From contig NZ_JPOS01000038.1 in the NCBI RefSeq assembly GCF_000759025.1, positions 186,001 through 250,000 of the forward strand: a stretch of DNA of 64,000 bases, in the 5' to 3' direction. Every line of letters starts with the position of its first letter. The stretch's first letter is position 1. A model generated the notes under the pieces. The model was given only the letters and a program-made list of their open reading frames with translations, did not search any database and was not told where the DNA came from. Below are positions 1 through 64,000 of this stretch, piece after piece. This stretch comes from Phaeodactylibacter xiamenensis (GTDB taxonomy: Bacteria; Bacteroidota; Bacteroidia; Chitinophagales; Saprospiraceae). The position numbers and the translations under genes were made by a program.

Positions 1-90
1 TTTTACCCTGAAAATAGGCAATTCTGTTTAGTATGCCTCTTTGACTTGCTGAGCAAGTCGCCTCAATAGGCAGAAGGGCATTATGAAAGA

Positions 91-1806
91 TTAAGCATTC
101 GGTGCGGTTGGTTCCGGCATCGCCTGCTCCAGTATCCATGCAAACCCCATCACCAGCGTGCACCCAATCAGGTTCAGCCACAGATAGGCGATGTTGATGA
201 TCTCCATAGAGTTGAGGGTGAAGATAATCAGTACGATGGCTTCTGCGATCAGCGCACCGATGAAGACCGCCCGCCCGCCAACTTTTTTCATGAAGAAGGC
301 CACCACAAAAATACCGAGTATCGCTCCGTAGAAGAGGGAGCCGATGATATTGACCGCCTGAATGAGGTTTTCAAACAGATTGGCAGTAGCCGCAAAAACC
401 AGCGCAATGCCTCCCCAAACTGCCGTAAAGGCTTTGGAAGCATTCAGGTAGTGCCGGTCACTTTTGTCTTTGGCAAAGCTGCGCCGGTAGAGGTCAACCA
501 CGGTAGTCGTAGCCAGGGCGTTCAGCTCAGAAGCCGTGGAGGACATGGCCGCTGAGAAGATAACGGCAAGCAGCAGCCCTACCAGCCCCACCGGGAGGTA
601 CTCCGTGACGAAAGTGATAAAGACGTAATCGGTGTCCTTGATCTTGGAAGCCGGGTCGGCCTGAAGAATGAGGTCTTTCGTTGCCTTGCGCAATTCGCTG
701 TCGGTTTCCCGCAAAGTGGACAGCCGTTGCTGAATCTCGGAAATGGCGGGCTCGTCGTTTTGGTCAATGGCACCCATAAGTGCCCGCACTTCTTCTTGTT
801 GGGTTAGGAAAAGGGTGTTGTGTTGTGCCTGCAGGCTAGCGAGGTCGTCCGCATATTCTGTATTTTCCAGCTTTTCCAGATTGGCCGAATTGAAGTGGAT
901 GGGCGGCTGATTAAACTGGAAGAACACAAACACCAGTATGCCCACAAAAAGCACCAGAAACTGCATGGGCACCTTCAGGATGCCGTTGAACAACAGCCCC
1001 AGCCGGCTTTCATTCAGGGATTTGCCGCTGAGGTAGCGCTGTACCTGCGACTGATCCGTACCGAAGTAGGACAGGAACAGGAATACCCCGCCCAGCATGC
1101 CCGACCAAAAGTTATACCGGTTGGACAGGTCAAATTCAAAGTCAACAACATTGAGCTTGCCCATTTTGCCAGCTACGCCCACCGCATCGCTAAAACCAAC
1201 GTCCGGAGGCAACTGGAAAATCAAAATCATTGCCGCGATAAACATGCCCGACAGGATGACGATCATCTGCTGTTTTTGGGTCACGCTCACGGCTTTGGTA
1301 CCGCCCAGCATGGTGTAAAAAATGACCAGCGCTCCAATAAAAAGGACAGTCCACCGCAGGCTCCAGCCCAAAATGGTAGACAGGATGATGGCCGGCGCGT
1401 AGATGGTCAGCCCGGCTGCCAGCCCCCGCTGTATGAGGAAAAGAATGGCCGTAAGCGTACGGGTACGCAGGTCAAAACGCCCTTCCAGGTACTCATAGGC
1501 GGTATAGACCTTGAGCCGGTAATAAATCGGCAACACAAAGACACACAAAATCACCATGGCCACCGGCAGCCCGAAGTAGAACTGCGCAAAACGCATCCCG
1601 TCCTCATAGGCCTGCCCGGGTGTGGATAAAAAGGTGATTGCGCTGGCCTGAGTAGCCATGACCGAGAGCCCGATCGTCCACCACGGCAGGTCGCGGTCGC
1701 CCAACAGATAGCTTTGTACGTTGTCAACCTTTCGGGTGTACCATACCCCGTAAGCCACGATACTCAGCAGCGTGCCCAGCATTATTATCCAGTCCAGTGT
1801 TTCCAT
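91..1806 (-). CDS. Sodium:solute symporter (SSS family)
   Basis: The 571-residue product is a polytopic inner-membrane protein of the sodium/solute symporter family, which couples sodium entry to uptake of sugars, amino acids, vitamins or similar solutes. Visible family features are the N-terminal SYLLGDRDLPWW segment, the following Gly/Ala/Ser-rich helix with QASAITFLSTPG, and the late AMSSTASELNALATT helix. About 100 hydrophilic residues (roughly 297-395) sit between two membrane segments and look partly helical; this is longer than in short SSS members. The start ATG follows a small membrane-protein gene transcribed the same way. The substrate cannot be read from the sequence. Family confidence is high. 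Confidence 0.92.
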   Translation of the reverse strand: METLDWIIMLGTLLSIVAYGVWYTRKVDNVQSYLLGDRDLPWWTIGLSVMATQASAITFLSTPGQAYEDGMRFAQFYFGLPVAMVILCVFVLPIYYRLKVYTAYEYLEGRFDLRTRTLTAILFLIQRGLAAGLTIYAPAIILSTILGWSLRWTVLFIGALVIFYTMLGGTKAVSVTQKQQMIVILSGMFIAAMILIFQLPPDVGFSDAVGVAGKMGKLNVVDFEFDLSNRYNFWSGMLGGVFLFLSYFGTDQSQVQRYLSGKSLNESRLGLLFNGILKVPMQFLVLFVGILVFVFFQFNQPPIHFNSANLEKLENTEYADDLASLQAQHNTLFLTQQEEVRALMGAIDQNDEPAISEIQQRLSTLRETDSELRKATKDLILQADPASKIKDTDYVFITFVTEYLPVGLVGLLLAVIFSAAMSSTASELNALATTTVVDLYRRSFAKDKSDRHYLNASKAFTAVWGGIALVFAATANLFENLIQAVNIIGSLFYGAILGIFVVAFFMKKVGGRAVFIGALIAEAIVLIIFTLNSMEIINIAYLWLNLIGCTLVMGFAWILEQAMPEPTAPNA

Positions 1807-1874
1807 GTGCGCTTTGGTTAGTCTTTTTTAGTGAGGATGGGCAACAGGTCGTGCCCTGGTGGCAGGCAACTGCC

Positions 1875-2027
1875 TTAGGAATAAGCTTGTGTAAACCAGT
1901 AGAATAAGGTGATAATGATGGCGTGCAGGATGAGCACAAAGAGGTACATCCGGTTCCACGTCTTCAGGATAGGCGGTGGCCCGTCATCGGGCAAAGGTTG
2001 TGGATCTTGTTGGTCAGGCATGGCCAT
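1875..2027 (-). CDS. Small single-pass membrane protein
   Basis: This 50-residue protein has a Pro/Asp-rich start (MAMPDQQDPQPLPDDG) and one C-terminal hydrophobic helix ending LFYWFTQAYS. The ORF track gives a longer 150-residue frame, but its first 100 residues look like non-coding sequence, so I start at the internal ATG at 2027 (2021 is equally possible). It lies 68 nt upstream of the SSS symporter on the same strand and is probably cotranscribed with it. A role as a symporter companion is inference; it is shorter than the DUF4212 small subunits known from some SSS systems and I do not assign it to that family. Confidence 0.6.
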   Translation of the reverse strand: MAMPDQQDPQPLPDDGPPPILKTWNRMYLFVLILHAIIITLFYWFTQAYS

Positions 2028-2135
2028 ACGGTTGATCTTTAGGTTCTGAACGGCTAAAATAGAAGGATATGCCGGAATGGACAATTTTGATTCCGGATTG
2101 TTGCGTCGTGGTTTAGCATTCCGGTATTGGAACTG

Positions 2136-2166
2136 TTTTGCCAATTTTTTAGTTTTATTGGCAAAA
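2136..2166. promoter_or_regulatory. Perfect 10-bp inverted repeat, candidate vapB operator
   Basis: TTTTGCCAAT at 2136-2145 is repeated exactly in inverted orientation (ATTGGCAAAA) at 2157-2166, separated by 11 A/T-rich bases and ending 8 nt before the antitoxin ATG. Antitoxins of the AbrB-fold VapB class normally bind inverted repeats in their own promoter, so this is a good candidate autoregulatory operator. The repeat is directly visible; the binding is inferred. Confidence 0.55.
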
Positions 2167-2174
2167 TAAGGATT

Positions 2175-2459
2175 ATGGAAGTCAAAATAGACAAGTTTGG
2201 GCGCATTCTGATCCCTAAAAAAGTCCGGGAGGAACTGGGGTTGAAGGCTGGGCAATATCTGGAAATAGGGCAGGTGAACGAGCAGGAGGGAATTTACCTT
2301 AAAAAGCAGCCGGCAGCAGCACCGCAATTAACACATTCTGCTGAAGGCTTCCCGTTTTTTTTATTTGAAGAAAGCCTGGAACAAGAGGACGTCCCTGATG
2401 CTGCAAGCCTGATTAAGATCTCACGGGAGGAAAGAGACCAAAAAATAATGGGCTTATGA
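2175..2459 (+). CDS. AbrB/MazE/VapB-type antitoxin
   Basis: The 94-residue protein begins with a swapped-hairpin AbrB-type DNA-binding domain (MEVKIDKFGRILIPKKVREE, residues 1-20, continuing LGLKAGQYLEIG). The C-terminal half (about 45-94) is the likely toxin-binding tail. I start at ATG 2175, not at the track start 2127, because the domain begins there and the upstream residues fall in the inverted repeat. Its stop overlaps the toxin start (ATGA), the usual antitoxin-toxin arrangement. It should neutralise the PIN toxin and repress the operon. Confidence 0.85.
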   Translation: MEVKIDKFGRILIPKKVREELGLKAGQYLEIGQVNEQEGIYLKKQPAAAPQLTHSAEGFPFFLFEESLEQEDVPDAASLIKISREERDQKIMGL

Positions 2460-2899
2460 TCAGGCATTATTTTGATACTTCTGTTTTGCTTCCGGCCTTG
2501 GTTTCGGCACACCCTCAGCATAAGGCAAGTCTTCAGTTGATGGACAATGCGCTAAGCAGTGGAGTAGGTGTTACCTCAGTTACACATACCTATGCCGAAT
2601 TGTATTCCAACCTGACAAAGCTGCCCAAAGGCTTGGCGATTCCACCGGATTTGGCCTTCCAGTTGATCACAAAAGAGATCGGGGCTATTTTTGAAATTGT
2701 TGAATTGGCCAGGTCTGATTACGAAGCCGCCCTTCACCGCTGCGCCCGGAAGGGACTGGTCAGCGGAGTGATTTACGATGCGCTGCACCTACAGGCGGCT
2801 TTGAAGGCAGAAGTGTCCGTGCTGTACACTAATAATTTTTCCGATTTCGAACGCCTGCTCAATCCTGCCGATAAAATTGAACTGAAAGCTGTACCTTAG
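2456..2899 (+). CDS. PIN-domain toxin, VapC-like ribonuclease
   Basis: The 147-residue PIN-domain protein carries the expected acidic residues: D7 in YFDTSVL, E48 in TYAELYSNL and D108 in IYDALHL. The C-terminal fourth position reads YTNNFSDF where many VapC proteins have TxD, so N127 or D130 may fill that place. PIN toxins are magnesium-dependent endoribonucleases, often cutting tRNA or rRNA. The 4-nt overlap with the antitoxin indicates translational coupling. Three canonical acidic residues are intact, so it is probably active. Confidence 0.85.
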   Translation: MIRHYFDTSVLLPALVSAHPQHKASLQLMDNALSSGVGVTSVTHTYAELYSNLTKLPKGLAIPPDLAFQLITKEIGAIFEIVELARSDYEAALHRCARKGLVSGVIYDALHLQAALKAEVSVLYTNNFSDFERLLNPADKIELKAVP

Positions 2900-2921
2900 G
2901 AGTCGGCTAATTCCTATTCTT

Positions 2922-4136
2922 ATGCAAATCCGATGGCTCCTCCTGGCCGTAATGTTGATGCTGGCTGTTGCCGCGATGGCGCAGACCGCCTATACGATTG
3001 AGAACCTTCCCAATCCCAAGGACAACGGTAGCGGCTATGTCAGTGACCCCGATGGCATCCTCAACGCACAAGACCGAAGTACACTCAATGCCCTTTGCAG
3101 TCAGCTGGAACAGAACAGCACCGCTCAGGTGGCTATCGTTATTGTCAATTCCATCGGGCAGGAAAATCCAAAGGACTTTGCCACCCGCTTGTTCAACCAC
3201 TGGGGCATCGGGCAGGCAGATGTAGACAACGGGCTTCTCGTCTTTTCGGTTATGGACCAGCGGCGTACAGAGTTTGAGACGGGCTACGGGCTTGAAGGCG
3301 TGCTGCCGGATGTGATCTGTTACCGGATTGGTATGCAGGAATTGGTGCCTTATTTCCGGGAGGGGAATTATGGCGCAGGGCTCATTGCCGCCACGCAGCG
3401 CATCAAAGAAACACTGGAAAACCCCGAGACGATTGAGGAAATCCGCTCCAGCGGGCAGCCCCGGCAAATGATTGACGGAGTACCGGATGGTCTGGTATGG
3501 TATGCTGTAATTGACACCCTGTTTGTCCTTTTCCTGATCATCTGGCTTATCTATACCAACTATTCCAAGCAGGAACTGTACGACCGCTACATGATGGTGC
3601 GCAAAGTACACAGCTGGATTTTTATACTCTTGTTCCCACTTCCCTATGCCTTGTTCTACCCCCTCCTCAGCCGGCATCTGAAGAAGCTCCGGAACCAGCC
3701 CCGGTACGGGCGCAAAACCGGCGCCATTATGCACAAGCTGCACGAAGTTGAAGATGACCGCTATTTGGAATTGGGACAGGTGGTAGAGGAGCATCTGGGC
3801 TCGGTCGACTACGATGTCTGGATTACCGAGGACGAGGAGGATATACTTATTTTGCCCTACAAAAAACGGTGGAGTAAATACAAAGCCTGCCCGAAGTGCC
3901 AGTTCAGGACCTATGCGCTTTCCGATACCAATGTACTGCGCAATGCGACCTACAGCCACTCTGGCAAGAAGGAAGTCATCCACACCTGCAAGAACTGCAA
4001 CTACCGAAACCGGCGCATCGTGGTCATTCCTAAGAAAACCCGTTCTTCCGGTGGCGGGGGCTCCTTTGGCGGTGGTGGCGGCAGCTCCTTCGGTGGCGGC
4101 AGTTCCGGTGGCGGAGGGGCAGGCGTGAGTTGGTAA
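2922..4136 (+). CDS. TPM-domain membrane protein (YgcG-like) with zinc-ribbon and Gly-rich tail
   Basis: The 404-residue protein has a signal peptide (1-21, cleavage after AMAQ), a TPM domain at about 36-160 (VSDPDGILN, VAIVIVNSIG, NGLLVFSVMDQRR, ETGYGLEGVLPD), two membrane helices near 197-216 and 232-253, a four-cysteine knuckle (CPKC ... CKNC) and a glycine-rich end GGGGAGVSW. This architecture matches YgcG/TPM proteins anchored to the membrane with the TPM domain outside. TPM domains have been linked to phosphatase activity and photosystem repair in plants; the bacterial role is unclear. The gene follows vapC by only 22 nt but is probably unrelated in function. Confidence 0.85.
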   Translation: MQIRWLLLAVMLMLAVAAMAQTAYTIENLPNPKDNGSGYVSDPDGILNAQDRSTLNALCSQLEQNSTAQVAIVIVNSIGQENPKDFATRLFNHWGIGQADVDNGLLVFSVMDQRRTEFETGYGLEGVLPDVICYRIGMQELVPYFREGNYGAGLIAATQRIKETLENPETIEEIRSSGQPRQMIDGVPDGLVWYAVIDTLFVLFLIIWLIYTNYSKQELYDRYMMVRKVHSWIFILLFPLPYALFYPLLSRHLKKLRNQPRYGRKTGAIMHKLHEVEDDRYLELGQVVEEHLGSVDYDVWITEDEEDILILPYKKRWSKYKACPKCQFRTYALSDTNVLRNATYSHSGKKEVIHTCKNCNYRNRRIVVIPKKTRSSGGGGSFGGGGGSSFGGGSSGGGGAGVSW

Positions 4137-4213
4137 TGCACACTTAACAATTCCACAACATCTTTTTACCGAAAGGCGTATTATATTAGTCCGAGAACTC
4201 AAAACCAAAATGC

Positions 4214-5455
4214 ATGACCCGGGCTAAATACCTTACCTGCTTTATTCTGCTGCTGTTGGCAGTACCCTTATTTTCTCAAACCCTTACGCTGTCCGTCTCC
4301 AAAGACCGCCTGCAGTCTGAGGACCTCAAAGCCATCATGGTGAGCAATCAGTACGGGGTGCTCCGCTACTTTACTTTCGCCGGGCAATTGCCTAAAGATT
4401 CAGCCCACACTTTTCAGGTCCGGCAGCGGATAGGGGAGGCCCTGGCGCTTACCCTGGTGGAGGAAGTGGAAGACCAGGGGTACTACAGTTTTGAGAATAC
4501 CACTTATATCGGGCTCAGCGATGGCGCCGTGATTGGAAGGGCAATGGCACCGAAGAAAGCCCCGAATTACCGCAATTTCAACGTGCGTGTAGCTGATGTG
4601 GAAGGAGTGGAAGAATTTCAGTTGTTTGGCCCGCTGTCCCGCCGGCCGGAGTACCGAGTAAGCCGTGGCGTGCTCAATATTAGTGCCAAACTCGAAGACA
4701 ATGCCGGTATTTTTGCCGTGATGCGCCTGCCGGGCGAAAACTTCCTGCGCCACTTTACCAGCCCTATGACGGCTGACAATAACTTCGAGCTGTCCCGGGA
4801 GGGCCTGGGCAAAACCGTCTACATGGGTAAAATTGCCATGCCCTATAAAACCGAATGGCAGGGCACGGTCAAAGGGATGCTGGACGGGTATGAGTTCCAC
4901 TTGTTCAACAGTGGTCAAAAGCAAATTGGAGCAACGGATACCATTCCCTTTTTTACCCCCGGTGGCGTGCAGTTTGATTCGCTGACCGTATTCCTTTCGG
5001 ACATCAACAACAAAGGCATTGCCATCTACGGTACCTACAAGGAGGCACTGCCGGCCAAAATTGATACGTTCAGCTTCGAGCCTTCCTTCCTCCGTTCGGA
5101 AAGCAAAAGCTTTACCTTTACAGCGGGCAGCGACGAGGGGCAGCACTATGCTATTTCCTATTACTACAGCCTGGGGCAGGGGCGTCCTCTTGCAAGCTGG
5201 CACCTCTGGGGTGAAATGGAAGGCATGGACCAGGTAGACTTTATCCTGCCTGATATCCCGGAGGAGCTTTACGAGATCATCCCCGAACTGGCGGAGATCG
5301 CCTCGCCGATTGCCATTGATAAGAATAGCTTTTACTGTACGCAGTACTGTGATGATTATGACTTCAGTGCCCGTCCGGCTCTGCTGGAAAACCCTAAGTG
5401 GCGCATGCGGCATGGTATGGTGGCTCGCCGCAAATTGAAGGAGTTGGAGGAGTAA
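4214..5455 (+). CDS. Secreted hypothetical protein
   Basis: I do not recognise a family for this 413-residue protein. It begins with a clear signal peptide (MTRAKYLTCFILLLLAVPLFSQ) and the rest is soluble, beta-rich in appearance, with no lipobox and no T9SS sorting domain. A CTQYC pair near residue 377 could form a disulphide. The start is the ATG at 4214; the ATG at 4210 is out of frame and stops after five codons. It follows the TPM gene on the same strand by 77 nt and converges with the Uma2-like gene, stops 2 nt apart. Confidence 0.7.
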   Translation: MTRAKYLTCFILLLLAVPLFSQTLTLSVSKDRLQSEDLKAIMVSNQYGVLRYFTFAGQLPKDSAHTFQVRQRIGEALALTLVEEVEDQGYYSFENTTYIGLSDGAVIGRAMAPKKAPNYRNFNVRVADVEGVEEFQLFGPLSRRPEYRVSRGVLNISAKLEDNAGIFAVMRLPGENFLRHFTSPMTADNNFELSREGLGKTVYMGKIAMPYKTEWQGTVKGMLDGYEFHLFNSGQKQIGATDTIPFFTPGGVQFDSLTVFLSDINNKGIAIYGTYKEALPAKIDTFSFEPSFLRSESKSFTFTAGSDEGQHYAISYYYSLGQGRPLASWHLWGEMEGMDQVDFILPDIPEELYEIIPELAEIASPIAIDKNSFYCTQYCDDYDFSARPALLENPKWRMRHGMVARRKLKELEE

Positions 5456-5457
5456 GG

Positions 5458-6093
5458 TTAAAATTTCACCCCTTGGTAAAGGGTTTGAAAGTCCAGATGT
5501 CCCTTATCTAATACAGGAATTTGATCGTCGCCCTTGGCAAATTCGCTAATCACCCATTGGTTGTTGTCTGTTGTACGGGCATAACTCAGGACTTGTGGTT
5601 TCATGCTGTTAACATACAGTACTTGCTGTAGGGCAGGGATGTGTTTGTAGCGCATGAATTTCTGTCCCACGTCAAAGTTTAAGGTACTGGCAGACAGGAT
5701 TTCTACCAGCAAAACCGGATTGGTAATAGCCGACATGTTTCCATTTAGAAATCTGCGTTCAGCTTCTCCCCGCACCACGGTGACGACTGCATTAAAATAT
5801 CGTTTCGCCTCATCCGGCGTAGATATGGCAAGGTTGCTACCAAAGATGTCGTATTCAGCCAGACCCAGCAGTTGGGTTAGCAAATGCCCGATACGGATGA
5901 CTAATTTCTCGTGGGCCTCGGTTCCGTATCCCATAAATGAAATGATTTGCCCATCGTCGTACTGCATTGGATACTCGCTCTCCGCTACAGCATCGAGAAA
6001 GGCGTCCCAGCTTGCCTCTACACGCAACTCTTGTCCGTATTGGGCGCGTTCTTCCAGCGTAGTGGGGATTGGAGTAGACAGTAACGTAGACAT
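5458..6093 (-). CDS. Uma2/DUF820-family protein with altered nuclease motif
   Basis: The 211-residue protein fits the Uma2 (DUF820) family, a PD-(D/E)XK restriction-endonuclease-like fold: YDDGQIISFMG near 45-55, VEILSASTLNFDVGQKFMRYK at 130-150 and IPALQQVLYV after it. In active members the motif following the tyrosine is normally PDV; here residues 99-102 read YFNA, so the usual Asp is Asn101, while the second acidic residue E131 is kept. Either the fold uses another acidic residue or the nuclease is weakened. Uma2 proteins are multicopy in cyanobacteria and Bacteroidota and their biological role is unsettled. Confidence 0.8.
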   Translation of the reverse strand: MSTLLSTPIPTTLEERAQYGQELRVEASWDAFLDAVAESEYPMQYDDGQIISFMGYGTEAHEKLVIRIGHLLTQLLGLAEYDIFGSNLAISTPDEAKRYFNAVVTVVRGEAERRFLNGNMSAITNPVLLVEILSASTLNFDVGQKFMRYKHIPALQQVLYVNSMKPQVLSYARTTDNNQWVISEFAKGDDQIPVLDKGHLDFQTLYQGVKF

Positions 6094-6255
6094 GATAATA
6101 GTTGAAAATTAGATACCAATATAGACAAAAAAACAGTGCCTTGCCACCCTTTGATTTGAAGAATGGGCAAATATCGACGGGGAAGTTCCTATCTGTAAAA
6201 CTTAATACAGCGCCACTGTGTTGTTGCAAAAGTCCATTAGAATAAGCTTTAGACT

Positions 6256-9111
6256 ATGGCAATAACCACTTCTCTTACGCCCAAAACCATTGCCGGCGAT
6301 CCGCTTCAGGTGCAGATTTATACCCTGCGCAATGGCATGACTCTATTCCTTTCCGTCAATCCGGAGGAGCCGCGTATTCACACCAATATCGTTGTACGTG
6401 CGGGCTCCAAGCAGGACCCGGCTGATGCCACAGGCCTGGCCCACTACATGGAGCACATGCTCTTCAAGGGAACAAGCCGCATCGGTGCCCTGGACTGGGC
6501 ACAGGAGTCGAAGTTTCTGGAGCAGATTTCAGACCTGTACGAACAGCACCGTGTTACCCGCGATCCGGAGGCACGCCGTGCGATCTATCAGGAAATCGAC
6601 CGCTTGTCTAACGAAGCGGCAAAGCTTGTTGCCCCCAATGAATACGACCTGCTATCAGGCGCCATCGGTGCCAAGGATACCAATGCTTACACCTCCGTAG
6701 ACCAAACGGTTTACATCAACAACATACCGTCCAATGAACTGCAGCGTTGGATGCGCCTGGAATCTGAGCGTTTCCGTATGATGGCGCTGCGCCTCTTCCA
6801 TACCGAACTGGAAACAGTGTATGAGGAGTTCAATATCGGGCAGGATCAGGATAACCGAAAGGTGAACAAGATGATCCGGGAGGCCTTGTTTCCCAACCAC
6901 CCCTACGGTACGCAGACAACGATCGGTTCTGCCGAGCATCTGCGCAGCCCTTCCCAAAAGAAAATACAGGAATTTTTCCGCACCTACTATGTGCCGAATA
7001 ACATGGCGCTCATCCTGTCCGGTGACTTTGAGCCGGAGGAGGCCGTAGCGCTTGCGGAAGCCCACTTCGGAGGATTTGAGCCCGGTGCCGTTCCTCCGTT
7101 CAGCTACGAGCCTGCCCCACCGATTAAGGAGCCGGTAAGGCTGGAAGCCTGGGGGCAGGAAGCGCCCTTTGTGGATATCGCCTGGCGCTTTCAGGGCGCT
7201 GCTTCAGATGACCCCATGATGCTGTCGCTCATTCAGAACTTGCTGCACAACTATCAGGCAGGGCTGCTCGACCTCAACCTCAATCAGCAGCAGCGCGTCC
7301 TCGATGCAAGTGCCTGGTCCTGGCAGTTTCAAGACTACACTGCACTCGGACTGGTGGCCCGTCCCCGGGAAGGGCAAACTATGGAAGATGTGGAAGCCTT
7401 GCTCATGGGCGAAGTACAACGCCTCCGGGAGGGCGACTTTGCGGATTGGATGCTGGAAGCGGCCATTAAAGATATTCGCCTGCGGGAGGTCAAGCTTACT
7501 GAGAGCAACCGCGGCCGCGTAGACCTCATCACGCAAGCCTTTGTCTTGGGCGTCGAATGGGGACGGATGGTCAGCCGGTTCGAATGGTGGGAGAAGGTGA
7601 CCAAAGCGGATGTGATGGAATTTGCGCAAACTAATCTGGGCGACAACCGGGTAGTAATATACAAGCAGCAGGGCGATGACCCCGACGTCATCAAGGTGGA
7701 AAAACCGCCTATCAATGCCGTGCAGCTGGAACGCAACCGCCTGTCGGAATATGCACAGGACTTCCTTTCGGTAGAAACGCCGCCAATGCCACCGGTATTT
7801 GCGGATTTTGAAGCGGGCATTCAGCAAGTCGAGCTGCAGCCGGGGCTTCGCCTGGAATATGTCCACAATTACCGAAACGAGCTGTTCCGTCTCGACTACG
7901 TCTTTGAGCTTAACAAGCTTTCTGACCGCACCCTGTCAATGGCGATCGCCTACCTGCCGTACCTTGGCACTTCCCGATACAGTGCAGCCGAGTTGCAGCG
8001 GCAGTTCTTCCGCCTGGGCTTATCCTTCGATGTGCACGTCAATAACGACTACACCTATCTGACGATCAGCGGGCTGAGCGCGTCAATGTCTGAGGGCATC
8101 CGTCTCATGGAGCATGTGATGGCCAACCTACAGCCCGATGAGCAGGCCCTGGCAAACATGAAAGCTGATGTACTCAAGCGGCGCGGGCATGCCAAGCAAA
8201 ACCGCAATTTTGTCCTGCGCCGGGCGCTGGGCAGCTATGCCCGTTATGGTGCCGACTCGCCCTTCCGCTACCGTCTCGAGGAGGCGGAGGTGCGTGCGCT
8301 AACTTCGGAGGAACTGATTCAGCGGCTCAAAAGCCTAAGCAATTACGAGCATACCGTGCATTATTATGGACCCAACCCGGTGAAGGAAGTTGCTGCCGCC
8401 ATTCAGCAGTACCACAAGCGGGCGGAGCAGTTGAAGCCGGTACCGGAGAGCAGGTCCTTTGAACAGCCCCATACGTCAGAAAACGAAGTGCTTTTCCTCG
8501 ATTTCCCAATTGTACAGGCCGATGTGATGCTGATTTCCCGAGGCACGCCTCACTTTAGCCTCCATGAATTTCAGCTCAGCGAGTGGTACAATGAGTACTT
8601 TGGCTACGGCTTGTCGAGTATTGTCTTTCAGGAAATCCGGGAGTCGCGTGCACTGGCCTACTCCTCTTTCGCCTACTACAGTTCGCCCGACCGCCTGGAT
8701 CAGCCGCACTATTTACAAGCCTATCTGGGCACGCAGCCCGACAAGCTACAGGAAGGCATTCCCGCCCTGACCGGCATCTTACAGGATATGCCCGTGCTGG
8801 AAGGGCAGGCGATGCAGGCCCGGCATTCCATCCTGCGCCGCATTGAAAGCGAGCGTATTGTGCCCGGGCGCTACTTCTGGGAGTCACTGACCGCCCGCCG
8901 GCTGGGCTTCGAAAAGGACATGCGGGAAGATTTGTATCAACGGCTACAACGCAGTGAACTGCCTGACCTGCTCCGTTTCCATCAGGAGTACGTCCGTGAC
9001 CGGTACTACAAGCACGTGGTTCTGGGCAGCGCAGACCGCATGGATTGGGCGGCACTGGAACAGGTAGGGCCCGTTCGTAAGTTGAGCATGGAGGAGGTAT
9101 TTGGGTATTGA
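6256..9111 (+). CDS. M16-family (insulinase-like) zinc peptidase, double domain
   Basis: The 951-residue protein is a two-half M16 peptidase. The inverted zinc motif HxxEH is present as HYMEH (H63, E66, H67), with the downstream glutamate in ETVYEEFNIG. The second half (about 500-951) is the inactive-type M16 partner domain, recognisable by LPYLGTSRYSAAELQ and the late SRALAYSSFAYYSSP stretch. No signal peptide is visible, unlike many Bacteroidota M16 proteins, so it probably acts in the cytoplasm on peptides. It is 145 nt from the divergent Uma2-like gene and converges with the SNF2 gene. Confidence 0.93.
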   Translation: MAITTSLTPKTIAGDPLQVQIYTLRNGMTLFLSVNPEEPRIHTNIVVRAGSKQDPADATGLAHYMEHMLFKGTSRIGALDWAQESKFLEQISDLYEQHRVTRDPEARRAIYQEIDRLSNEAAKLVAPNEYDLLSGAIGAKDTNAYTSVDQTVYINNIPSNELQRWMRLESERFRMMALRLFHTELETVYEEFNIGQDQDNRKVNKMIREALFPNHPYGTQTTIGSAEHLRSPSQKKIQEFFRTYYVPNNMALILSGDFEPEEAVALAEAHFGGFEPGAVPPFSYEPAPPIKEPVRLEAWGQEAPFVDIAWRFQGAASDDPMMLSLIQNLLHNYQAGLLDLNLNQQQRVLDASAWSWQFQDYTALGLVARPREGQTMEDVEALLMGEVQRLREGDFADWMLEAAIKDIRLREVKLTESNRGRVDLITQAFVLGVEWGRMVSRFEWWEKVTKADVMEFAQTNLGDNRVVIYKQQGDDPDVIKVEKPPINAVQLERNRLSEYAQDFLSVETPPMPPVFADFEAGIQQVELQPGLRLEYVHNYRNELFRLDYVFELNKLSDRTLSMAIAYLPYLGTSRYSAAELQRQFFRLGLSFDVHVNNDYTYLTISGLSASMSEGIRLMEHVMANLQPDEQALANMKADVLKRRGHAKQNRNFVLRRALGSYARYGADSPFRYRLEEAEVRALTSEELIQRLKSLSNYEHTVHYYGPNPVKEVAAAIQQYHKRAEQLKPVPESRSFEQPHTSENEVLFLDFPIVQADVMLISRGTPHFSLHEFQLSEWYNEYFGYGLSSIVFQEIRESRALAYSSFAYYSSPDRLDQPHYLQAYLGTQPDKLQEGIPALTGILQDMPVLEGQAMQARHSILRRIESERIVPGRYFWESLTARRLGFEKDMREDLYQRLQRSELPDLLRFHQEYVRDRYYKHVVLGSADRMDWAALEQVGPVRKLSMEEVFGY

Positions 9112-9135
9112 TCTTTAAGTTTTTCCTGTTTGGGC

Positions 9136-12096
9136 CTACCCAAACAAATACTCAATATCTCCTTTCGAGAACTTCGCCTTCTCCACATCCCCGATGATGT
9201 CTTCCGCGAGTTTGGACTTTTTCTCCTGAAGGCGGAGGATTTTCTCCTCAATGGTGTCTTTGGTGATGAATTTGATGGCAATCACGTGCTTGTCTTGCCC
9301 GATCCGGTGCGCACGGGCGATGGCCTGTTGCTCCGTCGTTGGGTTCCACCAGGGGTCAAGGATGAAGACATAGTCTGCGGCAGTGAGGTTAAGCCCGGTA
9401 CCCCCGCTCTTGATGGAAATGAGGAACGGCTGCACCTCGGGTTTTTCCATGAAGGACTGAATGGCCCGCTCCCGCTCTTTGCTGCTTTGACTGCCGGTAA
9501 GCCAGGCGTAAGGCTGTTGGTGCCCTTCGAATTCCTGCCGGTAAAGTTCCAGGTGTTGCACGAAGGAGCTGAAGATGAGTACTTTGTGCCCGCCCTTTTG
9601 AATGGTCTCCCAATGCTCCAGCACGTCCTCGAACTTCCCGCTGCCTTTGGCGTAAGCCTCCACCGCCATTTTGGGATGGTTGGCAATTTGCCGCATCTTG
9701 GTCAGCGATTGCAGTACCTTAAAGCGGAACCGCGGATTGTCGGCATCGTAGTTTTCCAGCAAGTAGTTGCGGGCCGCTGATTTTTCGCGTTCGTACAGGC
9801 GCTTTTGTTCGGCCGTCATCTCGCAGTAGAATACCTGTGTGCTCAGCGGTGGAAGATCTTTGGCGACTTCCTCCTTGGTCCGCCGCAGCAGGTAAGGCTG
9901 CACCAGTCGCCGGAGCTGATTTTTCTTATCCTCATCATGCATACGCTCAATCGGGCGGATGAACTCCTTTTTGAAAAAGTTGAAACTGCCCAGCAGGTTG
10001 GGATTGATGAACTGCATCTGCGCCCAGAGGTCTGACAGCGAATTCTCAATCGGTGTGCCGCTGAGCGAGAGCTTGTGCAGGCCTTCCAGCTGATTGATGG
10101 CTTTGAAGACCTTGCTGTCCTTGTTTTTGATGTACTGGCTTTCGTCCAGCACGATGTACTCAAATTCCATCTGCTTCAGCACCTCCACATCGCGCAGGGC
10201 GGTTTGATAGGTGGTGAGGATGACATCGAAGCGCGACAGCAGCCGGATGTCCTTGTAGCGCTTTTGCCCGGTATGCCGGTACACCTGCAGGGTAGGGGCG
10301 AACTTCTTAATCTCGGCCTCCCAGTTGAACACCAGCGATGCCGGCAAGATGACCAGAGACTGCAATGGCTTAAGCGTATCGTGGTCGTCGGGGGCTGCGA
10401 AAAGGCCAAGCTGAGCGCCGGTATCCGTGTTGCCTTGTGTTTTGGCTTCCTGTTGGCGCTGTGCCCGCTGCGACTTGGCATGGAGGAGCACCGTGATGGT
10501 CTGCAGGGTTTTGCCCAGCCCCATGTCGTCGGCCAGGCAGCCACCGAGCTGACTTTCGTAAAGACCTACCAGCCATCTTGCCCCTTCCAGCTGATAAGGG
10601 CGGAGTGATGCTTTAAGCTGATTGCTGGGTATGAAATCCACGGCCAGTTGGCGTTCTTCGGCTACCTCATCGCCAGCGCTGATGCCAATTTCCTGCAAGA
10701 GGGTGAAGTGGCTTTTGGCCAGCCGCATCTGGTCTTTGTCCTTTTTCCCAAATTGGAACAGCCCCTTGTAGCGGGCCATCCACTCCTGCGGGATGAGAAA
10801 GAACTGCCCATCGGGCAAAGGGAAAAGCCGTATCCCGTCGCGTATGTACTTGGCCAGCTTCATAAAGGGGAAGGTATGCGCCCCAACCGTTACCTGACCT
10901 TTGAGGTCGAACCAGTCATTATCCTGATCGGCTATCAGCTCCACCTTGGGTGGGTGCAGGTAAAGTGCCTTGCCCTCCGCTGATGGTAGTTTTAGCGTAA
11001 AGCCTTCAGCCTCCAGTGTAGCACGGTTCGCGCTGATCCATTCCAAGAGGGCGTAGCGGTCTTCATGGGCTTCTGTAAGTACAAAATGCTGATGCGCGTT
11101 GACCTCCAGCCCCTGTTTTTTTAGCTTCTCCACAAAAACAGCCTCTGCTTCCCGTTGACGGAGCGCCTGCAGGATGCGCACCTCGTCCCCCTCATCGAAT
11201 TCAAGGCTTGTACGTTTGTCCTTCGGGTCGCTCCAGGTGAACGTGCTGCCGGGATAAGCCATTTGTACCGAAAGCACCCATTGTCCGGAGAAGAGGTCCT
11301 GTACAGGCTCAAGGATGCAGGCTTGCAGCTCCTCGTGCTGCTGTACCTCGAAGCCTTCTGCCTCGATTTCCGATTTAGCGGCTACTTTCAGGATGAACTT
11401 CTGGAAATAGGTCTTGACTGCTTTGCGGGGGATATGCACCTCTTCCTTTTTTTGAAAAGGCAGCACCATATTGCCGTTGATAGCGGGGGCACGGTACAGT
11501 TTGTAGTCCACAAAGAGCCAGGCCGGGTGGTTGGTAATCGGCACCACATCGCGGGAGCCAATCGCCCAGGCCCCGTCACGGTCAGCCAGTTGCAGGCGGT
11601 AGTGGACACCCGCTTCTTCCCGTTTGAAAAACAGCTGAGGCTCCAGGGGCTCCAGCCCGGTTTCAATGACAAAATCTTTGGCCAGCACGGTGCGCTCTAC
11701 CTGCCAGGTCACAGGGAGCCCTTCAGCATTGGCACGCTCCAGGAGTTCCGCCAGGCGGGTATGCACGTATTTGTAAATGGGCCCCGCCAGGTCGCGGTCC
11801 GCCAGGAGTGTTTCCAGCGTCGGTTTGCTCCGTTTGTTGGGCCGGAATTTTTCCGCCAACAGTTTGGGCTGCAGTTGCTCGATGAGGTCAAAGAGGCGGT
11901 CCCGGGTAGGCGTCAGCTCCAGCTCAAAGCTCCCGATGGTCTCTTTGAGGGCCTTCTGTTTGATGTGCGCCAGGTAGCCTTCCTGGTCTTCACTAACGAT
12001 GTAGGCGGTGGGGAGGTAGAGCTTCTCCGCAAAATGGTAAATATCGTACACCACATGGTGCGTGGCGCGTTGTGTATCGGTTTTGAATAACTGCAT
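9136..12096 (-). CDS. SNF2-family DEAD/DEAH-box helicase/translocase
   Basis: The 986-residue protein has a long N-terminal region without recognised enzymes (1 to about 490), then a complete SNF2 ATPase. The Walker A motif is GGCLADDMGLGKTLQT near residue 520, motif II is DESQ near 652 (YIVLDESQYIKN), and the C-terminal helicase half has SGGTGLNLTAADYV near 900 and the arginine-finger motif AIARAHRIGQ. It ends with the usual KKSKLAEDIIG helix. Such proteins translocate on double-stranded DNA and act on RNA polymerase (RapA-like) or nucleoprotein complexes; bacterial stand-alone versions have poorly known roles. No restriction or defence partner genes lie next to it. Confidence 0.95.
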   Translation of the reverse strand: MQLFKTDTQRATHHVVYDIYHFAEKLYLPTAYIVSEDQEGYLAHIKQKALKETIGSFELELTPTRDRLFDLIEQLQPKLLAEKFRPNKRSKPTLETLLADRDLAGPIYKYVHTRLAELLERANAEGLPVTWQVERTVLAKDFVIETGLEPLEPQLFFKREEAGVHYRLQLADRDGAWAIGSRDVVPITNHPAWLFVDYKLYRAPAINGNMVLPFQKKEEVHIPRKAVKTYFQKFILKVAAKSEIEAEGFEVQQHEELQACILEPVQDLFSGQWVLSVQMAYPGSTFTWSDPKDKRTSLEFDEGDEVRILQALRQREAEAVFVEKLKKQGLEVNAHQHFVLTEAHEDRYALLEWISANRATLEAEGFTLKLPSAEGKALYLHPPKVELIADQDNDWFDLKGQVTVGAHTFPFMKLAKYIRDGIRLFPLPDGQFFLIPQEWMARYKGLFQFGKKDKDQMRLAKSHFTLLQEIGISAGDEVAEERQLAVDFIPSNQLKASLRPYQLEGARWLVGLYESQLGGCLADDMGLGKTLQTITVLLHAKSQRAQRQQEAKTQGNTDTGAQLGLFAAPDDHDTLKPLQSLVILPASLVFNWEAEIKKFAPTLQVYRHTGQKRYKDIRLLSRFDVILTTYQTALRDVEVLKQMEFEYIVLDESQYIKNKDSKVFKAINQLEGLHKLSLSGTPIENSLSDLWAQMQFINPNLLGSFNFFKKEFIRPIERMHDEDKKNQLRRLVQPYLLRRTKEEVAKDLPPLSTQVFYCEMTAEQKRLYEREKSAARNYLLENYDADNPRFRFKVLQSLTKMRQIANHPKMAVEAYAKGSGKFEDVLEHWETIQKGGHKVLIFSSFVQHLELYRQEFEGHQQPYAWLTGSQSSKERERAIQSFMEKPEVQPFLISIKSGGTGLNLTAADYVFILDPWWNPTTEQQAIARAHRIGQDKHVIAIKFITKDTIEEKILRLQEKKSKLAEDIIGDVEKAKFSKGDIEYLFG

Positions 12097-12172
12097 GTTT
12101 GCGATTCCTGTACAGAAGGCGGGTACTTGTCAACGCTGCGCCTTCCCTTTACTTTGATTTTATCTGAACTGA

Positions 12173-12180
12173 CAAATGTA
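12173..12180 (-). promoter_or_regulatory. Candidate -7 element for the SNF2 gene
   Basis: On the minus strand the sequence reads TACATTTG, an exact match to the Bacteroidota -7 consensus TAnnTTTG, 76 nt upstream of the SNF2 start codon. A TTG lies 23 nt further upstream, a little beyond the usual 19-21 spacing, so the assignment is tentative. Confidence 0.4.
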
Positions 12181-12346
12181 GGGAAAAAAATGCGGGTATT
12201 GGGCAAGGAGCTGCCGTTTGGGGGACCAAACTTAACATTCATTTAATCCGCCTTTCACCGGAACACCGGGAAAGATTCCGATATTGGCATTGTGCTTATC
12301 CAGCGCCCTCAACTATGCTTTCTTTACCTATTAAATCCAAATATCG

Positions 12347-15300
12347 ATGAATGTTTTAAATCCCCCCCCCCCCCCGCGCTTGCTCAATTGGCTTGCCATG
12401 CTGCTCCTGACCACCGCTTCGCCTCTTTCCGCACAGCTTTTGCTGCAAGAAGGGTTTGAGGTGGAAAGTTGTGTGCCTGTCAATCTTAATTGTGAGCCAG
12501 GGCTTACTGAATTGGTTGATGCTAACAATTGTCTGAATGGCTGGAGCCGGTGGCATGGATCGCCAAATATATCTATAAATAATAACCCCCCAGAGGGTAC
12601 ACAAGCCTTAAGGCTAAGGTGGGATTTGCCTGAGAACTTCCCACCAAACATTTTTTCTGAAGGAGTTATTGCTAATTTACCCTCCGGCTTAGCAGTGGGA
12701 GATGAAGTGCAGTTATCCTTACAGGTTTTTGTGAATTCAGGTAATGATATCTTAATTGAGCTTTTATTGAGTAATGGTATTCAGCCCATTCCATTACCAA
12801 ATGGTGGCAATTCTTGCCTGCAACAGCCTGTAAATCCGAATAATTTTCAGATGCTTGCAAGCATTCCTGCTGATAATTTAGGAAGTAATTGGCAAACCAT
12901 AACAGTGCCTTGTACCCAAGTGACCGGTAATTTCAATCAGCTAGCCCTTCGTTTAGCAACCGTGAATAACCCTAGCAATAACGGAAATCAAGGCAGTATT
13001 TTTTTCGACGACATCCAACTCCAAAAAGAGCCCACCTTCACTGAGCCCACCGCTACCATCACCAACATAACCGGTGACCTGTGCAGCGGCGATGCCTTAT
13101 CGGTGACTTACGAGATATGCTCGGACGAAGACGTGATCCTGGATTTTACCCCTTTTGCCAGCCCTGCTAGCATTTCGATCATACCGCCCAGCCAAAGTGC
13201 CAGTGTCAGTTCTGGAATGTGTAAGACCTTCACTTTTACCTATAATGAAACAACAGAACTGCCTTTAGGGGCGCCTATTACGCTGGGGCTAAACTATACA
13301 GTAAGCTATGACGGTTCTGTTTGCAGCTACACCTCTACGGGGACGCTCAGCCAGTCTTTAGAAAAGTACTGCTTTGCCGAGGAAGCCTGCCTGCCGGATG
13401 GCCAGCCATTTTATGCCCTTTCCGGAGGCAACTTCAGTGCACTATTGAGTGAAGGGCTCCTTCCGCCAGCTCAAGCAGCTACCACCCCGCAGTTTTTGTA
13501 CTTTGAAGGGGATGCGGTGGTGGATTTTGCCAGTTATACTTTTGCGCAAGGCTCCATATTGTATTTTGACGAAGGTGTGGAACTTACCGTACCTAATGGG
13601 AACAGTCTGGAGGGTCTTAAATCAGAGTTTAATGGATGCGAGCGCATGTGGAAAGGGATCACTGTGGAGGGCGGCGGGTTTTTATCCTTAGAATCCTGTA
13701 CGGTATCGGGTGCCCAATACGCCGTGCAAGCCTTGCATAATTCAACCATACTAATTGCAAACAACTTCTTTCAGGACAATTACATTGGGATTTACAAGCC
13801 CAATACCATGTCAGCCTCGCCGGAGCAGGTCAATCAACCACTTCCGATTGCGGGCAATACCTTCGAGGGTACTGCGGCTGGCTTATTGCCGCCCTATCCC
13901 GGACAGGCACCTGCACCGGGCACAAGTGGGCTGGCAGGTATCGTAGCATCCAATTGCAACCTGCTGGAAGTGGGGATAGGGAGTACACCCAATAGTAACT
14001 TTTTCCGGGAGGTGCGCAATGGTCTGATCACCTTCAATACCGGCTTAAGGCTTAGAGGGGCTAATATCTCAGACCTGTCCGGTAGCTTTAACCCCACTAC
14101 TATTGCGTTCCCTTCTGCCTTTGCCAACTTCCACAACCTAAGGGGGCATGGTGTTTTTTCGGGGCTTAACGACAACAGCGCTGCTCTGGTTTTTATTGGC
14201 TACAGCCACTTTGAGGGACTGACGCGCTGTACCCATATCGAGAACCAATCGGGCATTGCGACGGTCAATTTTGACTTGAATACTTCCATAGATACAAAGG
14301 ATGGGCTGATAGCAGCTAACCACAGTGGGTCTACAGTTTTGAAGGAAGTATCCGATAATAACCTGGAATTTGAGCAATATGGGATTGCCGGGCTGAACAG
14401 CAGTGGTGTTATCCCATTCTTTGGTGTGCGCGGCAATACCCTAACCCAACTGAACAACAGCAGCTACCCTTTCACAGCTGGCGTGCTTTTCTCCAATGCC
14501 ATCAACCCTTCGGGCAATAGCTTTGTCCGGGATAATTCAATAGGGATGACGGATGCTGACGGGCATGGCGTGTCTTTGTCCTTTGTAGACAGAGTGGTAG
14601 TGGAGCGCAACCTGGTCGCCCATACCGGCAGCTCCACGCTGATCAAGCAGGAAGGTGCCGGGATCCATCTTAGTGAAAGCGGAGATAACAACAACATCCG
14701 GGAAAACACCGTGACCTTCAATATGCAGGCTGAGCGCCACAATACCCGGGGCATTGAAGTGCTAAACACTGCCTACACTTACCTCTGCTGTAATACGACC
14801 GACGGGCACCGCACCGGGCTGCGCTTCAAAGGGGCTTGCCCTGATACCCGCTACCGTCAGAATGATTTCTTCGACCACGATACCGGGCTGCGCTGTGAGT
14901 CTGATGCCGTGACAAGCCTGCAAGCCCACGCTGGGAATGAGTGGCTGGGGAGTTATAGCATTCAGAAAGCACTTCATTCGGGAGGGAGTTTTGAAGTAGC
15001 CAATTCATTATACTTGGTTAATTTTAGTACAAATCCTCCCATGACAACTATGAACCCCTTACCCAATGTAAGTACGCCTAACACACCGCTACTATGGATA
15101 CTTTCTGACGATGGCTTCGAAGCAGAAAACTGCGAAGCCGACCAGGTTTGTGGGGAAACCCGTAACCCCAAGCTTTCCCGCTATGATAGCACTGCTGTAG
15201 AAGGGGAATACCTGGGGGCCGGTGAATATGGCCCCACCCGGGACTGGCGGGGCAGGCGGTCGGTTTACCAAAAGCTGCAAGCCCATCCGGAACTGCTGAA

Positions 15301-16150
15301 TGACAATCCACTGATGACCGCTTTTTGGGAAGAGGCCGCTAACACCGAAGTTGCAACGGTAGGAGAAATGGAAAACGGCACTCAGCGTTTGTTTGCACTG
15401 GATAGTGAGGCCGAAGCTCAGCTTGCTGAAAACGGCGCACAGTTGGAAGGGTATCTGCTTAGCATAGTTCAGCTAGACAGTATTTTGAGTACGGAGCTTT
15501 CACCGGTAGATTCAATAGCCTATCAGGCAGAGCGGGCCGAGCTCCGGGAGATGCTGGAAGGGGCTTTAGCGCAACGCTCTGGCTGGGTTGCAGATTGGTA
15601 CAGCGGCGTACCAGCCGAAGCATCCGGTCTGCTCAACGCCGGTGGAGAAACAGCTACAGCGTTGCAGGCGACCGCTAACGAATGGACCGTCTTCCAGATA
15701 CTGCTGGAAATGACAGCCACCTCATCCCCTGCGCTTTCCAGTGAACAATGGCAAACCCTCCTTCAAATTGCTCAGCAGTGCCCGGACGAAGGCGGAAAAG
15801 GCGTACTGCACGCCCGTACAGTGCTGGCAGCCTATGAGTCCATGGCGTACGATGATGAAGCACTCTGCAATCCCGAGCAGCCCTTTCAGGCACCGAGCTC
15901 CGGCAGCAGCACTGTCAGCGAATTGCGCGCCTATCCCAATCCGGTACAAAACAGCGTGACGCTACAGTGGCAGGATGCTGCTCAGGAGCTAAGCCTGTAC
16001 AGAGCGGACGGGCAGCGCGTAGCCCAATTCAATCTGCAAGCTACTGACCGCTTTCTGGAGGTGGATTTAAGCGCTTACCCGAAAGGGCTGTGCATTGCTG
16101 TGGTTCATTTGATGGACGGCAGCACCCAAAGCGTAAAGGTCATTAAGTAA
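12347..16150 (+). CDS. Large T9SS-exported beta-helix surface protein, possibly phase variable
   Basis: The 1267-residue protein has an unusual signal peptide (MNVLNPPPPPRLLNWLAM...SAQ, about 1-30) whose PPPPP is encoded by a run of 14 C. An N-terminal beta-sandwich-like region follows (LLLQEGFEVES to IFFDDIQLQ, about 31-225), then a short Ig-like stretch, then Asn/Gly-rich right-handed beta-helix repeats (about 400-860: NNFFQDNYIGIY, GNTF, VRDNSIGM, VERNLVAH). It ends in a T9SS type A sorting domain (YPNPVQNSVTLQW ... VKVIK, about 1195-1267). It should be exported across the outer membrane and fixed at the surface; adhesion or polysaccharide binding is likely but not proven. The first ~660 nt are distinctly more A/T-rich than the rest. 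Confidence 0.85.
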   Translation: MNVLNPPPPPRLLNWLAMLLLTTASPLSAQLLLQEGFEVESCVPVNLNCEPGLTELVDANNCLNGWSRWHGSPNISINNNPPEGTQALRLRWDLPENFPPNIFSEGVIANLPSGLAVGDEVQLSLQVFVNSGNDILIELLLSNGIQPIPLPNGGNSCLQQPVNPNNFQMLASIPADNLGSNWQTITVPCTQVTGNFNQLALRLATVNNPSNNGNQGSIFFDDIQLQKEPTFTEPTATITNITGDLCSGDALSVTYEICSDEDVILDFTPFASPASISIIPPSQSASVSSGMCKTFTFTYNETTELPLGAPITLGLNYTVSYDGSVCSYTSTGTLSQSLEKYCFAEEACLPDGQPFYALSGGNFSALLSEGLLPPAQAATTPQFLYFEGDAVVDFASYTFAQGSILYFDEGVELTVPNGNSLEGLKSEFNGCERMWKGITVEGGGFLSLESCTVSGAQYAVQALHNSTILIANNFFQDNYIGIYKPNTMSASPEQVNQPLPIAGNTFEGTAAGLLPPYPGQAPAPGTSGLAGIVASNCNLLEVGIGSTPNSNFFREVRNGLITFNTGLRLRGANISDLSGSFNPTTIAFPSAFANFHNLRGHGVFSGLNDNSAALVFIGYSHFEGLTRCTHIENQSGIATVNFDLNTSIDTKDGLIAANHSGSTVLKEVSDNNLEFEQYGIAGLNSSGVIPFFGVRGNTLTQLNNSSYPFTAGVLFSNAINPSGNSFVRDNSIGMTDADGHGVSLSFVDRVVVERNLVAHTGSSTLIKQEGAGIHLSESGDNNNIRENTVTFNMQAERHNTRGIEVLNTAYTYLCCNTTDGHRTGLRFKGACPDTRYRQNDFFDHDTGLRCESDAVTSLQAHAGNEWLGSYSIQKALHSGGSFEVANSLYLVNFSTNPPMTTMNPLPNVSTPNTPLLWILSDDGFEAENCEADQVCGETRNPKLSRYDSTAVEGEYLGAGEYGPTRDWRGRRSVYQKLQAHPELLNDNPLMTAFWEEAANTEVATVGEMENGTQRLFALDSEAEAQLAENGAQLEGYLLSIVQLDSILSTELSPVDSIAYQAERAELREMLEGALAQRSGWVADWYSGVPAEASGLLNAGGETATALQATANEWTVFQILLEMTATSSPALSSEQWQTLLQIAQQCPDEGGKGVLHARTVLAAYESMAYDDEALCNPEQPFQAPSSGSSTVSELRAYPNPVQNSVTLQWQDAAQELSLYRADGQRVAQFNLQATDRFLEVDLSAYPKGLCIAVVHLMDGSTQSVKVIK
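12362..12375 (+). repeat. Homopolymeric C14 tract in signal-peptide codons
   Basis: Fourteen consecutive C residues lie five codons into the adhesin gene. As given, the frame is open. Loss of one C would cause a stop at TGA 12408-12410, and gain of one C a stop at TGA 12457-12459, so slippage would switch the gene off. Long G/C tracts of this kind are known contingency loci in other bacteria. Confidence 0.9.
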
Positions 16151-16165
16151 TTGCTTCAAAAAAAG

Positions 16166-16204
16166 AAGCCATGCCACTTGAAGTTTTCAGGTGGCATGGC
16201 TTTT
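16166..16204 (+). terminator. Rho-independent terminator
   Basis: A 17-bp stem (AAGCCATGCCACTTGAA paired with TTCAGGTGGCATGGCTT, one G-U pair) closes a 3-nt loop and ends in a TTTT run, 16 nt after the stop of the beta-helix protein. The ATG used by the ORF track for the next gene (16171) lies inside this stem, which supports the later start at 16219. Confidence 0.85.
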
Positions 16205-16218
16205 CTAATATACGAGTC

Positions 16219-17982
16219 ATGCGGTATTTAATCGTTTGTTTACTTCTGTTTGGTAGCCCTCTTCTACACGCCCAATTACACGACTACAATTGGATGATGG
16301 GATACAGCGGTGGGGAAGGTACAGATACTACGAATGAGTTTGGGCTGATGTGGTGGAGGTTTGAGGATGAGAAACTTGAGGTCATTGATAACCAGGCAAT
16401 AGGGCAAGCTACGCTTTGGTTTAATAACGCAGTTTACAGTGATAGTATTGGTCAACTATTCTTGTATTATGATGGTCAAGATGTTTATAATCAAACGCAT
16501 TTGCCCATGGACGGTGGGGCCGATTGGCATGAGACCGAATATGCTACAGGATGGATAGGTACACAACTTGGTTTAGCTCTTCCACTCCCGGGCTCAGAGC
16601 GTCATGTTTCTATCGTTAATTCTACAACTAACTCTTTTCCTGGACTAACGGTAACCACAAACTTCGCTGGGGAAGGTTTATTGTTCTCTATCGTTGATCA
16701 AACAGAAAACGATGGTTTGGGCAGAGTGATACTACGCAAGGAAGAGATCTCACAAGACACTCTTGATCCTGGCAAATTGAGCGCCTGTCGTCATGCCAAC
16801 GGTCGGGATTGGTGGGTGATTGTAGCCCGTTACACCTTGAATGAGTTTCACCGCTTCCTCCTTACCCCCAACGGGCTTGAATGGAGGGGCACTCAACAAA
16901 TTGGTGAAGGAGGGAATATAGGTCTTGGGCAGGCCTTTTTTACACCGGATGGCAATAAGCATATCCGATATAACAGCGTAGGGGGCGGAGAGCAAGACCA
17001 TTTATCCATATATGATTTTGACCGTTGTACTGGATTGCTCAGCAATCCCCGTCAGGAAGCTTTTGATCAGTTTGGTGGTGGCGGTGGGGCGTCAGTGGCA
17101 AAAGGCTCCCGGTATTTATACCTTGGAGCGGGTATTCATCTTTATCAATATGATCTTTGGGCAGCAGATATTCTTTCAAGCCGCACCTTAATAGCCGAAT
17201 ACGATGGTTTTATTGATTTTAACCCGACCACTTTCCACTCCTCCCAACGCGGCCCAGATGGTAAAATCTATATTTGCGGAGGTTTTGGTACTCGCTATAT
17301 GCACGTCATCCACAATCCTGATGCGCCCTGCCCGGATTGCCGTATAGAACAACGTGGCCTAGAGTTGCCCACCTTCAATGCAGGCTCCGTCCCCAACTTC
17401 CCCAACTATCGCCTCGGCCCAATAGACGGCAGTCCATGCGATACCCTAGGCATCGACAATATCCCGCTCTCCCGCTGGCGCTATGAGCAGGATACGCTCA
17501 CGCCCTTCACGGTGCAGTTTTACGACCTGAGCGACTACGAGCCGGCCACCTGGTCCTGGGACTTTGGGGAAGGCAGCAGCAGTATGGATACCCTGCCCGC
17601 TCATACGTTCCCCGGCCCCGGCACTTACGAGGTCTGCCTTACCGTCAGCAATGCCAATGGCAGTGACACGAAATGCAAAACGCTGGAGTTTACAGAGCCC
17701 GTCACGGCCACCGAGCAAGCGGAAACAGCCCCACTTGCCACTGCTTTCCCGAACCCCTTCCGGGAGCGCTTCAGCCTTTCGCTGCGGGCAGGTTGGCTGC
17801 CCGTACAAGCCGATGCCGTGGTATACGATGCGATGGGCAGGCCCGTCCTCACGCAGCGCCTGTCGGCCGGCTTCAACACGCTGGATTTGAGCGGGTGTCC
17901 GTCGGGCGTCTATACCTGGCGGGTGGAGGAGCAGGGGCGCGTGCTGGAAGTGGGGAAGGTGGTGAAGATTGGAAACCGTTAA
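16219..17982 (+). CDS. T9SS-exported protein: beta-propeller-like N-domain, PKD domain, sorting domain (copy 1)
   Basis: This 587-residue protein has a signal peptide (MRYLIVCLLLFGSPLLHAQ), a roughly 380-residue propeller-like region with DGKIYI and HVIHNPDAPCPDCRIEQ motifs, a PKD domain (about 425-500: PFTVQFYDLSDYEPATWSWDFG ... YEVCLTVSNANG) and a T9SS sorting domain (AFPNPFRERFSLSL ... VGKVVKIGNR). I start at ATG 16219 because the signal peptide begins there. It is a tandem paralogue of the next gene, 12 nt downstream, and the last 582 nt of the two are almost identical. It is probably a surface-exposed or released protein; no enzyme signature is visible. Confidence 0.85.
   Translation: MRYLIVCLLLFGSPLLHAQLHDYNWMMGYSGGEGTDTTNEFGLMWWRFEDEKLEVIDNQAIGQATLWFNNAVYSDSIGQLFLYYDGQDVYNQTHLPMDGGADWHETEYATGWIGTQLGLALPLPGSERHVSIVNSTTNSFPGLTVTTNFAGEGLLFSIVDQTENDGLGRVILRKEEISQDTLDPGKLSACRHANGRDWWVIVARYTLNEFHRFLLTPNGLEWRGTQQIGEGGNIGLGQAFFTPDGNKHIRYNSVGGGEQDHLSIYDFDRCTGLLSNPRQEAFDQFGGGGGASVAKGSRYLYLGAGIHLYQYDLWAADILSSRTLIAEYDGFIDFNPTTFHSSQRGPDGKIYICGGFGTRYMHVIHNPDAPCPDCRIEQRGLELPTFNAGSVPNFPNYRLGPIDGSPCDTLGIDNIPLSRWRYEQDTLTPFTVQFYDLSDYEPATWSWDFGEGSSSMDTLPAHTFPGPGTYEVCLTVSNANGSDTKCKTLEFTEPVTATEQAETAPLATAFPNPFRERFSLSLRAGWLPVQADAVVYDAMGRPVLTQRLSAGFNTLDLSGCPSGVYTWRVEEQGRVLEVGKVVKIGNR
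17401..17982 (+). repeat. 582-nt direct repeat, copy 1 (PKD plus T9SS sorting domain)
   Basis: This 3' end of the first paralogue matches 19168-19749 over its full length without an indel. The encoded proteins differ at only about seven of 190 positions, whereas the upstream parts of the two genes are far more diverged, which suggests recent duplication or gene conversion of the C-terminal module. Confidence 0.9.
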
Positions 17983-17994
17983 AACTATTGTCTT

Positions 17995-19749
17995 ATGCGG
18001 TATTTTATTGGTTGTTTACTTCTATTCGGTAGCGCTGTCCTACATGCCCAGCTTCACGATTATACCTGGCTTATTGGTTACGGTGGAGGGCCGGGCACGC
18101 CTACGGACGATAATTTTGGACTGTCTGAATTAGATTTTCACGGCGAGGAGCTGATCATCAAGGAAGTAGAGATCAGCGAAGCAGAATTTTACGCCAATAA
18201 TGTCAGTTTTAGCGATGCAGATGGAAAATTAGTAATGTATTTTGATGGAATGAATGTATTCGGAAGTAACCATCACATTGCAGATAATGGCACAAATTGG
18301 TTCGAAGGGGAATTAGAAGGTGGATGGTATCAGGCTCAATCTAGTTTAGCTTTGCCTTCTTCGTTAGAACCTGATTGTGTTCATTTTATTAATATTGAGC
18401 AAAATCTATTAAGTATCCCTCCCGATACATTGGACGTTTTTGGTGAGAAGCTGTACTATTCTTGCGTAGTCAAGAACGAAAATGAGTTAACTGTTGTGAT
18501 TAGAAAACAATTATTGCTTCATGATACCTTAACTCTTGGAAAACTAACTGTCTGCCGACACGGAAATGGCAGAGATTGGTGGCTATTAGTGCCAGAATTA
18601 TATGGATGGAAAGTATTTCGATTTCTAATTACTCCTGAAGGAATCGAGCAGTATTCTGCGTTATTGTTGGATCAATGGCTTGCCGATGGATTGGGCCAAG
18701 CAAAGTTTAGCAGTAATGGAGCCCATTATATGCGGTATAATGGAATATCTTCTACAGCGGGCGAATGGGTAACGATTTGGGACTTCGACCGTTGCACCGG
18801 GCAGCTTAGCAACCGGCAGCAGGGCAACTTCCCAATCGGGGGCTCGAGCGGTGGTGCGGCTATATCCAAAAACAGCCGCTACCTGTACACGGCCTCCAAC
18901 ACTTTGCTCTACCAGTATGATCTTCAGGCTGAGGAGGTGCTCTCGACCCGAACGGTAATTGCCGAGTACGACGGGAATCTCGACCCTTTGCCTACTACTT
19001 TTTATCAGATGCAGCTGGCCCCGGACGGCAAAATATATATCAGCTCACCGGGGAGTGTGTTCAGCCTTCACGTTATTCACAATCCAGATGCAATATGCCC
19101 GGACTGCCGCATTGAGCAGCATAGTATCGAACTCCCATTTTATAACTATACCTCTATCCCCAATCAGCCCAACTACCGCCTCGGCCCCATAGACGGCAGC
19201 CCCTGCGATACCCTTGGCATCGACAATATACCGCTCTCCCGCTGGCGCTACGAACAGGATACGCTCACGCCCTTCACCGTGCAGTTTTACGACCTGAGCG
19301 ACTACGAGCCGGCCACCTGGTCCTGGGACTTTGGCGAGGGCAGCAGCAGCACGGATACCCTGCCCGCTCATACGTTCCCCGGCCCAGGCACCTACGAGGT
19401 CTGCCTCACCGTCAGCAACGCCAATGGCAGTGATACGAAGTGCAAAACACTGGAGTTTACAGAGCCCGTCACGGCCACCGAGCAAGCGGAAATAGCCCCG
19501 CTTGCCACTGCTTTCCCCAACCCCTTCCGGGAGCGCTTCAGCCTGTCGCTGCGGGCAGGTTGGCTGCCCGTACAAGTCAATGCCGTGGTATACGATGCGA
19601 TGGGCAGGCCCGTCCTCACGCAGCGCCTGTCGGCCGGCTTCAACACACTGGATTTGAGCGGGCACCCGGCGGGCGTCTACACCTGGCGGGTGGAGGAGCA
19701 GGGGCGCGTGCTGGAAGTAGGGAAGGTGGTGAAGATTGGTAATCGGTAA
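17995..19749 (+). CDS. T9SS-exported protein: beta-propeller-like N-domain, PKD domain, sorting domain (copy 2)
   Basis: The 584-residue protein repeats the layout of its upstream neighbour: signal peptide (MRYFIGCLLLFGSAVLHAQ), propeller-like region with APDGKIYISSPG and HVIHNPDAICPDCRIEQ, PKD domain and a T9SS sorting domain ending VGKVVKIGNR. The start lies 12 nt after the stop of copy 1, so the two are cotranscribed. Codons about 25-260 are A/T-rich, while the C-terminal module is G/C-rich, giving a mosaic look. No catalytic residues are recognisable. A surface role through T9SS is well supported by the sorting domain; the binding partner is unknown. Confidence 0.85.
   Translation: MRYFIGCLLLFGSAVLHAQLHDYTWLIGYGGGPGTPTDDNFGLSELDFHGEELIIKEVEISEAEFYANNVSFSDADGKLVMYFDGMNVFGSNHHIADNGTNWFEGELEGGWYQAQSSLALPSSLEPDCVHFINIEQNLLSIPPDTLDVFGEKLYYSCVVKNENELTVVIRKQLLLHDTLTLGKLTVCRHGNGRDWWLLVPELYGWKVFRFLITPEGIEQYSALLLDQWLADGLGQAKFSSNGAHYMRYNGISSTAGEWVTIWDFDRCTGQLSNRQQGNFPIGGSSGGAAISKNSRYLYTASNTLLYQYDLQAEEVLSTRTVIAEYDGNLDPLPTTFYQMQLAPDGKIYISSPGSVFSLHVIHNPDAICPDCRIEQHSIELPFYNYTSIPNQPNYRLGPIDGSPCDTLGIDNIPLSRWRYEQDTLTPFTVQFYDLSDYEPATWSWDFGEGSSSTDTLPAHTFPGPGTYEVCLTVSNANGSDTKCKTLEFTEPVTATEQAEIAPLATAFPNPFRERFSLSLRAGWLPVQVNAVVYDAMGRPVLTQRLSAGFNTLDLSGHPAGVYTWRVEEQGRVLEVGKVVKIGNR
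19168..19749 (+). repeat. 582-nt direct repeat, copy 2 (PKD plus T9SS sorting domain)
   Basis: This is the second copy of the 3' module described for 17401-17982. It has the same length with no indels and only scattered substitutions. Such a pair is a substrate for homologous recombination that would delete one paralogue or exchange their tails. Confidence 0.9.
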
Positions 19750-19787
19750 TGCTTCTCTTTTACAAATCCCAGGTAAATCGTCTATAA

Positions 19788-20105
19788 GTTTGCGGTCAAA
19801 TCCATTGGATTTTCAGCAGATTGAAGGGCCGGGCAGACCAGGGCGCGTTATGGGAGAATTTTTTAGTTGCAGAACGCATGAAATACCTGCACGCACGCCT
19901 GCGATTTCCCAGACAATACTTCTGGCGCACACATGACCATCAGGAGTTGGACTATGTGGAAGAAACAGATGGTCATCTTTATGGGGATGAGTTTAAGTGG
20001 AACCCGGAGAAAGCTAAGAAGCCGGTAGCTTTCGCGAAAGCTTACCCAAAAGCGGAGGTCCAATTACTGCATCAACATAATTTTGAGCCGTTCTTATTAG
20101 ATTAA
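19788..20105 (+). pseudogene. C-terminal remnant of a DUF4143 ATP-binding protein
   Basis: Only the last ~85 residues of a DUF4143 AAA-type ATPase survive: QGALWENFLVAERMKYLHAR, then FWRTHDHQELDYVEE and FKWNPEKAKKPVAF, ending ... EPFLLD. Full members are about 380-400 residues with an N-terminal Walker A ATPase, of which nothing remains here. The frame is open from 19788 but has no ATG before the conserved part (the ORF track uses a TTG at 19821). No transposase or repeat is visible at its 5' break. It is best regarded as decayed. Confidence 0.75.
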
Positions 20106-20118
20106 TGAAGCCGTAACC

Positions 20119-21981
20119 TTAATTTTTGGGCACATACCGCTCCACCCGCACCTCATCCAAATACACCCGTTGCCCTGCCGGATTGCGTAGGTAAAGCCGC
20201 AGCTGCCAATCGGGCTCAAAGCCGCGCGGGAGCCGGAGGAAGAAAGCCGCCTCGCCCCATTGGTCAGGAGTACCGGCATGCCAGATGGAGTAGTCGCTGT
20301 TGCCGATGTAGGAAGTAGGGCGCATCAGTCGGCGTTTTTTGCGGCGCCCATCTGCATTTCGCAATTCAGCAAAGAGGATGATGCCCAGGTCCCGGTTCCA
20401 GATGCGGCCGGCTGCGGGCATATAGGCACGGAGGCTGATGCGGAGCCAATTGCCGGGCTGTGCTGCATCTAAAGCAATCTGATCAGACAGGGTATAGTCG
20501 CCATCAGGAGGCAGCAAAGCGCCCTGCCCCTGAAAAACCTGCTCAGTAGACCGGTTCGGAAGACCGGCAGACTCAAAGCCTTCCTGGAAAAGCAGGTCGG
20601 CTGCTTGTAGCGTGATCGTGTCACGGGGTTGCCGCTCCTTCGTGTCGAAGGCGACCATGGAGTGCCAGGTGGGCTGCAGCGTGCCGAAGGTTTCCAGGTA
20701 GAAAGCGGCATTGCCCCGCTCTGACCAAATGATGCCCTTCTTCATCTGCCAGGTTTGAAATAAGTTGAGCCAGGTGAAAAACAGCAGCCCCAGCCCCAAT
20801 CCTGCGGCTGCCCAACTGTGCCTAAGTAAAGGTGCGAAACAGGCCCCCAATCCAAAAGCTAAAAGCGGATAGGTTTCCACCATCGGCCGGGAGCCCAGCC
20901 CCGGGAAGTAAGTCCAGGCGTAATAGGAATAGTGGATGTAGGCGTGCAGCCCCACCAACAGTGCAATGGGCAGCAGCTTGCCCGGAGCATGCCGGTGCAG
21001 GCGGAACAGCCCGATCAGACTGAAGAGCATCACCGGGGTGTAAATCAGCCAGCCATTAGAGAAGTCGAACCAGCCTTTGTAAATCATGGGCTGCAGGAAG
21101 TTGAAGCCTTCACCTTCGTAGGGATTGAAGTACAACTGCCCGCTCACATAGTACCAATATCCCAATTGCGGACTAAAGGCAAGCCCCAGCCCCAGCCCGG
21201 CGAGCAGAAGGAAAGCCGGCCGGCGCAGGAAGAACTGCCAGCGCTCGCGCAGGGTACTTGTGCTATTCACTCCCCACAGGAGCGGGATGAGCAGGCTGAT
21301 GACTTCCGGCACCCGCGTCAGGGCAATCAGGCCCACGATCAGTCCGATACCGAATGCTTTGGCCCGGCCGGGGCGGTCGTAGAACCTTTCGGTGAGCCAT
21401 AAGAGCAGGCAGTAATTGAAAAAGAGAAAACCGTGCGCCATCGTAACGTAGGTGGCATGGTAGAATACGTTGGTGGCAAAAGCAAGGGTAAGCAGCACCA
21501 CCGCCGTCACCCTGCTGCTGAAATACCGCTGCAGGACCCGGCTGAGCAAAAAGAACCCTGCTATCAGGTAAACGATAGTCGACAAACTGACCGCCAGCAG
21601 GTAGGGCTTGCTCCAGCCATCTGCGGTGTAAGCATCAGTGGCTTTCGCCCAGGCGTGGGCCAGGAGGAAAAAGGGCGTTTCTATCACTGGCACGCCCAGG
21701 GTGTATTTGATATAGCGCCGCCCGCGTTCTGTGAGGCGTATGCCAAATTCATCCTCGCGGGGATCGGGAGAACCGGGGTTGGCGGCCTGCAGGCTGCTGA
21801 TGGTCGCATCGTAGTCGCCAACATCCTGATTGACCCAAAAAGAGACCACATGCAGGTAGTAGCTGTTGCTGTCGCCGTAGTACAGGGCTTCATCCCACCG
21901 GTCGATGAGCACGTAACCAGCCAGAAAAAGCAGGGCGATGGCGAGCAGGGCCCGTCTGATGATGGGAGGAGTGGTATCCAA
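20119..21981 (-). CDS. Polytopic membrane protein, GT-C/ArnT-like, with C-terminal beta-sandwich-like domain
   Basis: The 620-residue protein has about ten or more hydrophobic helices over residues 1-440 in the pattern of GT-C (GT39/PMT-like) glycosyltransferases: an N-terminal helix, then a large outer loop (YYGDSNSYYLHVVSFW ... LTERGRRYIKYTLGVP) containing acidic residues, then many helices. Residues about 455-620 form a soluble tail (LFQEGFESAGLPN ... VYLDEVRVERYV) that reads like a carbohydrate-binding jelly-roll. GT-C enzymes move sugars from polyprenyl phosphates onto glycans or proteins in the periplasm. The family call is moderate, the substrate unknown. It is divergent from a membrane protein of parallel design at 22412. 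Confidence 0.65.
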   Translation of the reverse strand: MDTTPPIIRRALLAIALLFLAGYVLIDRWDEALYYGDSNSYYLHVVSFWVNQDVGDYDATISSLQAANPGSPDPREDEFGIRLTERGRRYIKYTLGVPVIETPFFLLAHAWAKATDAYTADGWSKPYLLAVSLSTIVYLIAGFFLLSRVLQRYFSSRVTAVVLLTLAFATNVFYHATYVTMAHGFLFFNYCLLLWLTERFYDRPGRAKAFGIGLIVGLIALTRVPEVISLLIPLLWGVNSTSTLRERWQFFLRRPAFLLLAGLGLGLAFSPQLGYWYYVSGQLYFNPYEGEGFNFLQPMIYKGWFDFSNGWLIYTPVMLFSLIGLFRLHRHAPGKLLPIALLVGLHAYIHYSYYAWTYFPGLGSRPMVETYPLLAFGLGACFAPLLRHSWAAAGLGLGLLFFTWLNLFQTWQMKKGIIWSERGNAAFYLETFGTLQPTWHSMVAFDTKERQPRDTITLQAADLLFQEGFESAGLPNRSTEQVFQGQGALLPPDGDYTLSDQIALDAAQPGNWLRISLRAYMPAAGRIWNRDLGIILFAELRNADGRRKKRRLMRPTSYIGNSDYSIWHAGTPDQWGEAAFFLRLPRGFEPDWQLRLYLRNPAGQRVYLDEVRVERYVPKN

Positions 21982-22070
21982 TGGCCTGGGTTTGGTTTCG
22001 GGGCTGAAGATAAGAAAGGTTGGGTTGTTTTATGGGCGTTTGGGATTGAATTCGCGCGAAGTCCGTGGAG

Positions 22071-22168
22071 GGGTTTCACGCAGAGATCGTGGAGGAGGTT
22101 CGCGTAAAGTTCGCAAAAGGGTTTCACGCGGAGATCGCGGAGGGTTTTACGCAGCGGTTGCGGAGCGT
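22071..22168 (+). repeat. Degenerate ~25-nt tandem repeat (GTTTCACGCAGAGATCGCGG type)
   Basis: About four units with a 24-25 nt period follow each other: GTTTCACGCAGAGATCGTGG, then a weaker unit GGTTCGCGTAAAGTTCGC, then GTTTCACGCGGAGATCGCGG, then TTTTACGCAGCGGTTGCGG. The ORFs drawn through them are low-complexity reading of the repeat and I do not call them genes. The repeats lie in the 430-nt gap between the two divergent membrane-protein genes. Confidence 0.75.
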
Positions 22169-22245
22169 GTTCATGCAGAGAAAGTCTGATCTATCCTATC
22201 CAGCCAGGTATGCCAAACGTAGCGTTGAGTGCATCGTGGCTCATT

Positions 22246-22305
22246 CTTTGCGCACGCTGCGTGAAACCGGGTACACTGTATGGCTTTGCGCCCTTTGCGT
22301 GAAAA
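22246..22305 (-). repeat. Two ~22-nt repeats in inverted orientation to the preceding array
   Basis: CTTTGCGCACGCTGCGTGAA (from 22246) and CTTTGCGCCCTTTGCGTGAA (from 22284) are near copies of each other. Their GCGTGAAA cores are the reverse complement of the TTTCACGC cores at 22071-22168, so the two clusters could pair into a large hairpin. Confidence 0.65.
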
Positions 22306-22378
22306 AATTGCCAGCCCTATTGCGGTCTATATGCGAGGGTCTTTCCCTGAAACCCCACCTCATTTCCTCCCAAAAACG

Positions 22379-22386
22379 TACATTTG
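22379..22386 (+). promoter_or_regulatory. Candidate -7 element
   Basis: TACATTTG matches the Bacteroidota -7 consensus TAnnTTTG exactly and ends 25 nt before the ATG at 22412. No clear TTG is present at the -33 position. Confidence 0.4.
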
Positions 22387-22411
22387 CTCCTAAACAAGGA
22401 ACGCCGCCACC

Positions 22412-24727
22412 ATGAAGGACCGCTTTTCAGATGCAAACCTTGGCCGCCTGGCTGTTATCGTGCTTGGTATTGCCTTGCTTTGGTTGCGCTTCCCTGATTT
22501 CTTTGCCACGCCCAATCTGGTCATCGAGCCCTATGCCGATGGCCTTAAGGCGTACACCAATATCGAATACCACGCCCGCCACGACAGCTCCTTCACCTAC
22601 TTCGAAGGGATGAACTACCCCTACGGCGATCATGCTTCGGCTGCCGTTACGCAGCCCCTGGTCTCCGGGCTCATTAAAGTCGTGAGTGATTACGTGGTGG
22701 ACATCACAGGCTATACCCGGGCGATTGTCAACTTTTCGCTGCTGATTGGGATTTTGCTGGGTGCTTATTTTCTCTACCTGTCTTTTCTGCGGCTCGGGAC
22801 GGCTCCGTGGTGGGGCGCATTAGCGAGCCTTGGTATCGTCTTTTTATCCCCTCAAATTTACCGGTTTATCGCGCACTACGGTTTGTCGCATATTGAGGTC
22901 ATTCCCATATTATTTTACCTCCTCATCCGGCTGGAGGAAGCGCACAGCCTGAAGTACAGCCTTTGGATGGCCGTGGCGCTGCTGGTCTTCCCGCTTATCC
23001 ACTTTTACTATTTCGTCATTATGGCGATGACCATATCCTTTTATTTTTTCTTTGGCTTTTTGCGAAAGCCCACCGTACGCCGGTTTTTTCGCTATCTGCT
23101 GCACTTTAGTGTGCAAATTGGGCCGCCGCTGGTCTTCTTTTATATTTGGATGTACCACAATAATCCGGTGACAGACCGTGCAGCGCGGCCCTGGGGTTTT
23201 TTCCACTTTCATTCTATCTGGGAGGATATTGTCACCTCCACAGCCATGCCTTATTTTGCCTGGATCAATGAGGAGGTGATCGCCATTCAGGATGGGGGCT
23301 TCGAAGGTAAAGGATACATTGGGCTGGTGGCGTTAATTGGCCTTTTGGTGCTTACCATTCGCTGGGTGAGCAGTGGCTTTAAAGCGTCATTTGTGCAGGC
23401 AGGCGGTGAGTTGCAGCCGTTCCTAAATAAAATGATGCTGACGAGCCTGGTGCTCCTGCTCCTGTCTTTTGGGCTACCGTTTACTATTCCGGGGCTGGAG
23501 GGGCTGCTGGATTATACAGGCCCCTATCAGCAATTCCGGTCGGTGGGGCGCTTTAACTGGCCTTTTTACTACGCCATCAACCTGATTGTCTTCACTGAGC
23601 TTTGGGCATGGATAGACCAATCCAAAGCACAGTGGAAGCTGAGGCTGGGCATTGGGGCTTTGCTCTTGCTGGGCTTTGAAGCCTATCATTCCTGTACCGA
23701 CCCCGACTTGAAACTGGATGACATCCGGCAATTGCACGAAGGCGAGACTTTTGCCGATTTACCAGGCATCGACTACCGGGAATTTCAGGCGACCGTCCCC
23801 CTGCCGTATTTTAACCTTGGCAGCGATAACTTCTGGATTGAAGCATCTGGCAATGTAATGCCATGGACACTCATTCTGGGTATGCAAGCAGGGCTTCCTA
23901 CCACAGGTGCTGCCCTGACTCGTACCAGCCGGAGTCAGGCGTACAATCAGCTGCAGCTGGTTTACGAACCCTATCGCATCCCGAAAATTCTGGAAGACTT
24001 CCCCAATGAAAAGCCACTGTTGCTGGTACTGGGCAAGTATCAGTTTGAGCAGCAGAAAGCCCATTTCGAGCATATGCTTACCGGTGCTCAACTGCTTTTT
24101 GAGAATGATCAGTATGCCCTCTACCGCCTGCCCCTGACGGCTTTTGAAGAACGGATTGAAGCCAGGTTACGGGACATCAATTACACGCTCAAAGCAGACA
24201 GTGCGGCTTTGTACCCGGTGGCCGGTTTTCTTTCCCGGGATTCCACGCATAACTTTTACTACGAAAGTTTTGATACCCTGTCCGCAGAACGGTACTACCG
24301 TGGCGGAGGGGCTTTTGTCGGGGAAGTCAGTCAGCCGAATATCCTGTTTGATAGCACTTTGCCCCGGCAGTATGGTACGGGCTGGTACACGTTTTCCACC
24401 TGGATTTACGTGGATGTAGACCGTCTGGCGACTGGCTTTTTTCATATTGAGGAGTATGAAGCTGAAAGCGGGGAGCGTTTGCAGGAACAGCACTACCGCA
24501 TCTACGACCACTTCCGTACCTTTGATCATAACGGATGGGCACTGGTGGAAATGGGCTTTATCCCGCAGCGCTCCGACAGCCGTATCCGGTTTTGGGTAGA
24601 CAATCAGGACATCGGAGAGGCACCACTTTTTGTCGATGAGCTGCTCATCCGGCATGATATTGCAGAGATTTATCAGAAAGGGCAGCATTACCTTTTTAAG
24701 AACAACCGGTGGTATCCGGTAGAATAA
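22412..24727 (+). CDS. Polytopic membrane protein with C-terminal extracytoplasmic domain (GT-C-like)
   Basis: The 771-residue protein has an N-terminal helix, a loop with IEPYADGLKAYTNIEYHAR and YFEGMNYPYGDH, and about ten further hydrophobic helices up to residue 430. The remaining ~340 residues are soluble; the last 150 (YYESFDTLSAERYYRGGG ... PLFVDELLIRHD) look like a beta-sandwich. The acidic residues in the first large loop are where GT-C glycosyltransferases carry their catalytic acid, so a polyprenyl-phosphate-dependent transferase is the best guess. I cannot name the family. Eleven nt separate it from the dihydroorotase-like gene, suggesting one transcript. Confidence 0.65.
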   Translation: MKDRFSDANLGRLAVIVLGIALLWLRFPDFFATPNLVIEPYADGLKAYTNIEYHARHDSSFTYFEGMNYPYGDHASAAVTQPLVSGLIKVVSDYVVDITGYTRAIVNFSLLIGILLGAYFLYLSFLRLGTAPWWGALASLGIVFLSPQIYRFIAHYGLSHIEVIPILFYLLIRLEEAHSLKYSLWMAVALLVFPLIHFYYFVIMAMTISFYFFFGFLRKPTVRRFFRYLLHFSVQIGPPLVFFYIWMYHNNPVTDRAARPWGFFHFHSIWEDIVTSTAMPYFAWINEEVIAIQDGGFEGKGYIGLVALIGLLVLTIRWVSSGFKASFVQAGGELQPFLNKMMLTSLVLLLLSFGLPFTIPGLEGLLDYTGPYQQFRSVGRFNWPFYYAINLIVFTELWAWIDQSKAQWKLRLGIGALLLLGFEAYHSCTDPDLKLDDIRQLHEGETFADLPGIDYREFQATVPLPYFNLGSDNFWIEASGNVMPWTLILGMQAGLPTTGAALTRTSRSQAYNQLQLVYEPYRIPKILEDFPNEKPLLLVLGKYQFEQQKAHFEHMLTGAQLLFENDQYALYRLPLTAFEERIEARLRDINYTLKADSAALYPVAGFLSRDSTHNFYYESFDTLSAERYYRGGGAFVGEVSQPNILFDSTLPRQYGTGWYTFSTWIYVDVDRLATGFFHIEEYEAESGERLQEQHYRIYDHFRTFDHNGWALVEMGFIPQRSDSRIRFWVDNQDIGEAPLFVDELLIRHDIAEIYQKGQHYLFKNNRWYPVE

Positions 24728-24737
24728 TCACAGGCGC

Positions 24738-26015
24738 ATGGACTTGCATATTAAGAACGCTACCATCATCGCACCAGGCAATCTGCATCATAAGCAGGTG
24801 CGTAGCATATTGATCAGGGAAGGGTATATTCAGAAAATCGGGGAAACACCCTTTGAAGGGGAGGATGCCCCTGTACTGGAAGCGGAAGGGCTACACCTGT
24901 CCATCGGCTGGATGGACTTCGGCGTGCAGGTGGGCGACCCCGGCTTGGAGCATCGCGAGACCCTGCATACCGCAGGCGCAGCGGCGGCGGCTGGTGGATT
25001 TACGGCAGTAGCCGCATTTCCCAATACGGACCCGGTTATTGATTCCAAGTCTGGGGTGCAGTACATTCGTCGAAATGCTGAAGGCAAGCTCGTCAACTTC
25101 CATCCCATGGGCGCGCTGACCCTGAAGTGCGCGGGCCGGGAAATTACCGAGATGATCGACATGCAGCGGGCTGGCGCGGTTGCCTTCACTGATGGCCCCA
25201 TCGCTTTGCAGCATACCGGGGTGATGCTTCGGGCGCTCAATTACGTTAAAGCCTTCGGAGGAGTAGTGATTAATCAGCCGCTCGAGGACCACCTGCGGCA
25301 CGGCGGGCAGGTGCACGAAGGCATCGTTTCTACTTCTCTGGGAATGCCGGGCATTCCATCGATAGCTGAGGAGGTGATGGTACGCCGTGATTTGCACCTG
25401 CTAGAGTATACCGAAAGCCGGTTGCACCTCGCTAATATCTCCACCGCGGGCGCCGTGCAAATGATACGCGAAGCCAAAGCCAAAGGGCTACAGGTAACCG
25501 CAAGCGTAGCCATTATGAACCTGGTCTACGAAGACGAAGCCACCTCTACCTTCGACTCCAATTTCAAAGTACTACCACCCCTGCGGAGTGCTACCGACCG
25601 GGCCGCATTGAAAGCGGGCGTACTTGACGGCACTATCGACATTATCGCCTCCAATCACCAACCGCTGGAAGAGGAAGCTAAAAAGCTGGAATTCCCCTAC
25701 GCGGAGTTTGGGGCAACCGGGCTGGAGACGTTGTACGCTTTATGCCGAACGCACCTGAGTGACTGGCTTACCGATGAACTGCTGATTGAGAAAATAGCTG
25801 GCAATCCCCGCCGCATTCTGGGGCTGGACTTACCCGAAATCAAAGAAGGCGCAATGGCAGAGCTGACCATCTTTCAACCGGATGCCCAATGGGTGTACGA
25901 TCGCAACCGGGTATATTCCCGCTCCCTGAATTCACCAGTGCTGGGGCAGGAACTGCGTGGGCGTGCCCTCGCCGTAGTGAATAACAATCAGTCGTTTGTA
26001 AATGCCCATTCATAG
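24738..26015 (+). CDS. Dihydroorotase-like protein lacking metal ligands (PyrC'-type)
   Basis: The 425-residue protein aligns along its length with class I dihydroorotases of the amidohydrolase superfamily (AFPNTDPVIDSKSGVQYI, GIPSIAEEVMVRRDL, NPRRILGL). The metal site is gone: the DxHxH motif reads DFGVQVGDPG (residues 60-69), the following Arg is Gly66, the usual His in the HxxxST segment is Asn (LANISTAG), the TPHH segment is AIMN, and the final TDHAP reads SNHQP. It therefore should not catalyse dihydroorotate formation. Inactive DHOase homologues (PyrC' of Pseudomonas) serve as structural partners of aspartate transcarbamoylase, a plausible role here. It sits in a run with DUF4199 and GT2 genes. 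Confidence 0.85.
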   Translation: MDLHIKNATIIAPGNLHHKQVRSILIREGYIQKIGETPFEGEDAPVLEAEGLHLSIGWMDFGVQVGDPGLEHRETLHTAGAAAAAGGFTAVAAFPNTDPVIDSKSGVQYIRRNAEGKLVNFHPMGALTLKCAGREITEMIDMQRAGAVAFTDGPIALQHTGVMLRALNYVKAFGGVVINQPLEDHLRHGGQVHEGIVSTSLGMPGIPSIAEEVMVRRDLHLLEYTESRLHLANISTAGAVQMIREAKAKGLQVTASVAIMNLVYEDEATSTFDSNFKVLPPLRSATDRAALKAGVLDGTIDIIASNHQPLEEEAKKLEFPYAEFGATGLETLYALCRTHLSDWLTDELLIEKIAGNPRRILGLDLPEIKEGAMAELTIFQPDAQWVYDRNRVYSRSLNSPVLGQELRGRALAVVNNNQSFVNAHS

Positions 26016-26084
26016 AAAATACCGGCAAGGGAGTAGGAATTGTCCGATATTGAAGCTTATTCACCAACTTTAACCATTACACTT

Positions 26085-26651
26085 ATGAGTACGCTTGACA
26101 ATCCTAATGAAACCATTGACCCTAAGGAAGTCTCTCCATGGCCTACCGGCAGCCGGCACGGTTTACTGGCCGGTTTAGTACTAATCATAGTCGGGTTGAT
26201 TATTCACATGACAGGCATGGTGGACTACACCGGGCAAAACTCAGGCGGGAACTGGATTTCCAATATTGCTACCTGGGGTGTGATGATTGCGGCTATTGTA
26301 TTGGCAGTGCGTCAGCACAAAGAGCAGGAACTGGGCGGATTTATCAGCTTTGGGCGCAGTTTTTACGTGGGCTTTATTGTGTCTCTGCTCATCGCGCTGA
26401 CTTCTGCCATCTGGGGCTATATTTTCTTTGCCTTCGTGGAGCCCGGGCTGATTGATACTATGATGGAGGTTAGCCGCGAGCAAATGATTGAACATCAAGG
26501 TATGAGCGAAAGTGATGCCGATCAGGCCATGAGTTACATGACCTGGATGATGAATCCAGCTATGCTTTCGGTATTCGCAGCCGTAGGCTCCCTGATCGCT
26601 GGTATTATCTTTTCACTGATTATTGGTGCCATTATGAAGCGGGAAGCTTAG
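26085..26651 (+). CDS. DUF4199 membrane protein (first copy)
   Basis: The 188-residue protein has four hydrophobic helices (GLLAGLVLIIVGLIIHM; ISNIATWGVMIAAIVLAV; FYVGFIVSLLIALTSAIWGYIFF; a C-terminal AVGSLIAGIIFSLIIGAIM) and the amphipathic linker typical of DUF4199 (EQMIEHQGMSESDADQAM). I start at ATG 26085; the upstream part of the track ORF has no ribosome-binding context and no conserved residues. DUF4199 function is unknown; it is often found near GT2 and dihydroorotase-like genes in Bacteroidota. Confidence 0.85.
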   Translation: MSTLDNPNETIDPKEVSPWPTGSRHGLLAGLVLIIVGLIIHMTGMVDYTGQNSGGNWISNIATWGVMIAAIVLAVRQHKEQELGGFISFGRSFYVGFIVSLLIALTSAIWGYIFFAFVEPGLIDTMMEVSREQMIEHQGMSESDADQAMSYMTWMMNPAMLSVFAAVGSLIAGIIFSLIIGAIMKREA

Positions 26652-26691
26652 GCTATCTTTTGGATCATACTGTTTTTTGCTTTAGCCCCCG

Positions 26692-26699
26692 TATATTTG
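26692..26699 (+). promoter_or_regulatory. Candidate -7 element
   Basis: TATATTTG, an exact TAnnTTTG match, lies 19 nt before the ATG of the second DUF4199 gene. No well-spaced -33 TTG is evident, so the second DUF4199 gene may also be read from the upstream operon. Confidence 0.35.
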
Positions 26700-26718
26700 C
26701 CGTACAATCAATAAGCAT

Positions 26719-27225
26719 ATGCTAAAGCAAAACCGAGGCGTCAAGTACGGCATTATAGCAGGTGGGATTACCGTGGGTATCTACCTGCTATTTTATTTGA
26801 TCAATAAGGAGCTGGTTTTCAATTCTTTCCTAAACTGGGCAACAGTGGGGCTCTATCTGGCTGTCGCCTGGAAAGCGATTGATGATGAGCGGCAGGCTAT
26901 TGGCGGAAAGCTGGAGTTCCAGCAGGCGCTTAAGGTCGGCTTTACTGTCTTCGTGGTAGCCAATCTGGTGTACTACCTCTATTACTATCTGCTGCATGGT
27001 GTTTTTGATCCGGGGCTCGAAGAGGTACAGCGGGCTGTAATGTCTGAGACCCTGGAAGCCCGGAAAGAGATGCTAACGGAAGAGCAGTACGATGCTTTTA
27101 AAGAATCGTTGGAAGGAGATGGGCTGAAGGTTGGCTTTCAAAACACCCTGCTGACCTACGCCCGCAGCCTGATCGGATACTTCCTGATTTCCCTTGGCCT
27201 GGCGGCATTAGCCAGCCGGAAATGA
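26719..27225 (+). CDS. DUF4199 membrane protein (second copy)
   Basis: This 168-residue protein is a diverged relative of the preceding gene: helices GIIAGGITVGIYLLFYLIN, FLNWATVGLYLAVAWKAI, VGFTVFVVANLVYYLYYYLLH and a C-terminal ARSLIGYFLISLGLAALASRK, with the amphipathic segment (RKEMLTEEQYDAFKESLEG) before the last helix. Two adjacent DUF4199 genes suggest a hetero-oligomer or a simple duplication. Role unknown; neighbours point to envelope glycan or lipid metabolism. Confidence 0.8.
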   Translation: MLKQNRGVKYGIIAGGITVGIYLLFYLINKELVFNSFLNWATVGLYLAVAWKAIDDERQAIGGKLEFQQALKVGFTVFVVANLVYYLYYYLLHGVFDPGLEEVQRAVMSETLEARKEMLTEEQYDAFKESLEGDGLKVGFQNTLLTYARSLIGYFLISLGLAALASRK

Positions 27226-27277
27226 TCATCTTTTCTAACTTTTGCGCGTTCTTCACTTTAAGACCAGAAGCTGATAC

Positions 27278-28252
27278 ATGGATATTTCAATCGTCGTCCC
27301 GCTTTTTAATGAGGAAGAATCCCTGCCGGAGCTGGAAGCCTGGATCCGCTGGGTGATGGAAACGCATGGTTTCTCCTACGAAGTTGTATTTGTGGATGAT
27401 GGCAGCCGGGATGGCTCATGGCAGGTGGTGGAACGTCTGGCTCAGGAGAACACCTGTGTCCGGGGCATTAAGTTTCGCCGCAACTACGGGAAATCTGCTG
27501 CCCTCAACCGGGGCTTTGCTGTCGTACAGGGCGATGTGGTGGTCACCATGGATGCAGACCTGCAAGACTCCCCTGAGGAACTGCCGGAGCTTTACCGCAT
27601 GATTACAGAAGAGGGGTATGATATGGTGTCCGGCTGGAAGAAAAAGCGCTACGATCCGGTGCTTACTAAGAACCTGCCAAGTAAGTTTTTCAATTGGACG
27701 GCCCGCCGCATGACGGGCATCCACCTGCACGATTTTAACTGCGGGCTAAAGGCTTACCGCAATGCCGTAGTCAAAAGCATAGAGGTGTACGGCGATATGC
27801 ACCGTTACATACCGGTCCTCGCCAAATGGGCGGGATTCAAGAAAATAGGGGAGAAGGTGGTGCAGCATCAGGAGCGTAAATATGGCACCACTAAATTTGG
27901 TATTGAGCGCTTTATACGCGGGCCGCTGGATCTGCTCTCGGTCATTTTTATCTCCAAGTTCGGCAAACGGCCCATGCACTTTTTCGGTATGTGGGGCGTT
28001 TTTATCTTCGTCATCGGCTTCTTTGCCGCAGGTTATATTGGCATCAGCAAATTGTACCGTCTGAGCCAGGGGCTGCCTACAATTCTGGTGACGGACAATC
28101 CCTATTTCTACATTTCTCTTACCTGTATGGTTATTGGTACGATGTTGTTCCTTTCCGGCTTTTTGGCCGAGCTGATCTCGCGCACGGCTTCTGACCGAAA
28201 CAGCTATCTTATTGAGCGGGAAATCGGATCAGGCAAGGCAATGACAGAGTAA
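27278..28252 (+). CDS. Family 2 glycosyltransferase, DPM/GtrB-like
   Basis: The 324-residue enzyme has a GT2 catalytic domain (1 to about 220: IVVPLFNEEESLPEL, VDDGSRDGSW, the DxD-containing MDADLQDSPEELP, and KYGTTKFGIERF) followed by two membrane helices (MWGVFIFVIGFFAAGYIG and YISLTCMVIGTMLFLSGFLAEL). This is the layout of polyprenyl-phosphate sugar transferases such as GtrB, ArnC and DPM synthase, which load a sugar from a nucleotide donor onto a polyprenyl phosphate at the inner face. That would supply a donor for GT-C enzymes such as the two candidates upstream, an inference from context. Confidence 0.92.
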   Translation: MDISIVVPLFNEEESLPELEAWIRWVMETHGFSYEVVFVDDGSRDGSWQVVERLAQENTCVRGIKFRRNYGKSAALNRGFAVVQGDVVVTMDADLQDSPEELPELYRMITEEGYDMVSGWKKKRYDPVLTKNLPSKFFNWTARRMTGIHLHDFNCGLKAYRNAVVKSIEVYGDMHRYIPVLAKWAGFKKIGEKVVQHQERKYGTTKFGIERFIRGPLDLLSVIFISKFGKRPMHFFGMWGVFIFVIGFFAAGYIGISKLYRLSQGLPTILVTDNPYFYISLTCMVIGTMLFLSGFLAELISRTASDRNSYLIEREIGSGKAMTE

Positions 28253-28255
28253 TAA

Positions 28256-28293
28256 AAAGGCACGTACCAATGCTGAAGCTGATACGTGCCTTT
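28256..28293. terminator. Bidirectional terminator hairpin
   Basis: AAAGGCACGTA pairs with TACGTGCCTTT around a 16-nt loop containing a smaller GCTGAAGC hairpin. Read on the plus strand it ends in TTT, and on the minus strand in TTTTTATTA, so it suits both the GT2 gene and the converging M28 peptidase gene. Confidence 0.75.
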
Positions 28294-28315
28294 CGTTCCT
28301 GCTGGAATCTATTGC

Positions 28316-29848
28316 TTAGCGTTCGTACAACTGCTTGCCAACTTCCTCATACTTATCGCCTTCCACCCAAAAGGGGCGGTCTTCGTCATCCGCAATCAGG
28401 CGTGCCGTGCGTGCCAGCGCCTGACAGAACTTCTGTAGGTAATCGAAGTCGATGGAATCCGGGTTGTCAGCTGCCTGATGGTAATAGGTACTGATTTCCT
28501 CATCAAACGAAGTCAAACCGGGGCTAAAGCACATGGCCGGCACACCTAGTTTTGCAAAAGATACATTATCAGAGCGGTCGAAGAGGTTCTGCTCCGGTGC
28601 AGGGTTGGGGAATACATCAAGCCCGAAAATGTTAGAAGCTGCTTCCACAAGTCCGTCTGTTCCGGTGCGGCCGAAGCCTACGATGGAAACATAGGAGGGG
28701 TCGTTGTAGCCTGCACCATCTGTATTCAGGTTGAAAATGACCTGTTCCATTGGGATGAGCGGGTTTTCGGCGTAGTATTGACTACCAAGTAAGCCGATTT
28801 CCTCACCGGTCACTGCCAGGAAGATAACGGAACGTTTGGGAGGCGCTTCTGCCAGTGCCTGCAGGGCACCGAGAAGTGCGGTCGTTCCCATAGCGTTGTC
28901 CCGGGCACCGTTGAAGATGCTGTCCTCCGGTGTGTAGGGAGAGCCACCATTCTTACCGGTACCAACGTGGTCGAAGTGAGCCGTGATAAGCAAATATTCG
29001 TCCTTTAATTCCGGATCGGTGCCTTCCAGCAATCCGATGACGTTGTTGGAAGTGACAGCCCGGCGGGAGAAGCCCTCACTGCTCAGCTCCACCTTTGTCT
29101 TTTTGCTATCCTTCATGGCATTGAAGGTCTCTTTGTTTTTTTCCTTGATCCAGCCATAAACAAAGTTGGGGTTGGATTTGGTGGTCTCCATTTTATCAGC
29201 CAGGTTAAGGCTTTCCTTGCCAAAGTAAGACAGGAAGAACTGCCAGGGGAACTGCAGGCGGTAGAGCTCGATCAGGCCAACCGCGCCTTTTTCTTTAGCC
29301 AGTTTACGCTTTTTGCTCATGGAGTTGAAAACGGTCAGCGGGTCTTGTCCCTCCGGCGTGCCAGGCAATACGAAAACGAGTTTACCTTCCACATCAAGCT
29401 TGTCATAGTCATTTATACCTGTTTCCTCGTCCACCCAGCCATAATTGGCAAAGACGGCTTTGGTCTTAGTCGGTTCAAGGTTGCCGGTCATCATCAGCAG
29501 GTTGTCGCCCTGTGTGTAGGTCTCGTCCTCAATGACGATCTTAGCCGCAGATGGAGGCGTAATGGCTTCAAAGGGGACAGGCTGGTAGTAGCCCTGAGCG
29601 CCATCCACTTGCTTTAGGCCAAAGGTGGCGTACTGGGAGGCGATGTAAGCAGCCGCAATATCGTTGCCCATTTCGCCGGTGCGCCGGCCCTGCAGGGCAT
29701 CAGAAGCCAAAAACCGGAGGTGGGCTTCCATATCGGCCTTGGTGATGTCAAATTCAGGGGCCCGGCTGTCGCTTTGCGCCTGAGCAGTTGTTAAGCAAAT
29801 AAAGGCAAGCCAACTTGCCAGGATTGTCAGTTTTTTCATTAATTCCAA
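28316..29848 (-). CDS. M28-family aminopeptidase with PA domain insertion
   Basis: The 510-residue protein is an exported M28 zinc peptidase. It has a signal peptide (MKKLTILASWLAFICLTTAQAQ), a protease-associated domain at about 95-260, and a complete catalytic set: TAHFDHVG, GARDNAMGT, the general-base glutamates in TGEEIGLLGS, LNTDGAGY and the final histidine in YYHQAADNPD. The start could be ATG 29848 or the ATG three codons later, which starts the signal peptide directly. It should release N-terminal residues from peptides in the periplasm or outside, and there is no lipobox or T9SS domain. Confidence 0.92.
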   Translation of the reverse strand: MELMKKLTILASWLAFICLTTAQAQSDSRAPEFDITKADMEAHLRFLASDALQGRRTGEMGNDIAAAYIASQYATFGLKQVDGAQGYYQPVPFEAITPPSAAKIVIEDETYTQGDNLLMMTGNLEPTKTKAVFANYGWVDEETGINDYDKLDVEGKLVFVLPGTPEGQDPLTVFNSMSKKRKLAKEKGAVGLIELYRLQFPWQFFLSYFGKESLNLADKMETTKSNPNFVYGWIKEKNKETFNAMKDSKKTKVELSSEGFSRRAVTSNNVIGLLEGTDPELKDEYLLITAHFDHVGTGKNGGSPYTPEDSIFNGARDNAMGTTALLGALQALAEAPPKRSVIFLAVTGEEIGLLGSQYYAENPLIPMEQVIFNLNTDGAGYNDPSYVSIVGFGRTGTDGLVEAASNIFGLDVFPNPAPEQNLFDRSDNVSFAKLGVPAMCFSPGLTSFDEEISTYYHQAADNPDSIDFDYLQKFCQALARTARLIADDEDRPFWVEGDKYEEVGKQLYER

Positions 29849-30044
29849 TGGTTTGGTTACACGAGTCCTGTCCTTATTAGAGGAGGTTCCTCAGATAAGG
29901 GTTAAAGGTAATGATACAGGACGGAATGATCGGTATTGAATCTACGGAAGTATCGAATTGGAAGATTGATGACGCCATTAGCCCGCTGAAAGGCCGCAGA
30001 TGCTGCTATACGTCTGGTGTTCAACCGCTAGTGTCTCCCCGCTG

Positions 30045-30075
30045 TTGTTAATCCTGAAAAATCCCTGTATTTTTG
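30045..30075 (+). promoter_or_regulatory. Bacteroidota-type promoter for the TonB receptor/DUF4249 pair
   Basis: TTG at 30045-30047 is followed after 20 nt by TATTTTTG at 30068-30075, an exact TTG-N20-TAnnTTTG promoter 40 nt before the receptor ATG. Confidence 0.6.
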
Positions 30076-30115
30076 GAAATAGGAATAGCGACTTTCCTGA
30101 TCCGCAAATGCCTTT

Positions 30116-32776
30116 ATGAAGCGACTTCTACTTTTAATATTGCTTACCATCCCTTGTGCTTATGTGCTGGTTGCTCAGGGAGTGCTGGATCAACAGGTCT
30201 CTGCTGAGTTTTGGGAGGTATCGCTAGAGGAAGCGCTCTACCGGCTGGGCGACGAGCATGATTTACGGTTGTCCTTTTCCAACGATATCCTTCCTCCGAA
30301 GGTCATTACGGCAAAGTTCGAGCAGCGCACTATCGGAAGTGCTTTAGGCCAGCTACTACAGGATACGCCCCTAAGGATTAAAGAGCTTGGTGGGCAAATT
30401 GTGATTTTCTTGCCAGTTGATCTTGAATTCACCATCAATGGTATTTTGGTGGATGCCAGTACAGGTGAACGCCTGATCGGTGCCAACATCTACGATAATA
30501 AAAGTGGCAAAGGCACGGTCACTAATGAGTATGGTTATTTTAGTATTACCCTTCCAGCTGGCCCGGTAGCGCTGGATTTCTCTTACGTTGGCTATGGCAC
30601 TCTTTCTTCTGATTTCTATTTAATGGACAATCAGCGCCTCGACCAGCAACTACGGTCTGACCTTCAGTTGGAGCCAATAGAAGTGGTGGGGTACAAACCC
30701 AGGGTTGACCCGAAAATGGTACAATCCGGAGGGGCGACACAGCTAAACATGGAGCAGTTGGAACAGCTGCCGGCTTTGGCTGGGGAGTCTGACCTGGTCA
30801 GGGCCTTACAGTTGCTGCCCGGTGTTCAATCTGGTACAGATGGATTGGATGGGCTGCATGTACGGGGCGGAGGCAATGGTCAGAACCTGATCATGATCGA
30901 TGGTGTACCGGTCTACAACATATCTCATGCAGCGGGGCTGTTCTCGGTATTTAATACGAATGCCGTCAAAAGTGCCCAGCTCTATAAAAGTGGATTCCCT
31001 GCCCGTTTTGGTGGGCGTTTATCTTCCGTTCTGGACATTCGTACCCGTGACGGCAACAACCAGCACTATGAAGCTGAGGCAAGCCTTGGGCTTTTGTCAG
31101 GCCGGATGACGCTGGAAGGGCCGATTCAGAAAGGTAAAAGCAGCTTTATCGTTTCCGGCCGCCGTAGCCTGATTGGCTGGTATTTGCAGCCGCTTGCCGA
31201 GAGCATACGTTCAGAAGAGGACCGGCAGAGCCTGGTAGACTATGATTTTTATGACGTTAATGCCAAACTGAACTTTACGCTTTCAGATCGGGACGACCTT
31301 TACTTTAGTTTTTATACAGGCAAGGATGCTTACCGAAACCGAAGCCTGGCATTGGATACTCTGTTCACTCAGGATACCAGCGTCTTAGAGCCTGTACCTT
31401 TTCTCTCCTCCAGAAGTGCGCTGGAGGAGATGACCTGGGGGAACACCGTGACTTCCATGCGATGGACTCATCTGTTTGGCGATCAGCTGTTCGCAAGCCT
31501 CACTGCTTCTTACAGCGGGCTGGATGTGGGCATTACTTACGAAAGGGGCGATTCTCTGACGAATGCAAGGTCTGGGAGTGTAACGGACCGGTACATTAGT
31601 ATAGGGAGGTACTTTTCGCAAATTGATGATTTTGGTGTGCGGCTTGACTTTGACTACCGGCCTGCGCCTGTACAATCGCTTCGGTTTGGGGTTTTTGCCA
31701 CCCGTCATCTGTTTGAACCAGGCCTTTTATCACTCGAACTGGTTGAGAAATCAGATACCCTCCGGCAGCCCCGGATGCAAGCCAGGGCCATATCTGCCGT
31801 TGAATTTGGGGGCTATCTGGAAAATATCTGGCAGGTTAGTCCGGAGGTTAAGGTAAATGCCGGGCTTCATCTGGCTGCATTTCAGGTAGATGGGCAGACT
31901 TACTCCTCTTTGCAGCCCCGGTTGATTGCCAACTGGAGCATTAATAACCGTCTTCTGCTGAATGGCTATCTGAGCAAAATGACACAGTTTGTCCACCTGC
32001 TTTCCAACTCTACACTTGGCCTGCCCAATGACCTCTGGGTGCCTAGTACTGCATCCGTTAAGCCGGAGCAGAGCTGGCAGTTTGGTTTGTCTTCGACCTG
32101 GCAGTTTGGGGAAGGCTGGCAGCTTACCGGCGATATGTACACCAAGTATATGAGCCAGCTGCTAACTTACTCGGAAGGGGCGCTGTTTTTTAATAATTGG
32201 GAAAGCAATCTTACCTCAGGGACAGGACAGGCATATGGCATGGAGCTGCTTTTGGAAAAACGGCAGGGAAAGACTACCGGATGGGCATCCTACGGGCTGG
32301 CCTGGGCGGACCGGCGCTTCCCACTCGTAAATAACGGGAGGCGGTACCCTTATAGGTATGACCGCAGGCACAGCCTTACCCTTGCTTTCGTGCATGTCTT
32401 CAACGAGTGGCTGGAGTTTTCCGGATCATGGGCAATGAATTCCGGTTTTGCTTTTAGCCTTCCGCAGGGGCGTTATCAGGTTTTCCTGCCTGGAGTCGGG
32501 AGCATCAACGTCGTTGATTATGGAGAAAAGAACAGCTTTCGGATGCCCGTTTATCACCGCCTGGATTTTGGGGTAAACCTTTACATCGAAGCAGAAAGGG
32601 TTCGGCATACTTTAAACCTGGGCGTTTATAACCTGTATAACCGCCGAAACCCATTGTATTACAATCTGGAAACCCGCTATGTAACCGAGGGCAGCGAAAT
32701 AAGGGAAGACCGCCGGTTTAGCCCGGTATGGTTGTTGCCATTAATCCCTGCACTGAACTATTCTTTAAAATTATAA
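30116..32776 (+). CDS. TonB-dependent receptor with STN and carboxypeptidase-like N-domains
   Basis: The 886-residue outer-membrane receptor has a signal peptide (1-20), a secretin/TonB N-terminal (STN) domain at about 28-100 (LEEALYRLGDEHDLRLSFS ... GQIVIFLP), a carboxypeptidase regulatory-like domain (about 103-190: INGILVDASTGERLIGANI), a plug (about 200-310: LPALAGESDLVRALQLLPGV, HVRGGGNGQNLIMIDG) and a long beta-barrel. An STN domain often signals to a FecR/anti-sigma partner, but none lies nearby. It pairs with the following DUF4249 lipoprotein, a common receptor-lipoprotein arrangement in Bacteroidota. The ligand is unknown. Confidence 0.93.
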   Translation: MKRLLLLILLTIPCAYVLVAQGVLDQQVSAEFWEVSLEEALYRLGDEHDLRLSFSNDILPPKVITAKFEQRTIGSALGQLLQDTPLRIKELGGQIVIFLPVDLEFTINGILVDASTGERLIGANIYDNKSGKGTVTNEYGYFSITLPAGPVALDFSYVGYGTLSSDFYLMDNQRLDQQLRSDLQLEPIEVVGYKPRVDPKMVQSGGATQLNMEQLEQLPALAGESDLVRALQLLPGVQSGTDGLDGLHVRGGGNGQNLIMIDGVPVYNISHAAGLFSVFNTNAVKSAQLYKSGFPARFGGRLSSVLDIRTRDGNNQHYEAEASLGLLSGRMTLEGPIQKGKSSFIVSGRRSLIGWYLQPLAESIRSEEDRQSLVDYDFYDVNAKLNFTLSDRDDLYFSFYTGKDAYRNRSLALDTLFTQDTSVLEPVPFLSSRSALEEMTWGNTVTSMRWTHLFGDQLFASLTASYSGLDVGITYERGDSLTNARSGSVTDRYISIGRYFSQIDDFGVRLDFDYRPAPVQSLRFGVFATRHLFEPGLLSLELVEKSDTLRQPRMQARAISAVEFGGYLENIWQVSPEVKVNAGLHLAAFQVDGQTYSSLQPRLIANWSINNRLLLNGYLSKMTQFVHLLSNSTLGLPNDLWVPSTASVKPEQSWQFGLSSTWQFGEGWQLTGDMYTKYMSQLLTYSEGALFFNNWESNLTSGTGQAYGMELLLEKRQGKTTGWASYGLAWADRRFPLVNNGRRYPYRYDRRHSLTLAFVHVFNEWLEFSGSWAMNSGFAFSLPQGRYQVFLPGVGSINVVDYGEKNSFRMPVYHRLDFGVNLYIEAERVRHTLNLGVYNLYNRRNPLYYNLETRYVTEGSEIREDRRFSPVWLLPLIPALNYSLKL

Positions 32777-32935
32777 TTGTATATTCGCTGACATCTCCTT
32801 ATATTTTAGGGGATATTATTGCTAGAGGGGGGCTCTTCGCCGAAACCCTATTTATGCCGGAATAATATTTTGACAAACCGCTTTGATTTTAATGTTTGTT
32901 TTAAGTGTTTTTGGTATGGAGAAAACGGATAGTTT

Positions 32936-33883
32936 ATGCCGCGTTTGATTTTTTTACCGATTTTTTTGGCTATGCTAAGCTTTGTGCTTAGTTGTGAAAA
33001 AGTCTTTGACGTTAATTCGGCTATAGATGCCCGTTCGTCTGAACTCGTGGTGGTAAGCAGTTTCACACTGGATCGGACATTACAGGTCTATGTATCTTCC
33101 TCCGGAAGTATCCTTGATGATGAGCCAATCGCTTATATCGATAACGCTATTGTAGAGCTCTACCGCAATGAGGAATTTCTGACTCAACTGAGCTTTTCTG
33201 AAGATAAGGACAAGATATCAAACCTGCCATTCTATTCTGCAGGAGATTTCCAGCTCCAGGTCGGGATCAAATATACCATTAGGGTGGATGCGCCGGGCTT
33301 TGAGACGGTCACTGCCCATAGTCAAATCCCTACGCCTGTCAAAATGGTTTCTTCTGAGATTTCGGATTTGCAGTTTTCTGAGATGACGGGAGAAAAGGAA
33401 ACTCTGGTCCGTTACCGCGTTGGAATCGCCTTCGAGGATCCCGGGCAGATAGATAATTACTATCACATCAACCTGCTGCAACAATTTAGAGAATATGCAA
33501 TTATTGAGAATGACACCCTGTATTTCAGGGAGGAAATGAGGCCTGTAATTTTTTCGAACCAACTGAATACCAACTTTCAGGTCGCTCATGTTGGTGGAGG
33601 TTTGTTGTTGGCAGATGAAGATCAGGATGGCCAAACCATCCGGTTAAACCTACCCGTTGAATTTAGTTATTTGCCGAACCGTGATGAGCTGGGTAAGCTC
33701 TTTATCGAGCTGCGGGCGGTTTCCAAGGAGTATTACCAATACTTCTCAACCATAAGCAGGCAGAATGGCGTGTCGGACTCCCCCTATGCTGATCCTGTAA
33801 TCGTTTACGATAATATTAACGGCGGGCAGGGGGTTTTCGCAGGGTTTAGCACTTCCAGCGACTCCCTTGTTGTTGGGTATTGA
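32936..33883 (+). CDS. DUF4249 lipoprotein, partner of the TonB receptor
   Basis: The 315-residue protein begins with a lipoprotein signal peptide (MPRLIFLPIFLAMLSFVLSC, lipobox LSC with Cys20) and carries the DUF4249 pattern: LVVVSSFTLDRTLQVYVSSSGSI, IDNAIVELYRNEEFL, YTIRVDAPGFETVTA and the late GGQGVFAGFSTSSDSLVV. DUF4249 lipoproteins normally lie directly downstream of a TonB-dependent receptor with an N-terminal regulatory-like domain, as here (gap 159 nt), and are thought to bind the ligand on the outer surface. The ligand is unknown. Confidence 0.88.
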   Translation: MPRLIFLPIFLAMLSFVLSCEKVFDVNSAIDARSSELVVVSSFTLDRTLQVYVSSSGSILDDEPIAYIDNAIVELYRNEEFLTQLSFSEDKDKISNLPFYSAGDFQLQVGIKYTIRVDAPGFETVTAHSQIPTPVKMVSSEISDLQFSEMTGEKETLVRYRVGIAFEDPGQIDNYYHINLLQQFREYAIIENDTLYFREEMRPVIFSNQLNTNFQVAHVGGGLLLADEDQDGQTIRLNLPVEFSYLPNRDELGKLFIELRAVSKEYYQYFSTISRQNGVSDSPYADPVIVYDNINGGQGVFAGFSTSSDSLVVGY

Positions 33884-34085
33884 CGTTTCCTGACTCCCCG
33901 TTTTACACGCTCCGCCTTTACATACTTTCCCTACTCTGGTTATTTTGTTATACAGTTCATCTGAAAAAACTTCTTCTTCGCATAGGGGGACTTCTGATAT
34001 TTAGTGTCTCTATAGGTGAAATTGCAGAATACATGGCATTGAATATTGTCCATGTTTGAAAGTGAGATTACCTAAAAGAGCTAAC

Positions 34086-34766
34086 ATGAACGCCGAAGCA
34101 AAATCATCATTTATTGACCTTTTTCCCCTCTTCTCCGTTCTCTCTGCTGAGGACAAAGCGGCGCTGGCAGAGATGATGGAGTATAAGGTGAAGCCGAAGT
34201 ATTCCTTCATCTATATGCCGGGAGATGCTTCAGAATACATTTATTTCCTGGCCAAAGGGACTGTTAAAATTGGCACACATTCCACAGATGGTAAGGAGAT
34301 TATTAAGTCACTGATCCATCCTACTGCCATGTTTGGGGAGTTGGGCCTGATAGGAGAGCCTTATTACAAGGATTTTGCACAGGCACTTAAGCAGGACGTT
34401 CATGTGTATCAGCTTAAAGTAGCTGATATGAAAAAGCTGATGCAAAAGAGTTTTGACCTCTGCACGTCGGTCATGAATCTGTTTGGCGGCCGGTTGGTCC
34501 GGGCGGAGGACAAGCTGGAGTCGCTGATTTTCAAAGATGCCCGCACTCGTATTATTGAATTTATCAAAGACGCCGTCAACAAGCGCGGCCGCCGGGTGGG
34601 CTACGAAATGCTGCTCAAGCACTCCCTGACGCACCAGGATATTGCCAATATCACCTGCACCTCCCGTCAAACGGTAACACTGGTGCTTAATGAGCTAAAA
34701 AAATCAGACCTTATCTATTTTAACCGGGGTAAAATTCTGGTAAGAGATATGGCAAGGCTCGTTTAG
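34086..34766 (+). CDS. Crp/Fnr-family transcriptional regulator
   Basis: The 226-residue protein has a cyclic-nucleotide-binding-like beta-barrel at about 15-120 (YSFIYMPGDASEYIYFLAKGTVKIG, MFGELGLIGEP) and a winged helix-turn-helix at about 150-226 with recognition segment LTHQDIANITCTSRQTVTLVLNELKK. No N-terminal cysteine cluster of the FNR kind is present, so it is not an iron-sulphur oxygen sensor. The start is ATG 34086; the track start uses a TTG. It is monocistronic and ends at a strong terminator. Targets are unknown. Confidence 0.9.
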   Translation: MNAEAKSSFIDLFPLFSVLSAEDKAALAEMMEYKVKPKYSFIYMPGDASEYIYFLAKGTVKIGTHSTDGKEIIKSLIHPTAMFGELGLIGEPYYKDFAQALKQDVHVYQLKVADMKKLMQKSFDLCTSVMNLFGGRLVRAEDKLESLIFKDARTRIIEFIKDAVNKRGRRVGYEMLLKHSLTHQDIANITCTSRQTVTLVLNELKKSDLIYFNRGKILVRDMARLV

Positions 34767-34818
34767 ACAAATAAATCACGAGAATTGGATTAAAAAGGTA
34801 TAAGAATCGGATTTAAAG

Positions 34819-34854
34819 AAAGCCCCGGTAAGCGTACATCGCTCCGGGGCTTTT
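34819..34854. terminator. Bidirectional terminator hairpin
   Basis: AAAGCCCCGG pairs with CCGGGGCTTT, with an inner AGCG/CGCT stem and a TACAT loop. T-runs follow on both strands (TTTT on plus, TTTCTTT on minus), so it serves the regulator gene and the converging lipoprotein gene. Confidence 0.85.
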
Positions 34855-34890
34855 AGCATTAGCGGCCATATCTGACAGGCTGCAAGTAGG

Positions 34891-35934
34891 CTAATCCCTG
34901 ACGCAGCGCAGAGAGTTCCCAAGTGTTTTTAAGTGGTCACCTTGGTGTGTAGCGTTGTCGTATTGTATATCAATTCGGTAGGCAGAATAAGAATACTTTT
35001 CAGTAGCGCTCCACCACCAACCAATTTCCCCAACGTTCCGGAATTCGCCATCTATGCTACGGTATCCGCCCGGGCGTGCAGTGAAGCCGGTTTCATTGGT
35101 CGAAGTACTATTATCACCAACCCAGTGTGCGTTCCCCATCTCTTTTAATTTTCCACCGGCTACGGCATATCCACCCAGGTAATCGACCAGTTCTGTCCAT
35201 TCCTCATCACTCGGCAGGTGCCAGCCTGTAGGGCATGCGCCCTGCACTTCGCTTGGGTTAGTACTGCTGCTGATTGCACCGTTCATAGCTGCTGTCCAAT
35301 TATAGAGGACGCCGTAAGAAGTGTAATTGGGGGTGGCTTTGGCTTCATCAATATCTGTCCCGTTGTAACCATATACATAATAATACGGCCCTTCTTCATC
35401 TTCTGATCCGTCAACCGGCCTGTTTACCATTGGCAAATAGACCAGGTTTTCGGCCATCCATACTTGATCGCCTATGGTGGCAGTTGGATAAACATGCCCA
35501 TCACGGGGGTCAGTAAAACTACCTGCGTTACTCTCCTCCAGTGTCGTAAATGATACGGTGTTGCCATAGCCTGTGCCTACGCTATTAGTTGCATACGCCC
35601 GGGCATAGTAAGTTGTATTGGGCTCCAAATCTACAAGACTGCTTATGAAATTTCCGGTGCCACCACCATTCTCGGTTTTACGGTCATTAATGGTTGGTGG
35701 GGCTGTCGTATTCCAGCAGGTTCCTCTTTGGGTTATGACCTTTCCGCCATCATCAGTGATGTTTCCCCCTAAGAGGGCTGAGGTTATAGTTATTTCAACG
35801 GCTTCTGCAGTTGAAAGCAACGGGACATCGTCAGGGTCATCAATATGGACAGTATCTTTTTCGCAGCCAGCTGCAAAAACCAATAACCCCATCATTGCTA
35901 AGAGTAGATGGATAAAGAATTTTTGGCTTTTCAT
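34891..35934 (-). CDS. FISUMP-domain lipoprotein with Fn3-like domain
   Basis: The 347-residue lipoprotein has a type II signal peptide (lipobox AAGC, Cys24), an Fn3-like Ig domain at about 40-135 (ITSALLGGNITDDGGKVITQRGTCWN ... YYARAYATNSVGTGYGN) and a FISUMP domain at about 140-347 (DGHVYPTATIGDQVWMAENL, YGVLYNWTAAM, CPTGWHLPSDEEW, GFTARPGGYR, GWWWSATE, SLRCVRD). FISUMP domains (Fibrobacter succinogenes major paralogous) resemble formylglycine-generating/C-type-lectin folds and are common at Bacteroidota cell surfaces. It is likely displayed on the outer membrane. Role unknown. Confidence 0.9.
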   Translation of the reverse strand: MKSQKFFIHLLLAMMGLLVFAAGCEKDTVHIDDPDDVPLLSTAEAVEITITSALLGGNITDDGGKVITQRGTCWNTTAPPTINDRKTENGGGTGNFISSLVDLEPNTTYYARAYATNSVGTGYGNTVSFTTLEESNAGSFTDPRDGHVYPTATIGDQVWMAENLVYLPMVNRPVDGSEDEEGPYYYVYGYNGTDIDEAKATPNYTSYGVLYNWTAAMNGAISSSTNPSEVQGACPTGWHLPSDEEWTELVDYLGGYAVAGGKLKEMGNAHWVGDNSTSTNETGFTARPGGYRSIDGEFRNVGEIGWWWSATEKYSYSAYRIDIQYDNATHQGDHLKTLGNSLRCVRD

Positions 35935-36318
35935 CGTTCGATAATTTAGTTGTTATGTTGCTCATTGAACAGCCTGCCAACAGTATGACCAAGGCTTGGA
36001 ACTGATTCAACGTGTTATTGTCAACAACTTCTATACTACGAGTTTGTCTGCTCTACTGTGCGGAGTATAGAGCAGTCAAAGCCAGGGTTTACGCCGAAAA
36101 GCGGCGGTTATTTGCCTCAATAGGCAGGACTACTTTGTCAGCTGTATTCTTTATCCATTTATACAGATCAACTGAGCAAAGCAATGAGTTTTATCATCGT
36201 GTTGCAGTTTTTTTTCAATAGGGTATTTTCCACGCTGGAAAAGCGGCTAATTCACTAATGTACGCTACTGCGTTTTACTGCTACTAGTTTCGGTACGGAG
36301 TAGTATAGCAACGGAAAT
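35935..36318. other. Intergenic region with hairpins, no gene seen
   Basis: This 384-nt gap holds no convincing ORF. It contains an imperfect hairpin at 36030-36071 (TCTATACTACG with CGGAGTATAGA, one mismatch), an inner CTGCTCTA/TAGAGCAG pairing, and a related CGGAGTAGTATAG string near 36295. The promoter of the FISUMP gene should lie near its upstream end. I see no tRNA or small RNA that I can name. Confidence 0.4.
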
Positions 36319-37023
36319 TTATTTAGCATTAAGCGCCCAGTTGTATTCCCGGAAACTCACTTCGGCACTGTCCTTCACATCTGTTGTAGTGTAACGGTCC
36401 ACGAAAGCTTTGACATCGTCAAAATCCTCACCGTACCAGTTGAAAATCTGGGACAGTTCCAGTGATTTGGCGCTGATTGTATTGTAGGCTTCGTTGTTGA
36501 TGAAGGCTTGCGTTTGCTGCTCCAGGTATTGCTCAAGCTTGTCTGCTGTCCAGGCGTGGTTGAGCAGGGGAGGGCAGGACTGCGCTGCACAATTGACCGC
36601 AAAGTGGATACGAGGCTCGTTGTAGCGGGGGCGGATGATATCGTGCTCAATTTGGTTAAGCGAATAGGTTTGCCGGCCCAGTTTTATCCATTTAACGTCC
36701 CAGGGGTTGCCATCGTGAAGGTCCCGGATACTCTTGACCGGATAATTATCCACGATGAGCTTGACCGTGAAGGCATTATAAACATTAATCCAGTAGGCGA
36801 GCTTCTCATCCCGGCTCCAGCTGTCCATAGGTGGGTGGTTAGCCAGTTCTTCGAGATAGGCGTTCAGGTCTTTATTATTTTTTGCCAGCTTTTTGTAGTT
36901 GACCGCGCCGTCCTCCGAGACGTACTGCTGAAGTACTGCCTCCCAAAGGCTGTGATCGGGTGTGGAGGCTTCGGGCGCAGATAGGGTGGTCATAATGGTC
37001 AGTAAAAAAGAAACGTAGATCAT
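36319..37023 (-). CDS. DUF547 protein
   Basis: The 234-residue protein carries the DUF547 domain over most of its length: VNYKKLAKNNKDLNAYLEEL, KLAYWINVYNAFTVKLIVDNYPV, NQIEHDIIRPRYNEPRIHFAVNCAAQSCPPL and AFINNEAYNTIS. The conserved H and C in the HFAVNCAAQSCPPL stretch suggest a papain-like fold, although no activity has been established that I know of. The start is followed by a weak hydrophobic segment (MIYVSFLLTIMTTLSAPEA), probably a signal peptide. Confidence 0.9.
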   Translation of the reverse strand: MIYVSFLLTIMTTLSAPEASTPDHSLWEAVLQQYVSEDGAVNYKKLAKNNKDLNAYLEELANHPPMDSWSRDEKLAYWINVYNAFTVKLIVDNYPVKSIRDLHDGNPWDVKWIKLGRQTYSLNQIEHDIIRPRYNEPRIHFAVNCAAQSCPPLLNHAWTADKLEQYLEQQTQAFINNEAYNTISAKSLELSQIFNWYGEDFDDVKAFVDRYTTTDVKDSAEVSFREYNWALNAK

Positions 37024-37143
37024 AGTTGAGTATCGATTTATGTGGGGGGAAGATAATCATTCTATCGTTCACAAAACTGATTTCCCGGAAGTGATGTTGC
37101 CTGCTCCGGCTTCAAATGTTCCGGAGCGGACATCTGTCTTCTT

Positions 37144-38904
37144 TTAGTAAGCGTAAATCATCGCTTTCGTATCCACAGGCCGCCCATCGATCACCAGGCT
37201 GTAGTAATAGGTGCCGGGTGTGTACCGATGGTTTTCATAGCCGTATACTACCTGCACAAGCCCCGGGTTGAGCTCAACTTTGTACCGTGCGAGCTCTCTG
37301 CCTTGTGTATCTGCAATTCGTATAAAGGCGGTATTGTAATCAATGGGGGACTCGACCATGACACCGATCGTGGTAGCTTCATCAAAGGGATTGGGGCGGT
37401 TCTGCAGCAGTGTTAGGCCCTCGTAGGTTTTCACTTCCTGAGTGCTTGTTGTAAGGTTGGCAAAGGTTTCTTCTGAAAAATGGCTCTCGATATTGTTGGA
37501 ATCCAATGCAGCGGCTGACAAAAGATATACCGTGCCGGGAGGGAGCCAGGAAAGCGTATCTTCTAAAGCGGTGACGGTTACCAGCGTATCGAAGTAAGCG
37601 GTCTCTGTCTCGAAGCTTCGGATGCCGAGGCGGTAAAGCCCGGTACCCGCCGCGTCTTCAAACTTGTAACGCACGCCTGCCAGGGTGGCTTCCAGCTCGA
37701 AGTTGGTGGGGGTGGCGGGCCCCATAGCACTTGCGGCGGCAGCACTGCCGTTCAGTACGGTATTGCGGGCCAGGTAGTTGAAGTCAACGAAGAAGCTATC
37801 TATTTGCCCGTCATCATTAGTGTCTACACCGAGGATGTCCTCCATGGTGTGCTGCCGGTCGTGATAGTCCGGTGTGCTGGGGTTGCCATTGCCATGCTCA
37901 TTGGCAGAAGTAAAGCGGACTGCAGAGTAGCCTCTTTGCCGAAAAGGGATGTGGTCGCCGCCACGCCCGGCCCGGTCCTCCCGTGATATGATATTGACTT
38001 CAGCAGCTACAGGCACAATGGGAGCAATATTTTCATCATACTGCAGTTTGCTGTAGCGGGCCAGCAGCCGGGAAGAAGATGCTCCAAAGAGCCCTCCGTT
38101 TGAGGAATAGACCCGAACGTTGATGCTGTCAATGGCATTCAGGCCCGGGCAGCCGGGAGGTGAGGCGGTCGCCCCGCAAATGATGCCGCCTACGATATCG
38201 TTGTTGTAGACGCCACGGATTTGAATGTTTTCCTGCTCGGCGTATTCGGCAAAAGCGTTGGCGCCAAATAACCCCTGCTCTTCTCCTGTGGTGATCATGA
38301 AGACGATCGTCCGGTTAAAAGCATACTGGCTCATCACTCGTGCCAGCTCCAGGACCAAAGCTGTCCCTGTGGCGTTGTCCTCCATACCGTGGGCCATACA
38401 CCCGGTGTCACAAACCTCAGCACAACGGCTGTCCATATGGCCTTCAAGGAGTACGACCTCGCCGCGGTCCGGTCCAATACCGGGCAAAACAGCAAGCACG
38501 TTCCTGTGCTGCCCCATGCCGCAGATGTCCTGATCAAACTGGAAATATCCGACCTCAAGCCGGCCCTCCTGTGCTGCCGGGAAATTTTCGAACTTGCTAT
38601 GCGCCCAGCGGCGGGCTGCCCCCATACCGAAGGTAGCACTCGTAGTATCAGCGCCCGTATTGCGGTTTTCGAAACTGCTTAATTCCACCAGATAGTCGTA
38701 AAGCGAATCCGGGGAAACGGATTCCACCAAATCAGCAAAGATGGCATCCGGGTGATTGATCAGGGTAGCCGGCTCGTAGGTGTCGGCCGGATAATTGCCC
38801 TTCAAAAGGTCGTCCATGACGGGATTGGTTAGTAACAGGTTGGTTTGGCTGTGAAGGGTAACTACAGACAGGACTGCAAAAAGGGAAAGTAAAAGTCGCT
38901 TCAT
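37144..38904 (-). CDS. M28-family peptidase exported by T9SS
   Basis: The 586-residue protein has a signal peptide (MKRLLLSLFAVLSVVTLHSQ), an M28 catalytic domain (about 90-390: LEGHMDSRCAEVCDTGC, GMEDNATGTALVLEL, TTGEEQGLFGANAFAE, NNDIVGG, and the final His in RQHTMEDILG), and a C-terminal T9SS sorting domain (LLQNRPNPFDEATTIGVMV ... GTYYYSLVIDGRPVDTKAMIYAY). The zinc ligands are intact. It should act outside the cell as an aminopeptidase or carboxypeptidase. The cysteine-rich loop after HMDS is unusual and may be disulphide-bonded. Confidence 0.92.
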   Translation of the reverse strand: MKRLLLSLFAVLSVVTLHSQTNLLLTNPVMDDLLKGNYPADTYEPATLINHPDAIFADLVESVSPDSLYDYLVELSSFENRNTGADTTSATFGMGAARRWAHSKFENFPAAQEGRLEVGYFQFDQDICGMGQHRNVLAVLPGIGPDRGEVVLLEGHMDSRCAEVCDTGCMAHGMEDNATGTALVLELARVMSQYAFNRTIVFMITTGEEQGLFGANAFAEYAEQENIQIRGVYNNDIVGGIICGATASPPGCPGLNAIDSINVRVYSSNGGLFGASSSRLLARYSKLQYDENIAPIVPVAAEVNIISREDRAGRGGDHIPFRQRGYSAVRFTSANEHGNGNPSTPDYHDRQHTMEDILGVDTNDDGQIDSFFVDFNYLARNTVLNGSAAAASAMGPATPTNFELEATLAGVRYKFEDAAGTGLYRLGIRSFETETAYFDTLVTVTALEDTLSWLPPGTVYLLSAAALDSNNIESHFSEETFANLTTSTQEVKTYEGLTLLQNRPNPFDEATTIGVMVESPIDYNTAFIRIADTQGRELARYKVELNPGLVQVVYGYENHRYTPGTYYYSLVIDGRPVDTKAMIYAY

Positions 38905-38946
38905 GGCTCTTTTTTGTGAGGATTGGAGATTACTATACTGACGATT

Positions 38947-39015
38947 AAGTGGTTTGCCATAGCAATGTCAGCATTTACGCTGGGAAGTGGCTTGCTCCGA
39001 TGTCGCAAACCACTT
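38947..39015. repeat. Three copies of an 11-nt motif in a divergent intergenic region
   Basis: AAGTGGTTTGC (38947-38957) and AAGTGGCTTGC (38985-38995) are direct near-copies, and GCAAACCACTT (39005-39015) is the exact inverse complement of the first. The second and third can form an 11-bp hairpin with a 9-nt loop. The cluster lies between the divergent M28 and TapB-like genes and may be an operator or an RNA structure. Confidence 0.45.
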
Positions 39016-39089
39016 CGTATCGCGTATAATACCCAAGTATAATAAAGTTGGTTTTGAAAATGTTTTGAAAGAGCAGCAGGGAGCGGTAA

Positions 39090-39120
39090 TTGGATTTCTT
39101 TAATGTTATATTAACTTTTG
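39090..39120 (+). promoter_or_regulatory. Candidate promoter of the TapB/DUF3108-like gene
   Basis: TTG at 39090-39092 and TAACTTTTG at 39112-39120 are separated by 19 nt, close to the TTG-N19-TAnnTTTG consensus (one extra base inside the -7 element). It ends 65 nt before the ATG at 39186. Confidence 0.45.
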
Positions 39121-39185
39121 CGGGTATGGAATTCCCCATCCTGCACTATCTTACAGATGAAACCAAAACCGAAATACAGGAAATC

Positions 39186-39875
39186 ATGAAATTCAGAATC
39201 CTACTCGTACTAATGCCTTTGTCTTTCGCCCTGAACAGCGTGGCGCAGGATTGTTCCACTTTTTTCCCTTTCAAGGAGGGAGCCTATATGGAATATACCA
39301 CCTTCAACAAAAAAGGTAAAGTGGAAAGCGTTACTGAAAATACTGTAAAGGTCATCAATGAAGATGATGGCGAAATCGAAGCAGAAGTCAGCACTGTCCT
39401 GAAGGATAAGAAAGGCAAAGAGTCTTACTCCGGCACCTATCAGGTCTTTTGCAAAGACGGCAAGCTGCTTATGGATGTCAACTCCATGTTCAATCCGGCT
39501 ATGCAACAGTCCTTTAGCGGTTACGAAGTCACAATTGAGGGTGATGCGCTATCCTTCCCAAATGATATTGAAGTCGGCCAGGAACTGCCGGATGCTTCCT
39601 CAAAGATTACCACAGCTGCAAGCGGTATTAATATCGCTTCTATGAATATTGAAATAACGGACCGAAAGGTAGAAGGGAAAGCCACAATTTCCACAGAAGC
39701 AGGGTCTTTTGAGTGCTATAAAATCAGCCAGACTTCCAACATCAAAATGATGATCAGCCGTTCTTACTCCACGGTGGAGTATTTTGCAGAAGGCGTAGGA
39801 GTGGTTAGGTCTGAGACCTACGACGGAGGTGGCAAACTGCAAAGCTACATGGAACTTACTGCAATTGAAAAATAA
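39186..39875 (+). CDS. Secreted TapB/DUF3108-like protein
   Basis: The 229-residue protein has a signal peptide (MKFRILLVLMPLSFALNSVAQ) and a single beta-rich domain starting DCSTFFPFKEGAYMEYTTFNKKGK and ending with VGVVRSETYDGGGKLQSYMELTAIEK. This layout resembles the small secreted proteins related to DUF3108 (TapB-like) that are common in Bacteroidota. I start at 39186, where the signal peptide begins; the 32 residues before it in the track ORF overlap the likely promoter. Function unknown. Confidence 0.7.
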   Translation: MKFRILLVLMPLSFALNSVAQDCSTFFPFKEGAYMEYTTFNKKGKVESVTENTVKVINEDDGEIEAEVSTVLKDKKGKESYSGTYQVFCKDGKLLMDVNSMFNPAMQQSFSGYEVTIEGDALSFPNDIEVGQELPDASSKITTAASGINIASMNIEITDRKVEGKATISTEAGSFECYKISQTSNIKMMISRSYSTVEYFAEGVGVVRSETYDGGGKLQSYMELTAIEK

Positions 39876-39912
39876 GGCTCTAAAGCCCATTTGAAGGAAA
39901 ACCATTGTACGC

Positions 39913-39944
39913 AGCTCCTTTCGGTCAACCGGGAGGGGCTTTTC
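39913..39944 (+). terminator. Rho-independent terminator
   Basis: AGCTCCTTTCGG pairs with CCGGGAGGGGCT (three G-U pairs) around a TCAA loop and runs into TTTTCTTTT. It lies 37 nt after the TapB-like stop codon and just before the converging M28 gene. Confidence 0.75.
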
Positions 39945-39946
39945 TT

Positions 39947-40849
39947 TTAGGGCCTTGCGAAGTGTAGGATAGCTTTCCGTATGACTTCAGCGACAGCAGT
40001 ATAGAACACAGGCATGATCCGGTCTGCATCATCAGTGGGTTGATGATAATCTTCATGGTCCTCTACGCCAAAGTAGAGAAATGGGATGCCTTTTTTGTGA
40101 AACTCGCCATGATCGGAGGCGTAGGTCCAGTCATCAGAACGGGTAGGCGTTGGCGCTTCGTGCCCAAACCTGACTTGTATCGGTGCTTTTTGTGCAATCC
40201 GGTCCAATGGTGCGCGCAGCTCAGGGTAATGGCCTGCGCCACAGATGTAAATTTGTTCCTTGGCATTGCGGCCGATCATATCCATATTGATATTCAGGAT
40301 GATATGCTCTAATGGCACCGTTGGTTCATCTACGAAGTGGTTGGCACCCCGGAGCCCAACTTCTTCAGCATCCCATGCTGCAAAGAGAAGGCTGTAAGGC
40401 GTGGGGTTGGCCTGAAAATACCTGGCCAGCTCCAGAAGTGCGCCCACACCTGAAGCATTATCGTCTGCGCCATTATAGACTTCACCACCCCGTTCGCCAA
40501 CATGATCGTAATGTGCGGAAATTACAATAACTGAGTCCGGTACCTCAGTACCCTTAACCATTGCCAGTAGATTAGTGGCTTTGTAAGTCTTTTTAGGAAA
40601 ACGGCTGTAAAAATGGAACGGCTGCCGATAGCTCTCCTTTCCTGCAGGCATTAACCCGTAATCTTCAAACCGCTGCAGGATGTAAGCGGCAGCAGCAGCA
40701 TTACCTTCACTATCTGTTTCCCTGCCTTTTAATGCATCAGAGGATAGAAACCGCACATGAGACATGAGAGAGTCGGTAGCTATCATACTCGCTTGCGCAA
40801 ATGCAGTAGAAGACACTAACAGCAGGGAAAGGATAATGAGGTATTTCAT
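39947..40849 (-). CDS. M28-family peptidase, short secreted form
   Basis: At 300 residues this is a minimal M28 peptidase: signal peptide (MKYLIILSLLLVSSTAFAQ), then SAHYDHVG, NGADDNASGVGALLELAR, WDAEEVGLRGANHF, NINMDMIGR and DYHQPTDDAD, giving a full pair of zinc sites and the catalytic glutamate. There is no PA domain, lipobox or sorting domain, so it is probably periplasmic or soluble outside. It lies directly downstream of leuS on the same strand, separated by a hairpin. Confidence 0.92.
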   Translation of the reverse strand: MKYLIILSLLLVSSTAFAQASMIATDSLMSHVRFLSSDALKGRETDSEGNAAAAAYILQRFEDYGLMPAGKESYRQPFHFYSRFPKKTYKATNLLAMVKGTEVPDSVIVISAHYDHVGERGGEVYNGADDNASGVGALLELARYFQANPTPYSLLFAAWDAEEVGLRGANHFVDEPTVPLEHIILNINMDMIGRNAKEQIYICGAGHYPELRAPLDRIAQKAPIQVRFGHEAPTPTRSDDWTYASDHGEFHKKGIPFLYFGVEDHEDYHQPTDDADRIMPVFYTAVAEVIRKAILHFARP

Positions 40850-40861
40850 AAATATAAATTA

Positions 40862-40890
40862 ACGGCCCGGCTTAAACCAGGCCGGACCGT
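40862..40890 (-). terminator. Terminator after leuS
   Basis: On the minus strand ACGGTCCGGC pairs with GCCGGGCCGT (one G-U pair), followed by the T-rich TAATTTATATT. It would end leuS transcription before the downstream peptidase gene. Confidence 0.6.
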
Positions 40891-40895
40891 ATGTT

Positions 40896-43718
40896 TTAAC
40901 CAACCACGATATTGATCATTCGCTTGGGCACCACAATGACTTTGCGGATGGTCTTACCTTCAATCCATTTTTGGATATCTTCCAGTTCCCGGGCAGCTGC
41001 CTCAAGGTCTTCTTTGGAAGCATCAGATGGGAAGGAAGCCGTAGCCCTGGTTTTTCCGTTGATGGCAATGGGGTATTCCACTTCATCTTCTTTGAGGTAC
41101 TCCGGATTGAAAGCCGGATATTGGCCATCTCTGTGAACGCTGCCTCCGTGTCCAAGCTTTGACCAAAGATCTTCTGCGGTAAAAGGAGCAAATGGCGCTA
41201 TAAGTACAGTCAGAGGCTCCAGGATGTCCCGCTTGTTACACTTCATCTTGCGCAGCTCATTAGTCGCAATCATGAAGGCACTGACGCAGGTATTGAAGGA
41301 AAAACGTTCGATGTCCTGTTCCACCTTCTGAATGGCCTGGTGCAGTACCTTAAGCTCGGCTTTGTCCGGTGCCTCATCGCTAACCGTGAAATGCCCATCC
41401 TTGTCGGAAAACAGATCATAGAACCGGCGCAGGAACTTATAAACGCCATCGATGCCCTGTGTGTCCCAGGGCTTGGCCTGTTCAATAGGGCCCAGGAACA
41501 TCTCGTACATCCGGAAGCAGTCTGCTCCGTACTGTGCCACGACATCATCCGGGTTGATGACATTGAATTTCGATTTCGACATTTTGCCGACCTCGCTGTA
41601 AGTCACCATTTTGCCTTCCGCATTGGTTTCGAAAGCCGCGCCTTTGAACTCCGGGCGCCATTCGAGGAACTGCTGAATGCCTCTCTCATCCAGGTAGGAA
41701 TCGTCCTTGCCATAGTCGCTGACAAAGTCCACGTGAACCGGTATTTGTGCCCATTCTGTATCCGGGTACTGACCGGTCAGGTCAGCAGAAACAAAGCGCT
41801 TCTGGCCTGTGCTGTTTTTGTCGAAGTAAATAAACTCAATCACGCCCTGTATCATCCCCTGATTGATCAGCTTCTTTGCATATTCCTTTTTGGGGACCAG
41901 CCCAAGGTCGTAAAGGAAGTGGTTCCAGAAACGGCTATAAAGCAAGTGGCCTACTGCATGCTCAGAGCCACCGATGTACAAATCCACATCCTGCCAGTAG
42001 TCCACATCCTCTTTGGATACAAAAGCCTGGTCATTGCCGGGGTCCATGTATCGGTACCAGTACCAGGAAGAGCCTGCCCATCCTGGCATGGTGGATAGTT
42101 CATAATCGTACTGTCCTTTGTACTTCCAGTCGTTTGCCCGGCCCAGCGGTGGCTCACCGGTCTCGGTAGGCAGGTATTTGTCTACCTGTGGCAAGACCAG
42201 TGGCAGCTCGGACTCGTCAATCAAATAAGGCACGCCATCTTTCCAGTAAGCAGGCACAGGCTCTCCCCAGTACCGCTGACGGCTAAAGACGGCATTGCGC
42301 AGGCGGTACTGAATTTTCCCACGGCCGGCGCCCTGTGTTTCGAGCCAGCTGATAAGTTTAGGTACGGCTTCTTCGTATGCCAGCCCGTTGATCAGCTCGG
42401 AGTTGATGTATTTACCTTCTTTGGTGGCATCAGCTGCTTCGTCCAGATTTTGCTGGGCATCGAGTATGGGCACTATAGGCAGCCCAAAGTGCTTGGCAAA
42501 GTTCCAGTCCCGCTGATCACCGGAAGGTACCGCCATGACCGCTCCCGTACCATAGCCCGCGAGCACATAGTCGGCAATGTAGATGGGCACTTTCTCTCCG
42601 TTGACCGGATTCAGGCAATAACTACCGGTGAAAGCTCCGGTAACTTTCTTGACCTCTGCCATACGCTCCACCTCAGAACGGGAAGCGGTCCATTTGATGT
42701 ATTTTTCGATTTCTTCCTGTTGCTCCGGCTTGGTCAGTTGAGCGACGAGTTCATGCTCAGGAGCCAGCACCATGAAGGTAACGCCATAGATGGTGTCTAC
42801 CCGGGTGGTGAATACTTCAATTTTGGTATCCGGCGTTTCCTCCAGTGCAAACTTTACGCTTGCGCCCTGAGAACGGCCAATCCAGTTGCGCTGCTGCTCT
42901 TTCAGGCTTTCCGGCCAGTCAACGTTGTCAAGCCCGTACAGCAACCGGTCCGCGTAGGCTGTAATGCGCATGCTCCACTGCTGCATAAGTTTGCGCTCTA
43001 CCGGATAGCCGCCCCGCTCGCTGACGCCATCTTTGACCTCGTCGTTGGAGAGTACCGTACCCAGTTGGGGGCACCAGTTGACATAGCTTTCCTCCGGAAA
43101 GGTAAGGCGGTAGTTGAGGAGGAACAGTTGTTGTTCTCCTTCTGACATATTTTTCCATGCCTCGGCTGTTATTTCAGGAGTTTCCTTATTGGCTACAGCA
43201 TTGAGGTTGGCGTTGCCCTGCTGTTCCAGGTGCTGTACAAGTGTTTCTATTGGCAGGGCTTTGTCGGCTGAAGTATCGTAATAGTGGTTATACAGTTGCA
43301 TGAATATCCACTGCGTCCACTTGTAATAAGCCGGGTCACAGGTTTGTACCTCCCGGCTCCAGTCGAAGCTAAAGCCAATATTATCCAGTTGCTCGCGGTA
43401 CCGCTGTATATTCTCTGTGGTAGATTTTGCGGGGTGTACGCCAGTTTGAATAGCGTATTGTTCTGCCGGTAGGCCAAAGGCATCGTAGCCCATAGGGTGC
43501 AGGACATTGAACCCTTTGAGTCGCTTATAGCGGGAGTAAATATCCGAGGCAATGTATCCAAGGGGATGACCAACGTGGAGACCGGATCCGGAAGGATAGG
43601 GAAACATATCAAGTACGTAGTACTTTGGCTTATCGGGGTCTATGTTTACTTTGTAAATCCCCTCTTTTTCCCAGAATGCTTTACACTTACTCTCGATTTC
43701 TCCGGGTTTGTATTCCAT
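40896..43718 (-). CDS. leuS: Leucine--tRNA ligase
   Basis: The 940-residue enzyme charges tRNA-Leu in the cytoplasm. The class I signature HIGH is HVGH at residues 48-51 (PYPSGSGLHVGHPLGY), the KMSKS loop is GKMSKSKFN near residue 712, and WAGSSWYWYRY and the CP1 editing region (TTRVDTIYGVTFMVLAPEH) are present. It is longer than the ~860-residue E. coli enzyme, partly through an insertion near residues 145-200 (PIETLVQHLEQQGNANLNAV), which I believe is common in Bacteroidota. There is a single gene in this window and it looks intact. Confidence 0.98.
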   Translation of the reverse strand: MEYKPGEIESKCKAFWEKEGIYKVNIDPDKPKYYVLDMFPYPSGSGLHVGHPLGYIASDIYSRYKRLKGFNVLHPMGYDAFGLPAEQYAIQTGVHPAKSTTENIQRYREQLDNIGFSFDWSREVQTCDPAYYKWTQWIFMQLYNHYYDTSADKALPIETLVQHLEQQGNANLNAVANKETPEITAEAWKNMSEGEQQLFLLNYRLTFPEESYVNWCPQLGTVLSNDEVKDGVSERGGYPVERKLMQQWSMRITAYADRLLYGLDNVDWPESLKEQQRNWIGRSQGASVKFALEETPDTKIEVFTTRVDTIYGVTFMVLAPEHELVAQLTKPEQQEEIEKYIKWTASRSEVERMAEVKKVTGAFTGSYCLNPVNGEKVPIYIADYVLAGYGTGAVMAVPSGDQRDWNFAKHFGLPIVPILDAQQNLDEAADATKEGKYINSELINGLAYEEAVPKLISWLETQGAGRGKIQYRLRNAVFSRQRYWGEPVPAYWKDGVPYLIDESELPLVLPQVDKYLPTETGEPPLGRANDWKYKGQYDYELSTMPGWAGSSWYWYRYMDPGNDQAFVSKEDVDYWQDVDLYIGGSEHAVGHLLYSRFWNHFLYDLGLVPKKEYAKKLINQGMIQGVIEFIYFDKNSTGQKRFVSADLTGQYPDTEWAQIPVHVDFVSDYGKDDSYLDERGIQQFLEWRPEFKGAAFETNAEGKMVTYSEVGKMSKSKFNVINPDDVVAQYGADCFRMYEMFLGPIEQAKPWDTQGIDGVYKFLRRFYDLFSDKDGHFTVSDEAPDKAELKVLHQAIQKVEQDIERFSFNTCVSAFMIATNELRKMKCNKRDILEPLTVLIAPFAPFTAEDLWSKLGHGGSVHRDGQYPAFNPEYLKEDEVEYPIAINGKTRATASFPSDASKEDLEAAARELEDIQKWIEGKTIRKVIVVPKRMINIVVG

Positions 43719-43876
43719 GCTACAGCTGCGGTTTTGATGGTTGATTAAACGTTGATGGGCAAACAGGAGTTCCCCATGCCGTTTTTCAGAGCGCGAAAAT
43801 AGGTATTTTCCGGTGAAAACCCCACGTGGCAGCAGGATGCAATTCGCTGGGGGTGGCGTAAAAGCAGAAAGCGTTG

Positions 43877-43884
43877 TATTTTTG
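43877..43884 (+). promoter_or_regulatory. Candidate -7 element of the PD-(D/E)XK gene
   Basis: TATTTTTG is an exact TAnnTTTG match. It ends 8 nt before the first ATG (43893) and 20 nt before the second (43905); because transcription should begin about 7 nt downstream, it favours the second ATG as the start. No clear -33 TTG is seen. Confidence 0.45.
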
Positions 43885-43904
43885 TTAGCTAAATGCTTTG
43901 GAAT

Positions 43905-44945
43905 ATGGTGCAGATTGCGAATCCTATCTACGATGTGGTCTTTAAATACCTCATGAATGATGAGAAGCTGGCAAGGCTGCTGCTCTCTGCTATTATAGGA
44001 GAAGAAGTAGTCAGTCTGAAGCTACGCCCCACTGAGCATCAATTTCCCGTTGGTAAAGCACTGATGGTAATGCGCATGGACTTCAGTGCCCGCATCAGGT
44101 ACGCTAATGGAGAGGAGCAGCTCGTGATTCTGGAATTGCAGAAGGCCAAACTGGCTACAGATATTATGCGGTTCAGGCGCTACCTTGGCGAGCAATACCG
44201 CAACAAAAATAATGTGGTACAGGAACCCGCAGAGGAGTATGCGCAGCGAAAGGCACTGCCTATACTCAGTATCTATTTCCTTGGGCACAAGCTTGATCAT
44301 ATCACTGCGCCTGTGATCCGGATCAACCGTTCTTACACGGATGCCGCAACCGGAGAAGTTCTTCAGGAAAGGGAAATCTTTATCGAGAGCCTCACCCACG
44401 ATAGCATTATCATTCAGATTCCCTACCTGACTGGCCACCGCCGCAATGAGTTAGAGCAATTACTATCACTATTTGACCAATCTTTTATCAATGAAGACCG
44501 GCACCTGCTCAATATAGAAGAATTCGAGGTTCCAAAGCGCTACCGTGCACTGCTTCGCCGATTGCAGCAAGCCGTTGCTGAGCCAGAAGTCCGTGAAATC
44601 ATGGATGCAGAGGATGACCTGATCGAAGAATTTGAGGACTATCAGCGCATGATAGCAGAAAAAGAACGAGAGCTTTTCGAAAAAGAGCAGCGGCTCTCCC
44701 AGAAGGACCAGGAGCTCTCCCAGAAGGACCAGGAGCTCTCCCAGAAGGACCAGGAGCTCTCCCACAAAGACCAGGAACTTTCGCAGAAGGACCAAGCGCT
44801 TTCGCAGAAGGATCAGGAGTTACAAAAAAAGCATGAACAACTACGCAGAGTCGCTGTCACGCTGACAAAAGCAGGGCAGTCCCCTAAAGAGGTCGCTGCT
44901 ATACTAGGCATTGAACTTGAAGAGTTGAATGACCTGCTTTCCTGA
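43905..44945 (+). CDS. Rpn/PDDEXK_2-type nuclease-like protein with variable coiled coil
   Basis: The 346-residue protein has an N-terminal PD-(D/E)XK nuclease domain of the Rpn/transposase-31-like type (about 1-200): D10 in NPIYDVVFKYLM, D59 in MRMDFSARI and the ExQK motif E77-L-Q79-K80. Residues about 240-305 are a charged coiled coil of heptads, LSQKDQE repeated six times (264-305). The end has a small helix-turn-helix-like motif (SPKEVAAILGIELEELNDLL). Rpn proteins cut DNA, promote recA-independent recombination and some act in phage defence. I prefer ATG 43905 over 43893 because of the promoter position. Confidence 0.85.
   Translation: MVQIANPIYDVVFKYLMNDEKLARLLLSAIIGEEVVSLKLRPTEHQFPVGKALMVMRMDFSARIRYANGEEQLVILELQKAKLATDIMRFRRYLGEQYRNKNNVVQEPAEEYAQRKALPILSIYFLGHKLDHITAPVIRINRSYTDAATGEVLQEREIFIESLTHDSIIIQIPYLTGHRRNELEQLLSLFDQSFINEDRHLLNIEEFEVPKRYRALLRRLQQAVAEPEVREIMDAEDDLIEEFEDYQRMIAEKERELFEKEQRLSQKDQELSQKDQELSQKDQELSHKDQELSQKDQALSQKDQELQKKHEQLRRVAVTLTKAGQSPKEVAAILGIELEELNDLLS
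44694..44819 (+). repeat. Six tandem 21-bp units in the coiled coil
   Basis: The unit CTCTCCCAGAAGGACCAGGA(G) is repeated three times exactly, followed by three units with 3-5 changes, all in frame and encoding LSQKDQE. Because 21 is a multiple of three, slippage changes the coiled-coil length without a frameshift. Confidence 0.92.
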
Positions 44946-45031
44946 TTCAATCACGTCAGATTATATTAAACGAATGGATTGCGTTTTTTTACTGCAAAAT
45001 CCAGCCTTATCTTTACACAAAAAATGAAAAC

Positions 45032-45502
45032 ATGCTGAAAAGTCTGATCAAAGTAGGGTTGTTGTTAGTGGGCGGCATCCTGGTGTACAATTACTTTTTT
45101 GGTACGCCGGAGGAGAAAGCACAATCCAAGGAAATATTCACCAGTGTAAAAGACCTCACAAAGTCAGCTTTTGACCTGCTTAAACAGGAAAAGCAAAAGT
45201 TTGATGAAGGCAAATATGACGAAGCAGTTGATAAAGTAGGTGGGCTCCTCGACAATCTAAAAAGCAAAGCCGAACAATTGGAAGACAATCGCGATTTGCT
45301 GGACAAGATTGCTGAGCTCGAAGAAAAAAGAAAACGGCTAAGTGAGGATATCAATCGGGAATTACCGGAGAATTATAACAATACACCTGATGAACGGCCC
45401 ACTATGGATAGCTCCAGCCGAAAGGAAATCGAGAATGAATGGGAGGATCTCGTTCGCAAAACAGAGGGGCTGATGGAGGAAATGGAGAAAAAAGAGCAAT
45501 AA
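45032..45502 (+). CDS. Small membrane-anchored coiled-coil protein
   Basis: I do not recognise this 156-residue protein. It starts with a single hydrophobic segment (LIKVGLLLVGGILVYNYFFG) and continues as a highly charged, Lys/Glu-rich helix (QEKQKFDEGKYDEAVDKVGG, EDNRDLLDKIAELEEKRKRL). The pattern suggests an inner-membrane anchor with a long coiled coil in the cytoplasm or periplasm. A TATCTTTA string 16 nt before the ATG may be its -7 element. There is no link to the nuclease-like gene beyond proximity. Confidence 0.65.
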   Translation: MLKSLIKVGLLLVGGILVYNYFFGTPEEKAQSKEIFTSVKDLTKSAFDLLKQEKQKFDEGKYDEAVDKVGGLLDNLKSKAEQLEDNRDLLDKIAELEEKRKRLSEDINRELPENYNNTPDERPTMDSSSRKEIENEWEDLVRKTEGLMEEMEKKEQ

Positions 45503-45506
45503 GGCT

Positions 45507-46106
45507 TTAATCAAGCATCGCTCGTGTACACTTCTCAATAGGCGAAATACCGTCTATAAGTAGGTTGCCACGGTATGCACGTCCCTGGTGGGGATGGTAG
45601 GCTTCAAAAACAAGGTAGTAAACATCTTGTTTGACAAAAAACTCTATTTCGTATTCTTCCCAGCGGGATTGCCGGATTACAGGAGACTCATAGAGAACCT
45701 GAGCTTGCTGACATTTAGAAGTGCCACCGTAAATACGTAGTTGTAATTTGCCGTTGTACGTCTCATAGTTGTCAGAATGTGAAAGGAACAGGGTTAGTGT
45801 ATAACAATCGTTCTTCTTCAATGGCTGGGATAGCCGTTGCCCTATACTTTCCCAGGTCCCGTCCTCACGGGTAATGAGCCCTACGTAAGTGTCGCCATCT
45901 TCTGCTGGCTGATAAACGCCCCACTGGCCGGGAAGAATATCCGGCGTCGAACCCAGCTGGCACCCAAACCACCCACTGGGTACTGTGGCATCCTGAGCGG
46001 CATCTTCAAAAGAGGAGTTGTTTAGAAAAATAGGTTGCGCCAGTAAGGTAATCCCGGGTAAGCCCGATATTAACAGGACAAGGGCAAGGTTTCTCATAGC
46101 ATGCAT
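45507..46106 (-). CDS. Secreted protein with a jelly-roll-like domain
   Basis: The 199-residue protein has a signal peptide (MRNLALVLLISGLPGITLLAQ) and one domain with the pattern of carbohydrate-binding jelly-rolls: FLNNSSFEDAAQDATVPSGWFGC, DTYVGLITREDGTWESIGQRLSQPL, CYTLTLFLSHSD and a final NLLIDGISPIEKC. It carries no sorting domain. It is probably periplasmic or released and may bind a glycan; the fold is inferred from the pattern only. Confidence 0.65.
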   Translation of the reverse strand: MHAMRNLALVLLISGLPGITLLAQPIFLNNSSFEDAAQDATVPSGWFGCQLGSTPDILPGQWGVYQPAEDGDTYVGLITREDGTWESIGQRLSQPLKKNDCYTLTLFLSHSDNYETYNGKLQLRIYGGTSKCQQAQVLYESPVIRQSRWEEYEIEFFVKQDVYYLVFEAYHPHQGRAYRGNLLIDGISPIEKCTRAMLD

Positions 46107-46198
46107 GCTTTTTTACAAAAACGAAAGCAAAATTCGCTTTGTTGCCTGGCACTTCCGCCTTTATGGAGGTTTAGGGGTTCTGTTTCGCTTATATTTTC

Positions 46199-46206
46199 TA
46201 ATTTTG
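46199..46206 (+). promoter_or_regulatory. Candidate -7 element for the ftsX operon
   Basis: TAATTTTG, an exact TAnnTTTG match, lies 69 nt before the ftsX ATG. A -33 element is not clear (GTTC at the expected place). Confidence 0.4.
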
Positions 46207-46274
46207 CGCGTATTCAACAAACCGAACCCTACAATTTGCGGCCTTTTTTACGGCGCACCTAGCAAATACCTTCT

Positions 46275-47153
46275 ATGCCCGAGCAGCAAGATCCACGTCG
46301 TTCAGGAAGCCGTCCCAATTATTGGCATTCCATCATCAGCGTAGCATTGGTGCTGTTCGCCCTTGGCTTCTTTGCCCTGACGCTTTTTAATGCACAGCTG
46401 ATCGTTAACGAACTTAAGGAAAAAGTTAATCTGATCATCGAATTGCAGGGGGAGGAGACCGATAATATGGCCAGGCAAATCCTGCAGGAAGTAGACCAAA
46501 TGGGTTTTGTCCGTGAAGGCTCTGCCGAGTTCATAAGCAAGGAACAGGGGGCTGAATTGATGCGGGAAGATTTTGGTAACGACTTCCTGAAGCTTGACCT
46601 GCCTAATCCTTTGTATGATGTCATCACCTTCAACGTGAAGGCTGCTTACATGCACCCGGATAGTTTAAAAGGGATTCGTACCGCTCTGATTGAACGCGAA
46701 GGCATAACTGACGTATACTATCAGGAAAGCCTGGTGAATGATATTGCGGATAATATCAAAATGATCGGCATCGCAGCACTGGCTATTTTAGTTTTGTTTC
46801 TTGGTATTGCAGGCTTGCTTATTCATAATACTGTCCGTCTGGCGCTGTATGCCAACCGCTTCCTGATCAAGAATATGGAACTGGTTGGTGCCACCTGGGA
46901 GTTCATTAGCCGGCCATTCCTGCGCAGAGCGATGATCCATGGCCTGTTTAGCGGAGCATTGGCATCCGGGGCGTTGTTGCTCCTGTATCTCTACGTTCAG
47001 GCGGATGTACCTGGGTTACGGGATATTCAGGACTGGACCGGGATGTTTATATTGTTTGGTTTACTGTTAACCATGGGTATGGCCATCAATACGGTCAGCA
47101 CATTCCTGGTCGTTCGCAAATATTTGAAAATGAGAGTAGATGACCTCTACTAA
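46275..47153 (+). CDS. ftsX: Cell division protein FtsX
   Basis: The 292-residue protein has the FtsX layout: a cytoplasmic N-terminus, TM1 (SIISVALVLFALGFFALTLFN), a large extracytoplasmic loop (about 45-165: VNLIIELQGEETDNMAR, GSAEFISKEQGAELMREDFG), and three C-terminal helices of the permease domain (IAALAILVLFLGIAGLLIH, LFSGALASGALLLLYLYV, MFILFGLLLTMGMAINTVSTF). FtsX works with the ATPase FtsE to control cell-wall hydrolases at the division site; ftsE is not in this window, a common situation in Bacteroidota. It heads an operon with DUF3098, uppP and truB. Confidence 0.9.
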   Translation: MPEQQDPRRSGSRPNYWHSIISVALVLFALGFFALTLFNAQLIVNELKEKVNLIIELQGEETDNMARQILQEVDQMGFVREGSAEFISKEQGAELMREDFGNDFLKLDLPNPLYDVITFNVKAAYMHPDSLKGIRTALIEREGITDVYYQESLVNDIADNIKMIGIAALAILVLFLGIAGLLIHNTVRLALYANRFLIKNMELVGATWEFISRPFLRRAMIHGLFSGALASGALLLLYLYVQADVPGLRDIQDWTGMFILFGLLLTMGMAINTVSTFLVVRKYLKMRVDDLY

Positions 47154-47175
47154 ATTAATAGTCTAAATTGAAGTC

Positions 47176-47511
47176 ATGAGTAAGGAAAAACCTGGAAAGA
47201 AAAAGGTGGTCGTTACCACTGATAGTAAGAGTACAGCAAAAAAAGTGGTGAAACCAACGAGCTCCCGCCGCAGTACACGGGAGGTTGAGTCTCCTCAGAT
47301 GGAGCTGGCATTTGGCAAGTCTAACTACATCCTCATCGCAGGAGGGCTGGGGCTTGTTCTCCTCGGGCTGATCTTAATGGCAGGTGGCGATATGCCTTCT
47401 CCAGATGTATGGGAAGACGATATCATTTACAGCGCCCGCCGCACTGTGCTTGCCCCTATCGTGATTTTGATGGGGCTGGGGATGGAGATTTGGGCAATTT
47501 TTAAGAAATAG
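47176..47511 (+). CDS. DUF3098 membrane protein
   Basis: The 111-residue protein has a basic, Lys-rich N-terminus (about 1-45) and two hydrophobic segments (YILIAGGLGLVLLGLILMAGG; TVLAPIVILMGLGMEIWAIF) around the conserved DDIIYSARRTVLAPI stretch of DUF3098. The family is found almost always between ftsX and uppP in Bacteroidota, as here, which hints at a role in envelope biogenesis. The gene is 23 nt after ftsX. Confidence 0.88.
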   Translation: MSKEKPGKKKVVVTTDSKSTAKKVVKPTSSRRSTREVESPQMELAFGKSNYILIAGGLGLVLLGLILMAGGDMPSPDVWEDDIIYSARRTVLAPIVILMGLGMEIWAIFKK

Positions 47512-47564
47512 CCGATTGTCAACCCTTCCTGCTTTACGGGTAGGAAGCTCAATTATGCACAATC

Positions 47565-48359
47565 ATGGAAGATATCCTTCGTTCTGTACTGCTCGGAGTC
47601 ATTCAGGGGCTAACAGAGTTTCTGCCTATCAGCAGTAGCGGGCATTTGGAACTGGCTAAATTTTTTCTGGGTGACGACAGCATGGCAGAAGAGAGCTTGC
47701 TCATGACCGTGACTTTACACGCGGCTACCGCGCTTTCCACGCTATTGATTTTCCGAAAGGATGTGGCGGAAATTCTGCGGGGATTATTGCAGTTAGAGTG
47801 GAATGAAGAGCTGCAGTTTTCCCTTAAGATCGTCCTGTCCATGATCCCTGCCGCATTCGTAGGGCTCGTTTTTGAAGAGCAGATTGAACAGCTATTCGAT
47901 CAACGCATTATGCTTGTTGGGTTTATGCTCATCGTTACCGGGTTGTTGTTATTCCTGGCAGACCGGGCAAAGCGTACCAATAAAAGTGTCTCCTACACCA
48001 ATGCCCTGATCATCGGAATCGCTCAGGCTATCGCCATACTGCCCGGGATTTCCCGCTCCGGTGCTACCATCTCAACTTCTGTTTTGTTAGGAATTGACCG
48101 GGAAAAATCAGCCCGCTTTTCTTTCCTTATGGTCGTACCTCTGATACTTGGCAAAATGGCGAAGGATATACTGGATGGAGAAATGGTAATGTCAGCGGAT
48201 CAGGCTATCCCCCTGGCGGTAGGCTTTGTTGCTGCTTTTGTAACAGGAGCCTTCGCTTGCCTTTGGATGATCAGCCTGGTGAAGCGTAGTAAATTGACCT
48301 ATTTTTCTGTATATTGTTTTATCGTTGCTGCAATTGCCATTTTCATGGCGACCTCTTAA
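47565..48359 (+). CDS. uppP: Undecaprenyl-diphosphatase
   Basis: The 264-residue polytopic protein removes a phosphate from undecaprenyl pyrophosphate to regenerate the carrier lipid for peptidoglycan and glycan export. Family motifs are GVIQGLTEFLPISSSGHLEL (residues 12-31) with the catalytic Glu and Ser, and PGISRSGATIS near residue 160 with the essential Arg. The gene lies in an envelope/housekeeping operon and confers bacitracin tolerance in other bacteria (BacA). Confidence 0.96.
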   Translation: MEDILRSVLLGVIQGLTEFLPISSSGHLELAKFFLGDDSMAEESLLMTVTLHAATALSTLLIFRKDVAEILRGLLQLEWNEELQFSLKIVLSMIPAAFVGLVFEEQIEQLFDQRIMLVGFMLIVTGLLLFLADRAKRTNKSVSYTNALIIGIAQAIAILPGISRSGATISTSVLLGIDREKSARFSFLMVVPLILGKMAKDILDGEMVMSADQAIPLAVGFVAAFVTGAFACLWMISLVKRSKLTYFSVYCFIVAAIAIFMATS

Positions 48360-48432
48360 GGCTTGTAGCAGCTTTATTTGTATGGGTAGTACCTGATGAT
48401 ACTGCCCGTTTGTTGTTTATAAAACACTTTAA

Positions 48433-49182
48433 ATGGACATGGAGGGAGATGACCAACCGGTTCCCAGGTATGACTTTAGAGCAGGTGCCACACTTCTAGT
48501 CGACAAGCCACAAGGCTGGACATCATTTGATGTCGTGAATAAAGTCCGCTACAAAATCAAGCATCGACTGAAGGTGAAGAAGATAAAAGTCGGGCATTCA
48601 GGTACCCTTGATCCCATGGCAACAGGGCTTCTTGTACTTTGTACAGGTAAGTTTACCAAAAAGCTAAACGATCTGCAAGGGCTTTCCAAATCCTACACGG
48701 GAACTATGTTTATTGGCGCGACAACGCCTTCCTATGATGCGGAATCGGAAATACAGGAGCGATTCCCAACTGACCACATTACCCCCGAAATTATCGAGCA
48801 GGCCCGCCAGCAGTTCACTGGCAAAATACAGCAAGTACCTCCTATGTTCAGCGCAATCAAGGTAGATGGGCAGCCACTTTATAAAAAAGCCCGGAAGGGC
48901 GAAATCGTTGAGGTAGAGCCCCGCGATGTGGAAATCTTTAGCTTTAAGATCACCCGGGTGGAGTTGCCGGAGATCGACTTCGAGGTCAGTTGCAGCAAAG
49001 GCACCTACATCCGTTCACTGGCGCACGACTTTGGGATAGCCTTGCAAAGCGGCGCATACCTGACCGCCCTTCGGAGGACCAAAGTTGGAGATTTCGATAT
49101 TAAGAATGCCTGGTCTCTCGACAATCTGGTAGAATTTATCGAAAATGGACCGGTTATCGGTGCTGAAAAGGCTGCTGAATAG
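48433..49182 (+). CDS. truB: tRNA pseudouridine(55) synthase TruB
   Basis: The 249-residue enzyme makes pseudouridine 55 in the T-loop of tRNAs. The catalytic aspartate is D60 in KVGHSGTLDPMATGLLVL, and LLVDKPQGWTSFDVV (21-35), VPPMFSAIKVDGQPLYKKARKG and CSKGTYIRSLAHDFG are clear TruB motifs. It lacks a C-terminal PUA domain, as is usual for Bacteroidota TruB. ATG 48433 is used; 48439 is an alternative. Confidence 0.97.
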   Translation: MDMEGDDQPVPRYDFRAGATLLVDKPQGWTSFDVVNKVRYKIKHRLKVKKIKVGHSGTLDPMATGLLVLCTGKFTKKLNDLQGLSKSYTGTMFIGATTPSYDAESEIQERFPTDHITPEIIEQARQQFTGKIQQVPPMFSAIKVDGQPLYKKARKGEIVEVEPRDVEIFSFKITRVELPEIDFEVSCSKGTYIRSLAHDFGIALQSGAYLTALRRTKVGDFDIKNAWSLDNLVEFIENGPVIGAEKAAE

Positions 49183-49253
49183 CGCCTATCGTACAGTTTT
49201 TAGCTGTTGTGCCTCTTTAAGCCAGGTGGGATTTCCTTATTTTGAGATCAAAA

Positions 49254-51812
49254 ATGGGTAACCTTCTTGCTTTTTCCCGCCTGCTGCTGATTTTTTCCAT
49301 TTCCCTGAGCGCTTGCACAGGGGTACAGCAAACTGAACCTTACGAAGAAAAGGAAAGCGGTGCCGCCCTTGCTATGGAAGAATGGGGCAGAGTCCGGTCT
49401 TATCCTGATGGGAAAATTCAAATGCGCAACCTGGCCATCGCTCACGAGGCACAACAAACCCTTTTGGAGTTTCGAGGCAACTCGGCAGAATGGGAGCCGC
49501 TGGGGCCAAAGAATTTCGGTGGACGAACGCTCTGCCTGGCTTTCCATCCTAATAATCCAGACATCATCTATGCAGGTTCCGCTAGTGGCGGGCTTTGGAA
49601 GTCCACCTCAGCCGGGGTTGGGGTGGAAGCCTGGGAACGGGTTGCACTGGGGCATCCGGTACTAGGGGTGAGCAGCATTGCCATCAACCCGGACAACCCG
49701 GAGGAGATGTACATAGGTACCGGCGAGGTGTACAACTACACAGTCGCTATGCCCGGTGTTTCCGATCGCCTTACCAGGGGCTCTTATGGCATGGGTATAC
49801 TTAAAACCACTGATGGCGGACTAACCTGGGAAAAATCCCTGGATTGGTCCTATGAAGAAATGCGGGGCGTTTGGGATGTCCTTATCAATCCGCAAAACAC
49901 CAATACCGTGTGGGCAACCACCACAGAAGGTACTTACCGCTCTCTGGATGCCGGGCAAACCTGGAGCCTGGTGCATGACTTCCCCATGGGTATGGACTTA
50001 AATCTACATCCGGCCGACACAGCTGTGCTATTCGCAACCTATGGGGGGTATGAAAGCCCTCAGGCTGGTATCTTTCGCTCTTCCGATGGGGGCGCAAGCT
50101 TTCAGCCAGTCCCAGGCTTGCCTACCGACTATTCCGGAAAGGCGATGTTGAGCATCAGCCCTTCTAATCCGGAGATTATTTACATCTCCCTTGCGGATGC
50201 CTTCGAGAGCCGGGGGCTCTATAAGTCTGAGGATGGTGGAAATAACTGGGGCCTAATCAATACCGATGATATTGCCCGCTTCCAGGGCTGGTATTCTCAT
50301 GATGTGGCGGTTAAGCCGGATAATCCGAATACCATTATTTACACCGGTGTAGACTTGTTCAAATCCGTTGATGGTGGCGCAACAGTTGCTCAGAAAGCCT
50401 TTTGGTTCAAATGGTTCTTCGGACAGACACCGGTGGGTGGCCCGGAAGGCCCCTTCGACTATGTGCATGCCGATATTCACGCGGCTTACTATTCCCCTTT
50501 TGACAACAACACGGTCTTCGTAGCTACAGATGGCGGCGTTTTTGTATCCGAAGACAACGGCGAGTCATGGTCTGGGCGAAATGGAGGTTATCAAACCCAG
50601 CAGTTTTACGCTAAGTTTTCCAGCAGCCTGACTAACCCTAACCTGGCGATCGGTGGCTTACAGGATAATGCAACGGCTGTCTATCTGGGGGATGACTCCT
50701 GGTACCGCGTAATCGGTGGCGATGGGATGTGCACCGCTATTGACCAGGAAGACAACAGCCGTGTCTACGGCTCTTTTCAGCGGCTGAATATCCGCCAGAG
50801 CTTCAATGGCGGGCTGGACTTCGGTCCCTTACCCATCAGCAGTCTGGGTAATGAAGTGACAAACTTTAACGGTCCCTTTATCCTTGCTCCTCAGAACCCG
50901 GCTACTATTTATGCCGGGGCACAGCGCTTGCACCGAAGTAATAATTATGGAGTAAATTGGGCCGCCACCTCCAGCGGGCCGGTCGATAGCGAATACGAGA
51001 ATCCAATCCTGACAATCGCTGCTGCACCTTATGATCAGAATGTACTGCTGGTGGCAACGGCTCCATTGTTGGGCGGTACCGCAAAAGTGATGCGCAGTTC
51101 GGACGGTGGGTCTTCCTGGAGCCCTGTTAATGGTTTGCCAGACCGGGTTTTTATGGAAATCACTTTCGACCCTGCAACTCCGGGTACCGTGTATGCGGTT
51201 TGCTCTGGCTTTGGTACGGACCATGCCTTCAAATCTGAAGATGGAGGGCTCACCTGGTCATCGATCAGCTCAGGTTTGCCAGATGTTCCCGCCAATTCTA
51301 TCGTAGTTGACCCTGAACAGCCCTCCGATTTGTATGTAGGCAATGATCTGGGCGTTTACGCTTCCTTTGATTACGGACAGAGCTGGGAATGGTACTCAGA
51401 TGGCATTGCGGATGCTGTTATGGCCATGCACCTAAGTATCGGAGCAGGGCGTAAACTCCGCGTAGCCACCCATGGATTGGGCGTTTACGAAACCGACCTT
51501 CGCGATATTGTAAGTACAGAGGACCCCATGGCTAGCCGTTCCCGGCTGCTACCCGCTTTCCCTAATCCTGCTGATAATGAGCTCACTGTTCCCTTTGAAT
51601 TAGGCAGCGCAGCTCAGGTAACCCTGCGGGCGTACAATGGGCAGGGGCAGTTGATAACAACTTTGCTGTCCGGGCAATATGCTGAAGGAAAGCATCAGGC
51701 TACCGTTGATGTCTCAGGTTGGCCTTCCGGGCATTACGCTCTGGTACTGGAGGGCACCTTCGCCAATGGGCAGGCTTTGCGCAAAGTAAGTAGTCAGGTG
51801 GTAATGCACTAA
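49254..51812 (+). CDS. Sortilin/BNR-repeat surface protein with lipobox-like N-end and T9SS domain
   Basis: The 852-residue protein consists mainly of Asp-box/BNR repeats of the VPS10/glycosyl-hydrolase-74-like propeller type (about 75-760): SADVGGxTW-like strings such as RSLDAGQTW, RSSDGGASF, KSEDGGNNW, VSEDNGESW, RSSDGGSSW, KSEDGGLTW. The C-terminus is a T9SS sorting domain (LLPAFPNPADNELTVPF ... LVLEGTFANGQALRKVSSQVVMH). The signal peptide MGNLLAFSRLLLIFSISLSAC ends in a lipobox-like LSAC, an odd combination with T9SS. I start at ATG 49254, not the track's TTG at 49242. It may bind or process glycans; no catalytic residues can be assigned. Confidence 0.85.
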   Translation: MGNLLAFSRLLLIFSISLSACTGVQQTEPYEEKESGAALAMEEWGRVRSYPDGKIQMRNLAIAHEAQQTLLEFRGNSAEWEPLGPKNFGGRTLCLAFHPNNPDIIYAGSASGGLWKSTSAGVGVEAWERVALGHPVLGVSSIAINPDNPEEMYIGTGEVYNYTVAMPGVSDRLTRGSYGMGILKTTDGGLTWEKSLDWSYEEMRGVWDVLINPQNTNTVWATTTEGTYRSLDAGQTWSLVHDFPMGMDLNLHPADTAVLFATYGGYESPQAGIFRSSDGGASFQPVPGLPTDYSGKAMLSISPSNPEIIYISLADAFESRGLYKSEDGGNNWGLINTDDIARFQGWYSHDVAVKPDNPNTIIYTGVDLFKSVDGGATVAQKAFWFKWFFGQTPVGGPEGPFDYVHADIHAAYYSPFDNNTVFVATDGGVFVSEDNGESWSGRNGGYQTQQFYAKFSSSLTNPNLAIGGLQDNATAVYLGDDSWYRVIGGDGMCTAIDQEDNSRVYGSFQRLNIRQSFNGGLDFGPLPISSLGNEVTNFNGPFILAPQNPATIYAGAQRLHRSNNYGVNWAATSSGPVDSEYENPILTIAAAPYDQNVLLVATAPLLGGTAKVMRSSDGGSSWSPVNGLPDRVFMEITFDPATPGTVYAVCSGFGTDHAFKSEDGGLTWSSISSGLPDVPANSIVVDPEQPSDLYVGNDLGVYASFDYGQSWEWYSDGIADAVMAMHLSIGAGRKLRVATHGLGVYETDLRDIVSTEDPMASRSRLLPAFPNPADNELTVPFELGSAAQVTLRAYNGQGQLITTLLSGQYAEGKHQATVDVSGWPSGHYALVLEGTFANGQALRKVSSQVVMH

Positions 51813-51890
51813 GTCGAAAATTAGCGTTCAGCTTACGCAGCGTTACCTAACGCTAGGTAGTTTTTGGGTCTTGATGCCTTAATTTGGGTA

Positions 51891-51921
51891 TTGTGAGCCC
51901 GAATATCACCGGTTACTTTTG
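51891..51921 (+). promoter_or_regulatory. Promoter of the putative iron-uptake operon
   Basis: TTG at 51891-51893 and TACTTTTG at 51914-51921 are separated by exactly 20 nt, a full match to the Bacteroidota promoter TTG-N20-TAnnTTTG, 42 nt before the DUF4856 ATG. Confidence 0.65.
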
Positions 51922-51931
51922 CATCTGTATT

Positions 51932-51956
51932 TATTTAGATTTAATCCACTTAAATA
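51932..51956 (+). promoter_or_regulatory. Candidate metalloregulator operator
   Basis: TATTTAGAT (51932-51940) and ACTTAAATA (51948-51956) form an imperfect 25-bp palindrome, seven of nine positions matching, just downstream of the promoter -7 element. Its place next to an imelysin/TonB operon suggests a Fur or DtxR-like repressor site, but I cannot confirm the consensus. Confidence 0.4.
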
Positions 51957-51963
51957 GAGACGG

Positions 51964-53061
51964 ATGCCAAACTACAAACTACTGAGCCTTGCCCTTGCAA
52001 TAAGTGTATTATTTTGGAGCTGTGATTCCGAAGAGGATAACAGTTATACCATACCTGATACCTACAGCTTTGAGAATGTAAGCTACGATGGACAGGTACA
52101 GCGCCTGCAGATGCTCCTGGAAATGAAAAGCTACCTGGGTTCTGCCAATACGCCCGGTACTGTACTCGATGCAGGTCGTCTGAAAGCCATGTACGCTAAC
52201 GATGCAGCCGCAGCCAACTGGACCTTGGAATACGATGCCTCCAAGCAGCTGAAAAGCAAAACCTTCGAACAGGAACAAGCCCGGTTTGAAACCCTGATGG
52301 ATGCCATCGCCCAGCACAGCCAATCAACAGCGCCTGGTGAAGAAGGCGTTGCCGGTGTGGTGGTCAGTCTGGATGGCGCCAAGCAATACCTGCTGAATGA
52401 AAAAGGCGTGGAATTTGCCCAGTTGATCGAGAAAGGCCTCATGGGCGCCTGTTTCTACTATCAGGCCCTGACCGTCTACTTTGGGGACGATCGCATGAAC
52501 GTCGACAACGAAACCATAACCCCCGGCGAAGGCACCGATATGGAGCACCACTGGGATGAAGCTTTTGGCTACTATGGCGTGCCTACAGATTTCCCACTCA
52601 ATAAAGACAACATCGCCTTTTGGGGTGTTTACTCTGACCGCCGCGACCCCATTCTCAACTGCAATCAGCAGATGATGGATGCTTTTATCAAAGGTCGGGC
52701 TGGCATCAGCAATGACGACCTTACCGCCCGTGATGAAGCCATCGCAGAAATCCGTCAGACCTGGGAAACCATCACCGGGGCGACTGCGATCAGCTACCTG
52801 AACACGGCCATCGAAAGTTTTGATGATATGGCGATCCGTGCGCACGCCCTGTCTGAAGCCATTGCCTTCACCTACGCCATTCAGTTCAGCCCGGAGAAGC
52901 GTATGAGTAACGCGGAGGTTGCAGCAGTGCTTGAAGACATTGCCGGCAGCAGCGATTTCATGGAAATGGACTTGTACAATACCACTCCTGAACGCCTGAA
53001 TGACGCTAAGATCAAACTGGCGGAAGCTTTAGACCTGATGGAATCCAAGGACAGTTTCTAA
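51964..53061 (+). CDS. DUF4856 lipoprotein of an imelysin operon
   Basis: The 365-residue protein is a lipoprotein (MPNYKLLSLALAISVLFWSC, lipobox WSC) with the DUF4856 pattern: YSFENVSYDGQVQRLQMLLEMK, LDAGRLKAMY, GVEFAQLIEKGLMGACFYYQAL, MEHHWDEAFGYYGVP and FWGVYSDRRDPILNC. In other Bacteroidota, genes of this family stand with imelysin, HTTM and TonB receptor genes and are thought to take part in metal (probably iron) acquisition. Here those partners begin at 54400, after an IS insertion. It is the first gene after the candidate promoter/operator. Confidence 0.8.
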   Translation: MPNYKLLSLALAISVLFWSCDSEEDNSYTIPDTYSFENVSYDGQVQRLQMLLEMKSYLGSANTPGTVLDAGRLKAMYANDAAAANWTLEYDASKQLKSKTFEQEQARFETLMDAIAQHSQSTAPGEEGVAGVVVSLDGAKQYLLNEKGVEFAQLIEKGLMGACFYYQALTVYFGDDRMNVDNETITPGEGTDMEHHWDEAFGYYGVPTDFPLNKDNIAFWGVYSDRRDPILNCNQQMMDAFIKGRAGISNDDLTARDEAIAEIRQTWETITGATAISYLNTAIESFDDMAIRAHALSEAIAFTYAIQFSPEKRMSNAEVAAVLEDIAGSSDFMEMDLYNTTPERLNDAKIKLAEALDLMESKDSF

Positions 53062-53135
53062 TAAATCTGCCTGAATTTAGCCCTTAGTTTTTAGGCCATA
53101 GCCCTTTAATTTATTCATTGCCGTACACTTTTATT

Positions 53136-54209
53136 TTACGGGAAGTTCTTTGAAAATTGGAAAGAAAGATTTAAAGCATGCCTGACATAAAATCGGACAG
53201 CCCTCAGTCCAATCTGAAACACGGACAAGCTATCGATTCGGTCTTTACGGCAGAATTTACCCAACTGGGCTGAGGTTCGGGCATCAAACTCGAACAAGAT
53301 ACAGATGATGAAAGCCAGGCTAGCCACGATCAAGAGATTGAACAAGGTTTGAGGCTCTTCAATCCTGGTTTTATGAATGTGGAATCCGCGAGATTTGATA
53401 TCGCCGAAAAAGGTTTCAATGTGATACCTCTTTCGGTAATATGTTTCGGCTTGCGGGCCATATTCCAAGCTGGTCAACAGATACAAAGGTCGGTCATATC
53501 GGGTCCGGTCATGCCAGAACAAGACATTGACTGGCCCAAACCCTTGCTTAGTCACATACATTTGGGGCAGGAACAAGCTTTTTTGACCGATACTTGCGGC
53601 CAAATGGCCAAAAGCCGAAGCATTCTCCATGTCCGGATGATCGGCTACCAAAGTATCCTTCGCCGTTTTTAGCACGTACTCCCAACCGTGAGCCAAACAA
53701 GACTGTTGCAACTCGCAGCCGTCGAATTCGGCATCTCCCAGCAGGAAAATCCGGCAATCCTGTTCCAGGATACTGTCCATAAGCATCGCCACTTGACCGA
53801 TAATGGCCACGTGCATGTGTTCCGGGAAATGGCCTTTGGGAGCTTTACGAACTACCCAACAAATGGGAATGGCTCGCCTGCGCCAGATTACACTGACCAT
53901 CAGCGCCATGCAGTCTTTGCCCACACAGGAGCCATCGATGGCCAGAACTAACTCTCCAGCCTTGCTCAGAGAGTGGAGAATCGGAAGAAGGTAGGGTATA
54001 AAGTGTACCGTGACATCGGTCCACTTATTTTGCAACCAACGCTTGGCCTTCTTGACCCGACTTTCCAGGTCAGTGGGGTCTTCCATATGGCGGCCCAACT
54101 CTGATAAAGATGCCCGGCCACCTTTGATTAAGGCACCTAATAAACCAGATAAGACGGTTAATCGACGCAAGGCGTTGCCTTGTGGAACCTCAGATTGATG
54201 CTTTATCAA
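53136..54209 (-). CDS. IS4-family DDE transposase
   Basis: The 357-residue transposase has the DDE triad of the IS4/DDE_Tnp_1 fold: the first Asp in LAIDGSCVGKDCM (near 93), the second in FLLGDAEFDGCEL (near 160) and the Glu in YRKRYHIETFFGDIKSRGF (near 268), which is the IS4 YREK signature. The frame is intact; the start appears to be TTG at 54209, as no in-frame ATG is nearby, so expression may be low. Two competing hairpins lie in the leader, typical of insertion sequences that block read-in from outside promoters. Confidence 0.92.
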   Translation of the reverse strand: MIKHQSEVPQGNALRRLTVLSGLLGALIKGGRASLSELGRHMEDPTDLESRVKKAKRWLQNKWTDVTVHFIPYLLPILHSLSKAGELVLAIDGSCVGKDCMALMVSVIWRRRAIPICWVVRKAPKGHFPEHMHVAIIGQVAMLMDSILEQDCRIFLLGDAEFDGCELQQSCLAHGWEYVLKTAKDTLVADHPDMENASAFGHLAASIGQKSLFLPQMYVTKQGFGPVNVLFWHDRTRYDRPLYLLTSLEYGPQAETYYRKRYHIETFFGDIKSRGFHIHKTRIEEPQTLFNLLIVASLAFIICILFEFDARTSAQLGKFCRKDRIDSLSVFQIGLRAVRFYVRHALNLSFQFSKNFP

Positions 54210-54220
54210 CCATTTTTTAG

Positions 54221-54285
54221 ATCTTTGCAGAACGGCATTTTGAAAGGGTTTTCTGCAAAGATTTTTAAAATCTCAGAAAACCCTT
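54221..54285. promoter_or_regulatory. Two mutually exclusive hairpins in the transposase leader
   Basis: Hairpin A pairs ATCTTTGCAGAA (54221-54232) with TTCTGCAAAGAT (54251-54262), perfect over 12 bp. Hairpin B pairs AAGGGTTTTCTG (54244-54255) with CAGAAAACCCTT (54274-54285), also 12 bp, with an inner AGATTT/AAATCT stem. They share 54251-54255, so only one can form. On the plus strand B is followed by ATTTTTT and could terminate transcription running toward the imelysin gene. Confidence 0.65.
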
Positions 54286-54399
54286 ATTTTTTCTGTCTCT
54301 CTTTCCAAACTTTCAATGAACTTTTTGCCGAGCTAAAAGTGTACGGCAATGAATTAATTTAAATGGGCCAGGCCAATACCAACCAACCCACTAAATTTT

Positions 54400-55518
54400 A
54401 TGCAATTGTTAAAGCCAATTTTTTGTTTTGCCGGCCTTGCTGCCCTTCTTTTGTTTGCGGGTTGCGGGGACGATATGGGCGGCGCACAGCGGCCCTGTGA
54501 AAGTGATTTTGATCAGCAGTCCTTGTTTACCCACATTGCGGAGGAAATCATTCTACCGGGGTATGCCGCTCTGGAGCTGAGTGCAAACAACCTGCATGCT
54601 GCTGCTTTCGATTTTGCGGAAGCCCCTTCCACCCAAACCCTGGCCGATGCCCGGGCAGCCTTTGAAACAGCTTATCTGAGCTGGCAGGAGGTCGCACAGT
54701 TCGAGTTTGGGCCGGCGGAAGCAGTGGCCCTGCGTGCCACACTGAATAACTTCCCGCTCAATGCCTCCGCTTTGGAATCCAAAATCAACGGGGAGGACTA
54801 CGACTTTACCAATCCGAACACTTTTGATAAAGGTTTTCCTGCCCTGGACTATCTGCTGTACGGGTTAGGAGATGGGAGTGAGGAGGCTGTAGCCGCGCAA
54901 TTTGCGGATGCTAAATACGCTACTTTTCTGACCGCGCAGACGGCATTTATTGCGGATGCTGCCAACACGGTCAGTGATGCCTGGAAAAACGGGTACCGCG
55001 ATCAGTTCGTGGTCAATGAAGGTACTGCCGCCGGTGCATCCCTCAGTCAGATCATCAATGGGCTGAATGAGCATTATGAGATGATCAAGCGGGACAAAAT
55101 CGGCATTCCGGCCGGTGTGGTTACCCTCGGCTTTACCAATCCGGATAAGGTGGAGGCGCCTTACTCCGGGCTGTCACTGTCACTGGCCCAACGAGCCCTG
55201 CTTGCCGCCGAACGTTTCTACCTTGGTATCGGACAGGATGGCCAAAATGGCCCCGGTCTGGATGACTACCTCGAAGCAGTCAATGCCACCAAGGAGGGCG
55301 AAAGCCTTAATGCCCGCATTCAGCAGCAGTTTGAAGCAGCAAAAGCAGCCCTTGAAGCGGTGCCTGCACCCTTACGAACCGCTGTGGATGACAATAATGA
55401 CCTGGCCGTTACCGCCTACAACGAGATTACGAAACAAATTGTGAACATTAAGACCGACATGCCCTCAGTTTTATGTGTCGCCATCACTTATATCGACAAC
55501 CCAAGTGATTCCGATTAA
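54400..55518 (+). CDS. Imelysin-family lipoprotein
   Basis: The 372-residue lipoprotein (signal ending LLLFAGC, lipobox AGC) shows the helical imelysin pattern: FTHIAEEIILPGYAALELSANNL, ARAAFETAYLSWQEVAQFEFGPAE, FPLNASALESKI, GFPALDYLLYG and TFLTAQTAFIADAAN. The GxHxxE motif of insulin-cleaving imelysin and IrpA reads GFPALD here, so His and Glu are replaced by Pro and Asp. Imelysin-like proteins are iron-regulated and act at the cell surface. The gene lies 40 nt after the IS element, so its own promoter or read-through is needed. Confidence 0.85.
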   Translation: MQLLKPIFCFAGLAALLLFAGCGDDMGGAQRPCESDFDQQSLFTHIAEEIILPGYAALELSANNLHAAAFDFAEAPSTQTLADARAAFETAYLSWQEVAQFEFGPAEAVALRATLNNFPLNASALESKINGEDYDFTNPNTFDKGFPALDYLLYGLGDGSEEAVAAQFADAKYATFLTAQTAFIADAANTVSDAWKNGYRDQFVVNEGTAAGASLSQIINGLNEHYEMIKRDKIGIPAGVVTLGFTNPDKVEAPYSGLSLSLAQRALLAAERFYLGIGQDGQNGPGLDDYLEAVNATKEGESLNARIQQQFEAAKAALEAVPAPLRTAVDDNNDLAVTAYNEITKQIVNIKTDMPSVLCVAITYIDNPSDSD

Positions 55519-56869
55519 ACAATATCGAGATTGGCTTTCCGCGCCCCGGCGCATCGCCCCGCTTGTCACTTTCCGCATCCTTTTTGGCGGATTGATGGCA
55601 ACCGGGGCTTTCCGGTTTATGGCGAGTGGGTGGATCGAACGCCTGTATGGTGAGCCGGATTTTTTTTTCAAGTTCTACGGTTTTGAATGGGTCGAACCGC
55701 TCAGTGTGGCGGGGATGTACTGGGTATATGGTATCGTTGGGCTAAGTGCGTTGGGCATTATGCTGGGCTTATTTTACCGCTGGTCAGCCCTGGTCTTCTG
55801 GCTGAGTTTTACCTACACGGAGTTAATCGATGTAACCAACTACCTCAATCATTATTACCTGGTTGTGCTATTGGGGTTGTTGCTGATCTTTTTGCCGGCC
55901 CATCGCCGTTTTTCCCTTGATGTATGGCGCAAACCGGCACTAAGGGTTGAAACCGTGCCAGCCTGGTGCATATACCTGATCATGTTACAGATCAGTATGG
56001 TCTATTTTTACGCAGGCTTTGCCAAACTAAATGCCGACTGGTTATTTCGGGCGATGCCACTCGCGGTTTGGTTACCGACTAAGGCAGACTGGCCATTGGT
56101 GGGTGCCCTTTTTACACAACCCTGGGCGGCCTATGCGTTCAGTTGGGCAGGCGCTTTTTATGACCTGACCATCCCCTTTTTCTTGCTGAGGCGACGCACC
56201 CGTCCCTGGGCATATACGGCCGTAATTGCCTTTCATGTGCTGACCAAACTGCTCTTCAATATTGGGCTTTTCCCGTTCATCATGATCTTTAATACGCTCA
56301 TCTTTTTTCCGGCGGCGGTGCACGAACGCTGGTTGGACAAACTGGGCTACGGCAGTGGAGCCACTGGCAAAAAAATGATTTTTCCGAAAGCACAAATGTC
56401 ATTGCTCCGCACCGGGCTTCTGGTGTACTTCGCCATTCAATTCCTGCTGCCGCTACGGTACCTCTCTTATCCGGGCAATGTCCTGTGGACGGAGGAGGGC
56501 TATCGTTTTGCCTGGCGGGTCATGCTGGTGGAAAAGGTAGGGCAGGCCACTTTTACCGTCCGTGATCCGCATACCGGAAGACAGTCTGAAGTGGACAATT
56601 CCGATTATCTAACGGCCTATCAGGAAAAGCAAATGGCGATACAGCCTGACCTTATCCTGCAGTACGCCCACCATCTGGCAGAAGTGTACCGTCGGGATTA
56701 CGGCATTACCAACCCGGAGGTCACCGTTGACTGCTTTGTTGCCCTAAACGGGCGGGCAAGCCAACGCCTGATCGACCCTAATGTCAACCTGGCAGCCCAA
56801 ACCGACCACCTAATGCCTAAACCCTGGATTTTGCCCTTTAGGCAAAACGAAATTATTACTCAGCGATAA
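55475..56869 (+). CDS. HTTM (vitamin-K-carboxylase-like) membrane protein
   Basis: The 464-residue polytopic protein matches the HTTM family: IAPLVTFRILFGGLMATGAFRFMASGWIERLY, FYGFEWVEPLSVAGMYWVYGIVGL, FTYTELIDVTNYLNHYYLVVLLGLLLIFLPAHRRFSLD, YFYAGFAKLNADWLFRAMPLAVWL and FHVLTKLLFNIGLFPFIMIFNTLIFF. It has about eight hydrophobic helices, then a soluble tail. Related to gamma-glutamyl carboxylase, its bacterial function is unknown. No ATG fits; GTG 55475 overlaps the imelysin gene by 44 nt, while GTG 55505 (overlap 14 nt) is an equally good start. Overlap means translational coupling. Confidence 0.88.
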   Translation: MSPSLISTTQVIPIKQYRDWLSAPRRIAPLVTFRILFGGLMATGAFRFMASGWIERLYGEPDFFFKFYGFEWVEPLSVAGMYWVYGIVGLSALGIMLGLFYRWSALVFWLSFTYTELIDVTNYLNHYYLVVLLGLLLIFLPAHRRFSLDVWRKPALRVETVPAWCIYLIMLQISMVYFYAGFAKLNADWLFRAMPLAVWLPTKADWPLVGALFTQPWAAYAFSWAGAFYDLTIPFFLLRRRTRPWAYTAVIAFHVLTKLLFNIGLFPFIMIFNTLIFFPAAVHERWLDKLGYGSGATGKKMIFPKAQMSLLRTGLLVYFAIQFLLPLRYLSYPGNVLWTEEGYRFAWRVMLVEKVGQATFTVRDPHTGRQSEVDNSDYLTAYQEKQMAIQPDLILQYAHHLAEVYRRDYGITNPEVTVDCFVALNGRASQRLIDPNVNLAAQTDHLMPKPWILPFRQNEIITQR

Positions 56870-56880
56870 AGCGTGTTGTC

Positions 56881-59313
56881 ATGCTACGAATACTGCATAC
56901 TGTTGTTTCTATTGTTTTTTCCCCGCTATTGCTGTTGGGTCAGCAGTATGGTATTACGGGTGTTGTAATGGCGAAAGCCGAGGCACAACCGGTCGGCGGA
57001 GCCACGCTTTTTCTGGCAGAAACGGGCGCGGTTGCGGAAACCCACCCGGATGGCACTTTCGAGCTGGAAGCAGAAGTTCCCGGCCCCTACAGCCTGACCG
57101 TTTTCATGCCGGGCTTCACTACGATAGTCCGGGAAGTCACCCTCAGCCCGGAGCAACCGGTGGCGGAGCTTGAACTGGCGCTGGAGGGGTTAAGCATTGA
57201 TATGGAATCGGTGGAGGTGCACGCATCACGGGGCGCGTACAGCATGTCCCGACTAAGAAACGTGGAGGGTGCCGCCATTTATGCAGCTAAAAAAAGTGAA
57301 CTCATCGAATTGGAGAAAGCCATGGGCAATCTGGCTGCCAATAACGCCCGGGAAATTTACAAGGGCGTACCAGGGCTCAATATCTGGGAAAACGATGGCG
57401 CGGGTCTCCAATTGGCTATCGGTGCCCGGGGGCTGGACCCTAATCGGACCTCCAACTTTAACACCCGTCAAAACGGGTATGACATTAGCGCGGATGCCTT
57501 AGGCTACCCTGAAAGCTATTACACTCCTCCGGCGCAGGCCCTGCAGCGAATTGAAGTGGTGCGCGGGGCGGCTTCTTTGCAATATGGCACGCAGTTTGGC
57601 GGGTTGCTTAATTTCGTTTTCAAAGAAGGGCCCCGGGATAAGCCTTTTGAGTTCACTACCGAAAACACCTACGGCTCCTTTGGGCAGCTGAATACCTTCA
57701 ACAGCGTGGGCGGCACTGTTGGCAACCTGAACTACTATGCTTTTTACCAATATAAGCAGGGCGATGGCTGGCGCCCCAATTCCGGCTATGAGCAACATAC
57801 GGCTTTTGGCCGGCTGCAGTGGAAGCCGGCTAAGCGGCTGGAACTGGGCCTGGAGTATACCCACATGAACTACCTGGCGCAGCAGCCCGGGGGACTGGCA
57901 GACTTCGAATTTCAGCAAGACCCACAGCAGTCCAAACGTGCCCGCAACTGGTTTAAGGTAGACTGGAACCTGGCAGCATTTACCCTGGACTACCGTCTTT
58001 CCAGCCGTACCCGCATCAACTGGCGCAACTTCCTCCTCATGGCACAACGGGACGCCCTTGGCGAGCTTGGTCCCATCAACCGGCCGGACCCGCTCCGCGA
58101 ACGCGACCTGATTTCCGGACAATATCAGAATGTGGGTTCCGAAGCCCGGCTTCTGCATCAGTACAAAACGAATCAGCAGCTAAGCACCTTTTTGCTGGGT
58201 ATTCGGCTATACCGCGGCTTTACCGACAACAGGCAGGGCGATGCTTCAGAAGCTGCCGGTCCTGATTTCCGCTTTCTCAATCCGGAAGACCTGGAGCAGT
58301 CCAGTTACGAGTTTCCGAGCCGTAATGTGTCGGTTTTCGCAGAGAACCTGTTCAATATTACACCCCGGCTGAGTATAACACCGGGCGCACGCTTTGAGTA
58401 CATCCGTACGTCTTCAGATGGGTATTACAAAGAGCGGGTCTTTTCGGGCGGGGAAGTGATCTTCGAGCGCCGGCTGGAAGATGCACGGGTGAATGAGCGC
58501 TCACTGGCGCTTTTAGGACTGGGCATTGGCTATCAGCTCAGGCCAGGAATAGAGCTATATGCCAATTACTCCCAAAACTACCGGGCGATCAACTTCAGTG
58601 ACCTGGCTGTGGTGAACCCTAACCTCATTATTGATTCCCTGCTGACCGATGAGCGGGGCTACAATGCGGACATTGGTGTGCGCGGAGATGCCCTTGATGG
58701 CCGGCTGAGGTTTGATGCATCCGCTTTCTATCTGCGCTACAACGACCGCATTGGGCTGGCAGAAATTACCGTACCGGACCCTATCGTGATTGAACGCCTT
58801 GTAGCCTTTCGGACCAATATCGGAGATGCGCGCATCCTCGGGTTGGAGTCCTTTGCCGAGGCAGACCTCTGGAAGCTTTTCGTAGATCAGGAAAGCCCAT
58901 GGTCGGTACTCGCCTTTGTCAATTTCAGCTACTTGCGGGGGACTTACATCAGTGGTCAGCGGCAGTTTGTGGGCAACGATGTGGAGCTTATCCCACCGGT
59001 GAGCCTTAAAACAGGCATAACCGTTCGCCGGGGGGGATTTTCCGGCAGCTACCTGCTGTCCCATGTACGTGCGCACTATTCGGATGCGACCAATGCTAAG
59101 GTTGTCGCTAATGCCACCCGGGGCATCATTCCAACCTATACGGTGATGGATTTATCTGCAAGTTACACCTGGAAGCGCTATCGGATTCAGGCAGGTATGA
59201 ATAACCTGACCGATGCCCGCTACTTTACCCGCCGGGCTACAGGCTACCCTGGTCCGGGGATCATTCCAGCAGAGCCGCGTCGGTTGTACATGGGGCTCCG
59301 CATCCGAATCTAG
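56881..59313 (+). CDS. TonB-dependent receptor (FecA-like siderophore/iron type)
   Basis: The 810-residue receptor has a signal peptide (1-20), a carboxypeptidase regulatory-like domain at about 22-105 (ITGVVMAKAEAQPVGGATLFL), a plug (about 130-255: ANNAREIYKGVPGLNIWEN, GARGLDPNRTSNFNTRQNGYDI, LQRIEVVRGAASLQYGTQFGGLLNF) and a beta-barrel ending YMGLRIRI. The plug sequence resembles FecA-type iron/siderophore receptors. It begins 11 nt after the HTTM stop and completes the DUF4856-imelysin-HTTM-receptor set, so it is likely the outer-membrane port of an iron or haem uptake system. The substrate is inferred. Confidence 0.92.
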   Translation: MLRILHTVVSIVFSPLLLLGQQYGITGVVMAKAEAQPVGGATLFLAETGAVAETHPDGTFELEAEVPGPYSLTVFMPGFTTIVREVTLSPEQPVAELELALEGLSIDMESVEVHASRGAYSMSRLRNVEGAAIYAAKKSELIELEKAMGNLAANNAREIYKGVPGLNIWENDGAGLQLAIGARGLDPNRTSNFNTRQNGYDISADALGYPESYYTPPAQALQRIEVVRGAASLQYGTQFGGLLNFVFKEGPRDKPFEFTTENTYGSFGQLNTFNSVGGTVGNLNYYAFYQYKQGDGWRPNSGYEQHTAFGRLQWKPAKRLELGLEYTHMNYLAQQPGGLADFEFQQDPQQSKRARNWFKVDWNLAAFTLDYRLSSRTRINWRNFLLMAQRDALGELGPINRPDPLRERDLISGQYQNVGSEARLLHQYKTNQQLSTFLLGIRLYRGFTDNRQGDASEAAGPDFRFLNPEDLEQSSYEFPSRNVSVFAENLFNITPRLSITPGARFEYIRTSSDGYYKERVFSGGEVIFERRLEDARVNERSLALLGLGIGYQLRPGIELYANYSQNYRAINFSDLAVVNPNLIIDSLLTDERGYNADIGVRGDALDGRLRFDASAFYLRYNDRIGLAEITVPDPIVIERLVAFRTNIGDARILGLESFAEADLWKLFVDQESPWSVLAFVNFSYLRGTYISGQRQFVGNDVELIPPVSLKTGITVRRGGFSGSYLLSHVRAHYSDATNAKVVANATRGIIPTYTVMDLSASYTWKRYRIQAGMNNLTDARYFTRRATGYPGPGIIPAEPRRLYMGLRIRI

Positions 59314-59315
59314 GC

Positions 59316-61235
59316 TTACTGTTCGTCCGGTTTGAACTTCTCCAACTGCTGCCCGCTGCCTGCCTTCTGCTTGTCAGGTACGGGAAGACCGGATTGGGCC
59401 TGGTTGATCTCATTACTTTTGATTGGGACAACGGTGTCCTGACCGGTAGCCATCTCTGATGCTTTGTTTTCCGGTTGCGTGGCTTCTACTGTTTCCGGTT
59501 CCGGGGGCAGAATTTCCCGCAGTGCAGGGAAACGTAGGATACCTTTGATGGGGCGGACACTCGTAACGGCAGTGCGGGCACTTTCCAGATGGATATCAAG
59601 GGCCAGGTTGTAATTCTGCATGGCGGAGTTGTCGATGCGTTCGAGCGGGTAGGTGCTTTGCGTCTCCAAGGTCACAAAGAAGCGCTTTCGGCTCGCATCG
59701 GGCTCTACATCCACAATACGTACATTCAGCGTTTTATCACTACGGCGTACAACGAGATTGCCGATGTAGGGGGTGGCATCGAAGTTGACCGGATTGTAGT
59801 GGTCTTCAATGTCGATGGCGAATTTCCACTGGAAGGCGAACTCCCAGCCATCCTTTTTCGTCAGGTCAAAGCGACCGTCTGCTACGTTGGCGATAGGGTG
59901 GGAACTGGTCTGAATCTCTTCATTTATATCAAAGTATAAATATTTGCCCCCAACAGGCTCCTTGCTGCGTATACGGTAGCTGGCATTCAGTTTACTGGGC
60001 CGCTGATCAATAGGCCCGGCGAAGTTAGCCGATAGCGGCCGGCCGGTAATCGTAAACCGGCAGCCACCAACTTGCCCCTCTGCATCAAAGTAAGGCTCTG
60101 CATTAATCGTAGGCTGCCCGTCGTAAAGCCCGGACTGTACCTGCTCAATGGTCCAGAAGTTGCGGGTCATGTATTCCGGTATCCCCTCTACAATAAGGAA
60201 GTGTTTGTGCTCAATACCTTCGATCATGAGTGGTAGATCCTGCGCGCTTTGGAAGACCGGGTTGACGCTCTGCAGATAAGCCTGAATGTCTTCTGGGCCT
60301 GGCAGTGGGCTAAACATTTTCCACTTGTCACGAATATAGTCGAATTCGGTATAAATAATAGTTTCCCAATCCGTACCGGAGAAAGTGGCACTGCCAAGCT
60401 TACCAAAACCCAGGCTTGTGCTTAGCCGAGCGGGCAGCGGCCCGGTGAGATTGAGCCCGCCTTCCATTTCTATACGGTAGTTTTCTTCTGCTGAGGTCAG
60501 GTGCTTGAGCATGACCCCCTCAAACTCCCGCAGGTAGTAGGCATTCCCAATAAACTCCGGATTTTCCTGGTAAAAACGCCATAACTTGAGCATGGCTTCG
60601 GTGGTGCGGTAGTCGTTGGCTTCGAGCACAAACCGCATAGGCGATACGAAGGATCCTGACAAGGCCACAACCGAAGACTCCCGCTGATGATCTGTATCCA
60701 ATGCAGTTTGAAAAGCGGCGTATGGCGGGTTAACGCCAGCCTCAAGTGCAGCGCGGAGGTAACCGCTACAGGTTTTGTGCATGAAGTAGGAGTCGAAGTT
60801 TTCATCCGGATTGACCACAAACTGATTTTCCATACTGCTGAGGGTGAACACTCGGTTGGGGCTGAAGTCTACCTCCTCAAAAGAACGCTCAATATCCTCC
60901 TTCTGGAAAATATAGTAGAGCAGCCCCCCGCCCCGGATGTCTGCCGTTTCCACATCGGTACGCAAGGTGCGCCGGCCGAGGAACTTACTGATGTCCTGTG
61001 GCACATAGTCCCGGCGGCTGTTTTCGGGCGTCGTAAAGCCGCAGTACTCGCAGTGCTTTTTGAAGATGCGCTGCAGGGCATATCCCAGGCTAATCCGGGA
61101 ATAGCTGCGCTCAGGCGGCCAGCTTTCCCGGCGTGCTTCCTCAAGGCGGCGTTGATAGCGGTCAATGCGTTGCGCATCAAGCTCAGCCATCGGCAGCAAG
61201 AAAAAAGCAGATAACAGGGCAATCCAGATTCTCAT
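59316..61235 (-). CDS. Exported hypothetical protein, 639 residues
   Basis: I recognise no family. The protein has a signal peptide (MRIWIALLSAFFLLPMAELDAQ), a CxxC pair (KHCEYCGFTTPEN, near 61-64) suggesting a metal or disulphide site, a mixed central region (EYMTRNFWTIEQVQSGLYDG, GGCRFTITGRPLSANFAG) and a Pro/Glu/Gln-rich tail (about 575-639) that looks unstructured. It is on the same strand as the SprB-repeat adhesin gene, 124 nt downstream of it, and could be cotranscribed with it. It converges with the TonB receptor, stops 2 nt apart. A role in export or display of the adhesin is speculative. Confidence 0.6.
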   Translation of the reverse strand: MRIWIALLSAFFLLPMAELDAQRIDRYQRRLEEARRESWPPERSYSRISLGYALQRIFKKHCEYCGFTTPENSRRDYVPQDISKFLGRRTLRTDVETADIRGGGLLYYIFQKEDIERSFEEVDFSPNRVFTLSSMENQFVVNPDENFDSYFMHKTCSGYLRAALEAGVNPPYAAFQTALDTDHQRESSVVALSGSFVSPMRFVLEANDYRTTEAMLKLWRFYQENPEFIGNAYYLREFEGVMLKHLTSAEENYRIEMEGGLNLTGPLPARLSTSLGFGKLGSATFSGTDWETIIYTEFDYIRDKWKMFSPLPGPEDIQAYLQSVNPVFQSAQDLPLMIEGIEHKHFLIVEGIPEYMTRNFWTIEQVQSGLYDGQPTINAEPYFDAEGQVGGCRFTITGRPLSANFAGPIDQRPSKLNASYRIRSKEPVGGKYLYFDINEEIQTSSHPIANVADGRFDLTKKDGWEFAFQWKFAIDIEDHYNPVNFDATPYIGNLVVRRSDKTLNVRIVDVEPDASRKRFFVTLETQSTYPLERIDNSAMQNYNLALDIHLESARTAVTSVRPIKGILRFPALREILPPEPETVEATQPENKASEMATGQDTVVPIKSNEINQAQSGLPVPDKQKAGSGQQLEKFKPDEQ

Positions 61236-61359
61236 CGCTTCGTATTGGGATTTTTGTTATTTATTCCGGCAAATATAACAATACATAACGCGGTTTGGAT
61301 GGCGAAATTTTGTACAGCGATGGTATATTCTTCTAATGACCACCCATACAGCGGATAGT

Positions 61360-64000
61360 TTACCGCATGAGCATGACATCACCTGTGAATACTTCCGTCG
61401 CACCGTCAGCAAAGGTGATTTCGGCATAGTATACAAAGATGCCAGGGTTAAGCTCCTCGCCTCTGAATCTGCCATCCCAGCCCATCATATTATTATTGGG
61501 CATGATGTCCTCCCGCTCGAAGACCAGGCTGCCCGTGCGGCTAAATATCCGCATGACCGGGATGTTGACAAGCGCTTTGTCTCCGTAGATGAAGAACTCA
61601 TCGTTCCTGCCATCTCCATTCGGACTAAATGCGGTGGGAATGTATACCCGGCGTACCCGCTCTACCTTCACATTGATGATGTCCTGTTCGGTACATACGC
61701 TCAGGGAGTCAAAAACCTGTAGGATATAGGTGGTCGTTCGCTGCGGGCTGACATTAATCGATTGCCCGGTGAACCGCAGCTGACTGCTGTCTGATGCAAT
61801 CCAGGTAAAGACTGGTGCGTCAGCAGAGGTGATGGCACTGAGCAGGATGGTATCACCGAGGTTAATGGTACGGTCCTGCCCGGCGTTGGCTGTTAATACA
61901 GGTGCAGGCGCTACAGTTTGTATTTGTTCTGTTTCGCACCCAAAGGAGTCACGTACAATCAAACTGTAACTACCGGCGAACAGGCTGGAGAAAACCGGGC
62001 TGTTGCCGAATACCACACCATCAAGGGAGTACTCGAAGGGGGATGTGCCGCCAGTTACGGTATCAATCCGTAGTTGGCCGCCGTTTTCACCGCTTACACA
62101 GGTGATATCGGTAGCGGAAGCTTCGAAATCGAGTGCGGCGGGCTGTGGCAATTCAAAAGTTGCGGTGTCGAGGCAGCCGCGCTCATTGGTCAGTGTCAGG
62201 CTGTAGGGGCCTGCAGCCAGACCACGGTTGTTCGATTGAGTATTGCCGTTGGACCAGGCGTAGGTGAAGGTCTCGCCCGGACCAATAGGAACGGCTTCCA
62301 GTGCGCCATCTGAAAACCCGAAACAAGTGACGGGCTCAGAAAGGGCGATGGCGGCTTCCAGGGGAGCATTTGGTTGGGGGAGTAGGGCTTCCGTGGTATC
62401 CTGGCACCCATCGGTATTCGTCACCGTCACGGAATAAAGGCCTGTGGGCCGGTTGTCCAGGGTATCTGTTGTGCTGCCGGTACTCCAGTTGAAGTCTGTG
62501 GGTTGGCCGTTGGTACTGACAGACAACTGCCCGTCGCTACCTCCAAAACAGGACACTTCCTGCTCTACCGCGATGGTGGCGATAAACTCTTCAGGTTGCT
62601 CGATTTCGTACGCTACTGGGAGCTCGCATCCATTGGCATCAGTGAGGAGTAAGGCGTAAACACCGGCACAGAGGTCGGTTAGTGCTGTCGTATCCGCTCC
62701 GTTGGCCCAGCTGAAGGTGTACGGTGGTGTTCCCCCTGATGCTTCTACACTAATGGCACCATCACAAAAACCGAAGCAACTGGTACTGCTTTGGCTCAGG
62801 ATAGTGAGCTCAAGGGCACTGGGTTCTTCCACAATCATGGTGAAAGCGGTATCGAAAAAGTTGTCCGCAATCGTGATTCCATAAGTGCCAGCGGTCAAAT
62901 TGGGGAGGCTGGCGATCTCGTTGTCTTCGTTGAGTACACCGGTGCCGGAGAGGCTGAGGTCGGTCTTTTCCCAGCTGTAATTATAGGGTGGAATGCCTCC
63001 CATGGCCGAAAATTCGATACTGCCGGTGTTTCCGCCATTACAAGCTACCGAATCAGCCTGGGCGATAGGTACGATGCCGGTCAGGAAATCCATCGTAAAG
63101 CAGGTATCGCCCACGCACCCAAAGTCATCAGTAACGGTCACGCAGCATGCTGCACCGCCCACCAGATTGTTATTGGAAGGGTCTGTCGTGCCGTCGCACC
63201 ATTCAATGGTGTATCCGCCGTTACCTCCGGTGGGGGTAGCTAAGGCCTGCCCATTGGCGTTGCCTTCACCAATAGCCGGTTGTATTTGCTCAACATTGAC
63301 TGAAATGGGCTCCAGGACTGTGAGGTTCGTATTGATGATGCTGTCGCAGCCAAGGAACAGGATGATGGTATCCGCATAGGAGCCGGTCTCCGTATAGGAC
63401 GAGCTGCCGACCTCAAAGCTGTCACCGGCACAGATGGTCGTGTCAATCTGCGTTACCGGGGTGATGTCGCCGGCATCATAAATATCGAGGGAGAACATAC
63501 CGGTTGCATTCGAACCATCCCCATCAATCAGTATGTAATAGGTAGCACCGCCCACCAGGCAGCTGAAGTTCAGGGCTTCGTCTTCGTCGCTGGGATCGTA
63601 AGAACTTTCAAGGTGCTGGAAGAACCCACTACAGGTGGAAAAAGCCCGGTAAAGGCTGAGCTGAATACCAATGGAGTCAACCAGCCGGTCAGAATTGGCC
63701 TCAATCCAGACGTTGCCGGATGGCGGTGCTTCAAAGGAGAACCAAACGGAAGTTTGCACGACAAAATTCGGGCTGAAGGGGTCGTTATTGTTGTCGGCGC
63801 AGTAGTTGCCGTAGAGGGTATTCGTACCGATGGTATCTCCGGGCGGGACAGCGCCCAGGTGAAGAGCATCGCACCGCTCGTTAGGTGCATCATCGACATC
63901 TGTACTGATTAGCCGAAGGCCGAAAACACCTTCTTCGTCTCCGGGGTCCGTGAAAGCACCGTCCACTAAAATATAGTATCGGGTATCCGGCTCCGGGCAG
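61360..64000 (-). CDS. SprB-repeat adhesin with gliding-motility C-terminal domain (5' end outside window)
   Basis: The visible 880 residues are the C-terminal part of a large surface adhesin; the frame is open through the window edge, and the track's start (63966) is internal. The first part (YYILVDGAFTDPGDEEG, SYDPSDEDEALNFSCLVGGATYYILIDGDG) looks like PPC-type beta-sandwiches. Six SprB-like repeats follow, with conserved CFGxxDGxxxV and PYxxxWxNG strings (CFGFCDGAISV, CFGGSDGQLSV). The end (VYIPTAFSPNGDGRNDEFFIYG ... GIFVYYAEITFADG) is the gliding-motility-associated C-terminal (type B) domain for T9SS export. It is probably a mobile surface adhesin. Confidence 0.92.
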   Translation of the reverse strand, partial: CPEPDTRYYILVDGAFTDPGDEEGVFGLRLISTDVDDAPNERCDALHLGAVPPGDTIGTNTLYGNYCADNNNDPFSPNFVVQTSVWFSFEAPPSGNVWIEANSDRLVDSIGIQLSLYRAFSTCSGFFQHLESSYDPSDEDEALNFSCLVGGATYYILIDGDGSNATGMFSLDIYDAGDITPVTQIDTTICAGDSFEVGSSSYTETGSYADTIILFLGCDSIINTNLTVLEPISVNVEQIQPAIGEGNANGQALATPTGGNGGYTIEWCDGTTDPSNNNLVGGAACCVTVTDDFGCVGDTCFTMDFLTGIVPIAQADSVACNGGNTGSIEFSAMGGIPPYNYSWEKTDLSLSGTGVLNEDNEIASLPNLTAGTYGITIADNFFDTAFTMIVEEPSALELTILSQSSTSCFGFCDGAISVEASGGTPPYTFSWANGADTTALTDLCAGVYALLLTDANGCELPVAYEIEQPEEFIATIAVEQEVSCFGGSDGQLSVSTNGQPTDFNWSTGSTTDTLDNRPTGLYSVTVTNTDGCQDTTEALLPQPNAPLEAAIALSEPVTCFGFSDGALEAVPIGPGETFTYAWSNGNTQSNNRGLAAGPYSLTLTNERGCLDTATFELPQPAALDFEASATDITCVSGENGGQLRIDTVTGGTSPFEYSLDGVVFGNSPVFSSLFAGSYSLIVRDSFGCETEQIQTVAPAPVLTANAGQDRTINLGDTILLSAITSADAPVFTWIASDSSQLRFTGQSINVSPQRTTTYILQVFDSLSVCTEQDIINVKVERVRRVYIPTAFSPNGDGRNDEFFIYGDKALVNIPVMRIFSRTGSLVFEREDIMPNNNMMGWDGRFRGEELNPGIFVYYAEITFADGATEVFTGDVMLMR

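Follow-up and report, generated by a model that had tools for sequence, protein, structure and literature searches.

Leader repeats in known phase-variable systems

Phase variation by homopolymer slippage has been studied mainly in pathogens, where it is usually attributed to host immunity, and the tracts of Campylobacter and Neisseria are spread over many kinds of genes, including those for glycosylation and surface sugars. Among the described systems, the opa genes of Neisseria, a set of paralogues for surface proteins, carry CTCTT pentamers where the leader peptide is encoded; the copy number sets the reading frame, and the genes switch independently (PMC3960869). Repeats near the 5′ end are likewise found in the outer-membrane protein genes sabA and oipA of Helicobacter pylori, where they undergo slipped-strand mispairing, while intragenic poly-G/C tracts of Campylobacter and Neisseria form a genome-wide phasome of frame-switching genes (PMC8355987). 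Homopolymeric tracts at the 5′ end have been surveyed as general sites of gene inactivation, with poly-A and poly-T over-represented, and a text search found no mention of Bacteroidetes in the main text of that survey (Orsi et al. 2010; PMC2831843). The literature searched, subscription papers excepted, contained no account of phase variation by homopolymers in Saprospiria or of T9SS cargo.

The locus compared here with these systems is a tract of fourteen C residues (C14) in the window, by which the whole 64-kb stretch of analysed DNA is meant. As in opa, the repeat lies in the signal-peptide coding region, the repeat number sets the frame, and several genes of one genome carry it. Unlike opa, the repeat is poly-C rather than a pentamer, one leader is common to unrelated proteins, and the cargo is not a β-barrel adhesin but a β-helix, β-propeller, protease or lipoprotein, in many cases with a T9SS tail. 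By analogy, the locus may be regarded as mechanistically Opa-like leader-repeat phase variation, which would work like opa without being opa. It shares with sabA and oipA a repeat near the gene start, but differs from them in the repeat unit (CT in oipA), the secretion route and the presence of a shared leader module. The G/C homopolymer and the frame switching are features in common with the Campylobacter and Neisseria phasomes, although here the tracts precede the core of the signal peptide in exported proteins rather than being spread over many gene kinds. As in the survey of Orsi et al. (PMC2831843), the tracts lie near gene 5′ ends as putative reversible off switches. We consider it very probable that C14 is a translational phase-variation (contingency) switch within a leader module used on several unrelated secreted-protein genes. 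Leader-repeat switching on T9SS-tailed proteins and a leader shared by unrelated proteins are, as far as the literature searched shows, new.

The C14 tract and the window gene

The tract is located at positions 12362-12375 (+) in the context ATG AAT GTT TTA AAT CCC CCC CCC CCC CCG CGC, occupying codons 6-9 and two bases of codon 10 of an open reading frame at 12347-16150 (+) which encodes a predicted secreted protein of 1267 amino acids and is in frame (ON) in the assembly. A preliminary description had placed the tract in codons 6-10 and had located stops at 12408 and 12457 following the loss or gain of one base, and both points are borne out by the computed translations: C14 gives 1267 amino acids, C13 only 20, ending at a TGA at 12408-12410 (+), and C15 only 37, ending at a TGA at 12457-12459 (+). 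C14 is the only C/G run longer than 7 in the 64-kb window, where runs of 4, 5, 6 and 7 occur 289, 54, 5 and 1 times, respectively, and a pattern search of the 7.87-Mb genome returned no C/G tract longer than this one. As is expected of contingency loci, a repeat well above chance length is thus found inside a coding region, and a change of one unit shifts the frame of the gene and introduces an early stop.

The tract falls after the start codon, in the n-region that precedes the hydrophobic core of the predicted signal peptide. The N-terminal leader (12347-12436, +) is translated as MNVLNPPPPPRLLNWLAMLLLTTASPLSAQ, and the N-terminus LAMLLLTTASPLSAQ resembles, on inspection, a typical Sec signal peptide, with cleavage probably occurring after ...SAQ. 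A NosD/right-handed β-helix was identified at residues 650-852 (14294-14902, +; Pfam PF05048; E-value 1.2e-9; 38 bits against a cut-off of 23.6), while the C-terminal residues 1196-1267 (15932-16147, +) resemble a T9SS type A sorting domain but score below the curated cut-offs of both Pfam (Por_Secre_tail, PF18962; 25 bits against 27) and NCBIfam (TIGR04183; 18.6 against 23). The earlier designation of the protein as adhesin-like thus receives partial support, from the β-helix and a sub-threshold T9SS-type tail. Opa β-barrel homology is absent from the Pfam and NCBIfam results, which comprise the β-helix and the sorting-like tail only. Directly downstream of the gene, two T9SS-type proteins with a PKD domain are encoded in tandem (16171-17982 and 17995-19749), and their C-terminal parts are nearly identical.

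A leader module shared by unrelated proteins

The 134 bp preceding the tract (12228-12361, +), comprising the predicted promoter, 5′UTR and start, are shared with a paralogue of the window gene, L116 (95.5%), and with L057 (91.8%), the closest relative of the window gene from a second species of the genus. The border of this segment is sharp, with no similarity found upstream of it among the three genes. The same pattern is seen in genes with different bodies: L033 and L039 have 153 bp in common up to the tract (89.5%) and nothing found in common in the 900 bp after it, the two copies of L122 have 220 bp in common at 92% followed by only 23 bp, and L120 and L121 have a short leader in common but not the body. 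Judging from these alignments, the predicted promoter, the start codon and the tract form a module common to otherwise unrelated proteins. The further proposal, that a reusable cassette of promoter, 5′UTR, start and poly-C moves as a unit before unrelated secreted proteins and renders their genes stochastically on or off, so that members of the T9SS-bearing family would run an opa-like phasome on what they secrete or display, seems to us evenly balanced between being right and wrong.

Long C/G tracts in the genome

Pattern searches of the genome harboring the window returned 26 C/G tracts of at least 9 and 38 of exactly 8, of which the surroundings were read for 26/26 and 30/38, respectively. 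Leader-associated tracts make up 2/30 of those of length 8, 1/12 of those of length 9 and 7/14 of those of at least 10, and the association is stronger for the last class than for lengths 8-9 (7/14 vs 3/42; Fisher p 0.0012). The longest tracts of the genome cluster in the leaders of large secreted-protein genes, and a rough Poisson calculation, assuming an estimated 490-1000 large genes, places the chance of finding at least 6 of the 26 tracts in large-gene leaders below 1e-7.

The search for similar tracts in other surface genes, suggested in the preliminary description, revealed C8-C11 at the same place in six further secreted-protein genes, all OFF. The clean leader loci of the genome thus number seven, namely the window gene (C14, ON) and six OFF genes with long intact reading frames. 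In four of the latter the tract length that would open the frame can be stated together with its product: L033 (C9) would yield 1315 amino acids with C8, L039 (C11) 968 with C10, L055 (C11) 1063 with C12, and L045 (C10) 1254 with C11. In L331 and L345, both C8, one additional C restores the frame. L034, L031 and L043 are further copies of the L045 gene in which the body is broken or the start has been exchanged, and they were left out of the clean set.

Over half of the genome's long C tracts are found away from leaders, in some cases within intergenic repeats. A variable C9-C12 tract is found in six mostly intergenic repeat copies with no obvious leader behind it (L032, 4017-4027; L035, 4026-4034; L042, 4067-4075; L044, 3998-4007; L047, 4044-4055; L052, 3976-3986). 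A similar A/T-rich stretch follows the tract; the clearest copies read (G/A)CGATATTTCCAAATTTTTG here, usually with ...AAAAAACATTG farther along. The repeat may act as a promoter switch or may be mobile.

Tract variation and selection among homologues

In the relative L057 (87%) the tract is C7, two more bases are absent and the gene is in frame, as is the paralogue L116 (84-85%) with C5; each differs from the window gene by 9 bases in all and uses the same ATG. Homologues without the tract that start at a downstream methionine, named beforehand as evidence against a switch, did not occur, the C7 and C5 relatives using the same methionine. A long tract is not required for an open window gene, and the tract is much longer here than in the closest relatives. 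The observed alleles of the window gene (C14, C7 and C5) are all in frame, whereas both ON and OFF alleles of one gene are seen for L033 (C9, OFF) and its same-genus orthologue L274 (C8, ON), which share 82-83% identity over 1259 amino acids. Variability of tract length among homologues, a further property of contingency loci, is therefore observed for both genes (C14/C7/C5 and C9 vs C8).

The dN/dS ratio is 0.25-0.27 between the window gene and its relatives, 0.23 for L033-L274, 0.21 for L055-L331, both of which are OFF, and 0.21 for L045-L043. On these ratios, purifying selection acts on the OFF copies, in keeping with reversible switching rather than with long decay.

A distant paralogue of the window gene, L117 (34%; C93:28450-32205, within G000:C93:26000-38000, minus strand), has an 8-bp tandem repeat, ACGCTCTT, at the gene start, directly after the ATG. 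Four full copies and a part copy are present and leave the gene OFF, while three or six copies would turn it ON; like a single C, the unit of 8 bp is not a multiple of 3. The occurrence of this repeat at the poly-C position suggests that selection favors a frame-shifting repeat in the leader irrespective of its unit.

Leader tracts in the family and beyond

Raw pattern counts are weak evidence for the distribution of such loci, with ATGA near C9 present in 62 and ATGA near G9 in 56 of 150 family genomes and reversed pattern controls not much rarer. The context of reading frame and signal peptide is what separates poly-C sites from controls. The family sample consisted of sites with ATGAA within 37 nt of at least C9 in up to 150 genomes, among the matches listed, and a leader tract was called where an open reading frame of at least 150 amino acids directly follows the tract and the N-terminus contains a hydrophobic core. 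Among the matches listed, leader tracts were found at 25/54 ATGAA-near-C9 sites vs 2/20 poly-G control sites (p 0.006); 23 of the 25 were called by the strict cut-off, while the window gene and L033, which fall just below it, were added. Six of the 25 are ON and 19 OFF, vs one-third ON expected (binomial p 0.22), and the ON share is thus close to the one third of a freely drifting frame. Since the frame drifts freely, the tract is not kept for the protein, in agreement with the earlier suggestion that it is maintained for switching. A T9SS tail matched at an E-value of 0.01 or better in 14/27 proteins scanned. The leaders of L119, the first copy of L122, L128-L130, L147 and L150 are lipobox-like; others end in AQ.

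In the second genome of the genus (G098), one of the 21 examined tracts of at least 9 is a leader tract (L118; C11, ON), and an orthologue search with L118 in the genome harboring the window returned domain matches only. Leader-tract load and repertoire size differ between species, and the enrichment is not uniform.

The same layout was observed, among the matches listed, in Pontibacter (L181, ON; L228, OFF), Pedobacter, Bacteroides and Alistipes, and it is therefore not limited to Saprospiraceae. An Alistipes MAG of 1.7 Mb (G158; L166/L410, L407) contains 12 C tracts of at least 9; two of these lie within, or immediately after, leaders of the lipoprotein type, and each of the two is OFF. This hints at a switch of the poly-C leader type in gut Bacteroidota.

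Proposed switch and alternative explanations

Slipped-strand mispairing at replication would add or remove a C in the tract. This mechanism, documented for tracts of this sort in Neisseria, Helicobacter and Campylobacter (PMC3960869, PMC8355987), is taken to be the cause. In-frame lengths (C14, C11 and C17) would give the full exported protein, while other lengths would put translation in the wrong frame and stop it after at most 37 codons, either short of the end of the signal peptide or a little beyond it. With the signal-peptide frame lost and an early stop, OFF alleles would export nothing, and the presence of the module on several unrelated genes would provide a population with many ON/OFF combinations of secreted proteins. 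We infer that switching is reversible within a population, that the product is displayed on the surface through T9SS and that the cell benefits from the variation. An internal start at the ATG at 12398 is unlikely to bypass the switch, as its leader, MLLLTTASPLSAQ, would have no charged n-region. The phase-variation reading of the preliminary description is strengthened by the six further leader loci and by the difference of one C between the OFF and ON alleles of L033 and L274.

Such a switch would represent pathogen-type logic applied throughout a large bacterial family to proteins that are secreted or on the surface, many of them T9SS-tailed. If these bacteria are free-living, selection would probably come from phages, grazers, competitors or changing surfaces. 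OFF frames resemble pseudogenes, and automatic annotation may truncate or discard them; the secretomes of these genomes may therefore be undercounted.

An unlikely alternative is programmed recoding, in which RNA polymerase or the ribosome slips on the tract, so that every tract length yields some in-frame product and the DNA length is of little consequence. Intact OFF reading frames under purifying selection would also be explained by this mechanism, and dual start codons in different frames precede the tracts of L119, L120 and L146. However, described transcriptional slippage takes place mostly on A or T runs (PMC3711429), tract length (C8 to C15) and frame vary freely, and the C5 and C7 relatives of the window gene manage without a long tract.

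Neutral expansion, whereby mutation bias lengthens C runs in genes that are dispensable, the OFF copies being pseudogenes of recent origin, is very unlikely. The many long tracts outside leaders are in its favor, as is the broken appearance of L031 and L034, but it accounts poorly for the concentration of tracts in the interval from start codon to signal-peptide core across many unrelated genes, for the far rarer poly-G at this site, for the dN/dS near 0.2 of OFF pairs and for the existence of an ON orthologue of an OFF gene (L274/L033).

An error in homopolymer length, such that the gene would always be in one frame, is hardly credible: long C runs are error-prone and contigs end inside C10-C13 tracts, but errors of this kind can neither create the tract nor place tracts repeatedly at one and the same site in many genomes, and the C8 vs C9 distinction between orthologues lies within the reliable short-read range. 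The contig ends in question (L050 end, L051 start, L142 end and L154 start) look as if the assembly broke at length mixtures or homopolymer errors.
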